DNA from: Tropicimonas sp. IMCC34043
GTDB taxonomy: Bacteria > Pseudomonadota > Alphaproteobacteria > Rhodobacterales > Rhodobacteraceae
Length of the DNA stretch: 64,000 nucleotides
Assembly: GCF_003390845.1 (NCBI RefSeq)
Contig: NZ_QMEK01000005.1
Span: 62,001-126,000, forward strand
Reading direction: 5' to 3'
Part shown: positions 1 through 64,000 of the stretch, piece by piece
How the letters are laid out: the number at the start of each line of letters is the position of its first letter
Numbering within the stretch: position 1 is the first letter of the stretch
The notes under the pieces: generated by a model
Databases searched by the model: none
Told to the model about the DNA's origin: nothing
Seen by the model: the letters and a program-made list of their open reading frames with translations, nothing else
Made by a program: the position numbers and the translations under genes

Positions 1-1
1 G

Positions 2-637
2 TTCAACCGCCGTTTCGACCCGCATTTCCGTGCCCTGAAGGCGGCGATCGACGATGGCAGCATCGGCGCGGTCGAACAGGTGGTGCTGACCTCGCGCGAT
101 CCCGGCCTGCCGCCGATGTCCTATATCGACGTCTCGGGCGGGATCTTTCGCGACATGATGATCCACGATTTCGACATGGCGCTGTTCCTGCTGGGTGAAC
201 CGATCCGCACCGTCGCCGCCAGCGCCGGGACGCTGGTCGAGCCCGAGTTGCGCGCCCACAACGATTTCGACACCGCGACGGTCCTGCTGACCAGCGTCTC
301 GGGCAAGCAGGTCACGATCCTGAACTCGCGCCGCGCGACCTATGGCTATGACCAGCGCATCGAGGTGCATGGATCGAAGGGCATGGTCAGCGCCGAGAAC
401 ATGCGCCTCGCAAATATCGAGATCGCGAATGGTACCGGCTTTACCCGCCCGCCGCTGCTCGATTTCTTCATGACCCGCTATACCGAGGCCTATGCTGCCG
501 AGATCGCGGCCTTCCTTGCCGCGCTCGCCTCGGGCGGGGCGATGCCGACGACCGGGCAGGACGGGCTGAACGCGCTGCTGCTCGCCGACGCAGCCCTTCA
601 GGCCGCAACCAGCGGACAGGTCGTTACCCTGGCCTGA
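2..637 (+). CDS. iolG: Inositol 2-dehydrogenase-like Gfo/Idh/MocA oxidoreductase, C-terminal part
   Basis: The gene is cut by the left edge; the reading frame is open from base 2 and stops at 635-637, giving about 211 residues. What remains is the end of the NAD-binding domain and the substrate domain of the Gfo/Idh/MocA family. The start of the visible part (FNRRFDPHF) and the stretch SGGIFRDMMIHDFDMA contain the Asp and His characteristic of myo-inositol 2-dehydrogenases, which oxidise inositol to scyllo-inosose with NAD+. No other inositol gene is visible here, so the substrate could also be a related cyclitol or sugar. It is convergent with the giant kinase gene that ends at 675. Confidence 0.7.
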   Translation, partial: FNRRFDPHFRALKAAIDDGSIGAVEQVVLTSRDPGLPPMSYIDVSGGIFRDMMIHDFDMALFLLGEPIRTVAASAGTLVEPELRAHNDFDTATVLLTSVSGKQVTILNSRRATYGYDQRIEVHGSKGMVSAENMRLANIEIANGTGFTRPPLLDFFMTRYTEAYAAEIAAFLAALASGGAMPTTGQDGLNALLLADAALQAATSGQVVTLA

Positions 638-650
638 GCCCCGCGCAGAC

Positions 651-674
651 CCGGTCGGGCCCCTGCCCGGCCGG
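651..674. terminator. Stem-loop between convergent genes
   Basis: Bases 651-660 pair with 665-674 around the loop CCCT (661-664), with one T-G wobble in ten pairs. It fills the 37-base gap between the convergent stops at 637 and 675. There is no T-run on either side, so it is a candidate bidirectional terminator judged by position and stem strength only. Confidence 0.45.
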
Positions 675-3600
675 TCACTTGCGGGTCATCACCTCGATCC
701 CGTCCCAGGTTGCCGACAACCCGCCATCGGCCAGTTCGACGCAGCGCGCCGCCATCCGGCGGCCCACGACATCGTCGGGATTCTGCTGGACAACCTGCGA
801 AAACGTGTTGGTCGCGACCGTCAGATCGCCTGCCTGCAACCGTCGCACCCCGTGTTCGAACAGCTCGCGCGTGGCGAGCTTCAACTCCTGCACTTTGGTG
901 CTTTCCCAGGCAAAAATCTCGAACACGTCGACGGGGTGCTGCTTGCCCAGCACGCGCACAGTCCCGAGCCGGCGATGCGGGAAGCGCTCGGGGTCGGGCA
1001 GGCCGATAATCGTCTGTTCCGAGGCCGCGATGCCGATCCCGAACTGGGCGGTCAGCCCCTCGAGCCGTGCGGTCAGGTTCACCGTGTCCGAGACCACGTT
1101 GCTGGTGCGGCGGAATTCGTCGCCAAGAACCCCGACGATCAGATCGCCGCGGTGCAACCCGATCCCGGTCCCGATCGGCCGCCGCCCCGATGCGTGCCGG
1201 TCGAGATTGAACCGCCTCAGTTCGCGCTGGATCTCGACTGCCGAATGGACCGCATCCTCGGCGCTGCCGGGAAACAGCGCCATCATGCCGTCGCCCAGAT
1301 ACTGGCTGACGACGCCGCCGCTGTTCTGCACGATCGGCCCCATGCGCGAGAAATAGGCGCTGAGAAACTCGAAGCTCTCCGGGGCCGTCAGCTCCTCGGC
1401 CAGCGTCGTGAAACCGCGGATGTCGGTGAACATGACCGTCATGGTACGCGCCACGTTGTCGCCAAGCGCAATGTCGAGAATGGACTGGCGGTCGAGGAAT
1501 TTCAGGAACTCGTTCGGCACAAAGCGCTCGTAGGCGGTCGAGATCCGCGCCAGGTCGATATGGGTCCGCATCCGCGCCGACAGCTCGTCGCGCGAAAACG
1601 GCTTGGTCAGATAATCGGTGGCACCTGCATCGAACCCCGCCCGCAGATCCTCGACCTGGTTCTTGGCGGTCAGAAGGATAACCGGCAGACGCGCGGCCGG
1701 GTGGGTCCGACGGATCGTCCGGCAGACCTCGTAACCCGACATGCGCGGCATCATCACATCGAGGATAACAATGTCGGGTTCATAGCCTTCCGACAGGATC
1801 CTGAGCGATTCCTCGCCGTTCCTGGCCTGGACGACCCCGAAGGATTCAAGCTGCATGAAGTTCTGCAGCACCTGCAGGTTCACCAGATCGTCGTCGACGA
1901 CGAGCGCGCGATACTGGGTTGCGCCACCCTTCGGCTGGGCCCAGGGACCGCGGCCGGAAAGTGGCAGGCTGACGATTCCGGCGGCATCGAACAGCTCCGG
2001 TTCCTGCACGACGGGCAGCAATGGCGTCGGCGCCGGCGTGCGCAGCCGCGCGACCGTCGGGCCGGCACGCAGGGCCTTGCTGTCGCTGGTAGCGGGCAGC
2101 GAGAAGGTAAAGCGCGCGCCCTGCCCCGGCACAGAGCGGACCGAGATCTTGCTGCCGTGCAGTTCGACCAGACTGCGGGTGATGGCAAGCCCCAGCCCGA
2201 CGCCGCCATGGAGCCTCTGGGTCGAGGCATCGGCCTGCTCGAAGCTGCGAAAGATCCGCTCGTGAGCCTCCAGCGGGATCCCTTCGCCGTCGTCGACGAC
2301 GCTGATCGCGACCTGCCCGGTCCCGGCCTCGGCTTCGGCCTCGACCCGCACGGTGCCGCCGGCGGCGAACTTGCTGGCGTTGTCGACGAGGTTCAGCAGG
2401 ATCTGCTGCAGCCGGTCCTCGTCGGCCAGCACCAGCGCATTCTCCTTTGGAACCGCGTTGACCAGTTTTGCAGGCTCGGCCATGTCGCGCGCGGCAATCA
2501 GCGACAATACAACCTCGACCAGCGCGTGCAGATCGACCGGCCGCACCTCAAGCTCGAACTCGCCGTCGCGCAGCCGCGAGAAATCGAGGATGTCATTCAC
2601 CAATCCCGAAAGCCGCTTTGCCGACCCCGCGATCAGATCGAGCGTCTGTGACGCCGCCCCCGAAAGCGGGCCCGCCGCCCCGTCGATCATCGATTCCGCC
2701 AGACCGATGATGCCGTTCAGCGGCGTGCGCAACTCGTGGCTGGTGTTGGCAAGGAATTCGTCCTTCAGCCGGTTGATCCGAACCAGTTCGCCACTCGCCC
2801 GCTTCTGGGTTTCGAGCGCTTCCTGCTGGCGGGCAAACAGCATCGCGTTGCTGAGCGAGACCGCCGCAAGGCTGACGATGGTCGCCACGATCTCGCCCCG
2901 TCCTTGCGTGAAGACGCCCCGTGCGAGCGAGTTCTCGAGGTAAAGCACCGCCTTCAAGGAACCGGAGCTGGCGACCGGCAGGCACATCACCGATTTCAGC
3001 CCCTTGTTGCGAACGTATTTCAGCGCGTCGAACCGGTGATCCCGCAGGGCATCGGCCGTGATCTCGGTCGCCGAGGTCGCCGCAACCCGGGTCACGATCT
3101 CGACCGGATATTCCATCGGATCGAGGGTCTCGAGAGCCAGGAAATCGGGGTGAACCTGTACTTCGGTTTCCGAGCCGACGATCCGCGCCTCGGCCGCCAG
3201 CCGCAGCGCGTTCTCCTGTGCAAGATACAGCGCCCCGGAATCGGCGCCGGCGTTTTCCATCGCAATGTGCAAAAGCCGTTCCAGCAGCGTGTCGAGATCG
3301 GAAATCTCAAGGATCGCCTGGCTGGCCTTGATGATTGTCGACAGGTCGAGTCCGTCGGCGGACCGGCTAGGCAGCGCGACGGCGGAATCGGCAAAGAGCG
3401 TCCGATGGCTTGCGGCGAGCTGGCGCTGCTTTGCAACCGCGCCCCAGTGGCCATAGGCGGCATGGGCGCGCAGGATCAGCCGGTCGCGCGCATCGGCATC
3501 CCCCAGCGCCTCGGCCGCGGCCGCCCCGCATTCGGCGGCGATCCCGGCATAGCTCCAGATCCGGTCCGACTCGGCCAGCCGGCAGGCCCGTTCGATCAGG

Positions 3601-6600
3601 TGCAGCGCGTCCTCGTATCTGCCCCGGACGCGGGCGATCTCGCCCGACAGAAGGATGTGCTGGAATCCGTGGTTCACCGGGAACTTGGTGGCCAGACGCC
3701 TCAGCGTCCTGAGGTGCCGGCGGATCCGCGCCCGGCGCCGGCGCCGCGACAGCGGCACCGCCGACAATGGCGCGCGGGTCAGGCTGAGACCCGACAACAG
3801 GTGATAGTCGACGAATTCCGGGCCGAGTGTGGTGAAGCCCTCCTCGGCCCGCATCCCCTGATACAGATCGTCCAGCACCGCCCAATCGCCAAAGATATGG
3901 GTCATCAGCATCTGGGTGGTCAGGAAACTTCCCAGCGACGCCTCGCCCTGCATCCTCGCCTGCAGCGCGCTGTCGCTCTGCTGCCACATCGTCGCCGAGG
4001 CAGGGCCGGTCAAGCGTTCGACCGCACGGCGATAGATAGCGCAGATCGAATCCAGCACCTCGTGGTGCAGACGCTTTTGATAGCGTTCGATGTCGTCCAG
4101 CTGATCGACCAGTTCGTTCAGCGGAACGCACATGATCCAGGAATATTTCAGGATGCCGTAATAGAAGTACCCGACATATTCCAGTTCGGCCGCGTTCCAG
4201 CTGTTGCCGACCCCCTCGCGCATCAGCTCGCGCAACTCGCCGTATTTGCGGAAATGCCAGGCGATCACCATCGAGAAGGTATAGTAGAGCCGCCCGCGCA
4301 CCTGGGCGCTGATCCCGCGCGTTTCGAGCAGCGGAAACAGGTTGGTGCCGATCCTGTGCGCCCGCTCGGCCGAGCCGAAGGCCAGGTAGATGACGATGGC
4401 ATAGTTCTGGATCGAGGCGAGCCCCGCGCTCGTCAGCCCGTCGTGGAGCGTGATGCGGAACATCCGCAGCGCGATCAGCACGAACAGGTCCTTGCTTTGC
4501 AGGAATGCCGGGGTCGAGACGATCATCAGCATCCCGATCAGCTGCTCGGAGGCCGCGTTGTCCATCGTCGGCAGGGTCGAGAAATCGAAGACATCGTGGC
4601 GCCGGACCTCGATCTGGGTCAGCGCGAGCTGTTTGGCAATCTTCGGCCCATAGGGCTTCGACAGATCGACCCCCAACAGCTTCAGCCCCTTGATGCCATA
4701 GTCGAGCGCCTGCGGATACTGCGAGCGGAAGGTGAACAGCCCGACCAGGATCTGATAGACCATGGCCCTGTCGCGGTCTGTCGGCAGGCGGGCAATCAGG
4801 GTCTCGAAATGCGGCCTCGCGACCTCGAAGCCCGACAGCAGGAACTCGGTCTCCATGATTTCCAGCTCGAGCGCGCGGGCAACCTCGGGCTCGGTGTCCC
4901 AGTCGATCCCGGCAAGCTCGGGCGGAAGGTTCGAGACAGCGGTCAGATAACGCTGCGCGATGTCATAGGCCGCCACCCCCTTGGCACGCCGCGCAGCCGC
5001 CAGACTGCAGCGCGTCAGATGCCGGCCAAGCGACGGTTCGGTCAAAAGCTCGATCCCGGCAGCGAACTGGTCGAGCGCCAGAAACAGCCGGTCGTCGATG
5101 TCGGGGTTGGCGATGTCGCGCAGCAGGTGGGCGCCGATCCGATAATGCAGCCGCTTGCGTTCGCCCTCGTCGATCAGCTGATAGGCGGACTCGCGCACCA
5201 CATCGTGGCTGAAGCTCCACTGATCGGAATTGTCGGCGGCGCCGCGCACGACGAATCCCTCGCGCGCGGCCTCGGTCAGGACAGGCTCAAGCTCCTTGCC
5301 CGGCCGCTCCATCAAGATCCCCAAGGACTGGACCGAGAAGGTCGTGCCAAGGACGGCGGCATGGGGAAGTGTGCGCAATGCACCGACCGAAAGCCGTTCG
5401 AACCGGTCGGTCATCAGCGCGGCGACGTCGGCATCGACCAGCCGCCGCGACACCGCATCGAGCGCCCATCGCCAGCGCGCCGCCTCGACATCGAAGCGGA
5501 TCGCCCCCTCGTCCTGAAGCGCGATCACCAGGCGGCGCAGGTGGAAGGCGTTGCCCTGGGTCTTGGCATGGACCGCCTCAGCCAGACCACGGACCGCGTC
5601 GCCCGGAAGGTGCAGCGCATCGGCAAGCATCGCCGAGGTGTCTTCGACCTTCAGCTGTGCAACATCGAGAAGGCAGGTCGGCACCCGGGATTCCTCCAGC
5701 GCCGCGATCAGACGACTGACCCGGTGGGTCAGCCCGACCTCGTTGTCGCGATAGGCCCCGAGGACGATCAGGTTTTCAAGCGGCGCGCTGACCAGCACGT
5801 CCTCCAGAAGGTCGATCGAGCCCGTATCGGCCCATTGCAGATCGTCGAGGAACAGAACCACCGGCTCGCTCTGGCTCGACAACAGCTCGAAGAAGCCCTG
5901 AATAGCGATCCGGAACCGCTGGTTACGCTCCATCGGGTCCTGCACCGGCGGGGCCGACAGCTCGCCGACCAGCGGCTTCAGTTCGGGCAGGAAGTCCGCG
6001 ACCACGGCGAGGTTCTCGCCCAGCCTTTCGCGCAGTTCGCCAAGGAACTTCTCCAGCTCGATGGCGCCGCGTCCGATCCGGGTCAGGACGAATTCGCGCA
6101 GCGCGTCGAGAAGGGCAAGATAGGGCAGCCGCTGAAGCTCGTCGTACTTGCCCGACAGGAACGTCGCCTGGTGCGAGGCGGTCGCGAGCTCGCGCAGATG
6201 CTCGGCCAGCGCCGATTTGCCGGCCCCGCTGCGCCCGCGCAGCATCACCACCTCGGCCTTGCCGGAAAGCCCGCGCGCGAAGACCGCGGTCGCGGTCGCG
6301 ATCTGGGCTTCGCGGCCATAGATCCGGTCGGGGATCCGGAAGGCTGCCAGCGCATCCTTCTGGCCCAGCTCGAACCCCGGGATCTCGCGGTCGACGCGAT
6401 AGGCGGCCTCGCAGTTGTGAAGGTCCGCCCAGAGCCCATAGGCGGTCTGATAGCGGTCCTCGGGTGCCTTTTCGAGCAGCTTGCGAACGATCGCGGCCAG
6501 TGGCGGCGGCAGGTCCGGGCGCATCCGGGCAAGATCGGGGGGGGCTGCGGCCAGGTGCATGTGCACCAGTTCCATTCGGTCGATGGCCTGAAACGGCGGC

Positions 6601-7187
6601 CGGCCGGCCAGCATCTCGTGGAACACCACCCCAAGCGCATAGAGATCGGCGCGCAGATCGACCACATTCGCGGTGCGCCCGCTTTGTTCGGGCGCGCAAT
6701 AGGACAGGTCGGCCAGTTCCAGCCCGTCGGCATCGCCCTGCCGCACCGCCGGCCGCGCCAGACAATCGGGATGCAGCGCCAGCTGCAGGCGCCGGGTTTC
6801 GGGCTGGATTCGGAAGGCCGCGGGAGAGATATGGCCGTGCATCATGCCAAGCGCGTGGACCGCCTGCACCGCATTGGCCATCTGCACCGAGATCTCCAGA
6901 AAGTGGTCAACGCGCACCGGGCCGGGCTGCACCAGTCGCCCGAGGTCGATCCCCACCGGCTGTTGCATGAACAGGCTCGCCGCGTCGGCATCGACCTCGA
7001 ATGCCAGTGGCCGGACAATCAGCCCCGGCAGATCGCCGAGCACCTGTTTCAGCCGCGTGGCCCCCCGCGCCGCCTGTTCGGGCGTGACGGTGCGGCCATA
7101 CCACACCAGCGCGGGCGTGTCGGCGAATCCGGCGTCGGCAGTAATGGGCCCGCGAACCCCGTCGCGTCGTCCCGATTGAACGGTCAT
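675..7187 (-). CDS. Giant pseudokinase-AAA ATPase-GAF-histidine kinase-receiver-nucleotide cyclase
   Basis: This is a 2170-residue soluble signalling protein; I see no signal peptide or membrane span. Domains in order: protein-kinase-like fold (about 20-265), AAA/STAND-type ATPase with Walker A GRSGAGKS (318-325) and Walker B LFLDDLQWAD (about 445-454), a long helical TPR-like region (about 680-1270), GAF (about 1295-1445), HisKA with H-box His about 1484, HATPase with N-box Asn about 1603, receiver with phospho-acceptor Asp about 1810, class III adenylate/guanylate cyclase (about 1910-2065) keeping both metal Asp (about 1922 and 1966), then a short TPR-like tail. The kinase catalytic loop reads HGHISP (117-122) instead of HRDxKP, and no DFG is visible, so the first domain is probably a pseudokinase. 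It is the last gene of the operon, 22 bases after the 335-residue gene. Outputs may include phosphotransfer and cAMP or cGMP; the ligand is unknown. Confidence 0.9.
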   Translation of the reverse strand: MTVQSGRRDGVRGPITADAGFADTPALVWYGRTVTPEQAARGATRLKQVLGDLPGLIVRPLAFEVDADAASLFMQQPVGIDLGRLVQPGPVRVDHFLEISVQMANAVQAVHALGMMHGHISPAAFRIQPETRRLQLALHPDCLARPAVRQGDADGLELADLSYCAPEQSGRTANVVDLRADLYALGVVFHEMLAGRPPFQAIDRMELVHMHLAAAPPDLARMRPDLPPPLAAIVRKLLEKAPEDRYQTAYGLWADLHNCEAAYRVDREIPGFELGQKDALAAFRIPDRIYGREAQIATATAVFARGLSGKAEVVMLRGRSGAGKSALAEHLRELATASHQATFLSGKYDELQRLPYLALLDALREFVLTRIGRGAIELEKFLGELRERLGENLAVVADFLPELKPLVGELSAPPVQDPMERNQRFRIAIQGFFELLSSQSEPVVLFLDDLQWADTGSIDLLEDVLVSAPLENLIVLGAYRDNEVGLTHRVSRLIAALEESRVPTCLLDVAQLKVEDTSAMLADALHLPGDAVRGLAEAVHAKTQGNAFHLRRLVIALQDEGAIRFDVEAARWRWALDAVSRRLVDADVAALMTDRFERLSVGALRTLPHAAVLGTTFSVQSLGILMERPGKELEPVLTEAAREGFVVRGAADNSDQWSFSHDVVRESAYQLIDEGERKRLHYRIGAHLLRDIANPDIDDRLFLALDQFAAGIELLTEPSLGRHLTRCSLAAARRAKGVAAYDIAQRYLTAVSNLPPELAGIDWDTEPEVARALELEIMETEFLLSGFEVARPHFETLIARLPTDRDRAMVYQILVGLFTFRSQYPQALDYGIKGLKLLGVDLSKPYGPKIAKQLALTQIEVRRHDVFDFSTLPTMDNAASEQLIGMLMIVSTPAFLQSKDLFVLIALRMFRITLHDGLTSAGLASIQNYAIVIYLAFGSAERAHRIGTNLFPLLETRGISAQVRGRLYYTFSMVIAWHFRKYGELRELMREGVGNSWNAAELEYVGYFYYGILKYSWIMCVPLNELVDQLDDIERYQKRLHHEVLDSICAIYRRAVERLTGPASATMWQQSDSALQARMQGEASLGSFLTTQMLMTHIFGDWAVLDDLYQGMRAEEGFTTLGPEFVDYHLLSGLSLTRAPLSAVPLSRRRRRARIRRHLRTLRRLATKFPVNHGFQHILLSGEIARVRGRYEDALHLIERACRLAESDRIWSYAGIAAECGAAAAEALGDADARDRLILRAHAAYGHWGAVAKQRQLAASHRTLFADSAVALPSRSADGLDLSTIIKASQAILEISDLDTLLERLLHIAMENAGADSGALYLAQENALRLAAEARIVGSETEVQVHPDFLALETLDPMEYPVEIVTRVAATSATEITADALRDHRFDALKYVRNKGLKSVMCLPVASSGSLKAVLYLENSLARGVFTQGRGEIVATIVSLAAVSLSNAMLFARQQEALETQKRASGELVRINRLKDEFLANTSHELRTPLNGIIGLAESMIDGAAGPLSGAASQTLDLIAGSAKRLSGLVNDILDFSRLRDGEFELEVRPVDLHALVEVVLSLIAARDMAEPAKLVNAVPKENALVLADEDRLQQILLNLVDNASKFAAGGTVRVEAEAEAGTGQVAISVVDDGEGIPLEAHERIFRSFEQADASTQRLHGGVGLGLAITRSLVELHGSKISVRSVPGQGARFTFSLPATSDSKALRAGPTVARLRTPAPTPLLPVVQEPELFDAAGIVSLPLSGRGPWAQPKGGATQYRALVVDDDLVNLQVLQNFMQLESFGVVQARNGEESLRILSEGYEPDIVILDVMMPRMSGYEVCRTIRRTHPAARLPVILLTAKNQVEDLRAGFDAGATDYLTKPFSRDELSARMRTHIDLARISTAYERFVPNEFLKFLDRQSILDIALGDNVARTMTVMFTDIRGFTTLAEELTAPESFEFLSAYFSRMGPIVQNSGGVVSQYLGDGMMALFPGSAEDAVHSAVEIQRELRRFNLDRHASGRRPIGTGIGLHRGDLIVGVLGDEFRRTSNVVSDTVNLTARLEGLTAQFGIGIAASEQTIIGLPDPERFPHRRLGTVRVLGKQHPVDVFEIFAWESTKVQELKLATRELFEHGVRRLQAGDLTVATNTFSQVVQQNPDDVVGRRMAARCVELADGGLSATWDGIEVMTRK

Positions 7188-7209
7188 GTTTCAGCCCGGT
7201 TTGTGGCGT

Positions 7210-8217
7210 TCAGTGCCGCATTGTCCCGGCGGCCGCGAAATTCGGAGTCGCAACCAGCGAGAAATAGGCCTTTGCAATATCCGGGCCAACGCCGTCGCGA
7301 GCAACAGCCAGTTTCACATGGTTCAACCCGAAATCGAGCAGGGTCGGGAATGTCGCCCCATCCAGTTCCCCGATCGTGCGGCGGGGCGCAAGCTGGCCGA
7401 GTGCCGCGGCCTTGGCGGGCGAGGCCATTCCTGCGCCGGCAAGACCCGCGACGAGATCGGTCATCTCTCTGCGCGATACGGCCGGGATCTCGATCCCGAG
7501 GCCGGGAAGCAGCGCCTGCCCGAGATCGAGGTCGAGCCGCACCGGCCCATCCTGCGCCAGACTCGCCGCCGTGGCGGCAAGGCTGCGCGCGCGCGCGGCG
7601 GCACCGGGCCACGCGACCCTGTTCAGAAGGCTCGGGATGGCGGCCGCGGCCAGCCCTTCGATCACCAGCCGCAGCGAGGCAGGACCGCGCTCGTTCCGAC
7701 CTGCCATGATGCCGATCTGGCGCAGATGCGCCCCGTCCGGCAATTGCGCAAGCAGACGCTCGAACGCGGCCTGCGGCATGTCGCGCCCCAGAGCCTCGGC
7801 CAGTCCTCGTGCCAGCGCAACCGTGCCATCGGCATCGACCGGCCCCGTGGCAGGCGCCACAAAAAAACTCGGCAGCCCGGCCGAACCGTCGCTATCGAGA
7901 TCGAATTCCAGCCAGAGTACACCCGCGGCCGCCGGTGGCATGGCGCTGGCAGTCAAAAGGGATGCGGTCTGACCCAGCAGATCGGGCCGGGCCAGCGCCT
8001 GCTGGCGCATCCTTTCGATCCCGTGGCCGGGCAACAGCGCCACCGAATAATCGGCAGCGCCCGCCGGACCATCGAGCCGAAGCTCGAAGACATGCCCGGT
8101 GGCGGCATCGGGCAGCAGGGATGCAAACCGCGCCAGACCCCGCCCGCAAGCCGAAGACAAAAGCGCCGGACCAAGCGCCGCAATGGCCGCAGGGACGGCA
8201 CGCGCCGGACAGATCAT
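7210..8217 (-). CDS. Putative ABBA-fold (peptide) prenyltransferase-like protein
   Basis: 335 residues, Ala/Leu-rich, cytoplasmic. I recognise no named family by direct match. By inspection it alternates helices with five beta-hairpins: about 42-49/56-63, 99-108/115-122, 165-174/180-189, 225-232/239-246 and 299-306/313-323. Five beta-beta units separated by helices, about 60 residues apart, is the plan of ABBA prenyltransferases, a ten-stranded barrel; 335 residues also fits that group, including the cyanobactin TruF/LynF/PatF enzymes. The third hairpin (RQIGIMAGRNERGP, then SLRLVIEGL) resembles my recollection of the TruF group. The last hairpin has AKAYFSL, with K316 and Y318 where ABBA enzymes use Lys/Tyr to bind diphosphate. 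It sits 34 bases after the 79-residue peptide gene and 22 bases before the giant sensor. This assignment is inference from pattern; another beta-rich fold is possible. Confidence 0.45.
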   Translation of the reverse strand: MICPARAVPAAIAALGPALLSSACGRGLARFASLLPDAATGHVFELRLDGPAGAADYSVALLPGHGIERMRQQALARPDLLGQTASLLTASAMPPAAAGVLWLEFDLDSDGSAGLPSFFVAPATGPVDADGTVALARGLAEALGRDMPQAAFERLLAQLPDGAHLRQIGIMAGRNERGPASLRLVIEGLAAAAIPSLLNRVAWPGAAARARSLAATAASLAQDGPVRLDLDLGQALLPGLGIEIPAVSRREMTDLVAGLAGAGMASPAKAAALGQLAPRRTIGELDGATFPTLLDFGLNHVKLAVARDGVGPDIAKAYFSLVATPNFAAAGTMRH

Positions 8218-8251
8218 TGCCCGCTCACGCCGCCCCCGCGATCATCATGGC

Positions 8252-8491
8252 TCACCAGAGGTACTTGCAGATGTTGTCGCCGACGAAGTCGCTCAGCTCC
8301 TTGCCGCTCTTGCTGACAATGGCGGTCGCCACATCGGTGGGGATGCCCACCTTGTCGGTCAGAAACTGGCCCGCCGAGGCCGGATCCTGAAGATAGATGT
8401 TCATGAATTCGCCGCGCAATGCGTCGTTGTCGAAAAGCTTGGCCGTGGCCATGGTCGCATAATACTCGGGCGTACCCTTTGCAGTCGGCAT
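8252..8491 (-). CDS. Small 79-residue peptide, possible modified-peptide precursor
   Basis: A real small gene: the ATG at 8491 has a Shine-Dalgarno AAAGGACA six bases upstream, and it lies in a compact operon (54 bases after the CXXCH protein, 34 bases before the ABBA-like gene). The protein is soluble and mostly helical (about 10-72), with a DALRGEFMNIYLQDP segment followed by FLTDKVGIP. It ends in NICKYLW, with its only Cys at 75, Tyr 77 and the only Trp at the last position. A long acidic helical leader with a short tail rich in modifiable residues is typical of ribosomal peptide precursors with Nif11- or LigA-type leaders, but I cannot assign it to one. If the next gene is a prenyltransferase, W79, Y77 or C75 would be natural acceptors. 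It could instead be a small accessory subunit. Confidence 0.75.
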   Translation of the reverse strand: MPTAKGTPEYYATMATAKLFDNDALRGEFMNIYLQDPASAGQFLTDKVGIPTDVATAIVSKSGKELSDFVGDNICKYLW

Positions 8492-8545
8492 GGTTTGTCC
8501 TTTCTGCCGGTTGGAAAATGGTTTCGGGGGTCTGCCCCGCTCTCG

Positions 8546-10030
8546 CTAGTTCCCCTGAACGGCCGCACTGCGTTGCAGCACGTACTGGTCAAAGGCAAAG
8601 ATGAAATCGAGCATGCCGCGCTTTGCACCGGTCCAGTCCGGCCGGGCCAGGGCATGACACTGCAGACAGTTCGACTCATTCTGGGTGAAGGTCTCGATCA
8701 CGGTATTGCCGAGGATCTCGGGCACCGGGACGCCCACGCCCGAGGGGCCGTATTGCTTCCATTGCGTCCCCTTCAGGTGATAATTCTCGAACACCGATCC
8801 CTCGAGCGCCATGTGCATGCGGATGTTGATGCAGCTGAATTCCTGGTTGGAGGGCGGACAGGGGTCGTTGCCACTGCTGGCGGCGCCACCGGGAGAAACG
8901 GGCCCGAAATAATAGCCCGGCGGATAGTTCTGAACGACAAGCGAGGGGATCTTTTCCAGCGCGGTCTTCGGCGGCCAGTTCGGACCGCGCGATACTGCCT
9001 GATCGACATCATAGAAGATCCAGTCGGGCACCGGCTTGCCGTCCTGGAAATGGCCCTGCCCGGTCGCACCGATCTGCGACCAGAGCGGCGCGGCATCGAC
9101 ATGCTCGAAGGTGCCCCAGGCCCAGTCGGGCATTGTCGCCGTCTTGTAGACCAGATGCATCCCGACCAGCCCGACCGGCACCAGCGCGCAGTCGTGGCTG
9201 CTGCGGCCGTCGTCGATGACCGGGGTGACATAGGCCCAGGACTTGTGAAACCGTTCGGGATCGTCCTTCGCATCGAGGATTTTCCACGCGGCCTTGGCGA
9301 TGATGGCGCCGCGCACCGGCGGGTCGTTCGGGTTCGATCCCCAGGTGCCGGAGGGCAGATCGAGCTTGCCCTGCGCTTTCAGATAGGACTCGAGCTGGAC
9401 GGCATCCCAAAGCCCGTGCGCGACCGTGTAGTCATAGGCCTGACGGTTGAACAGCGACTCGTAGCGCACCGGTTGGCCCGCGGCATCGAGCAGCGCGTCG
9501 CCATCGGGATTGACATAGGTGCTGAGCAGTCGCGGTTCGATATCGTTCGGGATCTTATCGGCAAAGGGAACGGCGGCCATGGCAGCCTTTGCATCGATCT
9601 CGCTGCAGGCCGCGGGCAGCGGATGCTCGGTGCTGTCCCATGGAAGCGGTGGCTTGCCGGGGCGGAAGATCGACGCCGTGCTTTTCCAGGTGTCCCAGAC
9701 CGTGGTCCAGTCGCCCTGTCGCGGCGCGGTGAAATCCGGCGTACTGACGATGACCTTGCCGTCCGTTGCCTTGGAAACCGGCCAGTTCAGCGCCACGAAG
9801 GCCCGTGAGGACAGCGGATCGACCTGGGTCACCGTGGGAAAGTTCACGTCGCCGATGAAACAGGCCGCCCATTGCGGATCCTGAAAGGTATAGCCCGCCT
9901 GCTTGCAGGTGCAGACAAGCTGGTCGGCCGGATCACAGGCAGCCCCCGCCCCCTGTGCTTGCGCGAGGGCGGGAAGGGCGGCTGTCGCGCAGGCGATGAA
10001 GGCGGAAATTCGGGCGATCTGCACGGGCAA
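8546..10030 (-). CDS. Secreted protein with one c-type haem motif (cytochrome-like)
   Basis: 494 residues with a clear Sec signal peptide (MPVQIARIS, a hydrophobic core, then ALAQAQG), so it acts in the periplasm or outside the cell. A single CLQCH haem-binding motif lies near the C-terminus at C455-C458-H459. The mature N-terminus has a Cys-rich stretch (CDPADQLVCTCKQAG). The 430-residue region between is rich in Trp, Pro and Asp, and I do not recognise its fold; an enzyme or ligand-binding domain carrying a cytochrome c tail is plausible. It is the first gene of the operon that continues with the 79-residue peptide, the ABBA-like protein and the giant sensor, so it may sense or process an extracellular compound linked to that system. 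Confidence 0.7.
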   Translation of the reverse strand: MPVQIARISAFIACATAALPALAQAQGAGAACDPADQLVCTCKQAGYTFQDPQWAACFIGDVNFPTVTQVDPLSSRAFVALNWPVSKATDGKVIVSTPDFTAPRQGDWTTVWDTWKSTASIFRPGKPPLPWDSTEHPLPAACSEIDAKAAMAAVPFADKIPNDIEPRLLSTYVNPDGDALLDAAGQPVRYESLFNRQAYDYTVAHGLWDAVQLESYLKAQGKLDLPSGTWGSNPNDPPVRGAIIAKAAWKILDAKDDPERFHKSWAYVTPVIDDGRSSHDCALVPVGLVGMHLVYKTATMPDWAWGTFEHVDAAPLWSQIGATGQGHFQDGKPVPDWIFYDVDQAVSRGPNWPPKTALEKIPSLVVQNYPPGYYFGPVSPGGAASSGNDPCPPSNQEFSCINIRMHMALEGSVFENYHLKGTQWKQYGPSGVGVPVPEILGNTVIETFTQNESNCLQCHALARPDWTGAKRGMLDFIFAFDQYVLQRSAAVQGN

Positions 10031-10187
10031 AATTCCTGTCCTGTCCGATTTCGTCTATCCGGGGCAATCTGGAAACCGTCTCACTCGACCGGAACGCTTT
10101 GGGCCCGCTGGTATCCAGGCCGGTCGCACTCCTGCCCGAACAATTCCCGAGTTCGTATCACATCGCAACAAATTTTCTTATACTCTA

Positions 10188-10200
10188 CGGTATATTACCG
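10188..10200. promoter_or_regulatory. AT-rich palindrome upstream of the CXXCH-protein operon
   Basis: CGGTA-TAT-TACCG is a perfect 5-3-5 inverted repeat inside the most AT-rich stretch of the 209-base gap (10031-10239). It sits about 160 bases upstream of the operon's first start codon. It could be an operator or a promoter core (TATATT). Confidence 0.35.
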
Positions 10201-10239
10201 GCTTTCTGACGGGAAAATACCGAATGCCCGAGGCCGCAC

Positions 10240-11292
10240 TCAACCGGTCACGGCAAGTCCCTCTGCCGTAAAGAAAAGCTGCCATTTCGGGTCAAGGATC
10301 AGACCGATGCGATGGCCCGGACGCAGTCCCGCCTCGCTTGGCGCCCGAACCGTAACCTGCCCCAGGTCGCCGCCGTCGATAATGAGATATGTGTCGGCGC
10401 CGAGGTATTCGACCACATCGACCGTGCCGTCAAAGGCGCCCTCGCCCTCGGCACCGAGGACGATGTGTTCGGGCCGCACCCCGATGAAATCCGCGGGCGT
10501 TGCGAAGGGATAGGCCCCGCCCCGCCCGCCCGGCAAGCGGAACTGCCCCTCCCCGGTCGTGCAGGGCAGAACGTTCATCTTGGGCGAGCCGATGAACTGC
10601 GCCACGAACAGGTTGCCCGGGCGTTCGTACAGTTCCTTCGGGCTGCCAATCTGGGCGATCCGGCCCGCCTCCAGCACCACGATCCGGTCGGCGAGCGTCA
10701 TCGCCTCGACCTGATCGTGGGTGACATAGATCATCGTCGTCGACAGCGCCTGATGCAGCTTGGCGATCTCGTATCGCATCTCGACCCGAAGGGCCGCGTC
10801 AAGATTGCTGAGCGGCTCGTCGAACAGGAACGCCGTCGGATCGCGCACGATCGACCGGCCGATTGCCACCCGCTGCCGCTGCCCGCCCGAAAGATCCTTG
10901 GGCCGGCGCTCCATGTAGGGTTCAAGTTTCAGCACGCGGGCCGCCTCGGACACCTTGGCCTCGATCTCAGATTTCGGCGCGCCGGCGGTCTTCAGGCTGA
11001 ACCCCATGTTCTCGGCCACTGACATATGCGGATAAAGCGCATAGGACTGGAACACCATGGTCAAGCCGCGCTTCGCCGGCGGCTCGGCGGTCACGTCGCG
11101 CCCGTCGATCAGGATCTGGCCACGCGAGGTTTCTTCGAGCCCGCCGATCATCCGCAACAGCGTGGACTTGCCGCAGCCCGACGGCCCGACGAAGATCACG
11201 AATTCGCCGTCGCCGATCTCGAGGTCCACCCCCTTGATGACCTGCACGTTGCCGAACCACTTTTCGACCGCCTTGAGCGTGATCGCCCCCAT
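10240..11292 (-). CDS. Sugar ABC transporter ATP-binding protein (MalK/UgpC type)
   Basis: 350 residues. It powers the importer encoded by the three genes starting at 16532, 15094 and 13767. Walker [10 protein letters not shown] (about 37-45), Q-loop Gln in [10 protein letters not shown], signature LSGGQRQR, Walker [12 protein letters not shown] and switch His in THDQVEAMT are all present. A C-terminal OB-type regulatory domain (GVRPEHI onward) is typical of the MalK/UgpC/MsmK group. The ATG at 11292 overlaps the TGA of the glycosidase gene by one base, which fixes the start; a longer open frame continues upstream but only as a shadow of the glycosidase gene. It is the last gene of the operon. 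Confidence 0.93.
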
Positions 11293-12548
11293 CAGAACCT
11301 CCCTTCTGCCTGCGGCGACGCCCATGCCAGCCACACCGCCGCCGTCCAGGTGAAATGCCCGCCGCCTGCGGGCGTGCCGTCGCGCGGACTGAAATATTCG
11401 GCAAAGCCCGAGGCGGCGATCAGCGCCTGCGCATCGCGGCGCAAACGTGCGGCCTCGGCCCCGTGGCCCATCTCGGCGAGCCCGAGCCCCGCGAGCGCGT
11501 TCAGGATCGCCCAGACCGGCCCGCGCCAATAACGCAGCGGATCGAATTCGGGATGCGCGGGGTCGAGCGAGGGAAGCATGAAACGCACCTCGTCCGCGAT
11601 CCGGTGCAGATGCGCCAGCATGCCGGGGTTTTCGATCCCGGCGTACCAGTTCAGAAACGACGCGTTGGAGAGTGACCCGGTGAACGCCCCGCTGCGCAGA
11701 TCGACCGAATCGTAATAGCCGCCGTCGGGATTCCAGTGGCCCTCCGCGCCCTCTGTCAGCGCGCGGATCCAATCCTCGATCTCGCGGGTCGGCTTGCCAA
11801 CCTCCTGCGCCAGCACGGCAAGATCCCGGCAGGCGCGCAGCAGGATGAAGCTCATGCCGACATCGGCCACCCGGAACGGCCCGCGGTCGCGGATCGTGGC
11901 CTCGTCCCAGCCGCAGTCCCGGCCAAAGCCCACCATGGCCAGATACCGGTCGTATTCCGCCTTTTTCGGCCGCTGGCCCGCGTCGACCTGTTGCAGGTCG
12001 CGCCGCTGATAGCTGCCAACGCCCGAGGTATCGACCGCCTGCATTGCAAGGTCCCAATCGGGCGCGTTGTCGCGGCCGGTCTCCCAGGGGTGGGTGACGG
12101 CCACCATGCCGCGTTCGACCCGCGCATCCATGAACCAGCGGTGCCAGCGCAGCAGCCCGTCGAACAGCCCCGCGATCCGCGGCCTGCCACGATCCGGATC
12201 TGCCATCAGCACCGCGCGCGCCATGGTCGCGACCACCGGCGGCTGGGTGATCCCCGAGGTTGGCGGCTGGTTCCCGACCCCCCAGACCTCGGGTCCGGGG
12301 AAATACCCCGGCGCCGGTTCGTGAAAGATCATGTGCGGCACCATGCCATTCGGCCATTGCGCCGCCATCAGCGTCTCAAGCTCGGTCCAGGCGCGCTCGA
12401 CATCGAAGCGCGAAAATCCCCAGGCCGCAAAGGCGCTGTCCCAGTTCCACTGGAAGGGATAGAGCATCGCCGTCGGCACGGTATAGCGCCCGCGATCGTT
12501 GTCGCGCAGGATCCCCCGCGCCGCCTGATCGAGTGTCTCGTGGTGCAC
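11292..12548 (-). CDS. GH63/MGH1-like glycoside hydrolase
   Basis: 418 residues, no signal peptide, so it acts in the cytoplasm on the imported glycoside. The sequence has the (alpha/alpha)6-barrel hallmarks of the GH63 / mannosylglycerate-hydrolase-like group: [13 protein letters not shown] near residue 33, [12 protein letters not shown] near 98, and a late [14 protein letters not shown]. Known relatives hydrolyse mannosyl- or glucosylglycerate or alpha-glucosides. Because the gene sits between permease and ATPase genes, the transported compound is probably its substrate. The start is a GTG at 12548 with AAGGA six bases upstream, lying inside the end of the permease gene. Other GH15- or GH37-like alpha-barrel glucosidases are possible alternatives. 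Confidence 0.75.
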
Positions 12549-12552
12549 CGCG

Positions 12553-13767
12553 CTATCCTTTCACCGCACCGGCGGTCAGCCCGCGGGTCATGAATTTCTC
12601 GAGGCCGAGGAACAGCGCCATGATCGGCAGCGTCGCGATCACGGCACCGGCCATCAGATGCTGGCGCGGCACTTCCGAGGAATTCAGCATCGCCACCCCC
12701 CGTGTCAGCGTGAATTTCGACGGATCGTCGAGCAGCATGAAGGCCAGCAGGAACTCGTTCCAGGCGATCATGAAGACATAGAGCGAGACCGAGGCCAGCG
12801 CCGGCAGCGACAGCGGCAGGGTGATCTTCCAGATCACCTGCAGACGGGTCAGCCCGTCCATCAGCCCCGCCTCCTCGACCTCGGCCGGAAGACCGCGGAA
12901 ATAGCCCTGAAGCATGTAGAGCGAGACCGGGATCGTCGTGACCGGATAGATCAGGACCAGCCCGAACAGCGAATTGCGCAGCCCGGTCATGGAAAACGCG
13001 ATATAGATCGGCAGCGCGACCACGATCATCGGCACCATGTAGATCAGCAGGATCGAGCGGGACAGCGCGGTGCGGCCGCGAAACCGCAGCCGCGCCACCG
13101 CATAGGCGCCGGGCACCGAGACCAGCAGCGTGATCGCCACGGTCAGCACCGAAATGACGAAGGAGGTCGTGAGGTAGCGGCCGAAGTGGAATTCCTGAAA
13201 CAGCTCGCGATAGCTGCGGAACAGATCCGTGCCGCGGCCAAGATCGATCGAGAAATCGAGCGGGTTCTGCATCAGCGCCTGCTGCGACTTCAGCGAGGTC
13301 ATGACCATCACGTAGAACGGGATCACCACGATGGCGGTGAAGAACAGGTATCCGAAGCCGGTCAGAAACCGGATCACCACCTCTTCGAACTCGTGCCGTG
13401 TCATTGCGCCCGCAGGCATGCCACGCAGCATCGCCGAAATCGGCAGCCCGGCCCCGGCCCCAAGCAGCGCCGCGGCGGCGACCCTCTGCATCAACGTCAC
13501 CTCGGGATCCGCCCGCACCGGCCCGAGCCCTGCAAGGCCGAGCACAAGCGCTGCGGCCGCTGCCAAAAGCACCAGCGCCCAGCCTTTGCGCAAGACGGGC
13601 GCTGCCGCACCGACCCCCACGCCGATCAGTACCGAGCCGACCAATCCGGGGCGGAACCCGGCGCCGGTGGCAAAGGACATTGCAACCGCAACGGCCGTCG
13701 CTACGACCAGCAACCACAGCACCCCGACGACCGGCCCGACCACACGCCCCTGTCGCAACGACCCCAT
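12553..13767 (-). CDS. Sugar ABC permease (MalG type) with extra N-terminal membrane domain
   Basis: 404 residues from the ATG at 13767, which has a G-rich ribosome site just upstream. The C-terminal 280 residues are a normal MalG-type permease: FLFF-type first span, MTSLKSQQALMQ, six spans, and the EAA-loop (EVEEAGLMDGLTRLQVIWKI). Before it lies an unusual segment of about 125 residues with four predicted spans (about 11-33, 40-58, 61-80, 93-112). MalG-type permeases are usually about 280-300 residues, so this one carries an added four-helix domain. An even longer frame runs upstream to 13965, but it lacks protein-like character. The stop is 4 bases before the glycosidase start. Confidence 0.88.
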   Translation of the reverse strand: MGSLRQGRVVGPVVGVLWLLVVATAVAVAMSFATGAGFRPGLVGSVLIGVGVGAAAPVLRKGWALVLLAAAAALVLGLAGLGPVRADPEVTLMQRVAAAALLGAGAGLPISAMLRGMPAGAMTRHEFEEVVIRFLTGFGYLFFTAIVVIPFYVMVMTSLKSQQALMQNPLDFSIDLGRGTDLFRSYRELFQEFHFGRYLTTSFVISVLTVAITLLVSVPGAYAVARLRFRGRTALSRSILLIYMVPMIVVALPIYIAFSMTGLRNSLFGLVLIYPVTTIPVSLYMLQGYFRGLPAEVEEAGLMDGLTRLQVIWKITLPLSLPALASVSLYVFMIAWNEFLLAFMLLDDPSKFTLTRGVAMLNSSEVPRQHLMAGAVIATLPIMALFLGLEKFMTRGLTAGAVKG

Positions 13768-13831
13768 CACGCCCCCAAGGTTTCTGAGTGGTAAGAAGAC
13801 GGCCGGAGGCTCACACTCTGCTCTCGATGGC

Positions 13832-15094
13832 TCACAGACCTTCCTCCCGACTGATGAACCTGAAGAAGAAGATCGAGAACACCAGCAGGCAGCAGAACAC
13901 GACCACGGCAACCGCCGCCCCCGCCCCGATGTTCGAGATCGCAAAGGCCTGCTCATAGACGTCAACGGTCAGCGTCCGCGTCCCGGCGCTGCCACCCGTC
14001 AGCAGGAAAATGTCGTCGAACTTGTTGAAGGTCCAGATGAAGCGCAACAGGAACAGGACCGACAGGATGCCCAGCAGCATCGGCAGGCTGAGATACCAGA
14101 ATTTCTGGAACGGGCTTGCACCGTCCATGTCGGCAGCCTCGTACATGTCGGCGTCGATCGATTGCAGCCGCGCCAGGATGAACAGGAACGACAGCGGGAA
14201 ATAGCGCCAGACCTCGAACACGATCACCATGATCAGCGCCAGAGGCCTTGTGCCGAAGAAGTTGATGCCTCCCTCGGTCAGCCCCATCCGGATCAGCAGT
14301 TCGTTCGCGGACCCCGACGTGGGGTCGAACAGCGTCACCCAGGTGAAGGCCACCGCGATCACCGGCGCCACGTAGGGAAACAGGTAAAGCCCGCGCAGAA
14401 CCCCCTTGCCGCGGAAGTCGTTGTTCAGCAGCAGCGCCGCGAACAGCCCGACGACAAGCGCCCCGATGGTGCCAAAGACCGTGTAGATCACCGTCACGCC
14501 GAAAACCTGCCAGAACTCCGACCCGTCGAACAGCCGGGCAAAATTCTCCAGCGTGAACTCGCCATTGGTCAGCACGTGATCGGCGCGCCCCGTCACCACG
14601 GGTTCGCTGTCCTCGGGGTCGCCGCCCCAATCGAAGAACGCCTGCCCCAACGTCACGTCGATCTTGAAGCGGTCGTTGTAGCCGCCCTCTATGGTGCCAA
14701 AATTGCAGAAGAATTCCTGCCCCGCCTCGACGGGCCCGGTCAGCGAACAGCCGTCGGGCAGGTCGCCCGTCACCGTCACCCCGGGCGGCCAACGGTCGCT
14801 CAGCGTCACCGCGTCGATCACCGTGTCGCGGCTCGAATTGCGCAGCCGGTATTCCACGGTCGCGATATCGCCCGGGGCCTCGGGGCGACCGCGGATCTGC
14901 TCGCGCACCACCGGAACCGGCGCCCGCAGATCCGCAAGCCCGATAGGCTTGAACGAGATCCAGAAAATCGACAGCAGCGGCAGCAGGATGACCATCGCGA
15001 CGCTGAAGACCGTGGGGAACAACAGCCCCCAGGCCACCCGCGCCTCGCGACGCCCGAGCGGGCCGGTGCCCTTTGGAGGGATGGCTTCGGTCAT
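13832..15094 (-). CDS. Sugar ABC permease (MalF type) with periplasmic DUF11-like insert
   Basis: 420 residues from the ATG at 15094 (AGGTGGA upstream); an in-frame GTG four codons earlier is less well placed. After the first span (about 23-45) comes a large periplasmic insertion (about 50-155). It contains EYRLRNSSRDTVID, then a Val-rich DRWPPGVTVTG strand, two Cys about 25 residues apart and FGTIEGG. That spacing recalls DUF11/bacterial Ig-like adhesion repeats. The rest is a canonical MalF-type permease with five more spans and the EAA-loop (YEAADMDGASPFQKFWYLSLP). It pairs with the MalG-type permease that starts 64 bases downstream. The insert may contact the binding protein. Confidence 0.88.
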   Translation of the reverse strand: MTEAIPPKGTGPLGRREARVAWGLLFPTVFSVAMVILLPLLSIFWISFKPIGLADLRAPVPVVREQIRGRPEAPGDIATVEYRLRNSSRDTVIDAVTLSDRWPPGVTVTGDLPDGCSLTGPVEAGQEFFCNFGTIEGGYNDRFKIDVTLGQAFFDWGGDPEDSEPVVTGRADHVLTNGEFTLENFARLFDGSEFWQVFGVTVIYTVFGTIGALVVGLFAALLLNNDFRGKGVLRGLYLFPYVAPVIAVAFTWVTLFDPTSGSANELLIRMGLTEGGINFFGTRPLALIMVIVFEVWRYFPLSFLFILARLQSIDADMYEAADMDGASPFQKFWYLSLPMLLGILSVLFLLRFIWTFNKFDDIFLLTGGSAGTRTLTVDVYEQAFAISNIGAGAAVAVVVFCCLLVFSIFFFRFISREEGL

Positions 15095-15116
15095 GTCCGC
15101 TTCCACCTGTCGGGGG

Positions 15117-15179
15117 AGGCGCCCGCGATGGTCCCGGGGCCGGCACAGCCGCCGGCCCGGCCCCTTGGGGTGGGCGCCT
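15117..15179 (-). promoter_or_regulatory. Two-level intercistronic stem-loop after the sugar-binding protein gene
   Basis: The 91-base gap between the binding-protein stop (15186) and the permease start (15094) holds an outer perfect 8-bp pairing (15117-15124 with 15172-15179) enclosing a perfect 8-bp hairpin (15137-15144 with 15151-15158, 6-base loop). There is no T-run. Such elements are known to protect the upstream binding-protein message or to attenuate the permeases. Confidence 0.6.
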
Positions 15180-15185
15180 GCTGCA

Positions 15186-16532
15186 TCACTGGATCTTGGC
15201 CAGTTCCTCGTTCAGCGCCGCAACCGTCGCGGCCGCATCGCGCTGGCCGTCGATATAGTCGCGCACCAGACGGTTGATGACCTCGCTGTTGACCATCTTC
15301 GAAGCGAGCGCCAGTTGTCCCTCCTTGACGCCCCAACGCTGCGCCACATCAAGCCCGCCGACGATCTCGTCGATCATCTCGGGCGAATACAGCTCGGACA
15401 GCGGCGCCTTTCGGTCCACCCCCACGTCAAGCTGCGACCAGGCCTTGGTGAACTTGTCCGGCTCCTCTGGGGTGCCACGGCGCACCGGGAACTTGCCCTC
15501 GGGCGCAATCGCCAGCGTCTCCATATAGCCATCGTCCATCGAGAACTTGACGAACTCGATTGCCGCATCCGTGTCGGCATCGGCCGAAATGCCGAAGAAG
15601 TTGGTGTTGGAATAGGCCGCGCCTTCGGGGTTCGACGGTCCGGACAGCTTGGTCACGATCCCGGTTTTCGAGGCAAGTTCGCGGCTCGTCGGATCGTCGT
15701 TGATGGTCGGCGGGGCATCGTCGCGCAGCCCGGCAAGTTCGTCGAGGATGAAGGGCGACCAGATGACCATCGCCGCCTTGCCGTCGAAATAGAGCTCGCG
15801 CGATTGCTTCCAGTAAAGCTCGCCGGCGGGCGAGGCGTCGGCCACGGCCTTGTAGAACTCCAGAACCTCGATGGTCTTCTTCTCGTCGAGCGGGGCAAAC
15901 CCGTTCTTGTCCACCGGCGAGACGCCGTTGGCGAGGAACACGTGCTCCAGAACCTGGCTCATGAAGGCCTCGTCCACCTTGGTCGCGGCGACAAAGCCAT
16001 ACATTTCCGGCGGATTGTGCAGCTCGCCAATCGCCGCCATCACGTTGGCATAGGTGTTCGGGGCCGCAAGTCCGGCCTCGTCGAACAGGTCCTTGCGATA
16101 GACGATCATCTGGGTCCAGCCGTCGGACGGCACGCTGGCCCAGCCATCCTCGGTCGCGGCCATGGCAAGCGTTCCGGCCGCGAAGGTCGAGGGATCGAGA
16201 TCCTCGATCACTTCGGTCGCCGCATCGCTGTCAAGGATCCCCGCCTCGACCCAGGGCAGCGCATAGGACAGCGGGTGATAGATCACGTCGGGCAGATCGC
16301 CTGCCGCAAAGGCCGCGGTGGCGCGGGTGCCAAGATCGGATTCCGTGACCGGGATGACCTCGACCTCGATCCCGAACTTGTCCGAGAATTCGTCGGCCAT
16401 CTGCTGCTGCCTTGCCAGGCGCTCAGGCTGTTCCTCGGTGGTCCAGAACCGGATCGTGTCGGCATTGGCGCCGATACCCGACAGAAGCAGCGCCACCGCC
16501 GTTCCGGTCAGCCACTGGGTGTGGTTCCCCAT
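15186..16532 (-). CDS. Sugar ABC transporter solute-binding protein
   Basis: 448 residues with a Sec signal peptide (GTAVALLLSGIGANA, cleavage near residue 24), so periplasmic. It belongs to the extracellular solute-binding family 1 (MalE/UgpB-like): IRFWTTEEQPERLARQQQM at the mature start, DLPDVIYHPLSYALPWVEAG, and FFGISADADTDAAIEFVKF in the second lobe. It is the first gene of the operon with two permeases, a GH63-like hydrolase and an ATPase, and should recognise the glycoside. The divergent peroxidase gene starts 528 bases away. No tRNA or regulator gene lies nearby, so control must come from elsewhere. Confidence 0.92.
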   Translation of the reverse strand: MGNHTQWLTGTAVALLLSGIGANADTIRFWTTEEQPERLARQQQMADEFSDKFGIEVEVIPVTESDLGTRATAAFAAGDLPDVIYHPLSYALPWVEAGILDSDAATEVIEDLDPSTFAAGTLAMAATEDGWASVPSDGWTQMIVYRKDLFDEAGLAAPNTYANVMAAIGELHNPPEMYGFVAATKVDEAFMSQVLEHVFLANGVSPVDKNGFAPLDEKKTIEVLEFYKAVADASPAGELYWKQSRELYFDGKAAMVIWSPFILDELAGLRDDAPPTINDDPTSRELASKTGIVTKLSGPSNPEGAAYSNTNFFGISADADTDAAIEFVKFSMDDGYMETLAIAPEGKFPVRRGTPEEPDKFTKAWSQLDVGVDRKAPLSELYSPEMIDEIVGGLDVAQRWGVKEGQLALASKMVNSEVINRLVRDYIDGQRDAAATVAALNEELAKIQ

Positions 16533-17060
16533 CGTCTTCCTCCCTTGCGGTATTCGGATCTCACCGGACGGCCGGGGCGGTCTGCTGCCGCCTGCATGGG
16601 TCCGGTGTGGCTTGCGCCAGGATCAGTGGTTCGGGAAAGGCGACCATCGGTGCCCGGTACGGGCACAGTGTGATCGGCCGGATGGCGTGGCATTAGCGCG
16701 TCGAGCCACGGGCTGTATGCCGGGCTCTGCCCAGGCACCTGCCCTGTCACTGTCGGCCATACCGGCATCTTCCGCCTCCCTGTCTCACAGAAAAGTCCAC
16801 GAAAGCGGTTTGGGCAACCCGGAAAATCCAAAAAACGCACAAGGACGTGGGGGAAAGCTGCGGCAGGAAGAACAGCGCCCCCGCATCCGCCCTGAATCGG
16901 TCATCACGCCAATAAATGCGCCCCTGCTCTGCCGCCGCCTCGGTTGGCGCACGGACCGCGCACGCAACGTTGTTTTCCCTCGCCCGCGATCTTGCTTGAC
17001 CGACCGGCCGCGCGCTCCCTACCGATCTCTCAATCTGGTCATTGAAGAGGAGGACGCGCC
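16533..17060. other. 528-base divergent intergenic region
   Basis: This region between the sugar-binding protein gene (minus) and the AhpD-like gene (plus) holds no convincing gene. The open frames inside it lack family resemblance and a ribosome site. It contains a perfect inverted repeat GTGCCCG-GTA-CGGGCAC at 16650-16666, about 118 bases upstream of the binding-protein start, which is a candidate operator for the sugar operon. A TTGACC at 16996-17001 with a weak TACCGA 18 bases later could be the promoter of the plus-strand genes. Confidence 0.5.
16650..16666. promoter_or_regulatory. 17-bp inverted repeat, candidate operator of the glycoside operon
   Basis: GTGCCCG (16650-16656), spacer GTA, CGGGCAC (16660-16666). 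The arms are perfect. It is located upstream of the solute-binding protein gene, where a LacI-, GntR- or ROK-type regulator would bind; no such regulator is encoded next to this operon. Confidence 0.4.
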
Positions 17061-17633
17061 ATGACCCATCCGACCCGGATCGCAAAGGTCGATCTGCCCG
17101 ATCTCGACACGCTCAGCGACGAGACCCGGGCCTATCTGCAGCTTTGCGAGGAAAAGCTTGGGCTCGTTCCGAATGTGCTGCTCAGCTACACCATCAACGA
17201 GGCCAAGCTGAAAACCTTCAGCCGGTTCTACAACGAGCTGATGCTGGGCGACTCGCCGCTGAGCAAGCTCGAGCGCGAGATGATCGCCGTCGTGGTCTCG
17301 TCCTGCAACCACTGCTATTATTGCCTCGTCGCCCATGGTCAGGCGGTGCGGGCGCTGTCGGGCGATCCGGAACTCGGCGAGATGCTGGTGATGAACTATC
17401 GCGCGGCTAACCTGCCGGGGCGGCAGCGTGCCATGCTCGACTATGCCTGGAAGCTGACCGAAGATCCCCACGCCATCGGCGATGCGGACCGCGAGGCGCT
17501 GCGGGCCGAGGGCTTCAGCGACCGCGAGATCTTCGATGTCACCGACACCGCCGCCTTCTTCAACTATACCAACCGGGTGGCGCACGGGATCGATATGGCA
17601 CCGAACCGCGAATACCACGCGATGAACCGCTGA
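17061..17633 (+). CDS. AhpD-like peroxidase-related enzyme (carboxymuconolactone decarboxylase family)
   Basis: 190 residues, cytoplasmic. The AhpD active-site constellation is complete: E73, C85, C88 and H92 follow the spacing E-x11-C-x2-C-x3-H (CNHCYYCLVAH, preceded by an extra C82). The length and the tail (FFNYTNRVAHG, then NREYHAMNR) fit the uncharacterised peroxidase-related subfamily rather than classical AhpD. It would reduce organic hydroperoxides or act as a thiol oxidoreductase. The ATG at 17061 has GAGGAGG upstream. It is 92 bases before the acyl-CoA synthetase and probably co-transcribed with it. Confidence 0.88.
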   Translation: MTHPTRIAKVDLPDLDTLSDETRAYLQLCEEKLGLVPNVLLSYTINEAKLKTFSRFYNELMLGDSPLSKLEREMIAVVVSSCNHCYYCLVAHGQAVRALSGDPELGEMLVMNYRAANLPGRQRAMLDYAWKLTEDPHAIGDADREALRAEGFSDREIFDVTDTAAFFNYTNRVAHGIDMAPNREYHAMNR

Positions 17634-17725
17634 GCAGGACGCGGTTTCAGACCCTGAAGGCAGCCCCGGCCGCCATGCGGGGCGCCACATCGCGACGACA
17701 GGAAGACAAGAGGGAGGACAAGCTC

Positions 17726-19363
17726 ATGCTGGACGAAAGCAATGTCACAGGGGCAACCGACAGCCCGCTGGTGCGCAGCACCATCGGCGAGGCGCTGCGC
17801 GAGACCGCCACGCAGCAGGGCGAGGCGCCCGCGATCCTGTCGCCCGAGGGACCGGCAGGGGACCTGAGCTATCGCGCGCTGTATGAACAGACCGGGATCC
17901 TGGCCGCAGCCCTGCTGGGCCGCGGGCTGCGCCCCGGCGACCGGGTCGCGATCCTCGCGCCAAACTGCACCGAATGGGCGTTGATGCAGTTCGCGACCGC
18001 GCGCGCCGGGCTGATCCTCGTCACCCTCAACCCCGCCTATCGCAGCGAGGAACTGGGCTTTGCGCTGGAAAAGGTCGGGTGCCGGATGCTGGTCAGCACG
18101 CGGCGCTTCAAGGGCAGCGACTACCTCGCGATCCTCGGGCTGAGCGAGGGCGGGCCGCTGCCAAGGCCGCTCGAATTTCTGGTCGGCATCGGCGAGGACT
18201 GGCCCGAGGGCGTGATCCGCTTCGACAGTCTTCTGACCCCGCCCGACGCCGGCGCGATGGCGGCGCTCGCGGCGGTCGAACCGACGCTCGGCCCGGACGA
18301 TGCGATCAACATCCAGTTCACCAGCGGCACGACCGGCCTGCCGAAGGCGGTGACGCTGAGCCACTTCAACATCCTCAACAACGCCCGCTTCGTCGCCGAC
18401 CGTCAGGCGCTGGGGCCGGATGACCGGCTTTGCATCCCGGTCCCGCTCTATCACTGCTTCGGCATGGTCATGGGCAACCTCGCCTGCATCACCCGCGGCG
18501 CCGCCTGGATCTATCCCTCGCCCGGCTTCGACGCCGAACGCACGCTCGATGCCGTCGAACAGCGCCGCTGCACCGCGCTTTATGGCGTGCCGACCATGTT
18601 CATCGCGATGCTGAACGACCCCACCTTCGCCGGGCGCGACCTGTCGTCGTTGCGCACCGGTGTCATGGCAGGCTCCCCCTGTCCGGCGGCGGTCATGCAG
18701 CAGGTGATCGAACGCATGCACATGGCCGACGTCACGATCTGCTATGGCATGACCGAGACCAGCCCGGTCAGTTTCCAGACCGTGCCCGACGACGCCTTCG
18801 AGCGGCGCATAGGCTCGGTCGGCCGCATCCACCCGCATCTCGAGGCCCGGATCGTCGGACCGGACGGACAAACCTGCAAGATCGGCGCCGAGGGCGAGAT
18901 CCGGGTTCGCGGCTATTCGGTGATGTCGGGCTATTGGGGTGACGCTGAGGCAACCGCCAAGGTGATCACCCCGGACGGCTGGATGTGCACCGGCGATCTG
19001 GGCCGGATGGATGCCGAGGGCTATTGCATGATCACGGGGCGGTCGAAGGACATCATCATCCGCGGCGGCGAAAACATCTCGCCCCGCGAGATCGAGGAGC
19101 TGCTGCATCGCCACCCGTCGATCCGTGACGCGCATGTCTTCGGCATCTCGAACGAGCGCATGGGCGAGGAGATCTGCGCCTGGGTCCTTCCCGCGCCCGG
19201 CACCGACCTGACCCCGGAGGATGTGCAGGAGTATTGCCGCGCCCATATCGCCCACTTCAAGGTGCCGCGCCAGGTGCGCATCGTCGACAGCTTCCCGATG
19301 ACGGCAAGCGGCAAGGTGCAGAAATTCCTGATGCGGCAGCAGGAGGAAAAGCAGACGGCCTGA
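17726..19363 (+). CDS. AMP-forming acyl-CoA synthetase (fatty-acyl-CoA synthase family)
   Basis: 545 residues from the ATG at 17726, chosen for its AGGGAGGA ribosome site. All adenylate-forming motifs are visible: TSGTTGLPKAV (about 198-208), YGMTETSPVSF (about 339-349), GWMCTGDLGRMDAEGY, the hinge GRSKDIIIRGGENISPREIE and the C-terminal catalytic Lys in TASGKVQKF. It activates a carboxylic acid to its CoA thioester through an acyl-adenylate; sequence type suggests a medium-chain fatty or substituted acid. It ends 33 bases before the convergent monooxygenase gene. Because the next pair makes a carboxylic acid from an amino acid, it might act on that product, but it is not in the same operon. 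Confidence 0.9.
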   Translation: MLDESNVTGATDSPLVRSTIGEALRETATQQGEAPAILSPEGPAGDLSYRALYEQTGILAAALLGRGLRPGDRVAILAPNCTEWALMQFATARAGLILVTLNPAYRSEELGFALEKVGCRMLVSTRRFKGSDYLAILGLSEGGPLPRPLEFLVGIGEDWPEGVIRFDSLLTPPDAGAMAALAAVEPTLGPDDAINIQFTSGTTGLPKAVTLSHFNILNNARFVADRQALGPDDRLCIPVPLYHCFGMVMGNLACITRGAAWIYPSPGFDAERTLDAVEQRRCTALYGVPTMFIAMLNDPTFAGRDLSSLRTGVMAGSPCPAAVMQQVIERMHMADVTICYGMTETSPVSFQTVPDDAFERRIGSVGRIHPHLEARIVGPDGQTCKIGAEGEIRVRGYSVMSGYWGDAEATAKVITPDGWMCTGDLGRMDAEGYCMITGRSKDIIIRGGENISPREIEELLHRHPSIRDAHVFGISNERMGEEICAWVLPAPGTDLTPEDVQEYCRAHIAHFKVPRQVRIVDSFPMTASGKVQKFLMRQQEEKQTA

Positions 19364-19396
19364 CGCAGGGCTGACCTCAGACGCCCCGGCGCGCGG

Positions 19397-21076
19397 CTAT
19401 TCGGGCAGCGCGACGGGGCCGAGTGTCGGGTACAGATCGCCGGGCCCGGGGTTCGTCCCCGGGCTTTCGCCGCCAAGCTGGCGCATCACCCCCCAGACCG
19501 CGTTCAGCGCGGTCTGCACCGCACCCTCGACCCAGGCGGGGGTAAAGCTGACGCCGTCGCCGGCCAGGAACATCCCGCGCTGTCCGGGCGGCAGGGTGTC
19601 TTGCATGAAATGCCCGTACATCCGCCGGTTATAGCGGTAGTGGCCGGGAAGCGCGCCCTTGAAGGCGCCAAGGAAATGCGCGTCTGCCTCCCAACTGACC
19701 GAGATCGGAGTGCCAACGATATGGCCCGCGATATCGAGCCCGGGATAGATCCGCCCCAGCGCCGCCAGCGCCAGATCGACCCGGCGTTCGGTTGACAGCG
19801 GCAACACCTTCAGCGCGTCGGTCATCCAGGCATAGCTCAGGCAGATCACCGCCGGCCGGTCGGGGCCGTTGTCGAACAGATAGGTGCCCCGCGTGATCCG
19901 GTCGGTCAGGGTCATCGACATGGCATGCCGCCCGGTCGCCGGATCGCGATCCTTCCAGAACGGGCGGTCGACCATGACGAAGGTCTTCGAGGATTGCATA
20001 TAGCGGGTACGGTCGAGCGCCATCCAGAGCTTCTGATCGAACAGCGCCTCGTCGGTGTCGATTGCCGTGGTCAAAAGGTGGCTCTGGCAGGTTATGATCA
20101 CCGCCTCATAGGCTTCGCACCGGCCCCACTGGTCGGTCACGTCAAGCTGCCCCGCCGTGTTCCGCACGATCCGCCGCGCCGCCGCCCGGGTCGCGCCGTC
20201 GTTCAGCCGGGCAAGGCTGGTGCCAGCAGGCCAATGCGCCATCCGATCCGGCACATGGTCCCACAGCCGGCGCGGCACCTGTTCGACCCCGCCGACCATA
20301 TAGCGCTGGTCCTCGTCGAATTCGCAGAGATTGACGCGCAGGATCTCCAGCATCGAGTTGGGAAAGTCGCTGTCCCAGCCGCCGGTGCCAAACCCGACCT
20401 GGCCGAAGACCTCGAGATGGCGAAAGCCGAGCTTTCGGAACGCGGTCGAGGAGGCAACGAAGTCATAGAAGGTGCGCTCGTCCCAGTCGCGCACCAGCGG
20501 GTCCCACAGCGCCTTGATCGCCGCCGCATCGCGGGCCCGGATCGCGGCCTTCAGCGCGCGAAACTGCGCGCCTTCTTCGAGTGCGGCGTCATAGGCGGCG
20601 GCCACCTCGTGGAACAGCGGCGGCAGGTCGGCCAGCGTCTCGGCATAATGGGTGTGGCCCTCGAGGTCGATCACGGTCGACCCGGCCGCCGGGGTCAGCG
20701 GGTTCGGAAACGGCCGGCTTTCGACCCCGACCTTGTCGACATAGTGATAGAAGGCGGCCGAGGAGGTCGGAAACCGCATGCCGCCCAGTTCGGCCACGAT
20801 ACTCTCGGCCCCTTCGAAGGGCTGGGACCGCAGCCTGCCGCCGAAACGGCCCGATTCAAACAGGATCGGGCGCAGGCCGAGGCGCATCAGTTCGTATCCC
20901 GCGACCAGCCCCGCGGCACCGGCGCCGATCACTGCGATCCGGGCGCCATGGCGTTCGGCCGGCACCCGGCCGAGCCCTGCGGGGTGGCCCAGCCAGTCGT
21001 CATAGGCAAAGGGGAAATCCGGCCCGAAGGCAGTCAGCGGCCGGTCGCCGGCGTCGTGCTGCGGCAGCTCCGCCAT
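19397..21076 (-). CDS. davB: L-lysine 2-monooxygenase-like flavin amine oxidase
   Basis: 559 residues from the ATG at 21076, the same length as Pseudomonas DavB; a GTG at 21100 with a good AAGG site is an alternative start. The FAD-binding GAGAAGLVAGYEL motif (about 51-63) and GRFGGRLRS follow an N-terminal segment FGPDFPFAYDDWLGHPAGLG that is characteristic of DavB. GELGGMRFP-like, YMQSSKTFVMVDRPFW and the C-terminal GDGVSFTPAWVEGAVQTALNAVWG complete the family pattern. DavB converts L-lysine with O2 to 5-aminovaleramide and CO2. Tryptophan and phenylalanine 2-monooxygenases are relatives, so another amino acid is possible. It is divergent from the amidase gene, which supports the two-step route amino acid to amide to acid. 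Confidence 0.85.
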   Translation of the reverse strand: MAELPQHDAGDRPLTAFGPDFPFAYDDWLGHPAGLGRVPAERHGARIAVIGAGAAGLVAGYELMRLGLRPILFESGRFGGRLRSQPFEGAESIVAELGGMRFPTSSAAFYHYVDKVGVESRPFPNPLTPAAGSTVIDLEGHTHYAETLADLPPLFHEVAAAYDAALEEGAQFRALKAAIRARDAAAIKALWDPLVRDWDERTFYDFVASSTAFRKLGFRHLEVFGQVGFGTGGWDSDFPNSMLEILRVNLCEFDEDQRYMVGGVEQVPRRLWDHVPDRMAHWPAGTSLARLNDGATRAAARRIVRNTAGQLDVTDQWGRCEAYEAVIITCQSHLLTTAIDTDEALFDQKLWMALDRTRYMQSSKTFVMVDRPFWKDRDPATGRHAMSMTLTDRITRGTYLFDNGPDRPAVICLSYAWMTDALKVLPLSTERRVDLALAALGRIYPGLDIAGHIVGTPISVSWEADAHFLGAFKGALPGHYRYNRRMYGHFMQDTLPPGQRGMFLAGDGVSFTPAWVEGAVQTALNAVWGVMRQLGGESPGTNPGPGDLYPTLGPVALPE

Positions 21077-21274
21077 GGATGACACACCCTTTCCAGTCAC
21101 GGCACACCTTCGCGAGACCTACTCCCCGTATAGGCAGCCTGCGGCCACCCGTACAGCCCCCGGCCCGCCCCGATACCCGGCGTCGGATCTGCCATACGGT
21201 GACATTTCTTTTCGATACCTCCATGTTACAGGTCACATCAGGATGGTCCGACCCGCGGCCACCGGAGGCTCGAG

Positions 21275-22045
21275 ATGCGACTAGCCCTTTGCCAGCCAGT
21301 ACCGACCGATGGCGTGATCGAGACGGCCTTTGCCCGCCTCGATCAGGCGCTGTCAGCAGCCGCGGCGGCAGGTGCAGACATGCTGCTGCTGCCCGAGCTG
21401 TTCCTGCCAGGATACAATCGCCCCGATCTTCACGATTCCCTCGCGCAGCCGGCCGATGGGCCATGGCTCGACCGGGTGGCCGGGATGGCAAGACAGGCAG
21501 GGTGCGGCGTGACGCTCGGCTGGGCCGAGCGTGCCGAGGGGCGGCTGTTCAACAGCGCTGTCTGCTTTGGCCCGGACGGGGCACTGCTGGCGCACTACCG
21601 CAAGCTCCAGTTGTTCGGCGAGATGGAGCGCACCGGCTTCACCGCTGGCACCGGCTATTGCCTGTTCGCGCTTGGCGACCGGATCGCCGCGCTGCTGATC
21701 TGCTTTGACGTCGAATACCCCGAGCACGCCCGCGCGCTGGCCGCTGCGGGAGCCGAACTGCTGCTGGTGCCGACCGCAAACCCGACGGGCTATCCCCATG
21801 TCGCCGATCTGATCGTCCCGGCGCGGGCGGCCGAAAACGGCCTGACCGTCGCCTATGCCAATTATTGCGGCGAAGAGAGCGGGCTGGAATTTGACGGTGG
21901 CTCGGTGATCGCGGGGCCGGACGGGCAGGCGCTTGCCCGCGCAGGCGCCGCCCCTGCCCTTCTGGTAGTGGACCTGCCGGCGTCGGGCGCCGGCGGGCGG
22001 CTGGGCCTTGCCACCCGACCGGGCGACACCATTGCGCCCGCCTGA
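21275..22045 (+). CDS. davA: 5-Aminovaleramidase-like carbon-nitrogen hydrolase
   Basis: 256 residues, cytoplasmic, nitrilase superfamily. The catalytic triad is visible as Glu in LLPELFLPGY (about 41), Lys in AHYRKLQLFGE (about 110) and Cys in LLICFDVEYPE (about 146). The subfamily motifs YRKLQLFGEMER, PTANPTGYP and YANYCGEESGLEFDG closely follow DavA, which hydrolyses 5-aminovaleramide to 5-aminovalerate and ammonia. GGAGG lies six bases before the ATG at 21275. It is divergent from davB across a 198-base promoter region. A general omega-amidase or other short amide hydrolase is the main alternative. Confidence 0.82.
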   Translation: MRLALCQPVPTDGVIETAFARLDQALSAAAAAGADMLLLPELFLPGYNRPDLHDSLAQPADGPWLDRVAGMARQAGCGVTLGWAERAEGRLFNSAVCFGPDGALLAHYRKLQLFGEMERTGFTAGTGYCLFALGDRIAALLICFDVEYPEHARALAAAGAELLLVPTANPTGYPHVADLIVPARAAENGLTVAYANYCGEESGLEFDGGSVIAGPDGQALARAGAAPALLVVDLPASGAGGRLGLATRPGDTIAPA

Positions 22046-22199
22046 CCCGCCGTTGCCTGACCGACCATTGCCGGCAAGAACACCGACATGGGCGGAACCG
22101 CGTGGGTCGTGCAGTCCGGGGTTCAGGGTCTCGGGCAGGTGCCGGACCGACCCGAGCGCAGGGCTTTGGCGCAACACTCGGAGACGCTGGCATAGAGGT

Positions 22200-22352
22200 C
22201 TGCGGTTTCTCGATTTCGAACTGCGGCCGGCAATCCGCAGCCTCACCCGGCAAGGTCAGGATGCTCGCCTCCGTGCCCGAGCGTTCGATCTGCTGACGTT
22301 CCTGATCGAACACCGCGACCCTGTGGTGGGACGCGACGAGCTTATAGAGGCC
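22200..22352 (+). pseudogene. Remnant of a winged-helix (OmpR/CadC-type) transcriptional regulator
   Basis: In the frame starting at 22200 the DNA reads LRFLDFELRPAIRSLTRQGQ, then LRARAFDLLTFLIEHRDPVV and GRDELIEA. This is the N-terminal half of a Trans_reg_C winged-helix DNA-binding domain (strand, loop, recognition-helix approach). There is no start codon with a ribosome site, and the match stops abruptly at about 22350, where a sulfotransferase-like remnant begins in another frame. It is a truncated fragment, not a working gene. Confidence 0.65.
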
Positions 22353-22354
22353 TG

Positions 22355-22645
22355 CACAACGAACGGCCGGAAGAGGATTGGGGGGCAAGCTACAGCGGTA
22401 CCATCGGCAAGTTCTTCGCTGTCTTCCAGTCGCTGCCGATCCCGCCGGAAATAAAGGCGACATTCGCAACCATGGACGAGTCGTTGGTCCATGGTGTCTT
22501 TGGCGGACGGACGGATCGCGAGGCTTGCATCGCAGCCTACACCCAGGAACAGCGAGAAGGTGGGCCTGCTGGTCTTCACGCCCTCGGACGGCTGGGGGCC
22601 GCTGTGCCGGTTTCTCGAACTTCCGGTGCCCGCCGGGGAAAGTGC
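22355..22645 (+). pseudogene. Frameshifted sulfotransferase-family remnant
   Basis: From 22355 one frame reads HNERPEEDWGASYSGTIG, FFAVFQSLPIPPE and later MDESLVHGVFGGRTDREACI, then AAYTQEQRE. After about 22556 the match moves to the next frame: EKVGLLVFTPSDGWGPLC, RFLELPVPAGE. Together these are the middle and C-terminal parts of bacterial sulfotransferase-family proteins (R-x-P-E-x-W ... FGGR-x-DRE ... LLVF-x-x-x-x-GW-x-PLCRFL-x-x-PVP). The N-terminal PAPS-binding half is gone and the end decays after about 22645. A frameshift and truncation make it non-functional. Confidence 0.7.
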
Positions 22646-22781
22646 CGGAACGGCGTTCGGGGCTGCCTGCATCGGGACGGCAGCGGCCCGTCATTGTACC
22701 GAGGCGGCGATACCCAGAGCGGCATTTTGTGGCATACGTTGCCGTCAGGACCCGCGATGACCCTTCGATGCCGGAGCCACG

Positions 22782-23576
22782 ATGCACGCTGTGACCGACC
22801 CCTACACCCATCACCCCGAACTTCGGGGCAAGATCGTCGACCCGCTGACCTCGTTCTTTCGGACTTTCAGTCTCGACTCGATGCTCGCGCGGTATCCGGA
22901 ACTGGCGGCGGCGCGAAGCTGGGCACATAGCGACAGCCACCGCGAAGGCACCCGCGCGCGGACCCTGGCCGAGCACGGCGCGGGCGATCTGTGGATCTTT
23001 GCCTACGGGTCGCTGATGTGGGATCCGGCGTTCCAGTTCGCCGAAGTGCGCCGCGCCTCGGTCCCCGGATACGCCCGGCGCTTTGTCCTGAAGGACATTT
23101 ACGGCGCGCGCGGCACCAGGGAGGCGCCGGGACTGATGGCCGCGCTCGACCGTGGCGACGGCTGCGAAGGACTGGCCTTCAGGATCGCCGCGCAAGAGAT
23201 CGAGGCCGAGACCGAGATCCTGTGGCGCCGCGAGATGATTGGCCCCGGCTATATCCCGACCTTCGTTCCCGCCGTGATCGACGGGCAACCGGGGAATGCG
23301 CTGACCTTCGTGGCCGACCATTCCGCGGATCAGATCTGCCCGGAGCTGACCCGCCGCGAACAGGTTCAGTTCATCGCACAGGGCAAGGGATTTCTGGGCA
23401 CGAGCAAGGATTATCTGTGCAACATCGTCAGCCAGTTCGCTGCCCTTGGTATTGTCGATGACGACTGCACCTCCCTGCTACAGGAGGTGGAAGCCTGCCT
23501 TGCCGCACAAAAGTCGCGTCGCCCCATCGAGCCCCGGGACGGTGCGGGTAATGACGGACCGGATCCAAGTCTTTGA
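22782..23576 (+). CDS. chaC: ChaC-type gamma-glutamylcyclotransferase
   Basis: 264 residues, cytoplasmic. The cyclotransferase substrate-binding signature FAYGSLMWDP lies near residue 72, and the catalytic Glu is in WRREM. The family context GYARRFVLKDIYGARGT and FLGTSKDYLCN is typical of bacterial ChaC, which cleaves glutathione to 5-oxoproline and Cys-Gly. An N-terminal extension of about 65 residues precedes the domain. The start at 22782 follows a region of gene debris and has only a weak ribosome site. Its 3' end overlaps a decayed dipeptidase gene by 26 bases; a Cys-Gly dipeptidase would have been a fitting partner. Confidence 0.88.
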   Translation: MHAVTDPYTHHPELRGKIVDPLTSFFRTFSLDSMLARYPELAAARSWAHSDSHREGTRARTLAEHGAGDLWIFAYGSLMWDPAFQFAEVRRASVPGYARRFVLKDIYGARGTREAPGLMAALDRGDGCEGLAFRIAAQEIEAETEILWRREMIGPGYIPTFVPAVIDGQPGNALTFVADHSADQICPELTRREQVQFIAQGKGFLGTSKDYLCNIVSQFAALGIVDDDCTSLLQEVEACLAAQKSRRPIEPRDGAGNDGPDPSL

Positions 23577-23700
23577 CGGACACAGTGATTTCCTGCTGCG
23601 GTTGATGCAATCTTGCGACCCGCGGCAGGAAACCCGGCTTGGGTCGGCAAGAAAGGGACATCCGGCAGAGTTGCCTCGAACGCCATCGGCATTTACCGGA
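23551..23700 (+). pseudogene. N-terminal remnant of a membrane-dipeptidase (peptidase M19) gene
   Basis: An ATG at 23551 inside the end of chaC opens MTDRIQVFDGHSDFLLRLMQ and continues with ETRLGSARKGHPAELPRT. This is the start of an M19 (renal dipeptidase-like) enzyme, where VFDGHNDxLLRL carries the first zinc-binding His and Asp. Only about 50 residues are recognisable; the rest of the roughly 350-residue enzyme is absent, replaced by the convergent focA gene at 23711. The overlap with chaC suggests the two were once an operon acting in sequence on glutathione. It is a truncated remnant. Confidence 0.6.
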
Positions 23701-23710
23701 GCGCGTCGCC

Positions 23711-24589
23711 TCAGTGGGCCTCAGACGGCGGATGCCCCGCGCCCGGGCGCAGATAGACGAACCAGTAGAGCAGGCCGACCAGAACCCCGCCGCCGAGAAT
23801 GTTGCCGATCGTGACCGGCACCAGGTTGGCAATCAGGAAGTTCGCCCAGGTGAGGTCGGCAAAATCGGCGGCGGTCCTGCCGGTCTCGGCCCAGAACTCC
23901 GGCCCGACGGCGTCCCGGGTCAGGATCGCCATCGGGATCTGGAACATGTTGGCCACGCAGTGTTCGAACCCCGCCGCGACGAACATCGCGACCGGCAACA
24001 CGACCGCGAGCAGCTTGTCGGTCACGGTGCGGGCCGAAAAGGTCATCCACACCCCGAGGCATACCATCACGTTGCACATGGCCCCGAGCGCCACCGCCTG
24101 CACGAACCCATGATGCAGCTTGTGCTGGGCAACCTGCATGTAGTTGATGCCAAGCTGGCCGTTCGCAAATTCGTAGTGCCGCGCGGCCTGCATGATTGCG
24201 ACAAGGCCAATCGCACCGACGAAATTCCCGGCATAGACCAGCGCCCAGTTGCGCCCAAGCTGGCCCCAGGTGATCTTGCCGCTGGCCTTCGCCACGACCG
24301 TCAGCACCGTCGAGGTGAAAAGCTCGCCGCCATTGACCACCACAAGCATCAGCCCGAGGCTGAAGGCGATCCCGCCCAGCATCCTGTTCGCGCCCCAGCC
24401 CATGTCGTTGCCGGTCGTGACCACGGTGTAAAAGATGAACCCGATGCCGATGAAGGCGCCCGCGCTGATTGCCAGCACGAAAGCGGTCAGCGGATCCTTG
24501 GTCGCCTTGGCAACCCCCAGCTCCTCGGCCTTGCGGGCCATGGCCTGCGGAAGCAGGGCGTCGAAGGTGCCGAAATTCTGGTGCTGCAT
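23711..24589 (-). CDS. focA: Formate/nitrite transporter FocA
   Basis: 292 residues with six membrane spans of the FNT family. Hallmarks: an N-terminal PQAMARKAEELG, GAFIGIGFIFYT (first span), the channel-lining GGELFTST-type loop between two half-helices, FVAAGFEHCVANMF and NLVPVTIGNILGGGVLVGLLYWF. FocA exports or imports formate made by pyruvate formate-lyase. It is the third gene of the pflB-pflA-focA operon, 60 bases after pflA, an order different from the enterobacterial focA-pflB. It is convergent with the remnants after chaC. Confidence 0.95.
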   Translation of the reverse strand: MQHQNFGTFDALLPQAMARKAEELGVAKATKDPLTAFVLAISAGAFIGIGFIFYTVVTTGNDMGWGANRMLGGIAFSLGLMLVVVNGGELFTSTVLTVVAKASGKITWGQLGRNWALVYAGNFVGAIGLVAIMQAARHYEFANGQLGINYMQVAQHKLHHGFVQAVALGAMCNVMVCLGVWMTFSARTVTDKLLAVVLPVAMFVAAGFEHCVANMFQIPMAILTRDAVGPEFWAETGRTAADFADLTWANFLIANLVPVTIGNILGGGVLVGLLYWFVYLRPGAGHPPSEAH

Positions 24590-24649
24590 TTACTGCGGTC
24601 TCCGATAGGGCGCAAAGGGCGGGAGGATGCGCCCGCCGGCGCGGGGCGC

Positions 24650-25429
24650 TCAGGCGGCGGTCAGGCCACGGCTGCGAAAGACCTCGCGCGCCGCATGGGT
24701 TTCATCGGGTGTCGGGGTGGGTGTGTCGCGCAGGCGGTAGTCGAGCCCCAGACGGTCCCATTTCGAGATGCCCATCTGGTGAAACGGCAGCACCTCGACC
24801 AGCTCGACCAGAGGGCCAAGCCCGGCCACATAGTCCGCCATCCGCGCCACGTCGTCCGCCGCATCGGTCCAGCCCGGCACCAGCACATAGCGGATGCGCA
24901 ACGGCTTGCCGAGGCGCACCATCCGCTCGGCGCAGTCGAGCGTCGGCTGCAGCGGCTGGGCGGTCAGGACGCGGTATTTCCCGGGATCGATCTGCTTGAT
25001 GTCGAGCATCACCAGATCGATATTGTCGAACCATTCGTCCGCGACCGTGCCATGCAGGAACCCTTGGGTATCGAGCGCTATATGCAGACCGTAGCGATCC
25101 TTGATCGCCGCCGCCGCCGCCCCGACAAAGGCCGCCTGCAACATCGGCTCGCCACCCGAGAACGTGACGCCGCCCGCGAATTTCAGGAACCCGGCATAGG
25201 ACCCGACCTCGGCCAGGACGTCCTCGACCTCGACCCGGCGGCCATTGTGCAGCTTCCAGGTGTCGGGGTTGTGGCAATAAAGGCAACGGAACTGGCAGCC
25301 CGCCATGAAGAAGACGAACCGCATCCCCGGCCCGTCGACGGCCGCGCCCGATTCCACCGAATGAAGAAACCCGTGGCCGGCATGGGCATGCACGCCGTCG
25401 AACGTGTCGCCAGGGGTCGAGACAGTCAT
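24650..25429 (-). CDS. pflA: Pyruvate formate-lyase activating enzyme (radical SAM)
   Basis: 259 residues from the ATG at 25429 (GGAG seven bases upstream); an ATG two codons earlier at 25435 is also possible. The radical-SAM cluster motif is CQFRCLYC (C-x3-C-x2-C), preceded by AVDGPGMRFVFFMAG and followed by FSGGEPMLQ. The enzyme uses S-adenosylmethionine to place the glycyl radical on PflB. It lies between pflB and focA; the product of pflB carries the target glycine at 726. Length and motifs match single-cluster PflA, without the extra ferredoxin cluster domain of related activases. Confidence 0.94.
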   Translation of the reverse strand: MTVSTPGDTFDGVHAHAGHGFLHSVESGAAVDGPGMRFVFFMAGCQFRCLYCHNPDTWKLHNGRRVEVEDVLAEVGSYAGFLKFAGGVTFSGGEPMLQAAFVGAAAAAIKDRYGLHIALDTQGFLHGTVADEWFDNIDLVMLDIKQIDPGKYRVLTAQPLQPTLDCAERMVRLGKPLRIRYVLVPGWTDAADDVARMADYVAGLGPLVELVEVLPFHQMGISKWDRLGLDYRLRDTPTPTPDETHAAREVFRSRGLTAA

Positions 25430-25448
25430 GGTCATGCTCCGGGCAAGA

Positions 25449-25472
25449 CCGGGGCACCCGAAGGCGCCCCGG
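25449..25472 (-). promoter_or_regulatory. Stem-loop between pflB and pflA
   Basis: CCGGGGC (25449-25455) pairs perfectly with GCCCCGG (25466-25472) across a 10-base loop, in the 52-base gap after the pflB stop. There is no T-run. It could lower pflA expression relative to pflB, whose product is needed in large excess over the activase. Confidence 0.45.
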
Positions 25473-25481
25473 CGTGGTGCG

Positions 25482-27737
25482 TTACATCGATCCGTGGAAG
25501 GTCCGGCCGATCACGTCAAGCTGTTGCTCGCGGCTCAGCTTGACGAAGTTCACCGCATAGCCCGAGACCCGGACCGTCAGCTGCGGGTATTGCTCGGGGT
25601 GCTCCATGGCGTCGAGCAGCGTCTCGCGCTTCAGCATGTTGACGTTGACGTGGAAGCCACCCGCCTTGGTGAACCCGTCGAGGCAGTTGGCCAGGTTGCG
25701 CACCTGCTCTGCCTCGGTATGACCCATCGAGTCGGGCGTGGCCGAGGCAGTCCAGGAGATGCCGTCCTGGGCATATTCATAGGGCAGCTTGGCGACCGAG
25801 GCGCCGGCTGCGACAAAGCCCTTCTTGTCGCGCCCGTTCATCGGGTTCGCACCGGGGGCAAAGGGTTCGCCCGCGCGCCGGCCACAGGGTGTGTTGCCGG
25901 TCTTCTTGCCGTAGACCACATTCGAGGTGATGGTCAGGATCGACTGGGTCGGCGTGGCGTTGCGATAGAAATAGGGCTGGGCCTCGATCTTCTTCATGAA
26001 GGTCTCGGTCAGCCAGACGGCGATATCGTCCACCCGGTCGTCGTTGTTGCCAAAGGCGGGATAGTCGCCCTCGATCCGGTAGTCGACCGCCAGACCCTCG
26101 TCGTTGCGGATCACGTGCACCTTGGCGTGCTTGATGGCCGACAGCGAATCCGCCGCGATCGACAACCCGGCAATGCCGCAGGCCATGGTCCGCAGGATGT
26201 CGCGGTCGTGCAGCGCCATCTCGATCCGCTCATAGGCATACTTGTCGTGCATGTAGTGGATGGTGTTCAGCGCCTTGACATAGGTCTTGGCCAGCCAGTC
26301 CATCGTCTTGTCGAACTTTGCCACGACCTCGTCATACTCGAGAACGTCGCCGGTGATCGGTTCGAAGCCATGGGCGACCTTCTTGCCGCTCTTCTCGTCC
26401 ACACCGCCGTTGATCGCATAGAGCAGCGCCTTGGCAAGGTTGGCGCGGGCGCCGAAGAACTGCATCTGCTTGCCGATGGCCATGGCCGAAACGCAGCAGG
26501 CGATGCCATAATCGTCGCCCCATTTCACCCGCATCAGATCGTCGTTCTCGTACTGGATGGCCGAGGTGTCCTTGGACACGCGGGCACAGAAATCCTTGAA
26601 CCCGCGGGGCAGTTGATCGGACCACAGAACGGTCAGGTTCGGCTCGGGCGCGGGGCCGAGGTTGTAGAGCGTGTTGAGGATCCGCATCGAGGTCTTCGTG
26701 ACCAGCGGCCGACCGTCGAGCCCGATGCCGCCGATGCTTTCGGTCACCCAGGTCGGGTCCCCCGAGAACAGCTCGTCATATTCGGGCGTCCGAAGGAACC
26801 GCACGATCCGCAGCTTGATCACCATGTCGTCGATCAGTTCCTGCGCGGTCGCCTCATCCAGCAGACCACGGTCGAGGTCGCGCTGGATATAGATGTCGAG
26901 GAAGGTCGAGGTCCGGCCAAAGGACATCGCCGCGCCGTTCTGTTCCTTCACCGCGGCGAGATAAGCCAGATAGGTGAACTGAACCGCATCGTGCGCGGTC
27001 ATCGCGGGGGCGGCCATGTCGACGTGGTACTTCAGCCCCATTTCGTGCAGGTCGTCCAGCGCGCGGTACTGCTCCTGCAGTTCCTCGCGCAGACGGATGG
27101 TGGTGTCGTCGAACACGGCATCGTCGAGCTCGTGGAACTCGCCCAGCTTCTCTGCCTTCAGGAAGTCGATGCCATAGAGCGCCACGCGGCGATAATCGCC
27201 GATGATCCGGCCGCGGCCATAGGCGTCGGGCAGGCCGGTGATGACGCCGGATTTGCGGCAGGCGATGATGTCGGAACTGTAGACGTCGAACACGCCCTGA
27301 TTGTGGCTCTTGCGGTGTTTGGTCCAGATCTCGTGCACCGTCGCGTCGGGCTTGAAGCCGAACGCATCGAGCCCGTTTTCGACCATCCGCAGCCCGCCGT
27401 TCGGCATGATCGCGCGTTTCAGCGGCGCGTCGGTCTGAAGCCCGACAATCAGTTCGAGGTCGCGGTTGATGTATCCCGCGTCATGGGCGGTGATCGACGA
27501 GGGCCGGTCGGCCGAGACGTCGAGAACGCCGGCTTCGCGCTCTTTCTTCAGCAGCACGCCAAGCTCGTCCCAGAGTTTGCTGGTGCGCTCGGTCGGGCCG
27601 GCCAGGAAGGCGGCATCGCCCGCATAGGGTGTGTAGTTCGCCTGGATGAAGCCGCGCACGTCCACTGATCGGCGCCACGCACCATCGGAAAATCCTTCCC
27701 AGGGATCGGTCAGCGGCGTCTGGATCATTACGTTCAT
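25482..27737 (-). CDS. pflB: Formate C-acetyltransferase (pyruvate formate-lyase)
   Basis: 751 residues, close to the E. coli enzyme (760). The active-site cysteine pair is ACCVSAM (C414, C415) and the glycyl-radical loop [10 protein letters not shown] places the radical at G726. [14 protein letters not shown] and [19 protein letters not shown] are further conserved blocks. It converts pyruvate and CoA to formate and acetyl-CoA under anoxic conditions. The ATG at 27737 has CAGGAGCC upstream, close to a hairpin in the leader. It heads the pflB-pflA-focA operon. The cassette is not universal in Rhodobacteraceae-type bacteria and points to a facultative fermentative capacity here. Confidence 0.96.
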
Positions 27738-27750
27738 TTTCGGCTCCTGA

Positions 27751-27768
27751 ATTCCGCTCGGGCGGAAT
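27751..27768 (-). promoter_or_regulatory. Hairpin close to the pflB ribosome site
   Basis: ATTCCGC (27751-27757), spacer TCGG, GCGGAAT (27762-27768): a perfect 7-bp stem whose near edge is 13 bases from the pflB start codon, next to the CAGGAG ribosome site. It may affect translation. Confidence 0.4.
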
Positions 27769-27804
27769 CGATTTCCGTGACAGTTGCAGACAATTCACCC
27801 GGAG

Positions 27805-27826
27805 GCCGACAATCTGCATTGTCGGC
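27805..27826. promoter_or_regulatory. Perfect 9-bp inverted repeat in the pflB upstream region
   Basis: GCCGACAAT (27805-27813), spacer CTGC, ATTGTCGGC (27818-27826). It lies 68-89 bases upstream of the pflB start codon. It can be read as a dimeric regulator operator of 22 bp or as a second leader hairpin. Confidence 0.5.
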
Positions 27827-27876
27827 GGAGGCTTCCGGATAATTCTGAGGCAAGGTGTTAGCGCCTTCGCTGCGGC

Positions 27877-27906
27877 TACATAGCGGCAAACGGCGGTCGG
27901 TTTCAA
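27877..27906 (-). promoter_or_regulatory. Candidate sigma-70 promoter of pflB
   Basis: On the minus strand TTGAAA (27906-27901) and TATGTA (27882-27877) are 18 bases apart. A transcript from here would have a leader of about 130 bases containing both inverted repeats. The prediction rests on hexamer match only. Confidence 0.35.
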
Positions 27907-28131
27907 TTGCCGGGGCTATTCGCGCCACAAATTTTATTGTTTTATTTCAATGCGTTGCTTGCATGATATTCCGGCAATGTCGTCACCGCATCACAGGTGT
28001 AGCAATCATGTTGCGCCGCCGGCGGGCGGCGTTTTCAAAAGATGCGCGGCCGATTTCCGGCGATCTGGCGCAACCGAATTTGTGACGATCATTCCCCGCG
28101 ACCGGAAAACAATTTTCCGCCCGGGTGCGCG

Positions 28132-29325
28132 CTATCGTTCCCTGACAGCCGCCCCGGTCACGCGGAGCACGCGCACCGAAAGAGCCGCATTGGTCGCCAC
28201 CCCGAACAGCAACGCCCATACCGGCGCGCCGATGCCGAAAAAGCCGATGCCCGAGACCGTGGTCATGAAGGTCACCAACGCGGCCTCGCGCTGGTTCTGG
28301 GACGACAGCGCAGCGCTGAGGCTGTTGCCGATGGTGTTCAAAAGCGCAAGCCCCGCCACCGTCACCACAAGCGCCTTTGGGGCGATCAGAAACAGGCTGA
28401 TGACGGCCGCGCCCAGCAGACCGACGATGCAATAGAGGATGCCCGCCACGACAACCGCCTTGTAGCGGGTCGCCGGGGTCTCGTCCGCCTCGGGCCCGGC
28501 GCAGATCGCGGCCGTGATGGCGGCGAGATTGAAGGCATAGCCACCGAACGGAGCCAGAAGAAGCGTCGTCAGGCCGGTGACGGCGATGCTGGCCGAGACC
28601 GGCGGCCGGTAGCCAGCCGTTTTCAATGCCATGACCCCCGGCACATTCTGGGAGCTCATCGTGACTATATAGAGTGGCAGGCCAACGCCGATCAGCACCG
28701 GCAGCGAAAAGGCGGGCACGGTAAAGACCGGCCGCGCCAGCGAGAAATCGAACGGCGTTCCGGCCTGAAACGCCGCCGTCGCCCCGCAGATCCCGCAGCC
28801 CGCCGCCAGAACCGCCGGGATCGTAAAGCGTGCGAACCATCGCCGTCCGGCGAGATATGTCAGGCACATCGCAGCAACCAGCGGCAGGTTATCTTCCATC
28901 GAGTCGAAGACCCCGAGGCCGAAGCGGAACAGGATGCCCGCCAGCATGGCGCTGCCGATCGCCTCCGGTATCAGGTGGGACAGTCTCTCGAACCACCCGG
29001 TCAGACCGGTCAGCGTCAGCAGCAGGCCGCAGAACACAAAGGCCCCGATCGCCTGATCCATCGGCACACCATCGAGGCTGATGACCAGAAGCGCCGCGCC
29101 CGGTGTCGACCAGGCTGTCAGGATCGGCATCCGATAGCGCAGCGACAGGACAAGGCCGCTGATCCCCATGCCAAGGCCAAGCGCCAGCATCCAGCTGTTG
29201 GCCTGGGCCTGGGTCGCGCCCAGAACGTCGATGGCCTGAAAGATGATCGCGACACTGCTTGTATAGCCAAGAAGGACGGCAACGCAGCCCGCGACAACAT
29301 GAGAGAGCTTCAATCCGGCGATCAT
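28132..29325 (-). CDS. benE: BenE-family benzoate/H+ symporter-like permease
   Basis: 397 residues from the ATG at 29325, giving the usual BenE/YdcO length (about 390); earlier in-frame codons add an Arg-rich segment without protein character and overlap the operator region. It has about 11-12 membrane spans. The signature region SWMLALGLGMGISGLVLSL, AWSTPGAALL and the PFGGYAFNLAAITAAICAG segment mark the BenE group within the xanthine/sulfate permease superfamily. The substrate is not necessarily benzoate; no aromatic-degradation gene is nearby. It is divergently transcribed from an XRE-cupin regulator, with twin palindromes between them, and this pairing is common for BenE/YdcO and its YdcN-type regulator. 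Confidence 0.88.
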   Translation of the reverse strand: MIAGLKLSHVVAGCVAVLLGYTSSVAIIFQAIDVLGATQAQANSWMLALGLGMGISGLVLSLRYRMPILTAWSTPGAALLVISLDGVPMDQAIGAFVFCGLLLTLTGLTGWFERLSHLIPEAIGSAMLAGILFRFGLGVFDSMEDNLPLVAAMCLTYLAGRRWFARFTIPAVLAAGCGICGATAAFQAGTPFDFSLARPVFTVPAFSLPVLIGVGLPLYIVTMSSQNVPGVMALKTAGYRPPVSASIAVTGLTTLLLAPFGGYAFNLAAITAAICAGPEADETPATRYKAVVVAGILYCIVGLLGAAVISLFLIAPKALVVTVAGLALLNTIGNSLSAALSSQNQREAALVTFMTTVSGIGFFGIGAPVWALLFGVATNAALSVRVLRVTGAAVRER

Positions 29326-29386
29326 TCCATCCGTGCCTTTCCCGGCCCCGGGCGCTACGACTGGAGAACACCGCGCCCTTCTCCGG

Positions 29387-29414
29387 CCGTTATAACGGAC
29401 GGGCGTTATAACGC
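29387..29414. promoter_or_regulatory. Twin palindromic operators between benE and the XRE-cupin gene
   Basis: Two perfect 12-bp palindromes, CCGTTATAACGG (29387-29398) and GCGTTATAACGC (29403-29414), share the core CGTTATAACG with centres 16 bp apart. They lie 62 bases from the benE start and 13 bases from the regulator ATG, so a bound regulator would block both promoters. The embedded TATAAC could itself be the -10 element. Confidence 0.8.
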
Positions 29415-29426
29415 ACAACAGCTTTG

Positions 29427-30011
29427 ATGCAGATGACAGAGACGAAAATCCGGATCAACCTCAAGGCCGTCCGCACCCGTGCGGGGCTGAGCCTGTCGCA
29501 GGCAGCAGAGTTGACGGGTGTCAGCAAGGCGATGCTCGGCCAGATCGAACGCGGGGAATCGAGCCCCACCCTCGCCACGCTGTGGAAACTCGCCAAGGGG
29601 TTTCACCTGCCGCTGACCGCCTTCATCGAGGATCTGGTCCAGACCACCGGCATCTTTACCCCCGCTCGGCCAGATCCGGTCAGGTTTCAGGGCAGCATCG
29701 GCTTTCACACGATCTTTCCCTTCGATCCGGTCTTCGGCTCCGAGACCTTTCTGATGACACTCGATCCGGGGCAAACCCATGTCTCGAACCCGCATGACGC
29801 AGGTGTGGTCGAAGACGTCTTCGTGACCCGGGGCGAGATTGAAGTCCTGCTGGATGGAAACTGGAAGGTCTTTCGCTGTGGCGATGGTATCCGCTTTCCC
29901 GCCGACCAGCCGCATGGTTATCGAAACATGACGGACGACCCGGCCCAGTTCCACAACACGATGCACTATCCAAGAACCGCGCTGTTCGAGGAGATCAGCG
30001 ACGGCTCGTGA
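29427..30011 (+). CDS. XRE-family regulator with cupin sensor domain
   Basis: 194 residues. An N-terminal helix-turn-helix (about 8-63; SQAAELTGVSKAMLGQIERG, SSPTLATLWKLAKG) is followed by a C-terminal cupin barrel (about 110-180; VTRGEIEVLLDGNWKVFRCGDGIRF in parts, FPADQPHGYRN with a metal-type His). This is the YdcN-like regulator type that controls the divergent BenE-type permease. ATG codons at 29427 and 29433 are possible starts, and neither has a clear ribosome site, so the message may be leaderless or nearly so. It most likely represses itself and benE through the twin CGTTATAACG sites. Confidence 0.92.
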   Translation: MQMTETKIRINLKAVRTRAGLSLSQAAELTGVSKAMLGQIERGESSPTLATLWKLAKGFHLPLTAFIEDLVQTTGIFTPARPDPVRFQGSIGFHTIFPFDPVFGSETFLMTLDPGQTHVSNPHDAGVVEDVFVTRGEIEVLLDGNWKVFRCGDGIRFPADQPHGYRNMTDDPAQFHNTMHYPRTALFEEISDGS

Positions 30012-30051
30012 CGCCCGATGCTGCCGCTTGCATCAGTCTTGGGGATGGTCT

Positions 30052-30070
30052 CGCCGATCTCCCCGGCGAT
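30052..30070. terminator. Stem-loop between convergent regulator genes
   Basis: TCGCCG (30052-30057) pairs with CGGCGA (30065-30070) across a 7-base loop, 41 bases after the XRE-cupin stop. There is no T-run; it is the only clear stem in the 176-base gap before the convergent IclR gene. Confidence 0.35.
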
Positions 30071-30187
30071 CTGTTGACCGAGATCCGGCTGGTTCGATCC
30101 CCATCAGCGAACCGGCCATCGCGGTTGTTCGGCCCGATCCTCCTCGGATTCTCAGGATCGGCGCCAGATGCCGTTGTTCAGGTCGGC

Positions 30188-30967
30188 CTAGTCGGTCAGA
30201 AGCGCCGAAAGATCGCCTGCTGCCTGTCTCAAGGCGTCCAGATGTTTCAGCGCGTCCTCCATGGAAAGGCGTTGCGCCGGCGCATGAAACGACAGGGTCG
30301 AAACCAGCCGACCGTTGGCTTCGGTGATGGCAACACCGACCGCGACCATCCCGTCCATGAATTCTTCGTTGTCGACCGAATAGCCCTTTTCGCGCACACC
30401 CGCTATTTCCGCCAGCAGGCGTTCGGGATCGGCAAGGGTCTTGTGGGTGAACTGTTCGAATTCGACAGTATGGGCGTAACGTTCGAGATGTTGCGGGCTG
30501 AGCGAGCTGAGGTAAAGCTTGCCGCTGGCGGTACAATAAAACGGAACCCGTGTGCCGACCGGCAACTGAATGCGCAACGGCCATTTGGTTTCGACACGAT
30601 CTATATAGATCATGCCGTCGCGTTCGGGCAGTGCCACGTTGACCGTCTCACCGATCTGCTCGGCCAGGCGGGTCAGGATCGCACCTCGCACGGTTCGAAT
30701 GCGCAGCGATGACAGGATGCCCGAGGACAGGTTTCGCATCCGCGATCCGGGCGAGAAGCTGCGCCCGTCTATTTCGCGTTGAATGAATCCCTCGTGTTCG
30801 AGCGTGGCGAACAGGCGGTGGATTGTCGGCTTGGGCAGACCGAGGATCTGGTTGACCTCGGTCGGAGTTACGGGAACTCCGGCCGAGGCCATTTCTTCAA
30901 GGACGATCAACAGCCGGAGGTTGGTCGCAATGTTGTCTTGCTTCGAAGAGTTTTCGCTTTCGGTCAC
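30188..30967 (-). CDS. iseR: IclR-family regulator of the isethionate module
   Basis: 259 residues: winged helix-turn-helix (about 14-75; TPTEVNQILGLPKPTIHRLF) and an IclR effector domain (about 90-255; FYCTASGKLYLSSL and GYSVDNEEFMDGMVAVGVAI). It starts 10 bases after the TRAP large-subunit stop and is therefore the fourth gene of that minus-strand operon. Isethionate clusters in other proteobacteria carry an IclR-type gene named iseR, which is the basis for the symbol. The effector would be isethionate or sulfoacetaldehyde. Target sites probably lie in the 124-base divergent region at 34354-34477. Confidence 0.82.
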   Translation of the reverse strand: MTESENSSKQDNIATNLRLLIVLEEMASAGVPVTPTEVNQILGLPKPTIHRLFATLEHEGFIQREIDGRSFSPGSRMRNLSSGILSSLRIRTVRGAILTRLAEQIGETVNVALPERDGMIYIDRVETKWPLRIQLPVGTRVPFYCTASGKLYLSSLSPQHLERYAHTVEFEQFTHKTLADPERLLAEIAGVREKGYSVDNEEFMDGMVAVGVAITEANGRLVSTLSFHAPAQRLSMEDALKHLDALRQAAGDLSALLTD

Positions 30968-30976
30968 AAATATTCT

Positions 30977-32335
30977 CTAGATTTGCGGCACCAGTATCAG
31001 GGCCAGATCCGGTACCAAAGCCACCAAGAACCAGACACTGATCAGCGCAAACAGATAGGGCACCGTGTATTTCAGCAGTCGGAAGTACGGGACACCGGTC
31101 ACGCTTGAGGCAACATAGAGGTTCAACCCGTACGGCGGGGTAATAAAGCCTATTGACGCACCAACAAGGAAAATCACCGAGAAATGTATCGGGTCGATAC
31201 CGACCGTTGCCGCGATCGGCGCCAGGATCGGGGCCAGAATGATCGTGACCGGCAGCGATTCAAGGACCATGCCCGCGACAAAGACAATCGCCATGCTGGT
31301 CGCGAGGATCGGATAATAGCCCCCCATCCCGGTGACAAATTCCCCAATCACCTGCTGGGCCCCCAGCAGCGACAGGTTCTGTTGCATCACGACCGAGACA
31401 CCGATCAGCGGTGCGAGAATGCCGGTGATCTGCGCCGAACGCACGACGACCGAGGGGATCTCGGTCAGTTTGAAGCCCTCGACGACCAGCATGTCGGCAT
31501 ATGTCTTGTCAGCGACGGGCGTGTCGGCATCGTTCTTCATCATCCTGTTCAGCGGATAACAGATCACCCCGACGATCAGACAGAAGCCGACAGTCACACC
31601 AGCGGCCTCGGTGGGCGAGAATTTCCCGGTGTAGATGCCCCACAACACCAGACCGATCGCGAAGAACCCCAACCATGCGCCGAAGCCGGTTTTCAGGATC
31701 TGGTTCAGGTTCAGCGGGATCAGGTGTCCCCAACCGTTGATGCGGCAGATGATCCAGCAGGCAAACTGCATGGCAACGACCATGAGCATGCCGGGCAGGA
31801 TACCGGCGATGAACAGATCGGAAATCGACAGGTTCATCAGATAGCCATAGACGATGAAGATGATCGACGGCGGGATGATGATGCCCACGGTGCCGCCAGC
31901 CGCAGCCGTTGCCGCCGAAAACCGTTCGTCATAGCCGCCCTTGACCATTTCCGGGTGCAGCATCGACCCGATGGTGGCCGTGGTGGCCGAATTCGAGCCC
32001 GAGATTGCCGCGAACAGGCCGCAGGCGCCGATCGCCGCCATCGCAAGTCCGCCGCGCATCCAGCCAAGGCAGGAATAGGCAAAATCCGACAGGCGCTTCG
32101 CGATGCCGGATTTGTTGATCAGATCCCCGGTCAGGATGAACAACGGCATCGCGAGCAAGGCAAAGCCATCGGTGAAGACATCGGACAGGGCCGAGCCCAC
32201 ATTATCCAGCGTCTGTCCAAGGACAAAGGTCGTTCCAACCACCCAATAGGCAATGATCAGGAAAACCGGGACCCCGAGCATGAACAGGAACGTGACGCCG
32301 AGCGAAATGATGGTGATGATGGTGCTGTCGGTCAT
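30977..32335 (-). CDS. TRAP transporter large permease (DctM type), probable isethionate uptake
   Basis: 452 residues with about 12 membrane spans. The ATG at 32335 follows the small-subunit TGA by two bases and has GGAGCGG upstream; a TTG two codons earlier is in frame. DctM hallmarks: LLAMPLFILTGDLINKSG, the SGSNSATTATIGSMLHPEM loop, AAGGTVGIIIPPSI and FITPPYGLNLYVAS near the end. Together with the small and binding subunits it forms an Na+-coupled tripartite importer. The linkage to a GMC dehydrogenase, xsc and pta points to isethionate (the IseKLM type); taurine or another sulfonate is the alternative. Confidence 0.92.
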   Translation of the reverse strand: MTDSTIITIISLGVTFLFMLGVPVFLIIAYWVVGTTFVLGQTLDNVGSALSDVFTDGFALLAMPLFILTGDLINKSGIAKRLSDFAYSCLGWMRGGLAMAAIGACGLFAAISGSNSATTATIGSMLHPEMVKGGYDERFSAATAAAGGTVGIIIPPSIIFIVYGYLMNLSISDLFIAGILPGMLMVVAMQFACWIICRINGWGHLIPLNLNQILKTGFGAWLGFFAIGLVLWGIYTGKFSPTEAAGVTVGFCLIVGVICYPLNRMMKNDADTPVADKTYADMLVVEGFKLTEIPSVVVRSAQITGILAPLIGVSVVMQQNLSLLGAQQVIGEFVTGMGGYYPILATSMAIVFVAGMVLESLPVTIILAPILAPIAATVGIDPIHFSVIFLVGASIGFITPPYGLNLYVASSVTGVPYFRLLKYTVPYLFALISVWFLVALVPDLALILVPQI

Positions 32336-32337
32336 GA

Positions 32338-33003
32338 TCAATCCGCTCCGATCACGGTGGGCCTGATCAACTGTTCGCCGCGGCGAAAGTTGGTGAAATC
32401 TTCAAGCCAGTTTTCCATGACGCGGCCTGCCATGAGGATAAAGGCGATGGGAACGGTGACCAGATACCACCACTGCATGAAATTGTCGGTCCCGGCGAGG
32501 ATCTGAAAGTTCGAGGCCGAGTTCACGGTGACCCGCGTGCCCGTGACCACGACGATGACACAGAATCCCAGCCACAGAACCGCATCCAGCGACAGGCACA
32601 GCATTTGCAGGCTGCGCGGCATGGCATTGCGAAATTCGGCAAAGGCCAGATGGGTGCGAAGCCGGATATTGTAGGAACATCCGAACCAGGTCATCACCAG
32701 AAACAGGACTGGCGGAAGTGTCGTGGACCAGGGCGCCTGAACCGAAAAGGCAAAGCGGCGGATCACCTCGACAAAGATGATGATCGCAATCGCGAGGTAG
32801 GTGTAGACCATCACGCTGCGTTCGAAATGCCGGTCGATCAGCGGAAACCTGCTGTAAAGCACCGATACGATCAGGCCCCCCAGCACAGTCGCGAGGGTAC
32901 CGACGACCCAGACTCCCTGGGTGGATAGTGATTTGCTGATTGTCCAGGCGTCTCCGCTGCCGAAGGCGGACAATATTCCAATGACATCTGACCATAGCGA
33001 CAT
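32338..33003 (-). CDS. TRAP transporter small permease (DctQ type)
   Basis: 221 residues from the ATG at 33003, which has GGAGGAG six bases upstream; an ATG two codons before is too close to that site. It has four to five membrane spans. The DctQ signature is recognisable in VEVIRRFAFSVQAPW and NIRLRTHLAF (the R-x-x-x-H element). Length is at the upper end of the family (usually 160-210). It couples the periplasmic binding protein encoded upstream to the large permease gene that follows directly. Confidence 0.88.
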   Translation of the reverse strand: MSLWSDVIGILSAFGSGDAWTISKSLSTQGVWVVGTLATVLGGLIVSVLYSRFPLIDRHFERSVMVYTYLAIAIIIFVEVIRRFAFSVQAPWSTTLPPVLFLVMTWFGCSYNIRLRTHLAFAEFRNAMPRSLQMLCLSLDAVLWLGFCVIVVVTGTRVTVNSASNFQILAGTDNFMQWWYLVTVPIAFILMAGRVMENWLEDFTNFRRGEQLIRPTVIGAD

Positions 33004-33029
33004 GGTCATCTCCTCCGTGGTGGGACCGC

Positions 33030-33074
33030 CCCCGCAACGGCGGGGCCTCCGGTCAATGTTCGCAAGTTGACCGG
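33030..33074 (-). promoter_or_regulatory. Tandem stem-loops between TRAP binding-protein and small-permease genes
   Basis: The 117-base gap contains CCCCGC/GCGGGG (33030-33035 with 33040-33045) and a perfect 8-bp stem CCGGTCAA/TTGACCGG (33049-33056 with 33067-33074, 10-base loop). A third, A-looped CCCCG/CGGGG stem follows at about 33078-33093. There is no T-run. They probably stabilise the binding-protein message. Confidence 0.55.
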
Positions 33075-33120
33075 CCACCCCGAAAAAACGGGGCGGACCG
33101 GATGAGCCATCGGCTGTCTG

Positions 33121-34353
33121 TCAGCCCTTCCACCAGCGGCGCGGTTCGACGTTTTCGGCCCGAGTGTCGAGCGGGATCTGGCGCGCGATGTCATAGATTT
33201 CCTGATAGGTGTCGATCCCGCCGGCCCAGGCGTTCAGGCGCTCGCGCCACTGTTCCCAAAGCTGCGGCTGGTATTGCGGCGAACACATTTCTTCGGCGAT
33301 CTTGATCTCGCTGTCGGGCAGGAAGGCGCAGCGCACGTTGTCCTGGACGAACATGGTGTCGGGCAGCTGCGGGTCTGAAAAGCCGACCGTATTGACCAGC
33401 GCCGCCTCGTTGGCGCCCTGCACGTGAACCTGGGCCCAATAGGCAGATTCCATCACGGCGTCCTGAAGGTAGCCCTCGAGGCTGTTGAAGACCTTGGTCG
33501 ACATCGAGGTATGTTCGGTGCCGCAGAAGAATTTCAGGTCGACGGATTGGGACACCACGGGCGTCATCCCCGCATAGGCCACCGCAGAGGCCCAGGTTTC
33601 GGCGCCGTCGATCAGACCCTGGCGCAGACCGTCCAGAGTTTCCTCCCAGGCGACCGGCACCGGGTTGAGGTTGAGCGCCTGCATCGCGATGCGGCCAAGT
33701 TGGGTTCCGGTCACCCGGTTCTTGGTTCCGAACAGCTGTTCCACCTTGGTGACGGTCGGCTGCTTGTCCCATTTCATGCCCATTTGCAGGCCGCGCAGTT
33801 CACAATGCGAGAACAGGAATTTCAGTCCGTGGCGCTCTTCCAGGGGGTCGCGCAGGATGCGCTGCGAGTCGGGGCTGTACAGGAAATGGTACTGCGACGC
33901 CCGGGTCGGGAACATGTAGGCATAGTCCAGAACGTTCAGATAGGGCGCCGCACCGGCTGAGTTCTGGGTCGAGGCGGCATAGATGTCGACGATGCCGAGC
34001 TGGGTCTTTTCCACACAGCTTGTCTGACCGCAGATCTGGTTGTCGCCGATGAACTCGATGCGGATCTCGCCGTCGGTCCGACCCTCGAGATCGCGGGCGA
34101 ATTCCAGCGCCCCCATGCGTTCGATCAACAGGTTACGGGAGTTGAAGCCAGACGCGCCGAATTTGAGCGTGTGCTTGGCCGGCTTGGAAAAGCGGCGGTC
34201 ATAGGTCGATTCCGCTGCCCTTGCCAGACTGGCGATGCTCATCGCGCCGCCAAAGCTGCTGGCTGCCAGCAAAGTCGAGCTCATGCCGTATTGCCCTGCC
34301 AGCTTGAACAGGTCCCGTCTGTTGATCCGGCTCAGTTTCTCTCCGACACCCAT
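33121..34353 (-). CDS. TRAP transporter solute-binding protein, probable isethionate receptor
   Basis: 410 residues. The N-terminus INRRDLFKLAGQYG followed by a hydrophobic stretch ending in SLARA looks like a twin-arginine (Tat) signal, so the protein would be exported folded. The mature part is DctP-like: FGASGFNSRNLL, EGRTDGEIRIEFIGDNQ, and the substrate-carboxylate/sulfonate region around RVTGTQLGRIAMQALN and ETLDGLRQGLIDGAE. It is larger than a typical DctP (about 330). It heads the minus-strand operon with the two permeases and the IclR regulator and is divergent from the dehydrogenase-xsc-pta genes. Confidence 0.9.
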   Translation of the reverse strand: MGVGEKLSRINRRDLFKLAGQYGMSSTLLAASSFGGAMSIASLARAAESTYDRRFSKPAKHTLKFGASGFNSRNLLIERMGALEFARDLEGRTDGEIRIEFIGDNQICGQTSCVEKTQLGIVDIYAASTQNSAGAAPYLNVLDYAYMFPTRASQYHFLYSPDSQRILRDPLEERHGLKFLFSHCELRGLQMGMKWDKQPTVTKVEQLFGTKNRVTGTQLGRIAMQALNLNPVPVAWEETLDGLRQGLIDGAETWASAVAYAGMTPVVSQSVDLKFFCGTEHTSMSTKVFNSLEGYLQDAVMESAYWAQVHVQGANEAALVNTVGFSDPQLPDTMFVQDNVRCAFLPDSEIKIAEEMCSPQYQPQLWEQWRERLNAWAGGIDTYQEIYDIARQIPLDTRAENVEPRRWWKG

Positions 34354-34477
34354 GAGGTTCCTCCCTTTATGGTGTTTATTTTTTTGATACTTGTGGTCTC
34401 ATTATTAGTCACTTATTGAAATATCACGCAAGGTAAAAGATTCACCGCTCAAGACGCCAGCTCAGGAGGAGGATGCG
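34354..34477. promoter_or_regulatory. Divergent promoter region of the isethionate module
   Basis: 124 bases, strongly AT-rich in the middle (34371-34440). They separate the TRAP operon (minus) from the dehydrogenase-xsc-pta genes (plus). Several A/T half-sites are present but I could not define one clear operator; a TGATA (34385-34389) and its inverse TATCA (34422-34426) flank the centre. Confidence 0.55.
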
Positions 34478-36094
34478 ATGGGAATGACCGAGGCGGACTA
34501 TGTGGTCATAGGCGCAGGCTCGTCCGGGTGTGTTCTGGCAAATCGCCTGAGCGCCGATCCCAGGGTGAAGGTCGTCCTGCTCGAAGCGGGAGGCCGCGAC
34601 TGGAACCCCTGGATCCACATCCCGGTCGGCTACTTCAAGACCATCCACAATCCGAACGTCGACTGGTGTTATCAGACAGAACCCGACCCCGGTCTGAACG
34701 GCCGGTCGATCGAATGGCCGCGCGGCAAGGTTCTGGGCGGGTCATCCTCACTGAACGGGTTGCTCTATGTGCGCGGGCAGCCGCAGGATTACGACCGCTG
34801 GCGGCAGATGGGCAACACCGGCTGGGGCTGGGACGACGTGCTGCCGCTGTTCAAACGGGCCGAGCGGAACGAACGCGGCGCAGACGAGTTTCACGGCGAT
34901 CAGGGGCCTCTCTCGGTCTCGAACATGCGCATCCAGCGCCCGATCACCGATGCCTGGGTCGCCGCCGCACAGGGCGCGGGGTACAAATTCAACCCCGACT
35001 ACAATGGCGCCGATCAGGAAGGCGTCGGTTTTTTCCAGCTGACCTCGAAGAACGGGCGGCGGTGCAGTGCCGCGGTTGCCTATCTGAACCCGGTCCGCTC
35101 GCGCGACAACCTGCGGATCGTCACCCGCGCGCAGGTCGAACGGATCGTGATCGAAGACAAACGCGCCACCGCCGTGACCTATACCGACCGCAGCGGCACG
35201 GTGCAGACCGTCCGCGCCAACCGCGAGATCATCCTGTCGGGCGGCGCGATCAACTCACCGCAACTGTTGATGCTGTCGGGGATTGGCGAGGCCGAGCAAC
35301 TTGCCCGCCACGGCATACCCGTGCAGCAGGATCTCTATGGCGTCGGCAAGGGCCTGCAGGACCATTTGCAGGCGCGTCTCGTCTATAAATGCAAGGAACC
35401 AACCCTGAACGACGAGGTGTCATCGCTCTATGGGCAGGTCCGGATCGGGTTGAAATACCTGATGTTCCGCGCGGGTCCGATGACCATGGCAGCCAGTCTG
35501 GCGACCGGATTCCTGAAGACCAACGAGGATCTCGAGACCCCTGACATCCAGTTCCACGTTCAGCCGCTGTCGGCGGAAAACCCCGGCAAGGGGGCTGACA
35601 AGTTCTCGGCATTCACCATGTCGGTCTGCCAGCTGCGCCCGGAAAGCCGGGGCGAGATCCGGCTGGCCAGCGGCGATCCCCGCGCCTATCCGAAGATCAT
35701 TCCAAACTACCTGTCCACGGAAACCGACTGCCGCACCATCGTCGCCGGCGTGAACATCGCGCGCAGGATCGCCCGCCATGCCCCGCTGAACACCAAGATT
35801 TCCGAGGAATACCGCCCGCACCCGGGTCTCGACATGAACGACTATGACGCGACGCTCGACTGGGCGCGCAACAACACCGCTTCGATCTATCACCCGACAG
35901 GGACCTGCAGGATGGGTCAGGGCAAGACCGCGGTCGTCGACGAGCGTCTGCGCGTCCACGGCATTCGCGGCCTGCGGGTGGCGGATTGCTCGATCATGCC
36001 GGAAATCGTCTCGGGCAACACCAACGCGCCGGCGATCATGATCGGCGAAAAGGCGAGCGACCTGATCATCGCCGACCGCAACCAGCCGATCTGA
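34478..36094 (+). CDS. iseJ: GMC-family FAD dehydrogenase, probable isethionate dehydrogenase
   Basis: 538 residues. The GMC signature is complete: FAD-binding VVIGAGSSGCVLANRL (about 7-22), EWPRGKVLGGSSSLNGLLYV, SGGAINSPQLLMLSGIG and the C-terminal catalytic HPTGTCRMG with the Asn in SGNTNAPAIMIGE. It resembles choline and short-alcohol dehydrogenases. Between a TRAP importer and xsc, the expected reaction is oxidation of isethionate (2-hydroxyethanesulfonate) to sulfoacetaldehyde, as by IseJ. The ATG has GGAGGAGG upstream. It is 48 bases before xsc, likely one transcript. Choline dehydrogenase is the alternative but no betaine genes are present. Confidence 0.87.
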   Translation: MGMTEADYVVIGAGSSGCVLANRLSADPRVKVVLLEAGGRDWNPWIHIPVGYFKTIHNPNVDWCYQTEPDPGLNGRSIEWPRGKVLGGSSSLNGLLYVRGQPQDYDRWRQMGNTGWGWDDVLPLFKRAERNERGADEFHGDQGPLSVSNMRIQRPITDAWVAAAQGAGYKFNPDYNGADQEGVGFFQLTSKNGRRCSAAVAYLNPVRSRDNLRIVTRAQVERIVIEDKRATAVTYTDRSGTVQTVRANREIILSGGAINSPQLLMLSGIGEAEQLARHGIPVQQDLYGVGKGLQDHLQARLVYKCKEPTLNDEVSSLYGQVRIGLKYLMFRAGPMTMAASLATGFLKTNEDLETPDIQFHVQPLSAENPGKGADKFSAFTMSVCQLRPESRGEIRLASGDPRAYPKIIPNYLSTETDCRTIVAGVNIARRIARHAPLNTKISEEYRPHPGLDMNDYDATLDWARNNTASIYHPTGTCRMGQGKTAVVDERLRVHGIRGLRVADCSIMPEIVSGNTNAPAIMIGEKASDLIIADRNQPI

Positions 36095-36142
36095 TCCCTT
36101 TCAACCTGACAACACACCATTCGCTTTGTGGAGGAGCCCCCA

Positions 36143-37924
36143 ATGAAAATGACGACAGAAGAGGCCTTTGTTAAGGTTCTGCAGATGCATGGCATCGACA
36201 ATGCCTTTGGTATCATCGGGTCTGCAATGATGCCGATCTCGGACCTTTTTCCGGCCGCGGGGATCAAGTTCTGGGATTGTGCCCATGAAACCTCGGGCGG
36301 CATGATTGCCGACGGCTACACCCGCGCCAGCGGCAAGATGAGCATGGCGATCGCGCAGAACGGCCCCGGCATCACCAACTTCGTCACGCCGATCAAGACC
36401 GCCTACTGGAACCACACGCCGATGCTGCTGGTGACGCCTCAGGCGGCCAACAAGACCATCGGTCAGGGCGGTTTTCAGGAAATCGAGCAGATGAAGCTGT
36501 TCGAGGACATGGTCTGCTATCAGGAAGAGGTTCGCGACCCCTCCCGCATGGCCGAGGTGCTGAACCGCGTGATCGAGAAGGCATGGCGCGGATGTGCGCC
36601 GGCGCAGATCAACGTTCCGCGCGATTTCTGGACGCAAGTGATCGACATCGAGCTGCCGCAGATCATTCGGCTCGAGCGCCCGCAGGGCGGCACCGAGGCC
36701 GTCAGGGAAGCGGCGAGGCTGCTGTCCGAGGCAAAGTTCCCCGTCATCCTGAACGGCGCGGGGGTCATCCTGTCGGGCGGCATCGACGCCTCTGTCAGGC
36801 TTGCCGAGGCGCTCGATGCGCCGGTGGCCTGCGGCTATCAGCACAACGATGCCTTCCCGGGCTCCCACCCTCTGGCGGTCGGTCCGCTGGGCTACAACGG
36901 CTCCAAGGCGGCGATGGAACTGATCCGGCAGGCCGACGTCGTTCTGGCGCTTGGCAACCGCCTGAACCCGTTCAGCACCCTGCCGGGGTACGGCATCAAC
37001 TACTGGCCGCAAGACGCCCGGATCATCCAGGTCGACATCAACTCTGACCGCATCGGTCTAACCAAGAAGGTCGACGTGGCCATTCAGGGCGACGCAAAGC
37101 TGGTGGCCGAGCAATTGCTGGCACAACTCGCCGATGGCGCGGGCGACGCCGGCCGCAAGGAGCGCAAGGATCTGATCGCGCTGACCAAATCGCGTTGGGC
37201 GCAAGAGCTGTCCTCGATCGACCACGAGGACGACACCGATGAAGGCGTGACCTGGAACGAGCGTGCGCGAAATCGCCAGCCCAAACATATGTCGCCCCGT
37301 CAGGCCTGGCGCGCCATCATGTCTGCCATGCCGAAAGACGCCATCGTGTCTTCGGACATCGGCAACAACTGTGCCATCGGCAACGCCTATCCGTCGTTCG
37401 AGCAAGGCCGCAAATATCTGGCGCCGGGTCTCTTCGGCCCCTGCGGCTATGGCTTGCCGGCCATCCTCGGCGCCAAGATCGGTTGCCCGGATGTGCCGGT
37501 GGTGGGCTTTGCCGGTGACGGGGCCTTCGGCATTTCCATGAACGAAATGACGTCCTGCGGCCGTGGCGACTGGCCTGCGATCACCATGATCGTCTTCCGC
37601 AACTATCAGTGGGGCGCCGAAAAGCGGAACACCACGCTGTGGTTCGATGACAACTTCGTCGGCACCGAACTGAACGAGGGCGTCAACTATGCGGAAATCG
37701 CCAACGGCTGCGGCCTCAAGGGTGTTCAGGTGACCACGATGGAGCAACTGACGGACGTGCTGAACACGGCCATCGAAGAGCAGATGAAGGACAACGTCAC
37801 CACCTTCATCGAGGTGGTTCTCAACCAGGAACTGGGTGAGCCGTTCCGCCGCGACGCGATGAAAAAGCCCGTGAGCGTTGCCGGGATCGACGCCTCGGAC
37901 ATGCGCCAGCAGCAGATCGGCTGA
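36143..37924 (+). CDS. xsc: Sulfoacetaldehyde acetyltransferase
   Basis: 593 residues from the ATG at 36143 with GGAGGAG seven bases upstream. It is a thiamine-diphosphate enzyme that converts sulfoacetaldehyde and phosphate to acetyl phosphate and sulfite, in the cytoplasm. The activating Glu is in CAHETSGGMIADGYTR, the central Rossmann domain spans about 190-340, and the ThDP/Mg motif GDGAFGIS ends in FRNYQWGAEKRN. The KTIGQGGFQEIEQM and GPCGYGLPAILGAK blocks separate Xsc from acetolactate synthase. It is co-directional with iseJ and followed by pta after 229 bases. Confidence 0.95.
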   Translation: MKMTTEEAFVKVLQMHGIDNAFGIIGSAMMPISDLFPAAGIKFWDCAHETSGGMIADGYTRASGKMSMAIAQNGPGITNFVTPIKTAYWNHTPMLLVTPQAANKTIGQGGFQEIEQMKLFEDMVCYQEEVRDPSRMAEVLNRVIEKAWRGCAPAQINVPRDFWTQVIDIELPQIIRLERPQGGTEAVREAARLLSEAKFPVILNGAGVILSGGIDASVRLAEALDAPVACGYQHNDAFPGSHPLAVGPLGYNGSKAAMELIRQADVVLALGNRLNPFSTLPGYGINYWPQDARIIQVDINSDRIGLTKKVDVAIQGDAKLVAEQLLAQLADGAGDAGRKERKDLIALTKSRWAQELSSIDHEDDTDEGVTWNERARNRQPKHMSPRQAWRAIMSAMPKDAIVSSDIGNNCAIGNAYPSFEQGRKYLAPGLFGPCGYGLPAILGAKIGCPDVPVVGFAGDGAFGISMNEMTSCGRGDWPAITMIVFRNYQWGAEKRNTTLWFDDNFVGTELNEGVNYAEIANGCGLKGVQVTTMEQLTDVLNTAIEEQMKDNVTTFIEVVLNQELGEPFRRDAMKKPVSVAGIDASDMRQQQIG

Positions 37925-37976
37925 TGGCCACGAAACCGAGGGGGGCCTGTGTCAGCGTCTCCCTCGCATTTCCTGA

Positions 37977-37995
37977 CCCCGCCACCGTGGCGGGG
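37977..37995 (+). promoter_or_regulatory. Compact GC hairpin between xsc and pta
   Basis: CCCCGCCAC (37977-37985) and GTGGCGGGG (37987-37995) are perfect inverted copies around one base, so a stem of about seven pairs can form. It lies 53 bases after the xsc stop in a 229-base gap without a gene. There is no T-run; it may attenuate or protect the message. Confidence 0.45.
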
Positions 37996-38153
37996 CACGC
38001 CATCACCTGTTTGCACCGCCCGGCGTCAAGCATCTGGCGCACGGTCAAGGCGGCCCTGTCCGATGCCCGGTCCGCGCCAGTTCGTTTCGGCAACGAACGG
38101 CAGGCCGGGCACCCCCGGCATTCCCCCCTCCCCTGAATTCCCGGAGCCTTGCC

Positions 38154-39149
38154 ATGAAACCTCTGCAAATCCTGCTGGCAAATGCCGCGAGGTCGGATCG
38201 CAAGATCGCGCTCAGCGAAGGCACCGACCCGCGGGTGATCGAGGCCGCGGTCATGGCCCGCCAGCAAAGGGTCGCCCGCATCGCGCTGGTGGGAAGTACC
38301 GCAGAGATCGCAGCCGGGCTGGCAGCGGCGGGTGGTGCCGCGCTGGACGGGATCGAAATTCACGACCCCACCGCGACGCCGCTGGCCCGGCCGATGGCGG
38401 ATCGCTATCTGGCGCTGCGCAAGCATAAAGGTGCCACAGCCGAAACCGCCGCCGCCGCGATCCGGAACCCCCATGTCTTTGCCGCCCTTCTTGTCCGTAT
38501 GGGGCTGGCCGATGGCACCGTCGGCGGTGCCGCAACCACCACGGCGGAGATCGTGCGCACGGCAATCCAGACGATAGGCAAAGCGCCGGACGCAAAGCTC
38601 GTCTCCAGCTTTTTCCTGATGCTGTTCTGCAAGGATCACCACGAAACAAAGGGCGCGCATGTCTTTGCGGATGCCGGACTGGTCATCGACCCGGACGCCC
38701 GTGAAATGGCCGAAATTGCCTGCGCCTCGGCGGCGTCCTTCAAACAACTGGTGGGCGAGACGCCACGCGTTGCCATGCTGTCGTTTTCCACACGCGGCAG
38801 TGCCAGCCATGAAAAGGTGTCAAAGGTCGTGCAGGCCACCCGACTGGTGCGCGAAATGGCCCCGGACATGATCGTCGATGGCGAGATTCAGTTCGATGCC
38901 GCCTTTGTGCCCGAGGTGGCCAGATCGAAGGCCGCCGATTCCGCGCTGGGAGGCGCTGCCAATGTCTTTGTCTTTCCCAACCTCGATTCGGGCAATATCG
39001 CCTACAAGGTTGCGCAGCGCGTTGGCGGGGCCGTGGCAATCGGGCCGATCCTGCAGGGGCTGGCCAAACCCGCAAACGATCTGTCGCGTGGCTGCAGCGC
39101 CGAAGATGTCCTGCACATAATCGCGGTGACCGCCGCACAGGTGGGCTAG
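38154..39149 (+). CDS. pta: Phosphate acetyltransferase
   Basis: 331 residues, the short single-domain Pta type. It transfers the acetyl group from acetyl phosphate to CoA, finishing the conversion of the C2 unit of isethionate into acetyl-CoA. Family blocks: [15 protein letters not shown] near the start, [37 protein letters not shown] and the C-terminal [16 protein letters not shown] with [18 protein letters not shown] Pta gene next to xsc is the usual arrangement in sulfonate degraders. The ATG at 38154 lies 229 bases after xsc, so it may have an extra promoter. Confidence 0.95.
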
Positions 39150-39281
39150 AACGCCCCGACGCAATCCTTCGCACGCGACCCAACCTCGCGCCAGAAAATC
39201 TGCCTGCATTCCAGAGGCATAGACTGTCGCCTTTCCATCAGGCCCTGATGCCGGGACCGCCCAGTGCCGACGCGCGGCGGA

Positions 39282-40358
39282 TCACGGCTTTGCCGGCGGA
39301 ATGACGGATTCCCGTTCGACAAGCGCGCATTCCAGCTTGATCGGATTGCGGGTGACGGCAAGGCCGTCGGGGCCGTCGAACGCCTGTTCGACCGCCCAGC
39401 GACCCATCGCCCGGCTTGGCAGGATCAGCGAGGTCAATGGTGGCGACATGTGGCGGGCAACTTCGGTGTCGTCATATCCGACAACCGAGATGTCCTCGGG
39501 GATCCTCCGCCCCATCTCCTTCAACGCCTCGTAGCAGCCGATCGCCATGCGGTCGTTCTGACAGAAGATCGCCGTCGGCGGCAGGTCGAGCGCCATCAAC
39601 GCGCGCGTGCCCCGGTATCCCGCACTGGGGGACCAGTCTCCCTCGACCACCAGTTCGGGGGCAAAGGGGATGTCGGCGGTCGCAAGCGCGTTGCGATAGC
39701 CCTGCAGACGATCCTGCGCCGCCTCCATGAAGATCTCGCCGGTGATGGTCCCGATCCGGCGGTGCCCGGCATCGAGAAGCGCATTGGTCGCCCTGTGCCC
39801 GCCCGCGATCTCGCCCGGCACGACTGCCGGCAGGGCGCCATCGCGGGAATAGCAGTTCAGCATCACGACCGGGATCGAGGTTTCGCGCAGCGCATTCGGG
39901 ATCTCGACCACGCGCGTGAAGATGCAGGTATAGATGATCGCCCGAACTTCCATCTCGATGAACATCTCGACGGTCCGCGGCTCCAGCATCGGATCGTTGT
40001 CGGTCTCGGCCACCAGAACGATGGCATCCATCTGGCGGGCGATCTGGCGTACCCCGTCGAACATGACGATGCCCTCGGGGCTGGTCGAGATATTGTCGAT
40101 CACCAGCGCGATCGTGCCTTCGCCACTGCTCCGGTTCCGCCGCTGTCCCGACATCTGCGCAGGCTTGTAGTCGAGGTCCCTTGCGACCTGCAGCACCCGC
40201 TGGCGCGTCGGCTCGGAAATATTGGCAGAGGTGTTTCCGTTCAGGACAAACGAGACCGTCGATTGCGAACATCCCGCCACGCGGGCGATGTCCTGCATGG
40301 TAACGCGCTGCGTGCCCGATACCTTTCCCACCCCCGACTTTTCGCCCTGAGATTTCAT
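39282..40358 (-). CDS. LacI-family transcriptional regulator
   Basis: 358 residues from the ATG at 40358 (GAGG seven bases upstream); an ATG at 40376 is an alternative. The N-terminal helix-turn-helix (about 19-40) reads TMQDIARVAGCSQSTVSFVL, followed by the hinge region and a periplasmic-binding-protein-like effector domain (about 75-355). It is convergent with pta and lies 96 bases after galK in the same direction, at the very end of the galactoside operon. It is likely to regulate sugar genes here or elsewhere. A second regulator of IclR type sits at the other end of the module. Confidence 0.9.
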   Translation of the reverse strand: MKSQGEKSGVGKVSGTQRVTMQDIARVAGCSQSTVSFVLNGNTSANISEPTRQRVLQVARDLDYKPAQMSGQRRNRSSGEGTIALVIDNISTSPEGIVMFDGVRQIARQMDAIVLVAETDNDPMLEPRTVEMFIEMEVRAIIYTCIFTRVVEIPNALRETSIPVVMLNCYSRDGALPAVVPGEIAGGHRATNALLDAGHRRIGTITGEIFMEAAQDRLQGYRNALATADIPFAPELVVEGDWSPSAGYRGTRALMALDLPPTAIFCQNDRMAIGCYEALKEMGRRIPEDISVVGYDDTEVARHMSPPLTSLILPSRAMGRWAVEQAFDGPDGLAVTRNPIKLECALVERESVIPPAKP

Positions 40359-40454
40359 CCGATCCTCGCCTGGCATCCGCCCTGTTTAGTCTTCCGCCCG
40401 GCGCGTTCAAGTGGCGGCGCCCCCCTTGCCGCGCTGTCGTCGCCCCGCCGCGCG

Positions 40455-41555
40455 TCAGGTGACGGCAAGGACCCGCGCCGCGGGGAAACCTGCCGCGATC
40501 GCCCCGCTCCAGTCCTCGACCTTCTCAGCCGGCACCAGAGCGACGATCGAGCCGCCAAAGCCGCCGCCGGTCTGGCGCGCGCCGAGCGCGCCGAGGGCAA
40601 GTGCCGCCTCGACAAGGGCATCGGTCTCGGCAACCGTGATCTCGTAGTCGTCGCGCTCGGACGCGTGGCTTTCGATCATCAGCCGGCCGAAAGCCGCGGC
40701 GTCGCCCGCTGTCAGGGCGGCAAGCCCGTCAAGCGCACAGCGATTGTCGGTGACGATATGGCGGGCGCGGCGGTTCAGTGGCGCGGGCAAGGCAGCGATC
40801 CGGTCCATGTCCTCGGGTCCAAGGTCGCTCAGCATCCCGACCCCCAGCGCTGCACAGGCGGCATGGCATTCGGCCACGCGCGTCGCATAGCCGTCTTCGG
40901 TCAACTGGTGGCTGACACCGGAATGGACGATGACGAACCGGTGCCCGGGCAACGAGGGGGCGGGCGTATAGTCGAGCGTGCGGGTGTTGAGAAACAGCAC
41001 CTTGCCCGGTTCGCCGACCGAGGATGCAAACTGGTCCATGATCCCGCAGGGCATCCCGACAAAGTCGTTTTCGACCGCGCGCGCCTTGATCGCGGTTTCG
41101 ACCGGGCTCAACACCTTGCCGAACAGCGCATTCGCGGCGCGCAGGCTCGCGACCTCGAGCGCCGCCGAGCTCGACAGCCCCGCCCCCATGGGCAGCGTTG
41201 TGATAAGCGCAAGCCGCACGCCGGTCTCGGCGACCTCCTCGGCCACGACCGCCTTCAGGCAGCCAAGGACATAGTCCGACCACCGCCGCTCGGCCCCGTC
41301 GGTGATGGCGCGGGTCTCGGCATCGTGGAAGGTGTCGGAATAGGCTTCGATGACGCCCGGGGCCGATCCGCGCCCCATGGCGATGGCAACCCCCATGTCC
41401 CGCAACGCCATCGGCAGCACATAGCCCCCGTTATAGTCCGTATGCTCGCCCAACAGGTTGACCCGCCCGGGCGCGGCAACGACGGTCTCGGGGGCTTCCC
41501 CGAACCGCGCCTCGAAGGCGGCCGCAACCGCCTGCAATTGTTCGGCTTCGGTCAT
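40455..41555 (-). CDS. galK: Galactokinase
   Basis: 366 residues of the GHMP kinase family. It phosphorylates alpha-D-galactose at C1 with ATP in the cytoplasm. Motifs: [19 protein letters not shown] near residue 29 (galactokinase signature), the ATP-binding [16 protein letters not shown] near 121, and the C-terminal [18 protein letters not shown]. Its ATG overlaps the galT stop by four bases. The gene is part of the alpha-/beta-galactosidase operon and handles the released galactose. Confidence 0.96.
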
Positions 41556-42622
41556 GCGCCACTCCCCTGCCGCAGGGCGTCCTTGTAATGCACCTCTGAA
41601 AGATCCCGCAGTCGCGCTGCGGCCGTCTCAGCGGTCAGATCCCGCTGCGCCTCGGCCAGCATCTCGTAGCCGACCATGAACTTGCGCACCGAGGCCGACC
41701 GCAGCAGCGGCGGATAGAAATGCGCATGAAGCTGCCAGTGCCCCCACCGACCCGGCCGCGTCGGTGCCCCGTGCCAGCCCATGGTATAGGGGAACTCGGT
41801 CTCGAACAGGTTGTCATAGCGGGTGCAGAGCGATTTGAGCACCTCGGCCAGCGCGTCCCGCTCGCTTGCGGTCAGATCGGGCAGCCGCAGCACCCGGCGT
41901 TTCGGCAGCACCAGCGTCTCGAACGGCCAGACCGCCCACCATGGCACGACGACGATCCAGTCGTCGTTCTCGACGACGACCCGCTCGCGCTTTTCGGCCT
42001 CGGCCAAAGCATAGTCCAGCAACAGGACGCGCCCGGTCTCCTGCATATGGCGGGCCTGGCAGGCGTCTTCGCGGGCAACTTCGTTCGGCAGGAAATTCGA
42101 GGCCCAGACCTGGCCGTGGGGATGAGGCTGCGAACAGCCCATGACAGCGCCCTTGTTCTCGAACACCGCAACCCAATCGTATCTCGCGCCCAGTTCCTCG
42201 ACCTGCGCCGCCCAGGTATCGACGATCAGGCGGATCGAGCCGAGGTGCAACTCTGGCAGGGTCAGGTCGTGGCGTTCCGAGAAACAGATGACACGGGCGG
42301 TGCCGCGGACGTTCTGCGCCCGGAACAGCGGATCGCCGGTCGTGCCGCCATCGGGGCTGTCGGACAACAGCGCCGGGAAGTCGTTGTCGAAGACAAAGGT
42401 TCCCTTGTAGTCGGGGTTTGTCGCCCCCGAGTTCCGGGTGTTGCCGGCACACAGATAGCAGCCCGGATCGTGCCGTGGCTTGTCGTCCAGCACGGGTTCT
42501 TCCTGGCGTCCCTGCCAGGGCCGCTTGTTGCGATGGGGCGAGACCAGCACCCATTCGCCTGTCAGCGGGTTAAAGCGACGGTGCGGCGCATCGCTGGAAG
42601 CAGTTTCTGTGGCCATGTCCAC
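41552..42622 (-). CDS. galT: Galactose-1-phosphate uridylyltransferase
   Basis: 356 residues. It exchanges UMP between UDP-glucose and galactose-1-phosphate. The zinc site Cys pair is in CYLCAGNTR and the active-site His triad in [12 protein letters not shown]-terminal [16 protein letters not shown] and C-terminal MGWHGAP are typical. The GTG at 42622 has AAGGA five bases upstream; an ATG two codons later is possible. It starts 8 bases after the galE stop and overlaps galK by four bases. Confidence 0.96.
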
Positions 42623-42630
42623 GCGGTTCC

Positions 42631-43632
42631 TTACCTCGCCCCCGCGAAGGGGCCGTAACTTGGCGCCTGGTGCCAGCGCCAGGCGGTTTCGATGATGGTC
42701 TCAAGCTCGGCATAGCCCGGCTTCCAGCCGAGCAGCGATTTGGCGCGGGCGCTGTCGGCCACCAGAATACCGGCATCGCCCGCCCGCCGGGGCGCCATCT
42801 CGAACGGGATCTCGCGGCCGGTGACGCGGCTTGCGGCCTGCATCACCTCGAGCGTGGTGAACCCGTTGCCATTGCCAAGGTTGAAGACATGGGCGCCCGG
42901 CTCGTCATCCATGAAGTCGAGCGCCTTCAGATGCGCCGAGGCGAGGTCCAGCACGTGGATATAGTCGCGGATGCAGGTGCCATCGCGGGTGTCGTAATCC
43001 GCGCCAAAGACGCTCAGCTTGTCGCGCAGCCCCAGCGCCGCCAGCAGGACCAGCGGGATCAGATGGGTTTCGGGGGCGTGCGCCTCGCCGATCGTGCCGT
43101 CGGGATGGGCGCCCGCGGCGTTGAAATAGCGCAGGCAGACCGACCGCAGGCCGTAAGCCGTCGCCATGTCCGACAGCATCTGCTCGACCATCCGCTTCGA
43201 CCAGCCATAGGGGTTGATCGGCGCCAGGGGATGGGTCTCGTCGATCAAATCGGTCAGCGGATTGCCAAAGACCGCGGCGGTGGAGGAAAAGACCAGCTTT
43301 TCCACCCCGGCCGCCCGCATTGCGTCAAGCAGGTTCAGGGTTCCGACCACATTGTTGCGATAGTAGAGGTCGGGCGCGGCAACCGACTCCCCGACTGCGA
43401 TCAGCGCCGCAAAATGGATGACCGCATCCACATTGTGGCGATCGAAGACCCCTGCCAGATCGGCGGGGTTCAGCAGATCGCCCCGCTCCAGCGTCACCCC
43501 CGCGATTGCCTGTTCATGGCCCTGCGAAAGATTGTCGAAGACCACGACGCCGTGGCCTGCTTCCTGCAGAAGCCGGACCATGTGAGAGCCGATATAGCCG
43601 GCCCCGCCGCAGACAAGAACATTGCGCTTCAT
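42631..43632 (-). CDS. galE: UDP-glucose 4-epimerase
   Basis: 333 residues from the ATG at 43632, which overlaps the beta-galactosidase TGA by four bases; a longer frame upstream is a shadow. It interconverts UDP-galactose and UDP-glucose using tightly bound NAD+. The N-terminal [11 protein letters not shown] binds NAD, the catalytic Tyr/Lys pair is in [13 protein letters not shown], and [12 protein letters not shown] and [15 protein letters not shown] are family blocks. It completes the Leloir pathway with galT and galK, which follow directly. Confidence 0.95.
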
Positions 43633-45584
43633 TTCCGCTCTTTCGTATCCGGGGTCCCCGCCGGCATCGCGCCCGGCCGAGGTTCGAAGACAACGCCGCA
43701 ACCCGGCACTTCGACGTCTCCGTAGCAGATCGTTTCGGGGCTGTAGTTCAGCCAGATCCGGTGCGTGACGGTGTCTCGGCGCCGAAGGCCATCGGGCAGA
43801 TCCTCGGCCGTCAGCCCGGCTGCGGTAGACGCCCTGCGCAACACGCGGTCAAGCGCGATCTGATCCGGCCAGCCGCCCAGATACCAGACCCCTCCGGTCG
43901 CCATCAACGCGGGCACGCCATCGACCGCGCGCATCAGGACATCCGCCGTGCCTTCAAGCTCCTCCCGCCAATGACGGAAGACCCCGCCACCGTCGAGCGG
44001 CACGACGCTGACCGGCGGCAGGCTTTCGACCCGCGCCACAGTGCAGTCGAGCCCCGGCAGCGCCGGCGGCAACGGCACCGGGATCGCGAACTCTGCCGTC
44101 TTGCAATTGCTTCGCGGCCCAAGGATGGCAATGCCGTCAAAGCCTGCCAGCGCGGTGCGCAGGTCGTCGGGCAGCGTGGCGAGCCCCGGCGCCAGCACCA
44201 TGCGATATCCCGACAGATCGCGCGTCGTCGGCGGCACGATGTCGATGTTGAACCCAAGCCGCCGCAAGCCGCGATAGACATCGAGCATCAGCGGGAAATA
44301 TTCGAAATCGCGCCCCTGCGGCTGGGTCTTCCAGGCCCAGGCGCTGGCATAATCGTAGACCAACGCAACCTCACCCGGCGCGCAACCGACCTCGCCCAGA
44401 TCCTCCATCTCCGCCAGCTCGCGCGCAACTTGCGCCGCCTCGGCCAGCGCGGGGGCTGGCGCGCTGTCGGGGCGCAGCAGGCCCGCGTGCATCTGTTCCT
44501 GCGCAAAGGGCGCTTGACGCCAGCGGAAATAGCTGACGGTTTCAGCCCCATGGGCGAAGGCCTCCCAAGCCCAGAGCCGGGCCATTCCGGGCAGCGGAGC
44601 CGGGTTCCAGGCGGCCCAGTTCACCGGCCCGGGTTGTTGCTCCATGACCCACCAGCGGCCGCGCCCCACCGCGCGATAAAGGTCGTGGTGAAACGCCTGC
44701 ATGTCCGGGTCGCCCTGACGCAGGAAGCGATGGCGATGCGTTGCGTCCGTGGTCAGATGATCGGAGAGCGAGCCCAGCGGATAACTGTCCCAGCTTGCGA
44801 CATCGAGATCCGCGCCAAGGTTGAAATGGTCGAAACCGGTTTCGCCGCCCATGTAGTTGTGGATCAGCGGCGCATCGGTAAAACGGCGCAGCACTTCGAC
44901 CTGCACCCGGTTGAACGCTGCCACCTCGTCCGAGGCGAAGCGGCGGAAATCCATCACCTGCGCCGGGTTCGGTTCCGTCACCGTCAGGTTCGGCAATCCG
45001 ATCTGGTCGAAGCTCGTGTATTCCATCGACCAGAAGACATTGCCCCAGGCCCGGTTCAGCGCCTGCGGCGACTGGTATTTCTGCGCCAGCCAGTCCCGGA
45101 AGCCTGCAAGCGCCGACGCGGAATAGCTGAGCGTCGTGTTGTGGCAGCCATATTCGTTGTCGATCTGCCAGGCCGCGACATGCGGGTTGCGGCCATAGCG
45201 TTCGCCAAGGCTGGTGACGATCTTTGCGCATTCCTCGCGATAGCCGGGATGGCTGAAACAATAATGCCGGCGCGAACCGAAGCCGCGGGGGTGTCCGTCC
45301 GCGTCGAGCGCCAGCATGTCGGGGTGCCGGTCGAGCACCCAGCGCGGCGGCGTGGCCGTCGGTGTGCCCAGCACCACCTTCAGCCCGGCGGCGCCCAGCG
45401 TTTCAATCGCGCGGTCGAGCCAGTCGAACTCGAACCGGCCGGGCTCGGGCTCCATCCGGGACCAGGCGAACTCGCCGATCCTGACCCATGTCAGCCCCGC
45501 CTCGGCCATGCGCGCGGCATCTTCGGCCCAGACCGCCTCGGGCCAGTGTTCGGGGTAATAGCAGACGCCAAGGCTGCGTTTCAT
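43629..45584 (-). CDS. GH42 beta-galactosidase
   Basis: 651 residues from the ATG at 45584 with GGAGG six bases upstream. No signal peptide, so it acts on imported beta-galactosides. The GH42 TIM barrel contains the acid/base E144 (WQIDNEYG) and the nucleophile E315 (WVMEQQPG); FGSRRHYCFSHP marks the Cys-containing region of the family. A trimerisation and a C-terminal beta domain follow. It lies between the alpha-galactosidase and galE genes in the same operon, so the importer probably takes up both alpha- and beta-linked galactosides or a mixed oligosaccharide. Confidence 0.93.
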   Translation of the reverse strand: MKRSLGVCYYPEHWPEAVWAEDAARMAEAGLTWVRIGEFAWSRMEPEPGRFEFDWLDRAIETLGAAGLKVVLGTPTATPPRWVLDRHPDMLALDADGHPRGFGSRRHYCFSHPGYREECAKIVTSLGERYGRNPHVAAWQIDNEYGCHNTTLSYSASALAGFRDWLAQKYQSPQALNRAWGNVFWSMEYTSFDQIGLPNLTVTEPNPAQVMDFRRFASDEVAAFNRVQVEVLRRFTDAPLIHNYMGGETGFDHFNLGADLDVASWDSYPLGSLSDHLTTDATHRHRFLRQGDPDMQAFHHDLYRAVGRGRWWVMEQQPGPVNWAAWNPAPLPGMARLWAWEAFAHGAETVSYFRWRQAPFAQEQMHAGLLRPDSAPAPALAEAAQVARELAEMEDLGEVGCAPGEVALVYDYASAWAWKTQPQGRDFEYFPLMLDVYRGLRRLGFNIDIVPPTTRDLSGYRMVLAPGLATLPDDLRTALAGFDGIAILGPRSNCKTAEFAIPVPLPPALPGLDCTVARVESLPPVSVVPLDGGGVFRHWREELEGTADVLMRAVDGVPALMATGGVWYLGGWPDQIALDRVLRRASTAAGLTAEDLPDGLRRRDTVTHRIWLNYSPETICYGDVEVPGCGVVFEPRPGAMPAGTPDTKERK

Positions 45585-45615
45585 CGTGTCCTCCAATGTG
45601 CTCTCGGATCGGCGT

Positions 45616-47745
45616 TCACAGACGCACGCCCTCCAGCACCCACATGGTTTCCGGGAAGGCCCAGGGCAGCGTCACGCCGCGGCCCATCAAGGCCGCGCCG
45701 CTGAGGCTCAGCGGCCGGGATTTGAGCGTCGGCGACCCGCGCGACGGTCCGGGCGCATCGCCCCGGTTGATCAGCTCGACGCGGTAGCGCGCGGCGGGAT
45801 CAAGGCGCGTCAGTCGCAAGGGCCGCGGCGAGATCTGGACCGAGGTCGCTGCCCGTCCGGCAAAGACGACAAAGCGGCTGCCATCCTCGGCCATCTGCTG
45901 TTCGGCAATGATGGCGGGGTCAGCGCTGTCGAGCCGCAGGATGTCGGCGCGCACCGTCCAGTCGCGGTTCGCCTTCCACCAGCCGGTCACCTCGCGCAGC
46001 ACGGCCGCCTCGTCCGCGGTCAGCTCGCGCGGGTCCATCTCGAACCCCATGTGGCGCTGTGCGGCAACCCAGGCGCGGAACCGGATGTCGAGAACCCGCC
46101 CCGAGGTGTGGCAGGTCCGCGGGCCGACATGGCTGCCGGTCACGGCCATCGGCAGGAACAGCGCCGCGTCGCGCTGGATGCGCAGGCGCTCCAGCGCATC
46201 GTTGCTGTCCGACAGCCAGACCCGGTGGCTCCGCGACAGCACGCCAAAGTCGATCCGTCCGCCGCCCGAGGCGCAGCTTTCGAACTCGACGCCCGGATGG
46301 GCGGCGCGCAGCAGGTCGAGCAGGGCATAGAAACCGCGCGCCTGAGCGGCATCGGGCGCGGGCAGCACCCGGTTGTGATCCCATTTGACATAGTCGACGT
46401 CACAGGACCCCAGCACGGCGTCGATCTTCTGAAACAGATGCTCGCGGACCTCTGCCCGGCTCAGGTCCAGCACATATTGCTGGCGGCCGGGGATCTGGCT
46501 GACCGGGCCGAGGCGCCAGTCGGGATGGTGGCGGAACAGTTCGCTTGCCTCGTTGACCATCTCGGGTTCGAACCAGAGGCCGAAGGTCATGCCAAGACCG
46601 TGGATATGCTCGACCAGCGGTCCGAACCCGTCCGGAAACTTGCGCCGGTCGATGTCCCAGTCGCCGAGCGACGTGGTGTCGTCGTCGCGCCGCCCGAACC
46701 AGCCATCGTCGAGCACGAAGCGTTCGGCGCCCAGATCGGCGGCGCGGCTGGCGATGTCCTTCAGTTCGGCAAGATCATGGCGGAAATAGACCGCTTCCCA
46801 GCAATTGTAATGCACCGGCCGCGGTCTGGCCGGGTCGGGCCAGGGCACCACCCGGTCGCGCAGATGGCGCTGAAAGGCAACGGCACAGCCATTCAGCCCC
46901 TGCGTGGAGAAAGCAAGGCAGAGCGTTGCGGTCTCGAACCTCGGCGCCGCTTCCCGCTCGCTGCCCGCAGCATGGCCGAACTGGATCTGACGGCGGCCAT
47001 CGGGAAGCTCTTCGGCCAGCATCCGGTGCCCGCCCGACCAGCCATAATGCAGCGCATGGGCCTCGCCGCCGGTATTCGTGGCGCCGCGGCCGGGCAGGAA
47101 AAGACCCGGGAAGTGGGAATGATCGGTGCGGCCGGTCGGGTTGTCGCGCGCGCGGATCCCCGCGGACCAGGGGCTTCGTACGGGCTGAAACTCGCCGCAC
47201 CAGCGCCCGGCGAAGTCGATCATCTCGTCGGCCAGTTGTGGCCCGGGCAGCACGGGTGCCGCCAGCCAGTGCAGCCGCAGCGGGCGGTCGGCCTCGATGG
47301 CGGCGGCGGTCTCGATCACGCCCGTCGCGGGGACGGCCGCAAAGCGAGCGACATAGCTCAACCCAAGTGCCGGATCGGTGCAGGTGAAGGTCAGCGTACC
47401 GTCGCCATCCTCGGCCGCGGACAGCCGGAAGGCGGGCAACAGCGGCGCACCATCGGCTTCGGCCACAACCAGACCGGGCTGTCCGGGAAAGCTGCGCCCA
47501 GCCTCGGGGCAGATCGACAGTGGTGGCGGGGCGTCAAGCATCCCGCCGGTCACGTCGATCACGGCGGCGGCGGCAAGGTCCGCGAGGTCTTCCCCCTCGG
47601 GCAGCGCCGGCCCCCAGTAGATCGCTTCGGGCATGCCAAGCGCGCCGTCCTCCGCGCCGCGCGCGAAGGCGATGGGACGGGCCGCCAGAACCAGCGTCTG
47701 GCCCGGCGTGTCGAGGCGCCAGCAACGGGTCGCGTCCTGGCTCAC
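45616..47745 (-). CDS. GH36 alpha-galactosidase
   Basis: 709 residues. The GTG at 47745 overlaps the permease TGA by four bases and fixes the start; a longer frame upstream runs inside the permease gene. GH36 features: an N-terminal beta-sandwich, a TIM barrel with nucleophile D456 (YVKWDHNR) and acid/base D499 (CASGGGRID), and LDDGWFGRRDDD near the sugar subsite. It removes terminal alpha-galactose from melibiose- or raffinose-type sugars in the cytoplasm, since no signal peptide is visible. It lies between the permease and beta-galactosidase genes, so import and hydrolysis are coupled. Confidence 0.94.
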   Translation of the reverse strand: MSQDATRCWRLDTPGQTLVLAARPIAFARGAEDGALGMPEAIYWGPALPEGEDLADLAAAAVIDVTGGMLDAPPPLSICPEAGRSFPGQPGLVVAEADGAPLLPAFRLSAAEDGDGTLTFTCTDPALGLSYVARFAAVPATGVIETAAAIEADRPLRLHWLAAPVLPGPQLADEMIDFAGRWCGEFQPVRSPWSAGIRARDNPTGRTDHSHFPGLFLPGRGATNTGGEAHALHYGWSGGHRMLAEELPDGRRQIQFGHAAGSEREAAPRFETATLCLAFSTQGLNGCAVAFQRHLRDRVVPWPDPARPRPVHYNCWEAVYFRHDLAELKDIASRAADLGAERFVLDDGWFGRRDDDTTSLGDWDIDRRKFPDGFGPLVEHIHGLGMTFGLWFEPEMVNEASELFRHHPDWRLGPVSQIPGRQQYVLDLSRAEVREHLFQKIDAVLGSCDVDYVKWDHNRVLPAPDAAQARGFYALLDLLRAAHPGVEFESCASGGGRIDFGVLSRSHRVWLSDSNDALERLRIQRDAALFLPMAVTGSHVGPRTCHTSGRVLDIRFRAWVAAQRHMGFEMDPRELTADEAAVLREVTGWWKANRDWTVRADILRLDSADPAIIAEQQMAEDGSRFVVFAGRAATSVQISPRPLRLTRLDPAARYRVELINRGDAPGPSRGSPTLKSRPLSLSGAALMGRGVTLPWAFPETMWVLEGVRL

Positions 47746-48587
47746 TTGACCGCGCCCAGCGTCAGACCGGCGATGAAGTGCCGCTGCATCAGGAAGAACA
47801 TGGCGACGGGCGGCAGGGCCGCCACGATGGCCCCGGCCGACACCAGCTGCCATTGGGCAATCCACTGGCCATTCAGCGAATAGAGCCCCGCCGTCACCGG
47901 CTGGGTCGAGGATGAGGTGGTCAGCACCGTGGCCCAGAAATAGTCGTTCCAGATGAAGGTGAAGATCAGCACCGAGAGCGCCGCGATCGCGGGCCGCATC
48001 AGTGGCAGCACCACGTACCAGAAGATGCGGACCTCGCTGACGCCTTCGACGCGCGCGGCCTCGATCAGCTCGCGCGGCAACATGCGGATGAAGTTGCGCA
48101 TGAAGAGCGTACAGAACCCGGTCTGGAACGCGACGTGGAACAACACCAGCCCCAGCGTGGTGTTATAAAGACCCATGTTCACCGTCATGTTGCGCACCGG
48201 AACCATCAGGATCTGGAACGGCACGAAATTGCCCGCAACGAACATGAAGAAGATCCACAGATTGCCGCGGAAGCGATAGATCCCCAGCGCAAAGCCGGTC
48301 AGGCAGGACAGCGTCAGCGTGCCGATCACCGTCGGGATCGTGACCTTGAACGAGTTGAAGATGTACTGCCCGATCAGCGAGTTCTGGAAGATGTCGGAAT
48401 AGTTCGAGAATGCCAGACTGGATGGCGGACCGAAGTAGTTGCCCGAGGCAAGGTCCGAGGCGGGCTTGACCGAGGTGATCGCGACCCCGATCAGCGGCAG
48501 CAGCCAGACGATCAGTGCCACGGGCAGCGCGAGTTGATAGCCGATGCGGACGGCCGGCGAGGCCTGTTCTACGGGGCGTGGAAACAT
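47742..48587 (-). CDS. Galactoside ABC permease (MalG type)
   Basis: 281 residues with six spans. The EAA-loop is PRELIEAARVEGVSEVRIFW, and the C-terminus ends in AGLTLGAVK, as in MalG-type sugar permeases. The ATG at 48587 is separated from the preceding permease stop by one base. It forms the membrane channel with the protein from 48589-49506, using the ATPase encoded at 51801 on the opposite strand. Unlike the permeases of the GH63 operon it carries no added domain. Confidence 0.93.
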   Translation of the reverse strand: MFPRPVEQASPAVRIGYQLALPVALIVWLLPLIGVAITSVKPASDLASGNYFGPPSSLAFSNYSDIFQNSLIGQYIFNSFKVTIPTVIGTLTLSCLTGFALGIYRFRGNLWIFFMFVAGNFVPFQILMVPVRNMTVNMGLYNTTLGLVLFHVAFQTGFCTLFMRNFIRMLPRELIEAARVEGVSEVRIFWYVVLPLMRPAIAALSVLIFTFIWNDYFWATVLTTSSSTQPVTAGLYSLNGQWIAQWQLVSAGAIVAALPPVAMFFLMQRHFIAGLTLGAVK

Positions 48588-48588
48588 C

Positions 48589-49506
48589 TCAAAGCCCTTT
48601 GCGCTCGTCGTCCACCATCTTCCAGATGAAACCGGAGATGAAGACCATCATGATGAGGAACAGGATCACGGCGATGGCGGCGCCATATCCCATGCGATAG
48701 CCGTATTCCGACAGCGCCTGCTCGTACATGTAGAAGCTGAGCACGCGGGACGACCCGAAGGGGCCGCCATCGGTCATGATCGAGACCAGATCGAAACTGC
48801 GCAGCGCGCCGATCACGGTCACGACCACGGCCATGAAGGTGGCGGGGCGCAGCTGCGGCAGGATCACATACCACAGCATCTTCCAGCCCTTGGCGGCATC
48901 GAGACGCGCGGCCTCGACCTGTTCGGGATCGACGGCGTTGAGACCGGTCAGGAACAGGATCATGCAATAGGCGATCTGCGGCCAGAGCCCGGCCAGGATG
49001 ATCCCGTAGGTCACGAGGTTCGGATCGGCGAGGATCGCGACCCCGTGCCCTGTGGCCCATTCGATCAGGCGATAGAACAGGCCGAAATTCGGCGCGTAGA
49101 ACCACGAAAAGATCAGCCCGACCACAACCTGCGAGATCACGAAGGGAAAGAAGAACAGCGACTTGTAGATCCGGATGCCGCGCACCGTCTGATTGAGAAA
49201 AATCGCGATCCCCAGCCCCGCCGGCACCGCCAGCATGTAAAGGACCAGCCAGATCACGTTGTTCTTCAGCGAGGTATAGAACGCCTCGTCGTCGAACAGT
49301 TCCGTGTAGTTGCCAAGGCCCACCCATTCCTTCGGACCGAGACCGTCCCAGTCGAAGCCCGAGAGCCAGAAGCTCTGGAATACCGGGATGATGACATAGA
49401 CCATGAAGAACAGGACGCCCGGAACCAGAAACAGGTAGGGGGTCAGTCTTTGCTGGTTCTCACGCCACCACGTCCGGCGCGGTGTGCCCGTGCTTGCAAC
49501 GCTCAT
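48589..49506 (-). CDS. Galactoside ABC permease (MalF type)
   Basis: 305 residues with six spans; an N-terminal tail of about 20 residues precedes the first span (PYLFLVPGVLFFMVYVIIP). The EAA-loop reads EQVEAARLDAAKGWKMLWY, the coupling element for the ATPase. It follows the solute-binding protein gene after 90 bases containing two perfect hairpins, and translation of the second permease follows at one base distance. Confidence 0.93.
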   Translation of the reverse strand: MSVASTGTPRRTWWRENQQRLTPYLFLVPGVLFFMVYVIIPVFQSFWLSGFDWDGLGPKEWVGLGNYTELFDDEAFYTSLKNNVIWLVLYMLAVPAGLGIAIFLNQTVRGIRIYKSLFFFPFVISQVVVGLIFSWFYAPNFGLFYRLIEWATGHGVAILADPNLVTYGIILAGLWPQIAYCMILFLTGLNAVDPEQVEAARLDAAKGWKMLWYVILPQLRPATFMAVVVTVIGALRSFDLVSIMTDGGPFGSSRVLSFYMYEQALSEYGYRMGYGAAIAVILFLIMMVFISGFIWKMVDDERKGL

Positions 49507-49537
49507 CTGTGCTGCCCTTCCGACTGTCCTGCGGGAA

Positions 49538-49587
49538 CGGGTCCGCCCTGCGGCGGACCCGAAGGCGGTGCGGCCAGACGGGCCGCA
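49538..49587 (-). promoter_or_regulatory. Two tandem perfect stem-loops after the galactoside-binding protein gene
   Basis: Hairpin one pairs 49538-49547 with 49552-49561 (10 bp, 4-base loop); hairpin two pairs TGCGGCC (49569-49575) with GGCCGCA (49581-49587, 5-base loop). They fill the 90-base gap between binding-protein stop and permease start and lack a T-run, which fits message protection and dosage control of the binding protein. Confidence 0.65.
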
Positions 49588-49596
49588 TCGGTCAGT

Positions 49597-50832
49597 TTAC
49601 TTGTAGACCCGCTGCCGGGCCTTCTCGAGCCGGTCGAGGATATTGTCGAGCTGGCCGGGCTGCACCATGAACTGCTGGAACCCTTCCATGCCGATCTTGG
49701 CCATCTCGGCCGGCGCATCGCGGTCGAAGAACTGCGCAATCCCGCCCGGCGTGGTCGACAGCAGCTCGAAGCCCGCCTGCACGAAGGGATCGTCGGCCAC
49801 CTCGGCATTCTTGTTGACCGGCAACTGGCCGATGGTCGCGTTGACCACCGACTGCGCCTCGGGCGTGGCGACGAAGGCGAGGAATTTCTTGGCGTCCTCG
49901 GGGTTCTTGGCGCCCGCCGGGATGTGCATGCTTTCGGTCGGCGCGTCTTCGGCCCTTGGAACGTCCGGGTTGATGGTCGGGAACGGCATGAAGCCGATCG
50001 ACTCCTCGGACATCCCGCCTTCCTTCAGCACCGCCACCAGGAAGTTGCCCATGACATAGTTTGCAGCCTTGCCCTGCACCATCAGTGCCGCGGCATCCTG
50101 CCAGTCGAGCGCGGCGTGGTTCGCGGTGATGTATCCCGGCGCCACCAGCTTGTCCCACTCGGCGAACACGGCCTTCACCCGGTCGTCGGTCCAGGGCACC
50201 TCGCCGCCGGTCAAGGCCATGTGGAAATCATAGCCGTTGGTGCGCAGGTCGAGATAGTCGAAGATCCCCGCCGCCGGCCACAATGCCTTGGTCCCGGTGG
50301 TCAGGCAATCGACCCCGGCCTTCTTGAACACTTCGCAATTGGCGAGGAATTCATCCCAGGTCGAGGGCACTTCGAGGCCAAGCTCGTTATAGACGTCGCG
50401 ATTGTAATAGATGCCCCACTGGTAATAGGACCACGGGATGCCCCACTGCTTGCCGTCGATGGTCATCGAGGCCAGTGCCGAACTGAACGCATCCTTCAGC
50501 CCGTTTTCCTCCCAGACATCCGACACATCCAGGAACTGCCCCGAGTTGACGAAGGGCGCCATGCGGTTGCCGGAATACCAGTTCACCACATCGGGCGGCT
50601 CGGCGGTCAGGAAGTTGCGGATCGAGGTCTTGTAGCCCTCGTGGTCGAAATTCTGGAACTCGATCTTGATGTCGGGATTGGCCTCCTGAAAGGCGTCCAT
50701 CACCTTCTGCATGCCCTCGAGCACCGTCGGATCCATATCCCCGTAATAGCTCACGACCCTCTGCTGCCCGAAGGCCGCCGTTGCGGCGATGACGGCCAGT
50801 GCCGAGATCGACGCCGATATAATGGAACGCAT
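49597..50832 (-). CDS. Galactoside ABC transporter solute-binding protein
   Basis: 411 residues with a Sec signal peptide (ISASISALAVIAATAAFG, cleavage near residue 22). It is a family 1 extracellular binding protein: VVSYYGDMDPTVLEGM at the mature start, AEPPDVVNWYSGNRM and YYQWGIYYNRDVYNELGLEVP around the sugar site. It is the first gene of the long minus-strand operon (binding protein, two permeases, alpha-galactosidase, beta-galactosidase, galE, galT, galK, probably the LacI gene). It is divergent from the IclR regulator; the inverted and direct repeats at 50862-50903 probably control it. Confidence 0.93.
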   Translation of the reverse strand: MRSIISASISALAVIAATAAFGQQRVVSYYGDMDPTVLEGMQKVMDAFQEANPDIKIEFQNFDHEGYKTSIRNFLTAEPPDVVNWYSGNRMAPFVNSGQFLDVSDVWEENGLKDAFSSALASMTIDGKQWGIPWSYYQWGIYYNRDVYNELGLEVPSTWDEFLANCEVFKKAGVDCLTTGTKALWPAAGIFDYLDLRTNGYDFHMALTGGEVPWTDDRVKAVFAEWDKLVAPGYITANHAALDWQDAAALMVQGKAANYVMGNFLVAVLKEGGMSEESIGFMPFPTINPDVPRAEDAPTESMHIPAGAKNPEDAKKFLAFVATPEAQSVVNATIGQLPVNKNAEVADDPFVQAGFELLSTTPGGIAQFFDRDAPAEMAKIGMEGFQQFMVQPGQLDNILDRLEKARQRVYK

Positions 50833-50861
50833 AGTTTCCTCCCTATTGCGTCATGCATTTA

Positions 50862-50903
50862 GTTCCATTATTTGGAACCATAGATTTGCATATTGAAACC
50901 ATA
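50862..50903. promoter_or_regulatory. Candidate IclR operator in the divergent galactoside promoter
   Basis: GTTCCA-TTATT-TGGAAC (50862-50878) is a perfect inverted repeat resembling the TGGAAAT-N-ATTTCCA type bound by IclR proteins. Its right arm extends to TGGAACCATA (50873-50882), repeated as TGAAACCATA (50894-50903) exactly 21 bp later, two helical turns. The region is AT-rich and lies between the binding-protein gene and the IclR gene. Confidence 0.65.
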
Positions 50904-50988
50904 ACCTCGGAGGCCCTAGGGTTGTCAACAGCCGAACGGGTGAGTCCCGGGCGCACGACGCCGCAGTGCCCGAGCGGAGGGAGAAAAC

Positions 50989-51819
50989 GTGGCCAGTCAG
51001 GAAAATAGCACCGATGGGACCGTGGGGAAGGCCCTGGACGTGCTCGAACTCGTCGCCCGGCAGGGGCGTCCGGTGCGCTTTGCCGAGTTGCTGCGGCTCA
51101 GCCCGCTGCCAAAGGCCACACTTTACAGATTAGTGAAGACATTAGTAAATCAGGGCATGTTGGCACAACTCCCTGAAAACGGTCCCTATGCGCTTGGCCC
51201 GCGCCTCGCCCGGCTTGCCGAAAGCTCGATGCGCCAGGTCTCGATGGCCGACATTGCAGGCCCGCATCTCGATGCACTCGCCCGCGATACCGGGCTGACG
51301 GCGGAACTGGCAGAACTCGATCACGGCCATGTCCTCTGTCTCGACCGTCGCTACGGGGTCGGGACGGCGCCGGGCCGCGATGCCGGCGGACGAATCGCCC
51401 CGGCCTATTGCACCGCCGCAGGCAAGGCGATGCTCGCCTTCCTGCCGGAGGACGCGCTGGACATGGTCCTGCGTTCGCAGACCTTTCATCGCTATACCTC
51501 GGCCACGCTGGCAAGCGAGGCCGTGCTGCGCCAGTCTCTGGTGCGTATCCGCAACCGCGGTCACGCCATAGACCGCGGAGAATACGAGCCCGGGGTTCTC
51601 GGGATCGGAATGCCGGTCGTGGGAGAGGGCGGCCGGCTCGTCGGGGCGGTCAGTTTGAGCGCATCGGTGCATCAGACAGATCTGGACAGGCTCGAGGCAA
51701 TGGTGCCGCAGCTCGCAAGCTGCGTGAAGGCCATTGCCGAAGAAGCCACGAATTGGACGTTCTCCGTCGAGGGAACGACAGAGACCAAAGGGAGGCAGGA
51801 ATGGCCGGTGTCGTTCTAA
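50989..51819 (+). CDS. IclR-family regulator of the galactoside module
   Basis: 276 residues from a GTG at 50989 with GGAGGG upstream. The winged helix-turn-helix (about 10-75; [20 protein letters not shown]) is followed by an IclR effector domain (about 90-255; [19 protein letters not shown] and [20 protein letters not shown]). It is transcribed away from the galactoside operon and overlaps the ATPase gene by 19 bases, so both are one transcript. It probably binds the repeats at 50862-50903 and responds to galactose or a galactoside. Confidence 0.92.
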
Positions 51820-52859
51820 ACAATGTCGTCAAGAGGTTCGGCGAGATCGAGGTGATCCACGGCGTGGACCTCGATATCGCGGACGGAGAATTCTGTGTGT
51901 TTGTCGGCCCGTCCGGCTGCGGAAAGTCGACCCTGCTGAGGATGGTGGCCGGGCTTGAGGCGACCACCAAGGGCGCAATCCAGATCGGCGAGCGCGACGT
52001 GACCAGGCTTGATCCGTCCGAACGCGGGGTCGCGATGGTGTTCCAGACCTATGCGCTCTACCCGCACATGACGGTGGCCGAAAACATGGGCTTCGGGCTG
52101 AAGATGACCGGCCATCCGAAGGACGTCATCACGCAGAAGGTGTCCGAGGCCTCGGCAATCCTGAAGCTCGACCCCTACCTCGACCGCCGCCCGAAGGCGC
52201 TGTCGGGCGGACAGCGGCAGCGGGTCGCGATCGGGCGCGCCATCGTGCGCGGACCCGACGTGTTCCTGTTCGACGAACCGCTGTCGAACCTCGATGCCGA
52301 ACTGCGGGTCGAGATGCGGGTCGAGATCGCGCGGCTCCACAAGGAAATCGGCGCGACGATGATCTATGTCACCCACGACCAGACCGAGGCGATGACGCTT
52401 GCCAACAAGATCGTCGTGTTGCGGGACGGCCGGGTCGAACAGGTCGGCGCGCCGTTGGAACTGTACCGCGATCCCGACAACCGCTTCGTCGCCGGTTTCA
52501 TCGGCTCGCCGGCGATGAATTTCTGCCCCGGCAAGGTCGTGGACGGCAAGGTCAAGGTGCCGGGGCTGGGCGCCGAGCCGCTGTCGCCGCGGGTCAGGCT
52601 GCCCGCGACCGGCACCGAAGTGGTGGTCGGGGTGCGTCCGCAAAAGCTTCACGTGGTGCCGGACGGATCGACCCACAAAGTCGAGATGATGGAGGCCCTT
52701 GGCGGCGTTTCGTATGTCTATCTGCAAGGCGCCGGCGAGCGGATTATCTGCGAGATGCACAGCGAAGACGTCTATTCCAGCGGCCAAACCGTCGGGATCG
52801 CCTTCGAGGACGAGGATCTGATGGTCTTTGACGCGACCTCCGAACGGCGCATCCGCTAG
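51801..52859 (+). CDS. ABC transporter ATP-binding protein (MalK/UgpC type) for galactosides
   Basis: 352 residues from the ATG at 51801 (GGGAGGCAGG upstream), inside the end of the IclR gene. Walker [11 protein letters not shown]-loop [10 protein letters not shown], signature LSGGQRQR, Walker [12 protein letters not shown] and switch His THDQTEAMT are intact. A C-terminal OB regulatory domain follows. It is the only ATPase near the galactoside permeases on the other strand and so most likely serves them. A longer open frame from 51408 is a shadow of the IclR gene. Its TAG overlaps the convergent D-amino acid dehydrogenase stop in a shared CTAG. Confidence 0.93.
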
Positions 52860-54079
52860 GACAGACAGGTCTCTCGCCCGGCCACCAGATCGGCCAGCAT
52901 CCGGCCGGTGCCGCAGGCTTGGGTCCAGCCGTTCGATCCGTGGCCGAGGTTGAGAAACAGGTTGGGCAGCCGGGTTCGTTCGACCCGTGACGCACCCTCG
53001 GGCGTCATGGGGCGAAAGCCGTGCCAGAACTCTGCGGTGGCAAAATCCGCCGCATCCGGGAACAGCGCCGCGACCCGGTCGCGCAGGCCATTCAGAACCG
53101 CAGGGCGCATCGAGGGATCGAACCCCGCCAGTTCGGCGACACCGGCGGCCCGCAACCGTTTCCCGAGACGGGTAACCATGACCTTGGAATGCTCGTCCAT
53201 CACGGACGAGCGCGGCGCCGCCTCGGTGTCGGTGATCTCGCAGGTCAGCGCATAACCCTTGACCGGATAGATTGGCAGCGACAGCCCGAGCGGCCGCAAC
53301 AGGCGATTGGCCCAGGGGCCGGTCGCCAGCACCACCGCGTCGGCCTCGATCCGGGTTGCGCCCGCCATGACGCCCGCAACCCGGTCGCCCTCGCGCAGCA
53401 CCGCGCTGACCGGGCTGTCGAACAGGAACCGGCAGCCGTGCGCCTCGGCCAGACGTGCCAGGTCGCGGCAGAACAGGTGGCAATCGCCGGTTTCGTCGGC
53501 GGGCAGGTGCAGCGCGCCGCTGAGGCTGACCGTCGAGCGCGCCAACGAAGGTTCAACCGCCAGCGCCTCGGCCGGAGTCAGCAGGCGATGCGGAACGCCA
53601 AGGTCCTGCAGGATGTGCGCGGCGCGCGCGCCGCCGGCCGCTTCCTCGTCGGTGCAGAAGATCTGCAGGATGCCGCCGGTGCCGTCGTCATAGCGGATCC
53701 CGGTTTCGGCGCGCAGGTCTACCAGACATGCCTTGCTGAAATGCGCGACCCGCTGCATCTGCGTCTTGTTGGCGGCATAGCGTTCGGACGTGCAGTTGCG
53801 CGTGAACCGGGCCAGCCAGGCCCATTGCGCGGCATCGAGGCGGGGGCGGATCTTCAACGGGGCATTTTCGCGAAACAACCAGCCAAGCGCCTTAAGCGGC
53901 ATCCCGGGCGCGGCCCAGGGACCGGCGAACCCGGGGCAGATCCCGCCCGCATTGCCAAAGCTTGTTTCCAGCGCGACGCCTTCGCGCGCCTCGATCACCG
54001 TCACCTCGTGGCCGTCGCGGGTCAGATACCAGGCACTGGTGACACCGACGACACCGGCCCCGATCACGATCACATGCAT
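52856..54079 (-). CDS. FAD-dependent D-amino acid dehydrogenase (DadA family)
   Basis: 407 residues from the ATG at 54079 with GAGG six bases upstream. The FAD fold starts at once: [17 protein letters not shown], then [20 protein letters not shown]. Other DadA blocks are [12 protein letters not shown] and [14 protein letters not shown] with [16 protein letters not shown]. The enzyme oxidises a D-amino acid or a cyclic imino acid such as D-hydroxyproline to the imino/keto acid and passes electrons to the quinone pool. It is the last gene of the seven-gene TRAP operon. The substrate is unknown, and no racemase gene is nearby. Confidence 0.9.
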
Positions 54080-54086
54080 GGCGGCC

Positions 54087-54866
54087 TCAATAGGTTCCGG
54101 GATAACCGCCGCCATCGACCAGGATGTTCTGGCCGGTGACGAAGCCCGAGTGGTTGCTGCAGAGAAAGGCAAACCAGGCGCCGATTTCCTCGGTCCGGCC
54201 AAAGCGTCGGGCGGGGTTGGCGGCGGCGCGGCGCTGCCAGATCTCGTCGAAGCCCGGGCCGTCCGGGGTGACCATGGCGGCAAGGTGTTCGCGCTGCGCG
54301 TCGCTGTCGATGATGCCGGGCAGCAGGTTGTTGATCGTGACGCCCGACTGGATGGTCTGGCGGGAAAGTCCGGCGGTGAAGCCCACCAGCCCCGAACGCG
54401 CGCCATTCGACAGCCCCAGTTCCAGCTGCGGGATCTTCACGCTGCGCGAGACGATGTTGACGATGCGGCCAAAACCGCGCGCCATCATGCCGTCAACGGT
54501 TGCGCGCATCATCAGGATCGGCGGCAGCATCATCAGATCGACGGCCGCAATCCATTCGTCCCGGCCCCAGTCGCGAAAGTCGCCCGGCGCCATGCCGCCC
54601 GCGTTGTTAAGCAGGATGTCGGGGTCAGGACAAGCCGCAAGGACGGCGGCGCGCCCCGCCTCGGTCGTGATGTCGGCCACGACCGGCGTGACGCTGCGCC
54701 CGGTCTCGGCCCGGATCGCCGCGGCCGTCGCCATCAAGGGCCCCTCGGTGCGGGCGGCGATGGTGACGTCGACGCCCTCGCGCGCGATCGCCATGGCGCA
54801 GGCCCGGCCCATGCCCTTGCTGGCGCCGGTCAGCAGCGCCTTTCGGCCGTCGATACCCAGATCCAT
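54087..54866 (-). CDS. SDR-family oxidoreductase with altered active site
   Basis: 259 residues, classical SDR length. The cofactor motif TGASKGMG (13-20) and NNAGG (87-91) are intact and catalytic Ser is S140 (NIVS). The expected Tyr-x3-Lys is SNGAR at 153-157, so both Tyr and Lys are replaced (Ser 153, Arg 157). Such divergent SDRs exist and may use another mechanism or have lost redox activity. The ATG overlaps the molybdoenzyme stop by one base, and DadA follows after 7 bases, so all act in one pathway. Substrate unknown. Confidence 0.9.
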   Translation of the reverse strand: MDLGIDGRKALLTGASKGMGRACAMAIAREGVDVTIAARTEGPLMATAAAIRAETGRSVTPVVADITTEAGRAAVLAACPDPDILLNNAGGMAPGDFRDWGRDEWIAAVDLMMLPPILMMRATVDGMMARGFGRIVNIVSRSVKIPQLELGLSNGARSGLVGFTAGLSRQTIQSGVTINNLLPGIIDSDAQREHLAAMVTPDGPGFDEIWQRRAAANPARRFGRTEEIGAWFAFLCSNHSGFVTGQNILVDGGGYPGTY

Positions 54867-57127
54867 CAGATGGTTCCTTCCAGTTCCTCGGCGGTCGTGG
54901 CGCCAAGCGGTTCGATCCGCACCAGCGCGCTCAGCGCCGCACAGGCCTGCCCGAGACGCGATGTCCGGCGATCCGAGGTCAGCACATTGGGGTTGCCGTT
55001 GCGTTCGATGCCGGTCGCGGGGTCGGGTTCATACCAGGCACCCGTCGCCATGACGACCACGCCCTGCCGCAGCGTCGGGTCGATCCGGGCTGTGGCACGG
55101 CAGGCGCCGCGGGCATTCTGGAGGCGCGTCATGGCGCCTTCGGCGATGCCGCGCAGGCGTGCATCCTCGGGGTTGATGTGTACCGCGCCCGGCAGCGGAT
55201 GGGATCCGGCCGGCCAAATCTGGCTGTGAAGCTGCCTGGCGGGCTGGTTGGTGACAAGGTGCAACTCGTCCTGCTGGGCCGCACCCAGCCATTCCGCCGG
55301 CTCCAGCCAGACCGGATGCGGCGGGCAATCGGCATAGCCGAACCCGGCGACGGTCTCGGAAAACAGCTCGATCCGCCCCGACGGCGTGCGCAGCGGATTC
55401 TTGGCCGGATCCTCGCGGAATCTGTCCAGCAACACCTCGGGCGCCTCGGGCGGCGGAACCTTCCAGACACCGGCCTGCCAGAAGCTGTCGAACTCTGGCA
55501 CCTCGATGCCCTCGCGCGCGCCGCGTGCCTCGGTCTGGGTCCAGAGACGGCGCAGCCATCCGGCCTCGTCCAGCCCCTCGTCAAACGTCGCGCGACACCC
55601 CAGACGGTCGGCCAGCGCACAGAAGATGTCGAAATCGTTCCACGCATCGCCAAGCGGCTCGACCAGCTTCGGCATGGCAAGGATCGAGGGATCGCGCGAG
55701 GTGCCGCCCAGATCGTTGCGTTCAAGCGGCGTCGTTGCCGGCAGCACGATGTCGGCGCGCTGCGCGGTCGGGGTCCACCACGGCTCGTGCACGACGATGG
55801 TCTCGGGCCGGCGCCAGGCCTGCTCGACCATGCTCAGATCCTGGGCATGGTGAAACGGGTTGCCGCCCGCCCAATAGACCAGACGAATGTCGGGGAAGGT
55901 GATCCTGCGGCCGTCAAAGGCAATCTGGCGGCCGGGTTCCATCAGGGCCTCGGCAAAGCTCGCGACCGGCAGCGCCATGCCATTCGTGTTCGGCAGGCCC
56001 GGCAGCGCGGGAACGAAACCCTTGCGGCTGTCCGCGCCAACTGCGTTCATCGAGCCATAGCCAAAACAGAACCCGCCCCCCGGCAGGCCGATTTGCCCGA
56101 GCATCGCGGCGAGCGCAATCAACGCCCAGAACGGCTGTTCGCCGTGATCGGCGCGTTGCAGCGACCACGCGGCGGTCAGCATCACCCGGCCCCGCGCAAT
56201 TGCCTGCCACAGTGCCTGCAGGTCGGCCACCGGCACATCGGCGATCCCCGCCGCCCAGTCGAGCGTCTTTGGCTGGCCGTCGGTCTCGCCTTTCAGGTAG
56301 GCGAGGAAACGGTCATGACCGGTGGTATAGCGGGCAAGAAAGTCGCAGTCGGCACGGCCGGTTGCAACGGCCTGAAACGCCAGCGCCAGCATGATCGCGG
56401 TGTCCGACCCCGGTCGCGGCCGGATCAGATCGGCCTGCAGCCCCGGCGGGATGTCGTCGGCCATCGGCGAGATCACGATGAACCGGGTGCCGCGGGCCTG
56501 CGCGTCTGCAATCGCCTGCGGCATGTGATGGGCCCCTGCCCCGCCCGAGGTGACGCGCCAGTTCTTGGGGTTGAGCCCGCCGAAGGCCACGACGACATCG
56601 GTCTCGGCCGCGATTGTCTCCCACGACGTCGCGTCGCGGGCGACCGCATCGAAGTCGCCCAGCACGTGGGGCAGGATGGCCTGCGCGGCCCCCCAGCTGT
56701 AGTTGCCGATCTGGTCGGTGAATCCGCCCGCCGCGGCAAGGAACCGCCGCACCTGACTGCGGGCATGGTGAAACCGCCCCGCGCTCGACCAGCCATAGGA
56801 GCCGCCGAAGATGGCGTGCGGGCCGTGGTCGGTGTGAACGCGGGCAAGCTCGCCCGCAACCAGATCGAGCGCGGTGTCCCAGTCGACCGGGACCATCTCC
56901 TCGCGGCCCCGCCCTGCCCCGCCGGACCGGATGCCATGGTCGAGAAATCCCTTCCGGACATGCGGCGTGGTGATCCGGCTTTCGGAATAAAGCATCCTGG
57001 GCCAGGCGCCGATCATCTCGGGGTCCGCACCGCTGCCGGGCAGTGGACGGGTCTCGACCAGACGGCCGTCGCGGACGCGTGCCTCGAACGGGCCCCAATG
57101 GCAGAGAGAGATCGCGCGCCGGTCCAT
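54866..57127 (-). CDS. Molybdopterin oxidoreductase of the BisC/DMSO reductase type
   Basis: 753 residues. There is no signal peptide and no N-terminal Fe-S cysteine set, so it resembles cytoplasmic biotin or methionine sulfoxide reductase (BisC). The Mo-site block HAIFGGSYGWSSAGRFHHA (104-122) carries the family's serine ligand region, FGGLNPKNWRVTSGGAG binds the first guanine dinucleotide, and ADIVLPATTPLERND plus LVTNQPARQLHSQ are further cofactor blocks. It would reduce an S- or N-oxide with cytosolic electrons. It starts 4 bases after the DapA-like gene. Embedded in a catabolic TRAP operon it may process an imported oxidised compound. Confidence 0.9.
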   Translation of the reverse strand: MDRRAISLCHWGPFEARVRDGRLVETRPLPGSGADPEMIGAWPRMLYSESRITTPHVRKGFLDHGIRSGGAGRGREEMVPVDWDTALDLVAGELARVHTDHGPHAIFGGSYGWSSAGRFHHARSQVRRFLAAAGGFTDQIGNYSWGAAQAILPHVLGDFDAVARDATSWETIAAETDVVVAFGGLNPKNWRVTSGGAGAHHMPQAIADAQARGTRFIVISPMADDIPPGLQADLIRPRPGSDTAIMLALAFQAVATGRADCDFLARYTTGHDRFLAYLKGETDGQPKTLDWAAGIADVPVADLQALWQAIARGRVMLTAAWSLQRADHGEQPFWALIALAAMLGQIGLPGGGFCFGYGSMNAVGADSRKGFVPALPGLPNTNGMALPVASFAEALMEPGRQIAFDGRRITFPDIRLVYWAGGNPFHHAQDLSMVEQAWRRPETIVVHEPWWTPTAQRADIVLPATTPLERNDLGGTSRDPSILAMPKLVEPLGDAWNDFDIFCALADRLGCRATFDEGLDEAGWLRRLWTQTEARGAREGIEVPEFDSFWQAGVWKVPPPEAPEVLLDRFREDPAKNPLRTPSGRIELFSETVAGFGYADCPPHPVWLEPAEWLGAAQQDELHLVTNQPARQLHSQIWPAGSHPLPGAVHINPEDARLRGIAEGAMTRLQNARGACRATARIDPTLRQGVVVMATGAWYEPDPATGIERNGNPNVLTSDRRTSRLGQACAALSALVRIEPLGATTAEELEGTI

Positions 57128-57131
57128 GGCG

Positions 57132-58070
57132 CTATTCTGCGGCAGCGGACAGGCTGACAGACAGCCCGTATTTCTCGGCCAGACCGAGATCGGTGAAGGC
57201 CTGCAGGCCCTGCGCCATCACCTCGGCCGGCGCGGCACGCAGCGGCTTGCGCAGCGGCCCCGAGGGCAGACCGACCGCCCGCATCAGGGTCTTGATCGAA
57301 ACCGGGTTGATCGTCGAATAGGCGAAGTGCAGCATTGGCAGGTTCTTCAGCCAGGCCTCGCGGCAGGCAAAGGCATCCTCGCCGGTTTCCCAGGGCTTCG
57401 AGATCACCGCCATCTCCCGCGGGATGATGTTGCCGGTCATGTTCGCCGTGCCATGCCCGCCAAGCGCCATCGTCGGGATCACAAGGCCAAGGTTGGGCGA
57501 GCAGCAGCACATGATCGACATGTCGGGTTTCGCGGCACAGACCTGCGCCACCTGCCCCACCCGCGTGGTCGATTCCTTCAGCACCACCATGTTCGGATGC
57601 CGGGCCAGTTTCAGCAGGTCGGTCCAGTGCAGGTCGGTCTTCACCCGCGGCGGGTTATTGTAGAACCCCATCGCCAGATCGGTGCTGTCGAGCACCTCGA
57701 ACGCATAGTCGGTGATCGAGGCATTGTCGGCACAGATATAGGCGGGCGCTGCCAGGATCGCACCATCCGCACCCTCGGCCCAGGCATGGCGGGCATAGGC
57801 GATCGTGGTCTCGGTGTTGTTGCCGGTGATGCCATAGTACATCTGCATCTTGCCCGGCTTCATCTTTACCGTCTCGGTGATGATCTTGCGGCGCTCCTCG
57901 GGCGACAGCATCGAAACCTCGCCGGTCGAGCCCATGATCAGCACCGCGTCGGTGCCGTTTTCCGCGTGCCAGTTCAGCAGCGTGCGGAAACCTTCATAGT
58001 CGATGCTGCCGTTGGCATTCATCGGGGTGACGAGGGCAACGAAGGAGCCTGTGGGTTTGATATGGGCCAT
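57132..58070 (-). CDS. DapA-family pyruvate-type lyase/aldolase
   Basis: 312 residues from the ATG at 58070 (GGAGG upstream). A TIM-barrel class I lyase: GSTGE (47-51) binds the keto-acid carboxylate, Y137 (FYNNP) and Schiff-base K165 (VVLKEST) are intact. Genuine DapA is usually encoded among housekeeping genes; here a TRAP importer and a DadA-like enzyme suggest a catabolic member, for example a deaminase of 1-pyrroline-4-hydroxy-2-carboxylate or a sugar-acid aldolase. No partner semialdehyde dehydrogenase is present, so the exact reaction stays open. Confidence 0.88.
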   Translation of the reverse strand: MAHIKPTGSFVALVTPMNANGSIDYEGFRTLLNWHAENGTDAVLIMGSTGEVSMLSPEERRKIITETVKMKPGKMQMYYGITGNNTETTIAYARHAWAEGADGAILAAPAYICADNASITDYAFEVLDSTDLAMGFYNNPPRVKTDLHWTDLLKLARHPNMVVLKESTTRVGQVAQVCAAKPDMSIMCCCSPNLGLVIPTMALGGHGTANMTGNIIPREMAVISKPWETGEDAFACREAWLKNLPMLHFAYSTINPVSIKTLMRAVGLPSGPLRKPLRAAPAEVMAQGLQAFTDLGLAEKYGLSVSLSAAAE

Positions 58071-58088
58071 GTGGATGTCCTCCATGTG

Positions 58089-59378
58089 TCAGAAGAGTTC
58101 GGGGACCAGCAGCTTCGGCAGGCCCAGGACGATGTCGGGAAATACGATCGACAGGATCGCGACCAGAATGGTCAGCCCGCAGATCGGTGCGGCGGCCAGC
58201 ATGGAGCGGCCGAGCGGCGCGCCGGCGATCTGCGAGGCGATCAGCAGACAGATCCCGTAGGGCGGCGTGACAAGGCCGACAGACAGAACGATGGTCGACA
58301 GCACACCCATGTGGATCGGGTTCATGCCCGCCGTGTCGCCAAGCGCCTGGATGATCGGCAGGAAGATCAGCGTGGCCGAGAGCGGGTTCAGCACCATGCC
58401 GACAAGCAGCAAAAAGCCGATCAACAGCAGCATGATCAGAAACCCGTTCGAGGTGACGCCGAGGATGAAATCGACGACGATCTTCGAGGCACCGAGATAG
58501 GCGATCAGCCAGCCGAAGATGCCGGCACCCGCGACGGTGAACATGGGGATCGCGAAATCGACCACGGCATCGGCCAGAAGTTTCGGCAGAGTGCGCAGCG
58601 CGATGTCGCGATAGACGACCAGCGACAGGAACAACGCCCAGAGGACTGCCGCAATCGCGCCTTCGGTCGGGGTGAAGAAGCCGCCGACGATGCCGCCCAG
58701 AACGATCACAGGGATCATCAGCGCGGGTGCCCCGCGTACCAGTACACGACCCGCGACGCGCATTCCCGGAAACGGGTTGGCCGGATAGCCGTAGTGCAGC
58801 GCCAGCACGTAGGTATAGGCCATCATGAACAGCCCGATCAGAAGGCCCGGCACGACGCCGCCCACGAACAGCGCCCCGATCGAGACATTGCCGAAGGCGC
58901 CATAGATGATGAGGATGATCGAGGGCGGAATGATCACGCCAAGCGTCGAGGATGCGGCGGTCAGCGCGGCGGCAAAGGGCGCGGGATAGCCTGCCTTCTT
59001 CATCGCCGGAATCAGGATCGAACCGACGCTGGCGGTATCGGCCGCGGCCGACCCCGAGAGGCTTGCAAACACCATCGAGACGAAGACGTTGACGTGTCCC
59101 AGCCCGCCGCGGACATGGCCCACGGTGGCATCCGCAACCTCGAGCAACCGATTGGTGATCGACCCGGCGTTCAGGATCCGCCCCAGCAGCATGAAGAACG
59201 GCACGGCAAGCAGCGTGAAGCTGTCGATCCCGGCATACATCTGGTTCACGACCGAGATCAGCGGCAGGTCCTGTAGCAGCATGACGAAGGCCGAGGACAG
59301 GATCAGCGAGAAGCCGATGTTGACCCTTAGCGCGATCAGCACGAAGAAGCTGAGAAGCAGTGTGACGAGAGGGTTCAT
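58089..59378 (-). CDS. TRAP transporter large permease (DctM type)
   Basis: 429 residues with about 12 spans. DctM hallmarks: LLAVPFFMLLGRILNAGSI, SGSAAADTASVGSILIPAM, TLGVIIPPSIILIIYG and the C-terminal VGLVTPPYGICLLIAS. Its ATG overlaps the small-subunit TGA by four bases, and the DapA-like gene starts 18 bases after its stop. With the DctQ and DctP subunits it imports the unknown substrate of this operon in exchange with the Na+ gradient. Confidence 0.94.
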   Translation of the reverse strand: MNPLVTLLLSFFVLIALRVNIGFSLILSSAFVMLLQDLPLISVVNQMYAGIDSFTLLAVPFFMLLGRILNAGSITNRLLEVADATVGHVRGGLGHVNVFVSMVFASLSGSAAADTASVGSILIPAMKKAGYPAPFAAALTAASSTLGVIIPPSIILIIYGAFGNVSIGALFVGGVVPGLLIGLFMMAYTYVLALHYGYPANPFPGMRVAGRVLVRGAPALMIPVIVLGGIVGGFFTPTEGAIAAVLWALFLSLVVYRDIALRTLPKLLADAVVDFAIPMFTVAGAGIFGWLIAYLGASKIVVDFILGVTSNGFLIMLLLIGFLLLVGMVLNPLSATLIFLPIIQALGDTAGMNPIHMGVLSTIVLSVGLVTPPYGICLLIASQIAGAPLGRSMLAAAPICGLTILVAILSIVFPDIVLGLPKLLVPELF

Positions 59379-59845
59379 GACGGTCTCCGTGCCGCGAAAT
59401 CGGCCAGCATCTCGACCAGATAGAGCGCCATCAGCGCGCCCGAGACCGGCATCGGAAGGAACATCCAGAACCGGGAGATCCCCAGTGACTGGACCTGCGC
59501 CGTGGCGCGGACCTGCGCCAGTTCCCAGCCATAGCGCACCAGCATCCAGGCGACGCAGGCACCGGCGGCAAGGCTGATTGCCTCGACCGCAATGGCCACG
59601 GCCGGACGGTCGGTGGGCAGCAGGTCGACGTCATAATGCGCGCCGGTGCGCAACCCTGCCGCAGCCCCGACAAAGATCAGCCAGGCGAACAGCAGTTGGG
59701 CCAGATCGCCGGTCCATATCATCGGCGCGTGCAGGATGTTCCGGGCAATCACCTGCAGCGCCACCGTTGCAATCAGCGCTGCAAAGGCCGTCCACATGGC
59801 AAGGTGCACGACCGACGTCACCCGGTCGCAAAGGCGGTTCAGCAT
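59375..59845 (-). CDS. TRAP transporter small permease (DctQ type)
   Basis: 156 residues with four membrane spans. Typical DctQ elements: VIARNILHAPMIWTGDLAQLLFAW (in the second span region) and LRTGAHYDVDLL, containing the conserved His. The ribosome site is weak, and the gene begins 52 bases after the binding-protein stop behind a strong hairpin, so its yield is probably much below that of the binding protein. Confidence 0.9.
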   Translation of the reverse strand: MLNRLCDRVTSVVHLAMWTAFAALIATVALQVIARNILHAPMIWTGDLAQLLFAWLIFVGAAAGLRTGAHYDVDLLPTDRPAVAIAVEAISLAAGACVAWMLVRYGWELAQVRATAQVQSLGISRFWMFLPMPVSGALMALYLVEMLADFAARRPS

Positions 59846-59864
59846 TTTCGGGTCCGTTCGGTGC

Positions 59865-59886
59865 CCGCCCCGGCGATGCGGGGCGG
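59865..59886 (-). promoter_or_regulatory. Perfect stem-loop between DctP and DctQ genes
   Basis: CCGCCCCG (59865-59872) pairs with CGGGGCGG (59879-59886) across a 6-base loop, in the 52-base gap between binding-protein stop and small-permease start. No T-run. Confidence 0.6.
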
Positions 59887-59897
59887 TGGGGACAGGA

Positions 59898-60893
59898 TCA
59901 CTGCTTGAGCAGCTCGTATTCCTCGGTCAGGTCGAGCTCTTCGGCAAGCTGCACCTGGATCGGCGCCACAACCTCGATGAAAGGTGCCTTGTCGGGGCGG
60001 GTCACCTTCACCCCATGCTCGGACTGCAGCGACTCGACCAGCGCCGCGTCATAGTCCTTGGCCTTCTCGACGCCATAGGCATTGGCCGTGACGGCCGCGT
60101 CCTGCACGATCTTCTGAAGGTTCTCCGGCAGCTTCTTCCAGCTGCGTTCCGACATCGACGTGTGGTTGATCTGGATCGTATGCTCGGTCAGCGCCAGGTT
60201 CGGGGCGACCTCATACAGCTTCGATCCGGTATAACCGGGCAGCGAGCTTTCCATCGCCTCGGCAACGCCGGTCTGCATGGCGGCATAGAGCTCGCCCCAA
60301 GCGACCGTCACCGGCAGCATCCCGAAGGCCGACCAGGTCTTGGCATCCATCGGCGAAGGCGGCGTCCGCATCTTCAACCCCGACAGATCGGCCGGCCCGT
60401 TTACCGCGACCTCGGCCGTCGCCATGTTGCGCGTCCCGGAGGCACCGAGGGCGAGCAGCTTCATGCCGACGCCGCGGTCGGCATAGATCTGTTCGAAATG
60501 CGCCTGAACCGGGGTGCCGGGACCGACCTTGGCCAGCGCCTCGTCCATGCTGGAAAACAGGTACGGCATGGTGAAGATCGAGAACTCGGGGATCTGCTGG
60601 GCCGCGTTCGAGGTTGTCGAGATCATCAGGTCGATGGTGCCAAAGCCCATCTCGCCGATCACCGCCGGGTCCTGGCCAAGCTGGCCCGAGTCAAAGATCG
60701 CGACCTCGATGCGTCCGTCGCTTTTCGCCTCGATCTCTTCCTTCATGGCGACCGCCATGTCGTTATAGGGATGGGGCGACTTGACGAGGGTGTGCAGCCG
60801 CAGCGTGTAGTCGGCAGCCTGCGCCGTGCCCGCCGCGGCAAGCGCCATCCATCCGGTCGTGACCACAAGGGCGGTGCGTCGGGTGAGTTTCAT
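59898..60893 (-). CDS. TRAP transporter solute-binding protein (DctP type)
   Basis: 331 residues from the ATG at 60893 (AGGGAAG upstream). A signal peptide (KLTRRTALVVTTGWMALAAAGTAQA) with twin arginines could be Sec or Tat. The mature protein has the DctP fold: LRLHTLVKSPHPYNDMAV, GRIEVAIFDSGQLGQDP, MRTPPSPMDAKTWSAFG with the carboxylate-binding Arg, and VAWGELYAAMQTGVAEAMES. It is the first gene of the seven-gene operon. It resembles receptors of organic acids; its ligand would define the pathway. Confidence 0.92.
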   Translation of the reverse strand: MKLTRRTALVVTTGWMALAAAGTAQAADYTLRLHTLVKSPHPYNDMAVAMKEEIEAKSDGRIEVAIFDSGQLGQDPAVIGEMGFGTIDLMISTTSNAAQQIPEFSIFTMPYLFSSMDEALAKVGPGTPVQAHFEQIYADRGVGMKLLALGASGTRNMATAEVAVNGPADLSGLKMRTPPSPMDAKTWSAFGMLPVTVAWGELYAAMQTGVAEAMESSLPGYTGSKLYEVAPNLALTEHTIQINHTSMSERSWKKLPENLQKIVQDAAVTANAYGVEKAKDYDAALVESLQSEHGVKVTRPDKAPFIEVVAPIQVQLAEELDLTEEYELLKQ

Positions 60894-60989
60894 CGCGGAC
60901 TTCCCTGTTGTTTCGATCTGCTCCAAGCAACCTTGCCGTGCAGGTATATCAAGTCAAATACAAAGATCCGACGAGATCATGCGAGAATG

Positions 60990-61895
60990 TTATGACACCC
61001 GCTGCCCGTAATGTGGCCGCAGCGCAAGGGTCGCCAGCAGTTCGTCAAGAAACCCGGCCGCGGCGCGCGACAGCGGCACATCGACGGATTTCATGATCTG
61101 GAACTCGAACGGGATCGCCGGAGCGAAGGGAACGACCCGCAGCGCCTCGCCGAAGATGCCGGGCGTGATCGGATCGACAATGGCGATCCCGACCCCGAGG
61201 GCGGCCATCCCGCAGGCCGAATAGGACGGCTGGGTTTCTGCCACCACCCGCGGGGTCACCGCGGCCTCGGCAAAGCGCTGGGTCATGTAGCTGTAGGTCA
61301 GGGTCCGGTAGTTCAGCACCACCATCGGCTCGTCCGCCAGATCCCGAGGGGTCAGGACCTCGCGCCGGGCCAGCGGGTGGTCGGGGGCCATGGCACAGAC
61401 GCAATCGGTCTGAAAGGCCGCCAGAACGTCGACATCCTGCCGCTGCGGCGAGGTTTGCGCGACGCCAAGGTCGATCTGGCGCGAGGCGAGCAGATCGAGG
61501 ATCCTTGGCGAGGTATGCACATCGTGGGTGACGCCGATCCCGGAATGTCGGTCGACAAAGCGCTTGATGGTTCGTGGCATGATCTCGAAGCTGACCATCG
61601 GCATCGAGGCAACGCGAAAGGTCGCGCGATGCAGGTTGCGGATCTCTTCGGCCACCTGACCGAGCCGGTCGAGGCCGTAGAACATCCGCTCGACCTCCTG
61701 AAAGAACTCATAGGCCTCGGGCGTCGGCTGCACCTTGCCGCCCGGGCGCAGCAAAAGGCGGAACCCGATGGAGGTTTCGAGATCCGCAAGCAGACGGCTG
61801 ACCGCAGGCTGCGACACGCTGAGCGCATTGGCCGCCGCGGTGATCGAGCCATGACGCATCACCATGCGAAAGGCGTTGATCTGCTTCTGGTTCAC
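60990..61895 (-). CDS. LysR-family transcriptional regulator
   Basis: 301 residues. The N-terminal helix-turn-helix (about 1-60; GSITAAANALSVSQPAVSRL) is followed by a LysR effector domain (about 90-295). It is transcribed in the same direction as the TRAP operon, ending 97 bases before the DctP start, which is less usual than the divergent LysR arrangement. It probably activates that operon. Upstream of it lies a 540-base region without a clear gene. Confidence 0.92.
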   Translation of the reverse strand: MNQKQINAFRMVMRHGSITAAANALSVSQPAVSRLLADLETSIGFRLLLRPGGKVQPTPEAYEFFQEVERMFYGLDRLGQVAEEIRNLHRATFRVASMPMVSFEIMPRTIKRFVDRHSGIGVTHDVHTSPRILDLLASRQIDLGVAQTSPQRQDVDVLAAFQTDCVCAMAPDHPLARREVLTPRDLADEPMVVLNYRTLTYSYMTQRFAEAAVTPRVVAETQPSYSACGMAALGVGIAIVDPITPGIFGEALRVVPFAPAIPFEFQIMKSVDVPLSRAAAGFLDELLATLALRPHYGQRVS

Positions 61896-62437
61896 GCGGT
61901 GCCCTTCCTGTTGCCCCTGAACCCAACCATCTTTCTAGACATACCCCCCCGGCGCGTCGTCGCCGTGCCTTTCGGAAAGCGGACAGCGCCGGTCCGCACA
62001 ATTTCAGGTTCCCTTGAGCGGGTCTGCAATGGCCCGATCCGACCTTGCGCAACTTTTGGACGGCACGCCAACGAAAGCTCGCAGGGCTTGGGCACAGCCG
62101 GTCAAACAGCCCTGTTTCCGTGATGTTTTTGGCGCAAAAGGGCCGCAAATCCACGATGGAACCTGTGATCCAATTGCTCCAATGGGATCGGCGCTCCACA
62201 ATTGTTGCGCAGCAGCAGGACGCTCACCGAGACGACGCCTTTGGCGCAGATTTTGCCCGAAGGCTCGCCGACGGTCTGGACACCGGCTGCTTTTCGAACG
62301 GCTGAGACGCATCCCCAAGGCGATGCCGGAGGGTTGGCAGGGACAAAGTCGGCAACAGAGCCGACTGGAAGCGACCTTCGGGTCCAAGGATAACGGCCTG
62401 GTGACACGATCACCGAGCAAGACGCGGAGACCTGCGG
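61896..62437. other. 542-base region without a convincing gene
   Basis: Between the LysR gene (minus) and the DUF3302 gene (plus). Open frames exist on both strands but none looks protein-like. Two structured sites are visible: AAACAG-CC-CTGTTT at 62104-62117, a 14-bp inverted repeat, and the hairpin GTCGGC-AACAGA-GCCGAC at 62348-62365, 73 bases before the yiaW-like start. The region could hold promoters or a small RNA; I cannot name one. Confidence 0.5.
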
Positions 62438-62872
62438 GTGTTGAAACGGATCGAGACGGCTTGGACGAGTTTTCAGGCCTGGCCCCATTTCTGGGACGCC
62501 ATCACCTTCGCCTGTCTGATGCTCAGCGTGCTCGGCGTTCTGTCCTTTATTGTCTGGCTGCTCGGATTGCCGGGCCGGATCGCCATTTCCCGCAAACATC
62601 CGGATGCCGAGGCGGTCTATGCGATGGGATGGGTCGGGTTCCTCGCCGTCGTGCCGTGGATCCAGGCGCTGATCTGGGCCTTCAAGCCGACCGACAAGAT
62701 CGACATCCGCTATTTCCCCGAACAGGAACGGATTGCCGAACGCGAGGCGCTCGAACGCCTCACCTCCTATGCCTATGGCCGAAAGGCGGCTGCGAGGGCC
62801 CGGGAAGCAACAGCAGACGACACCGGCACGGCGGACAAACCCGCGCCGGACAACGGCCAGCGGGAGGGCTGA
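62438..62872 (+). CDS. yiaW: DUF3302 inner-membrane protein (YiaW-like)
   Basis: 144 residues from a GTG at 62438. Two membrane spans (about 20-45 and 66-84) and a conserved segment AVYAMGWVGFLAVVPWIQALIW followed in the cytoplasm by IDIRYFPEQE identify the DUF3302 family; the tail is charged and disordered. In E. coli yiaW precedes yiaV, an HlyD-type adaptor, and the same order is seen here with a 4-base gap. Function is unknown; it is thought to support a membrane-fusion export system. Confidence 0.82.
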   Translation: MLKRIETAWTSFQAWPHFWDAITFACLMLSVLGVLSFIVWLLGLPGRIAISRKHPDAEAVYAMGWVGFLAVVPWIQALIWAFKPTDKIDIRYFPEQERIAEREALERLTSYAYGRKAAARAREATADDTGTADKPAPDNGQREG

Positions 62873-62876
62873 TCGC

Positions 62877-64000
62877 GTGCTTGCAGTCGTCGCCATTACC
62901 GTCCTCTATCTGTTTTTCATCTGGATCATCTTCATCAAGCTGAAGTGGCTGCGCCTGACCCCGGTCTGGGGTGTCGTTTCTGCCTTCTTCCTGCTTCACC
63001 TGCTGTTCGTGCCCCTGATCGGGATGCGTTTTGTCGCGCCGTTTTCGGCCGACGTGCGGCTGGTTCGCCAAACGATCCAGATCACGCCACGCCTGCCCGA
63101 GCCGACCATCGTGGAACAGGTGCTGGTCACCGAGGGACAGCACGTGAACAAGGGCGATCCGTTGTTCCTGCTCGACAGCCGGGTGTACCAATATCAGGTC
63201 GACGAGGCGACGGCAGCGCTGGAAGGGGCAAAGCAGAACGTCGTCGTGCTTCAGGAAGACATCAACGTTGCGCAAGAGACGGTGGCGCGCAGCGAGGCCG
63301 AACTGAAATACAAGCAATCCCAGGCAAAGCGCTATACGGATCTGGCCGCACAACGTGCCGCCCCCGAGGCCGAGGCGCAGCGCTGGCAGACCGATGTTGC
63401 CACAGCCGAGGCCCAGGTGGCCGAGTCCGAAGCCCAGTTGAAGCGCGCCGAGGCGGTCTATGCCTCGCAGATCGACGGGGTCAACACCGGCGTTCTGGCC
63501 GCCGAAGCCCAGCTGAGGCAGGCGCAGTTCTATCTTGACCAGACCACGATCCGGGCCCCCGACGACGGCATGATCGTCAACCTTCAGGTGCAGCCCGGCA
63601 TGGTCGCCGGCATCATCCGGGCTGGCGCCATCGCCTCGTTCATCGCCGACCGCGACCCCTATCTGCTGGCCATGTACCGGCAGGAGAACATCAAGTTCAT
63701 GAAGCCGGGACAGGACGCGCTCGTCTCGCTCAACCTTCGCCCCGGCGACACCTTCAAGGCAAAGGTCAAGGACATCTGGTGGGCGAGCGGCCGCGGCCAG
63801 ATGCTGCCGTCCGGCCGGTTGCCCTCGTTTGTCGACCTGCCGACCTATCCCGAAGGGCGGCTTGCTGTGCAGATCGTTCTGGAGGATCCGCCCGACGACC
63901 TTCCAATCGGGGCCGAAGGCGCGGCACTGGTGCTGACGGACGAGTCGAGCCCGTTCACCTGGATCGGACAGATCGTGATGCGCACCCACACCTGGGGTCG
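62877..64000 (+). CDS. yiaV: HlyD-family membrane fusion protein (YiaV-like), 3' end cut
   Basis: The frame is open from the GTG at 62877 to the right edge (374 codons); E. coli YiaV is about 378 residues, so only a few are missing. Two hydrophobic N-terminal segments (about 1-20 and 30-48) anchor it in the inner membrane. The lipoyl half-motif PTIVEQVLVTEGQHVNKGD, a long coiled coil (about 95-215; alternating Ala/Glu/Gln) and the second half IRAPDDGMIVNLQVQPGM form the adaptor hairpin. It links an inner-membrane pump to an outer-membrane channel. No pump gene is visible in the window. Confidence 0.85.
   Translation, partial: MLAVVAITVLYLFFIWIIFIKLKWLRLTPVWGVVSAFFLLHLLFVPLIGMRFVAPFSADVRLVRQTIQITPRLPEPTIVEQVLVTEGQHVNKGDPLFLLDSRVYQYQVDEATAALEGAKQNVVVLQEDINVAQETVARSEAELKYKQSQAKRYTDLAAQRAAPEAEAQRWQTDVATAEAQVAESEAQLKRAEAVYASQIDGVNTGVLAAEAQLRQAQFYLDQTTIRAPDDGMIVNLQVQPGMVAGIIRAGAIASFIADRDPYLLAMYRQENIKFMKPGQDALVSLNLRPGDTFKAKVKDIWWASGRGQMLPSGRLPSFVDLPTYPEGRLAVQIVLEDPPDDLPIGAEGAALVLTDESSPFTWIGQIVMRTHTWG

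Follow-up and report, generated by a model that had tools for sequence, protein, structure and literature searches.

The window, the 64,000-nucleotide stretch of Tropicimonas sp. IMCC34043 analysed here, contains four minus-strand open reading frames (ORFs) that form a putative operon. In transcription order these are C494 (the first gene), P79, A335 and S2170, named for protein lengths of 494, 79, 335 and 2170 amino acids, and the intergenic gaps are 54, 34 and 22 bases, as a preliminary description of this DNA had stated and the ORF list of the window confirms. The features are as follows.

651..674, minus strand: GC-rich hairpin just after the last stop codon (that of S2170)
675..7187, minus strand: S2170, giant sensor (ORF, Pfam)
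936..1445, minus strand: class III adenylate/guanylate cyclase domain (Pfam, motif check)
1569..1904, minus strand: receiver domain with phosphoacceptor Asp (Pfam, motif check)
2088..2765, minus strand: HisKA and HATPase_c domains, H-box and N/G boxes present (Pfam, motif check)
2853..3299, minus strand: GAF domain (Pfam)
5763..6323, minus strand: AAA_16 ATPase domain with Walker A and B motifs (Pfam, motif check)
6447..7019, minus strand: Ser/Thr-kinase-like domain (Pfam, motif check)
7210..8217, minus strand: A335, predicted ABBA prenyltransferase fold (ORF, AlphaFold model)
8252..8491, minus strand: P79, precursor-like peptide (ORF, orthologues in three other operons)
8255..8281, minus strand: conserved C-terminal core of P79, G-x-N-[V/I]-C-x-Y-L-W, ending in Trp79 (four-orthologue alignment)
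8546..10030, minus strand: C494, probable c-type haem protein (ORF, signal-peptide-like N-terminus, CxxCH)
8654..8668, minus strand: CLQCH, the single haem-binding motif (CxxCH) of C494 (read from the sequence)

The first three proteins, to which no role had been assigned, match no Pfam or NCBIfam family above cut-off. A strong stem-loop had been proposed at the far end of the operon. The hairpin is present (-19 kcal/mol), but shuffled versions of this GC-rich sequence fold about as stably (z -0.06) and the hairpin is not followed by a T-run, which leaves a strong terminator unsupported. A promoter scan gave a single match, on the opposite strand.

Conservation of the four-gene order across genera, anticipated in the preliminary description, was found: the order and the short gaps recur in three other genera (four with the window), with the P79 gene directly upstream of the A335 gene in all four loci, and this recurrence indicates that the arrangement is more than chance. 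The description had also considered that the genes might occur independently in related genomes. In order-wide searches with A335, C494 and S2170, each of 292 genomes (taken as an identical set) and scored for at most seven, five and two candidates per genome, thus not a census, close relatives of each protein occurred in the same 3 of 292 genomes and none occurred alone. Independent occurrence was not borne out in these genomes, and on this joint presence and absence we reject ordinary co-location. Clear P79 orthologues were confined to such operons among the genomes searched, and a scan of the whole collection with two weak peptide patterns, again not a census, matched 85 stretches, one of which (in Seohaeicola) was confirmed. 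Two weak A335 matches (G068 and G093; E 9e-4) were dropped as blastp did not confirm them, and no A335 or P79 was found on plasmids. Together, these data support the view that the four genes form one conserved unit.

The 335-residue protein had been called ABBA-like, and its predicted structure agrees. The AlphaFold model of A335 (pLDDT 87.7, pTM 0.90) is a ten-stranded antiparallel barrel of alpha-alpha-beta-beta repeats, and all 50 matches listed by Foldseek, like all 50 listed by VIA-align, are prenyltransferases, with many indole prenyltransferases among the closest folds in the matches listed; an earlier, poorer model had given the same answer. Among the indole prenyltransferases, CymD, MpnD, PriB and IptA share 8–15% identity with A335 over the aligned length and act, partly as their structure entry titles state, on free Trp, indolactam or similar small molecules. 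The sequence route to known prenyltransferases failed: A335 gave one weak Pfam/NCBIfam match (DUF2267, E 0.055), and searches of 22 family members against Pfam and NCBIfam, and of their profile against PDB sequences, returned no characterised prenyltransferase. The link is thus by fold only, as it is between many ABBA families.

Besides the window, we found 25 matches to this family (hereafter A-family), of which 21 lie in the 20 regions fetched; four were left out (G805, G221, G319 and G737). The regions include two each from G221, G154, G807, G347 and G244, and some end at contig ends. Of 20 alphaproteobacterial regions, some of them from one genome, 11 carry NHLM-type ABC exporter genes along with the A-family gene, and the query exporters score above the NCBIfam cut-offs for TIGR03794, TIGR03796 and TIGR03797. 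Genes for LanM, Nif11-like, YcaO, TfuA or RiPP radical-SAM proteins adjoin A-family genes in L044, L046 and L092–L094. A squalene-hopene-cyclase-like domain is fused in three of seven long versions scanned (L072, just under the cut-off, L075 and L090). As modelled, A335 has the ABBA prenyltransferase fold and belongs to a RiPP-associated family, which neither Pfam nor NCBIfam names and which occurs in RiPP clusters of alphaproteobacteria and cyanobacteria. Fold and family together name prenylation as the likely modification, probably of a C-terminal Trp, the residue we predict, and we consider it likely that A335 catalyses prenyl transfer.

Precursor-like peptides near A-family genes often end in Trp. 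A scan of 30 A-family stretches, window included, turned up NHLP ORFs in 14 of them, and 26 of 31 such ORFs near A-family genes end in Trp (the others in Y, F, C, M or Q), compared with 0 of 30 ORFs in ten stretches that lack an A gene. At one A-family locus all 11 do so, with ten distinct ends. Counted by locus, a Trp-ending NHLP ORF occurs in 10 of 15 A-positive loci and in none of 8 without A (Fisher, p 0.0027; L155 left out, L158 and L159 merged); these loci are not independent, since 7 of the 10 share the CCCW type, and with related loci collapsed by judgement the counts become 4 of 7 and 0 of 7 (p 0.07). The NHLP profile started from Trp-ending peptides; it was also the profile that found the non-Trp controls. 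Absence of an A gene from the controls holds within the 14.6–28 kb fetched. A TIGR03793 search for controls matched 50 of 133 genomes, three of them over the cut-off; those under it would, by frame length, resemble nitrile hydratases, so that the controls were limited to chosen regions (three from G091, one from G138) and plasmid matches. Two control precursors are doubtful, L155 being a 459-residue ORF and one tested in L158 falling below the NCBIfam cut-off. Among other precursors, the Nif11 precursor of Pseudanabaena ends in IKW. At further A-family loci, all three ORFs of Nostoc L157 lack a terminal Trp (S, S and D), a Nif11-like peptide in G503 ends in SLSGN and the Nif11 peptide of Acaryochloris in RYWH. 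The A-family is thus associated with C-terminal Trp, with exceptions.

P79 fits this setting as a small precursor-like gene adjoining a candidate modifying enzyme from a RiPP-associated family. Its orthologues, between the C494 and A335 genes in three other operons, are 38–60% identical and differ by codon position in the numbers 171, 139 and 261 over 468 codon comparisons. In the alignment of the four orthologues, 6 of the last 9 columns are invariant, compared with 16 of the first 70, and all four peptides end in YLW (Tropicimonas core NICKYLW). ComX pheromones are variable in sequence, and the invariance of this core across four genera counts against the signalling scheme proposed below. 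NCBIfam, searched up to E 1, gave P79 neither an NHLP nor a Nif11 leader family nor any other match. Aligned to 15 NHLP peptides, the leader part of P79 outscored 295 of 300 shuffles and the whole peptide all 300. The hhalign probability of an NHLP match was 0.4% and the hmmsearch E was 0.07, and these results taken together do not place P79 in a known leader family. We regard weak P79 matches in 26 other genomes (E 0.012 to 0.88) as fortuitous.

S2170 scores above the Pfam cut-offs for Pkinase, AAA_16, GAF, HisKA, HATPase_c, Response_reg and Guanylate_cyc, and one weak match marks a TPR-like region. It had been described as a sensor that can both phosphorylate and make a cyclic nucleotide. 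In all four orthologues the H-box, ATP-binding boxes, receiver Asp and cyclase metal residues are present, as in a hybrid histidine kinase with cyclase output; the cyclase domain has both metal Asp residues and the Asn/Arg pair, presumably in their usual roles. The Ser/Thr-kinase-like domain, in contrast, has lost the catalytic motifs of an active Hanks-type kinase in all four (HGH for HRD, HP[D/E] for DFG) and is probably a pseudokinase, which would leave the histidine kinase as the sole source of phosphorylation; a relative in G647 retains HKD and DFG. Pfam gave no membrane-domain match, and hydropathy over 19-residue windows is highest (2.02) at residue 1433, where the GAF domain ends, consistent with a cytosolic protein. 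The literature searched yielded nothing on HstK-like sensors and, to our knowledge, the inputs of giant multi-output sensors are rarely known.

C494 had been described as a secreted haem protein, and what we read in it agrees. Its N-terminus is signal-peptide-like, with a hydropathy peak in the same place, and the gene probably starts with the GTG at 10024 and not with the TTG at 10030; both Cys and the His of its one CxxCH motif are invariant in the four close orthologues, those in the three other genera being 50–56% identical. It is probably a secreted, periplasmic c-type haem protein. We found nothing that ties C494 to P79, as the suggested coupling of this protein to the peptide would require. 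Distant relatives occur in other Rhodobacterales, two of them (L112 and L114) near GMC oxidoreductases.

We propose, with a probability of about 0.6 for the whole scheme, that the operon encodes a unit for prenyl-peptide signalling, in which A335 would act as an ABBA-fold peptide prenyltransferase that binds the leader-like N-terminal part of P79 and transfers an isoprenyl group to the side chain of Trp79. Prenylated P79, whole or trimmed to its C-terminal core, would be an input of S2170, likely entering at the AAA_16/STAND-like ATPase-TPR-GAF region and switching the fused histidine kinase, receiver and cyclase, every output step within one chain. C494 would be a periplasmic c-type haem protein belonging to this unit, perhaps a redox input or a processing or oxidising partner. 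That Trp79 is the prenyl acceptor seems fairly likely, and the balance tips slightly towards the peptide being an input of S2170. This reading draws on the conserved unit, the ABBA fold, the RiPP family context, the Trp-ending precursors and the precedents of MppC and PalQ; against it count the fold-only link of A335, the exceptions to terminal Trp and the kinship of the Trp loci, and also that the four genes encode neither an exporter nor a peptidase nor a separate response regulator and that the sensor, unlike ComP, looks cytosolic. A modified peptide coupled to a kinase/cyclase sensor, as first suggested, remains the best reading. More tentatively, a convergent ABBA enzyme may replace the ComQ/PalQ type, with the lipidated peptide read by a cytosolic STAND-like sensor into a phosphorelay and a cyclic nucleotide, and the periplasmic haem protein as a second, redox input.

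No described system of this composition had been known to the preliminary description. Two related ones are, however, on record. In Paenibacillus alvei, PalQ prenylates the C-terminal Trp of PalX at a locus with the histidine kinase PalP (PMC10853753). Like our operon, PalQXP combines a prenyltransferase, a small precursor with a conserved C-terminal Trp and a histidine kinase, with no exporter named in the available text, and the PalX core DNVRRFFW resembles DNICKYLW of P79 in length and in the pattern N-[V/I]-x-x-[Y/F]-x-W (PMC10853753). PalQ has an isoprene-synthase fold, whereas A335 has the predicted ABBA fold, and PalX is an NHLP precursor (PMC10853753), a class in which the leader searches do not place P79; the 2170-residue multi-output sensor, the probable secreted haem protein, of which the text available on the known systems names no counterpart, and the Gram-negative host also set our operon apart. 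ComQXPA quorum sensing in Bacillus likewise co-encodes a peptide, a dedicated Trp prenyltransferase and a sensor kinase, but ComQ is homologous to farnesyl-diphosphate synthases and ComP, a membrane kinase, is paired with ComA as a separate regulator (PMC5331326), and the modified Trp of ComX is internal (PMC10853753). The Tropicimonas locus holds an enzyme that is prenyltransferase-like by fold only, a Trp-containing precursor and a sensor kinase; as the fold is ABBA and an isoprene-synthase-fold enzyme is absent from it, we regard the operon as working like ComQXPA and PalQXP rather than as a member.

For the enzyme, the nearest precedents by description are MppC, an ABBA-type enzyme of a Nif11/LanM cluster that geranylates Trp82 of its precursor in a leader-dependent manner (PMC12715784), and NctPC, an ABBA prenyltransferase-terpene cyclase fusion that geranylgeranylates Trp and has low similarity to known enzymes (PMC13290415). 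MppC shares with A335 the RiPP context and, on the proposed scheme, prenylation of one precursor Trp, but acts on a LanM-cyclised lanthipeptide, with no sensor mentioned in the available text (PMC12715784), whereas A335 is encoded in a sensor operon. The fusion type of NctPC is shared, in architecture and description, by the A-family proteins of L072, L075 and L090 (PMC13290415); A335 itself has only the one domain.

Prenylated peptides whose loci also encode a dedicated sensor have been described in Gram-positive Bacillus and Paenibacillus (PMC10853753, PMC5331326), in the available text of these sources, and none was found for Gram-negative bacteria in the literature searched. The operon looks like a Gram-negative counterpart with a different enzyme. 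If so, it would be the first Gram-negative prenylated-tryptophan peptide signalling system, prenylation of signalling peptides would have two or more origins that use unrelated enzymes on strikingly similar peptide ends, and a testable ligand would be available for a giant multi-output sensor.

Uncut P79 could instead be a prenylated membrane anchor, CaaX-like in effect, that tethers P79 and soluble S2170 to the inner membrane near C494. An operon without exporter or peptidase would suit this, as would a P79 conserved over its whole length, with no conserved Gly-Gly cut site in the alignment, and a sensor without a recognised membrane domain. We nevertheless consider an anchor unlikely, because relatives of A335 are encoded next to NHLP exporters and next to RiPP precursors, peptides that are as a rule cleaved and exported. 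The three-gene Pal cluster of P. alvei is also without an exporter in the available text (PMC10853753), so its absence here is not telling.

The remaining scheme would stand unchanged if the acceptor were Cys75 (S-prenylation) or Tyr77. Both residues are invariant in the four P79 orthologues, which counts against Trp79, and several A-family precursors end in CCCW, CCCF or CCC. However, the ends shown for the L079 precursors, all without Cys, and those of L094, mostly without it, share the terminal Trp, and the many indole prenyltransferases among the closest folds listed also favour Trp79, which makes another acceptor rather improbable.

We give still less credence to a cryptic antibiotic or redox natural-product operon in which P79 becomes a secreted, prenylated bacteriocin-like peptide, C494 oxidises it and S2170 is just its regulator: A-family relatives do sit in secondary-metabolite-type RiPP clusters, and the GMC oxidoreductases near distant C494 relatives would fit, but the four genes include no exporter or recognised immunity gene and the P79 core is nearly invariant between genera. 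Finally, that A335 is a non-catalytic ABBA-fold binder of P79 or of a small molecule, as its missing sequence match to characterised enzymes might suggest, is very improbable, given that 22 A-family members all keep D106, H300, K302 and K316 and nearly always E104, R174, R183 and Y318, and that related proteins carry fused terpene-cyclase-like domains.

The preliminary description had placed four minus-strand genes, separated by gaps of 22, 34 and 54 bases, in one operon, and reading of the open reading frames (ORFs) bore out this layout:

675-7187, minus strand: S2170, giant sensor
7210-8217, minus strand: A335, 335-aa protein with an ABBA-prenyltransferase-like fold
8252-8491, minus strand: P79, 79-aa precursor-like peptide
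8546-10030, minus strand: C494, secreted c-type haem protein

S2170 contains seven Pfam domain families above cut-off; for A335, P79 and C494, no Pfam or NCBIfam family scored above cut-off. The hairpin claimed 3' of S2170 is present, but it is not unusually strong, its strength being that expected for this base composition.

A search for P79 in 198 genomes of the family gave 28 matches at E 1 or better, among which G431 was the only convincing one besides the window (E 1.6e-22, 51% identity; next best E 0.012). A scan of the whole collection returned the same locus, as Seohaeicola zhoushanensis (Roseobacteraceae). Here all four genes are present in the same order (identity 56% for C494, 51% for P79, 41% for A335 and 56% for S2170). 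With a two-sequence A335 profile, 6 of the 292 order genomes gave a match, and the full set was found in two of the five other profile-matched genomes, G557 and G646 (identity 50/53% for C494, 38/60% for P79, 43/36% for A335 and 54/53% for S2170). Searches of the order with C494 and the N-terminal part of S2170 matched 14/292 genomes (E 1e-5 or better) and 5/292 genomes (E 1e-40 or better), respectively. Close matches to A335 (E 2.1e-65 or better), C494 (3.3e-272 or better) and S2170 (E 0) each time came from the same three of these 292 genomes (G000, G557 and G646), followed at a distance by E 1.7e-13, 1.2e-44 and 1.1e-149. As no lone close match to A335, C494 or S2170 was seen among the scored candidates of the order and the full set stands together in G431, G557 and G646, the neighbourhood check upheld the proposal that the four genes are one unit.

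None of eight genomes from the genus of the window matched A335. In the genera to which G431, G557 and G646 belong, P79 was found in 1/2, 1/1 and 1/7 genomes, known carriers included. In the stretches compared, the flanks of the four operons have no matching genes beyond an ABC ATPase of a common type and a single short ORF. The cassette is therefore patchy and appears to be transferred as one piece. A 68-residue ORF lying immediately outside two of the operons (L042 2069-2707 and L043 7181-7603) matches at 62% identity, possibly a mobile-element remnant.

Distant A335 matches from the order profile search fall within RiPP clusters. One (L044, G684) encodes YcaO and TfuA along with NHLM-type secretion and export; its look-alike L045 (G706) appears to have the same gene set; and L046 (G503) has LanM, a protein that we label cupin/JmjC-like and a Nif11-like peptide that scores 26.3 bits with NCBIfam, short of the 32.3 cut-off. 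A seven-sequence profile matched 18/385 genomes of the class, including that of the window, and phmmer with the L044 genes detected NHLM-type exporter genes in 11 of 20 fetched A-family regions. Plasmid-borne matches have LanM and Nif11 (Pseudanabaena), Nif11 and a RiPP radical SAM (Acaryochloris) or LanM-, YcaO- and TfuA-like neighbours (Azospirillum). Among seven long A-family versions scanned, three carry a squalene-hopene-cyclase-like domain (L075 and L090 above cut-off; L072 just under it, 24.5 against 26.1 bits), L092 has a 2OG-Fe(II) oxygenase domain, and L073, L084 and L094 showed no extra domain. NctPC, which joins an ABBA prenyltransferase to a terpene cyclase in one protein, is described as geranylgeranylating Trp (PMC13290415); because an NctPC-like fusion also occurs in the A-family, a putative prenyl-transfer role for the family is supported by analogy. 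PqqD-like genes near the L072 and L090 fusions and an asparagine-synthase-like gene near that of L075 suggest lasso-type clusters, whose products would perhaps be prenylated and cyclised lasso-type peptides. The L092 fusion (11983-13776, Pseudanabaena plasmid pPg_03) lies inside the LanM/Nif11 cluster and is annotated in its record merely as 2OG-Fe(II) oxygenase.

Which residue of P79 might be modified? Its C-terminus reads N-[V/I]-C-x-Y-L-W in 4/4 orthologues. In 14 of 30 A-family stretches scanned we found 31 NHLP precursor ORFs, 26 of them Trp-ending, including 11/11 in L079 and 7/8 in L094; CCCW ends occur in seven regions and a DSW end in L087, and the remaining five have Y, F, C, M and Q as their last residues. 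In ten control stretches without an A-family gene, 0/30 NHLP ORFs were Trp-ending; five Paenibacillus control peptides have Trp one residue before the end. None of three NHLP ORFs ends in Trp in Nostoc L157, which has an A-family gene, and Nif11 precursors adjoining A-family genes end in IKW (Pseudanabaena), RYWH (Acaryochloris) and SLSGN (G503). At the level of loci, Trp ends were associated with the A-family gene (Fisher test, p 0.0027; p 0.07 once related loci were collapsed). Together, these data favour Trp79 as the modified residue (probability about 0.65), with Cys75 or Tyr77, conserved in the same motif, as alternative acceptors. In L079 (G320:C1:1013000-1030000, 5334-10893), eleven NHLP precursor genes flank both sides of one A-family gene; their ten distinct ends, all in Trp, make a natural library of candidate sites for C-terminal Trp prenylation.

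With Trp79 as the favoured site, the simplest scheme, drawn by analogy, is one where A335 would prenylate the P79 peptide and S2170 would sense the prenylated product. The ABBA-type MppC is described as geranylating one Trp of a RiPP precursor in a leader-dependent manner (PMC12715784), and PalQ as acting specifically on a C-terminal Trp, its locus encoding the prenyltransferase together with its precursor and a histidine kinase (PMC10853753); ComQXPA is described as signalling through this type of locus (PMC5331326). The window operon would work like PalQXP/ComQXPA but its enzyme has a different fold from that by which those systems are recognized, making it a variant of the scheme rather than a member. 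Among the papers listed in searches of open-licence literature, no Gram-negative or alphaproteobacterial prenyl-peptide signalling system appeared. The PalX core DNVRRFFW and the P79 end DNICKYLW have N-[V/I]-x-x-[Y/F]-x-W in common, and the stretches NVRKYTW, NVRKFVW, NVRKYNW and NVRKYVW, close to the C-termini of four peptides from one Paenibacillus cellulosilyticus locus, also fit this pattern; given how short the match is and that it was spotted after the fact, we take it as a lead only. In that locus (L161 11733-16156), the four NHLP peptides have one further residue after NVRK[Y/F]xW, and a fifth ends in FIWT; they adjoin a 319-aa protein without Pfam match and a histidine kinase that weakly matches 7TM, and the locus looks like a Pal-type one.

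The input side of S2170 comprises a Walker-type ATPase, a region with a weak TPR match, and a GAF domain; on its output side, the motifs of histidine kinase, receiver and cyclase are intact. In 4/4 orthologues, HRD and DFG have been lost from the Ser/Thr-kinase domain. Pfam detected no membrane domain and hydropathy is highest where the GAF domain ends, so that S2170 looks cytosolic. A distant 1875-aa relative (L113 4800-10427, G647) retains HKD and DFG kinase motifs and has AAA_16, GAF, cyclase and PilZ, with no histidine-kinase match; it illustrates swapping of the output modules.

The N-terminus of C494 resembles a signal peptide, and the protein carries a single haem motif; distant relatives occur in 11/289 other genomes of the order. 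Eight of their regions were fetched and the neighbours Pfam-scanned in four (L112, L114, L120 and L121); a GMC oxidoreductase lies near the relative in two (L112 and L114), and in L112 a cyclase-AAA_16 protein is encoded two genes upstream. This gene content hints that C494-type proteins may take part in redox sensing together with cyclase proteins. The L112 gene run (3773-12221, G573) holds, with the C494 relative, the cyclase-AAA_16 protein and the GMC oxidoreductase, an FAD-SLDH-like small protein whose match is under cut-off.
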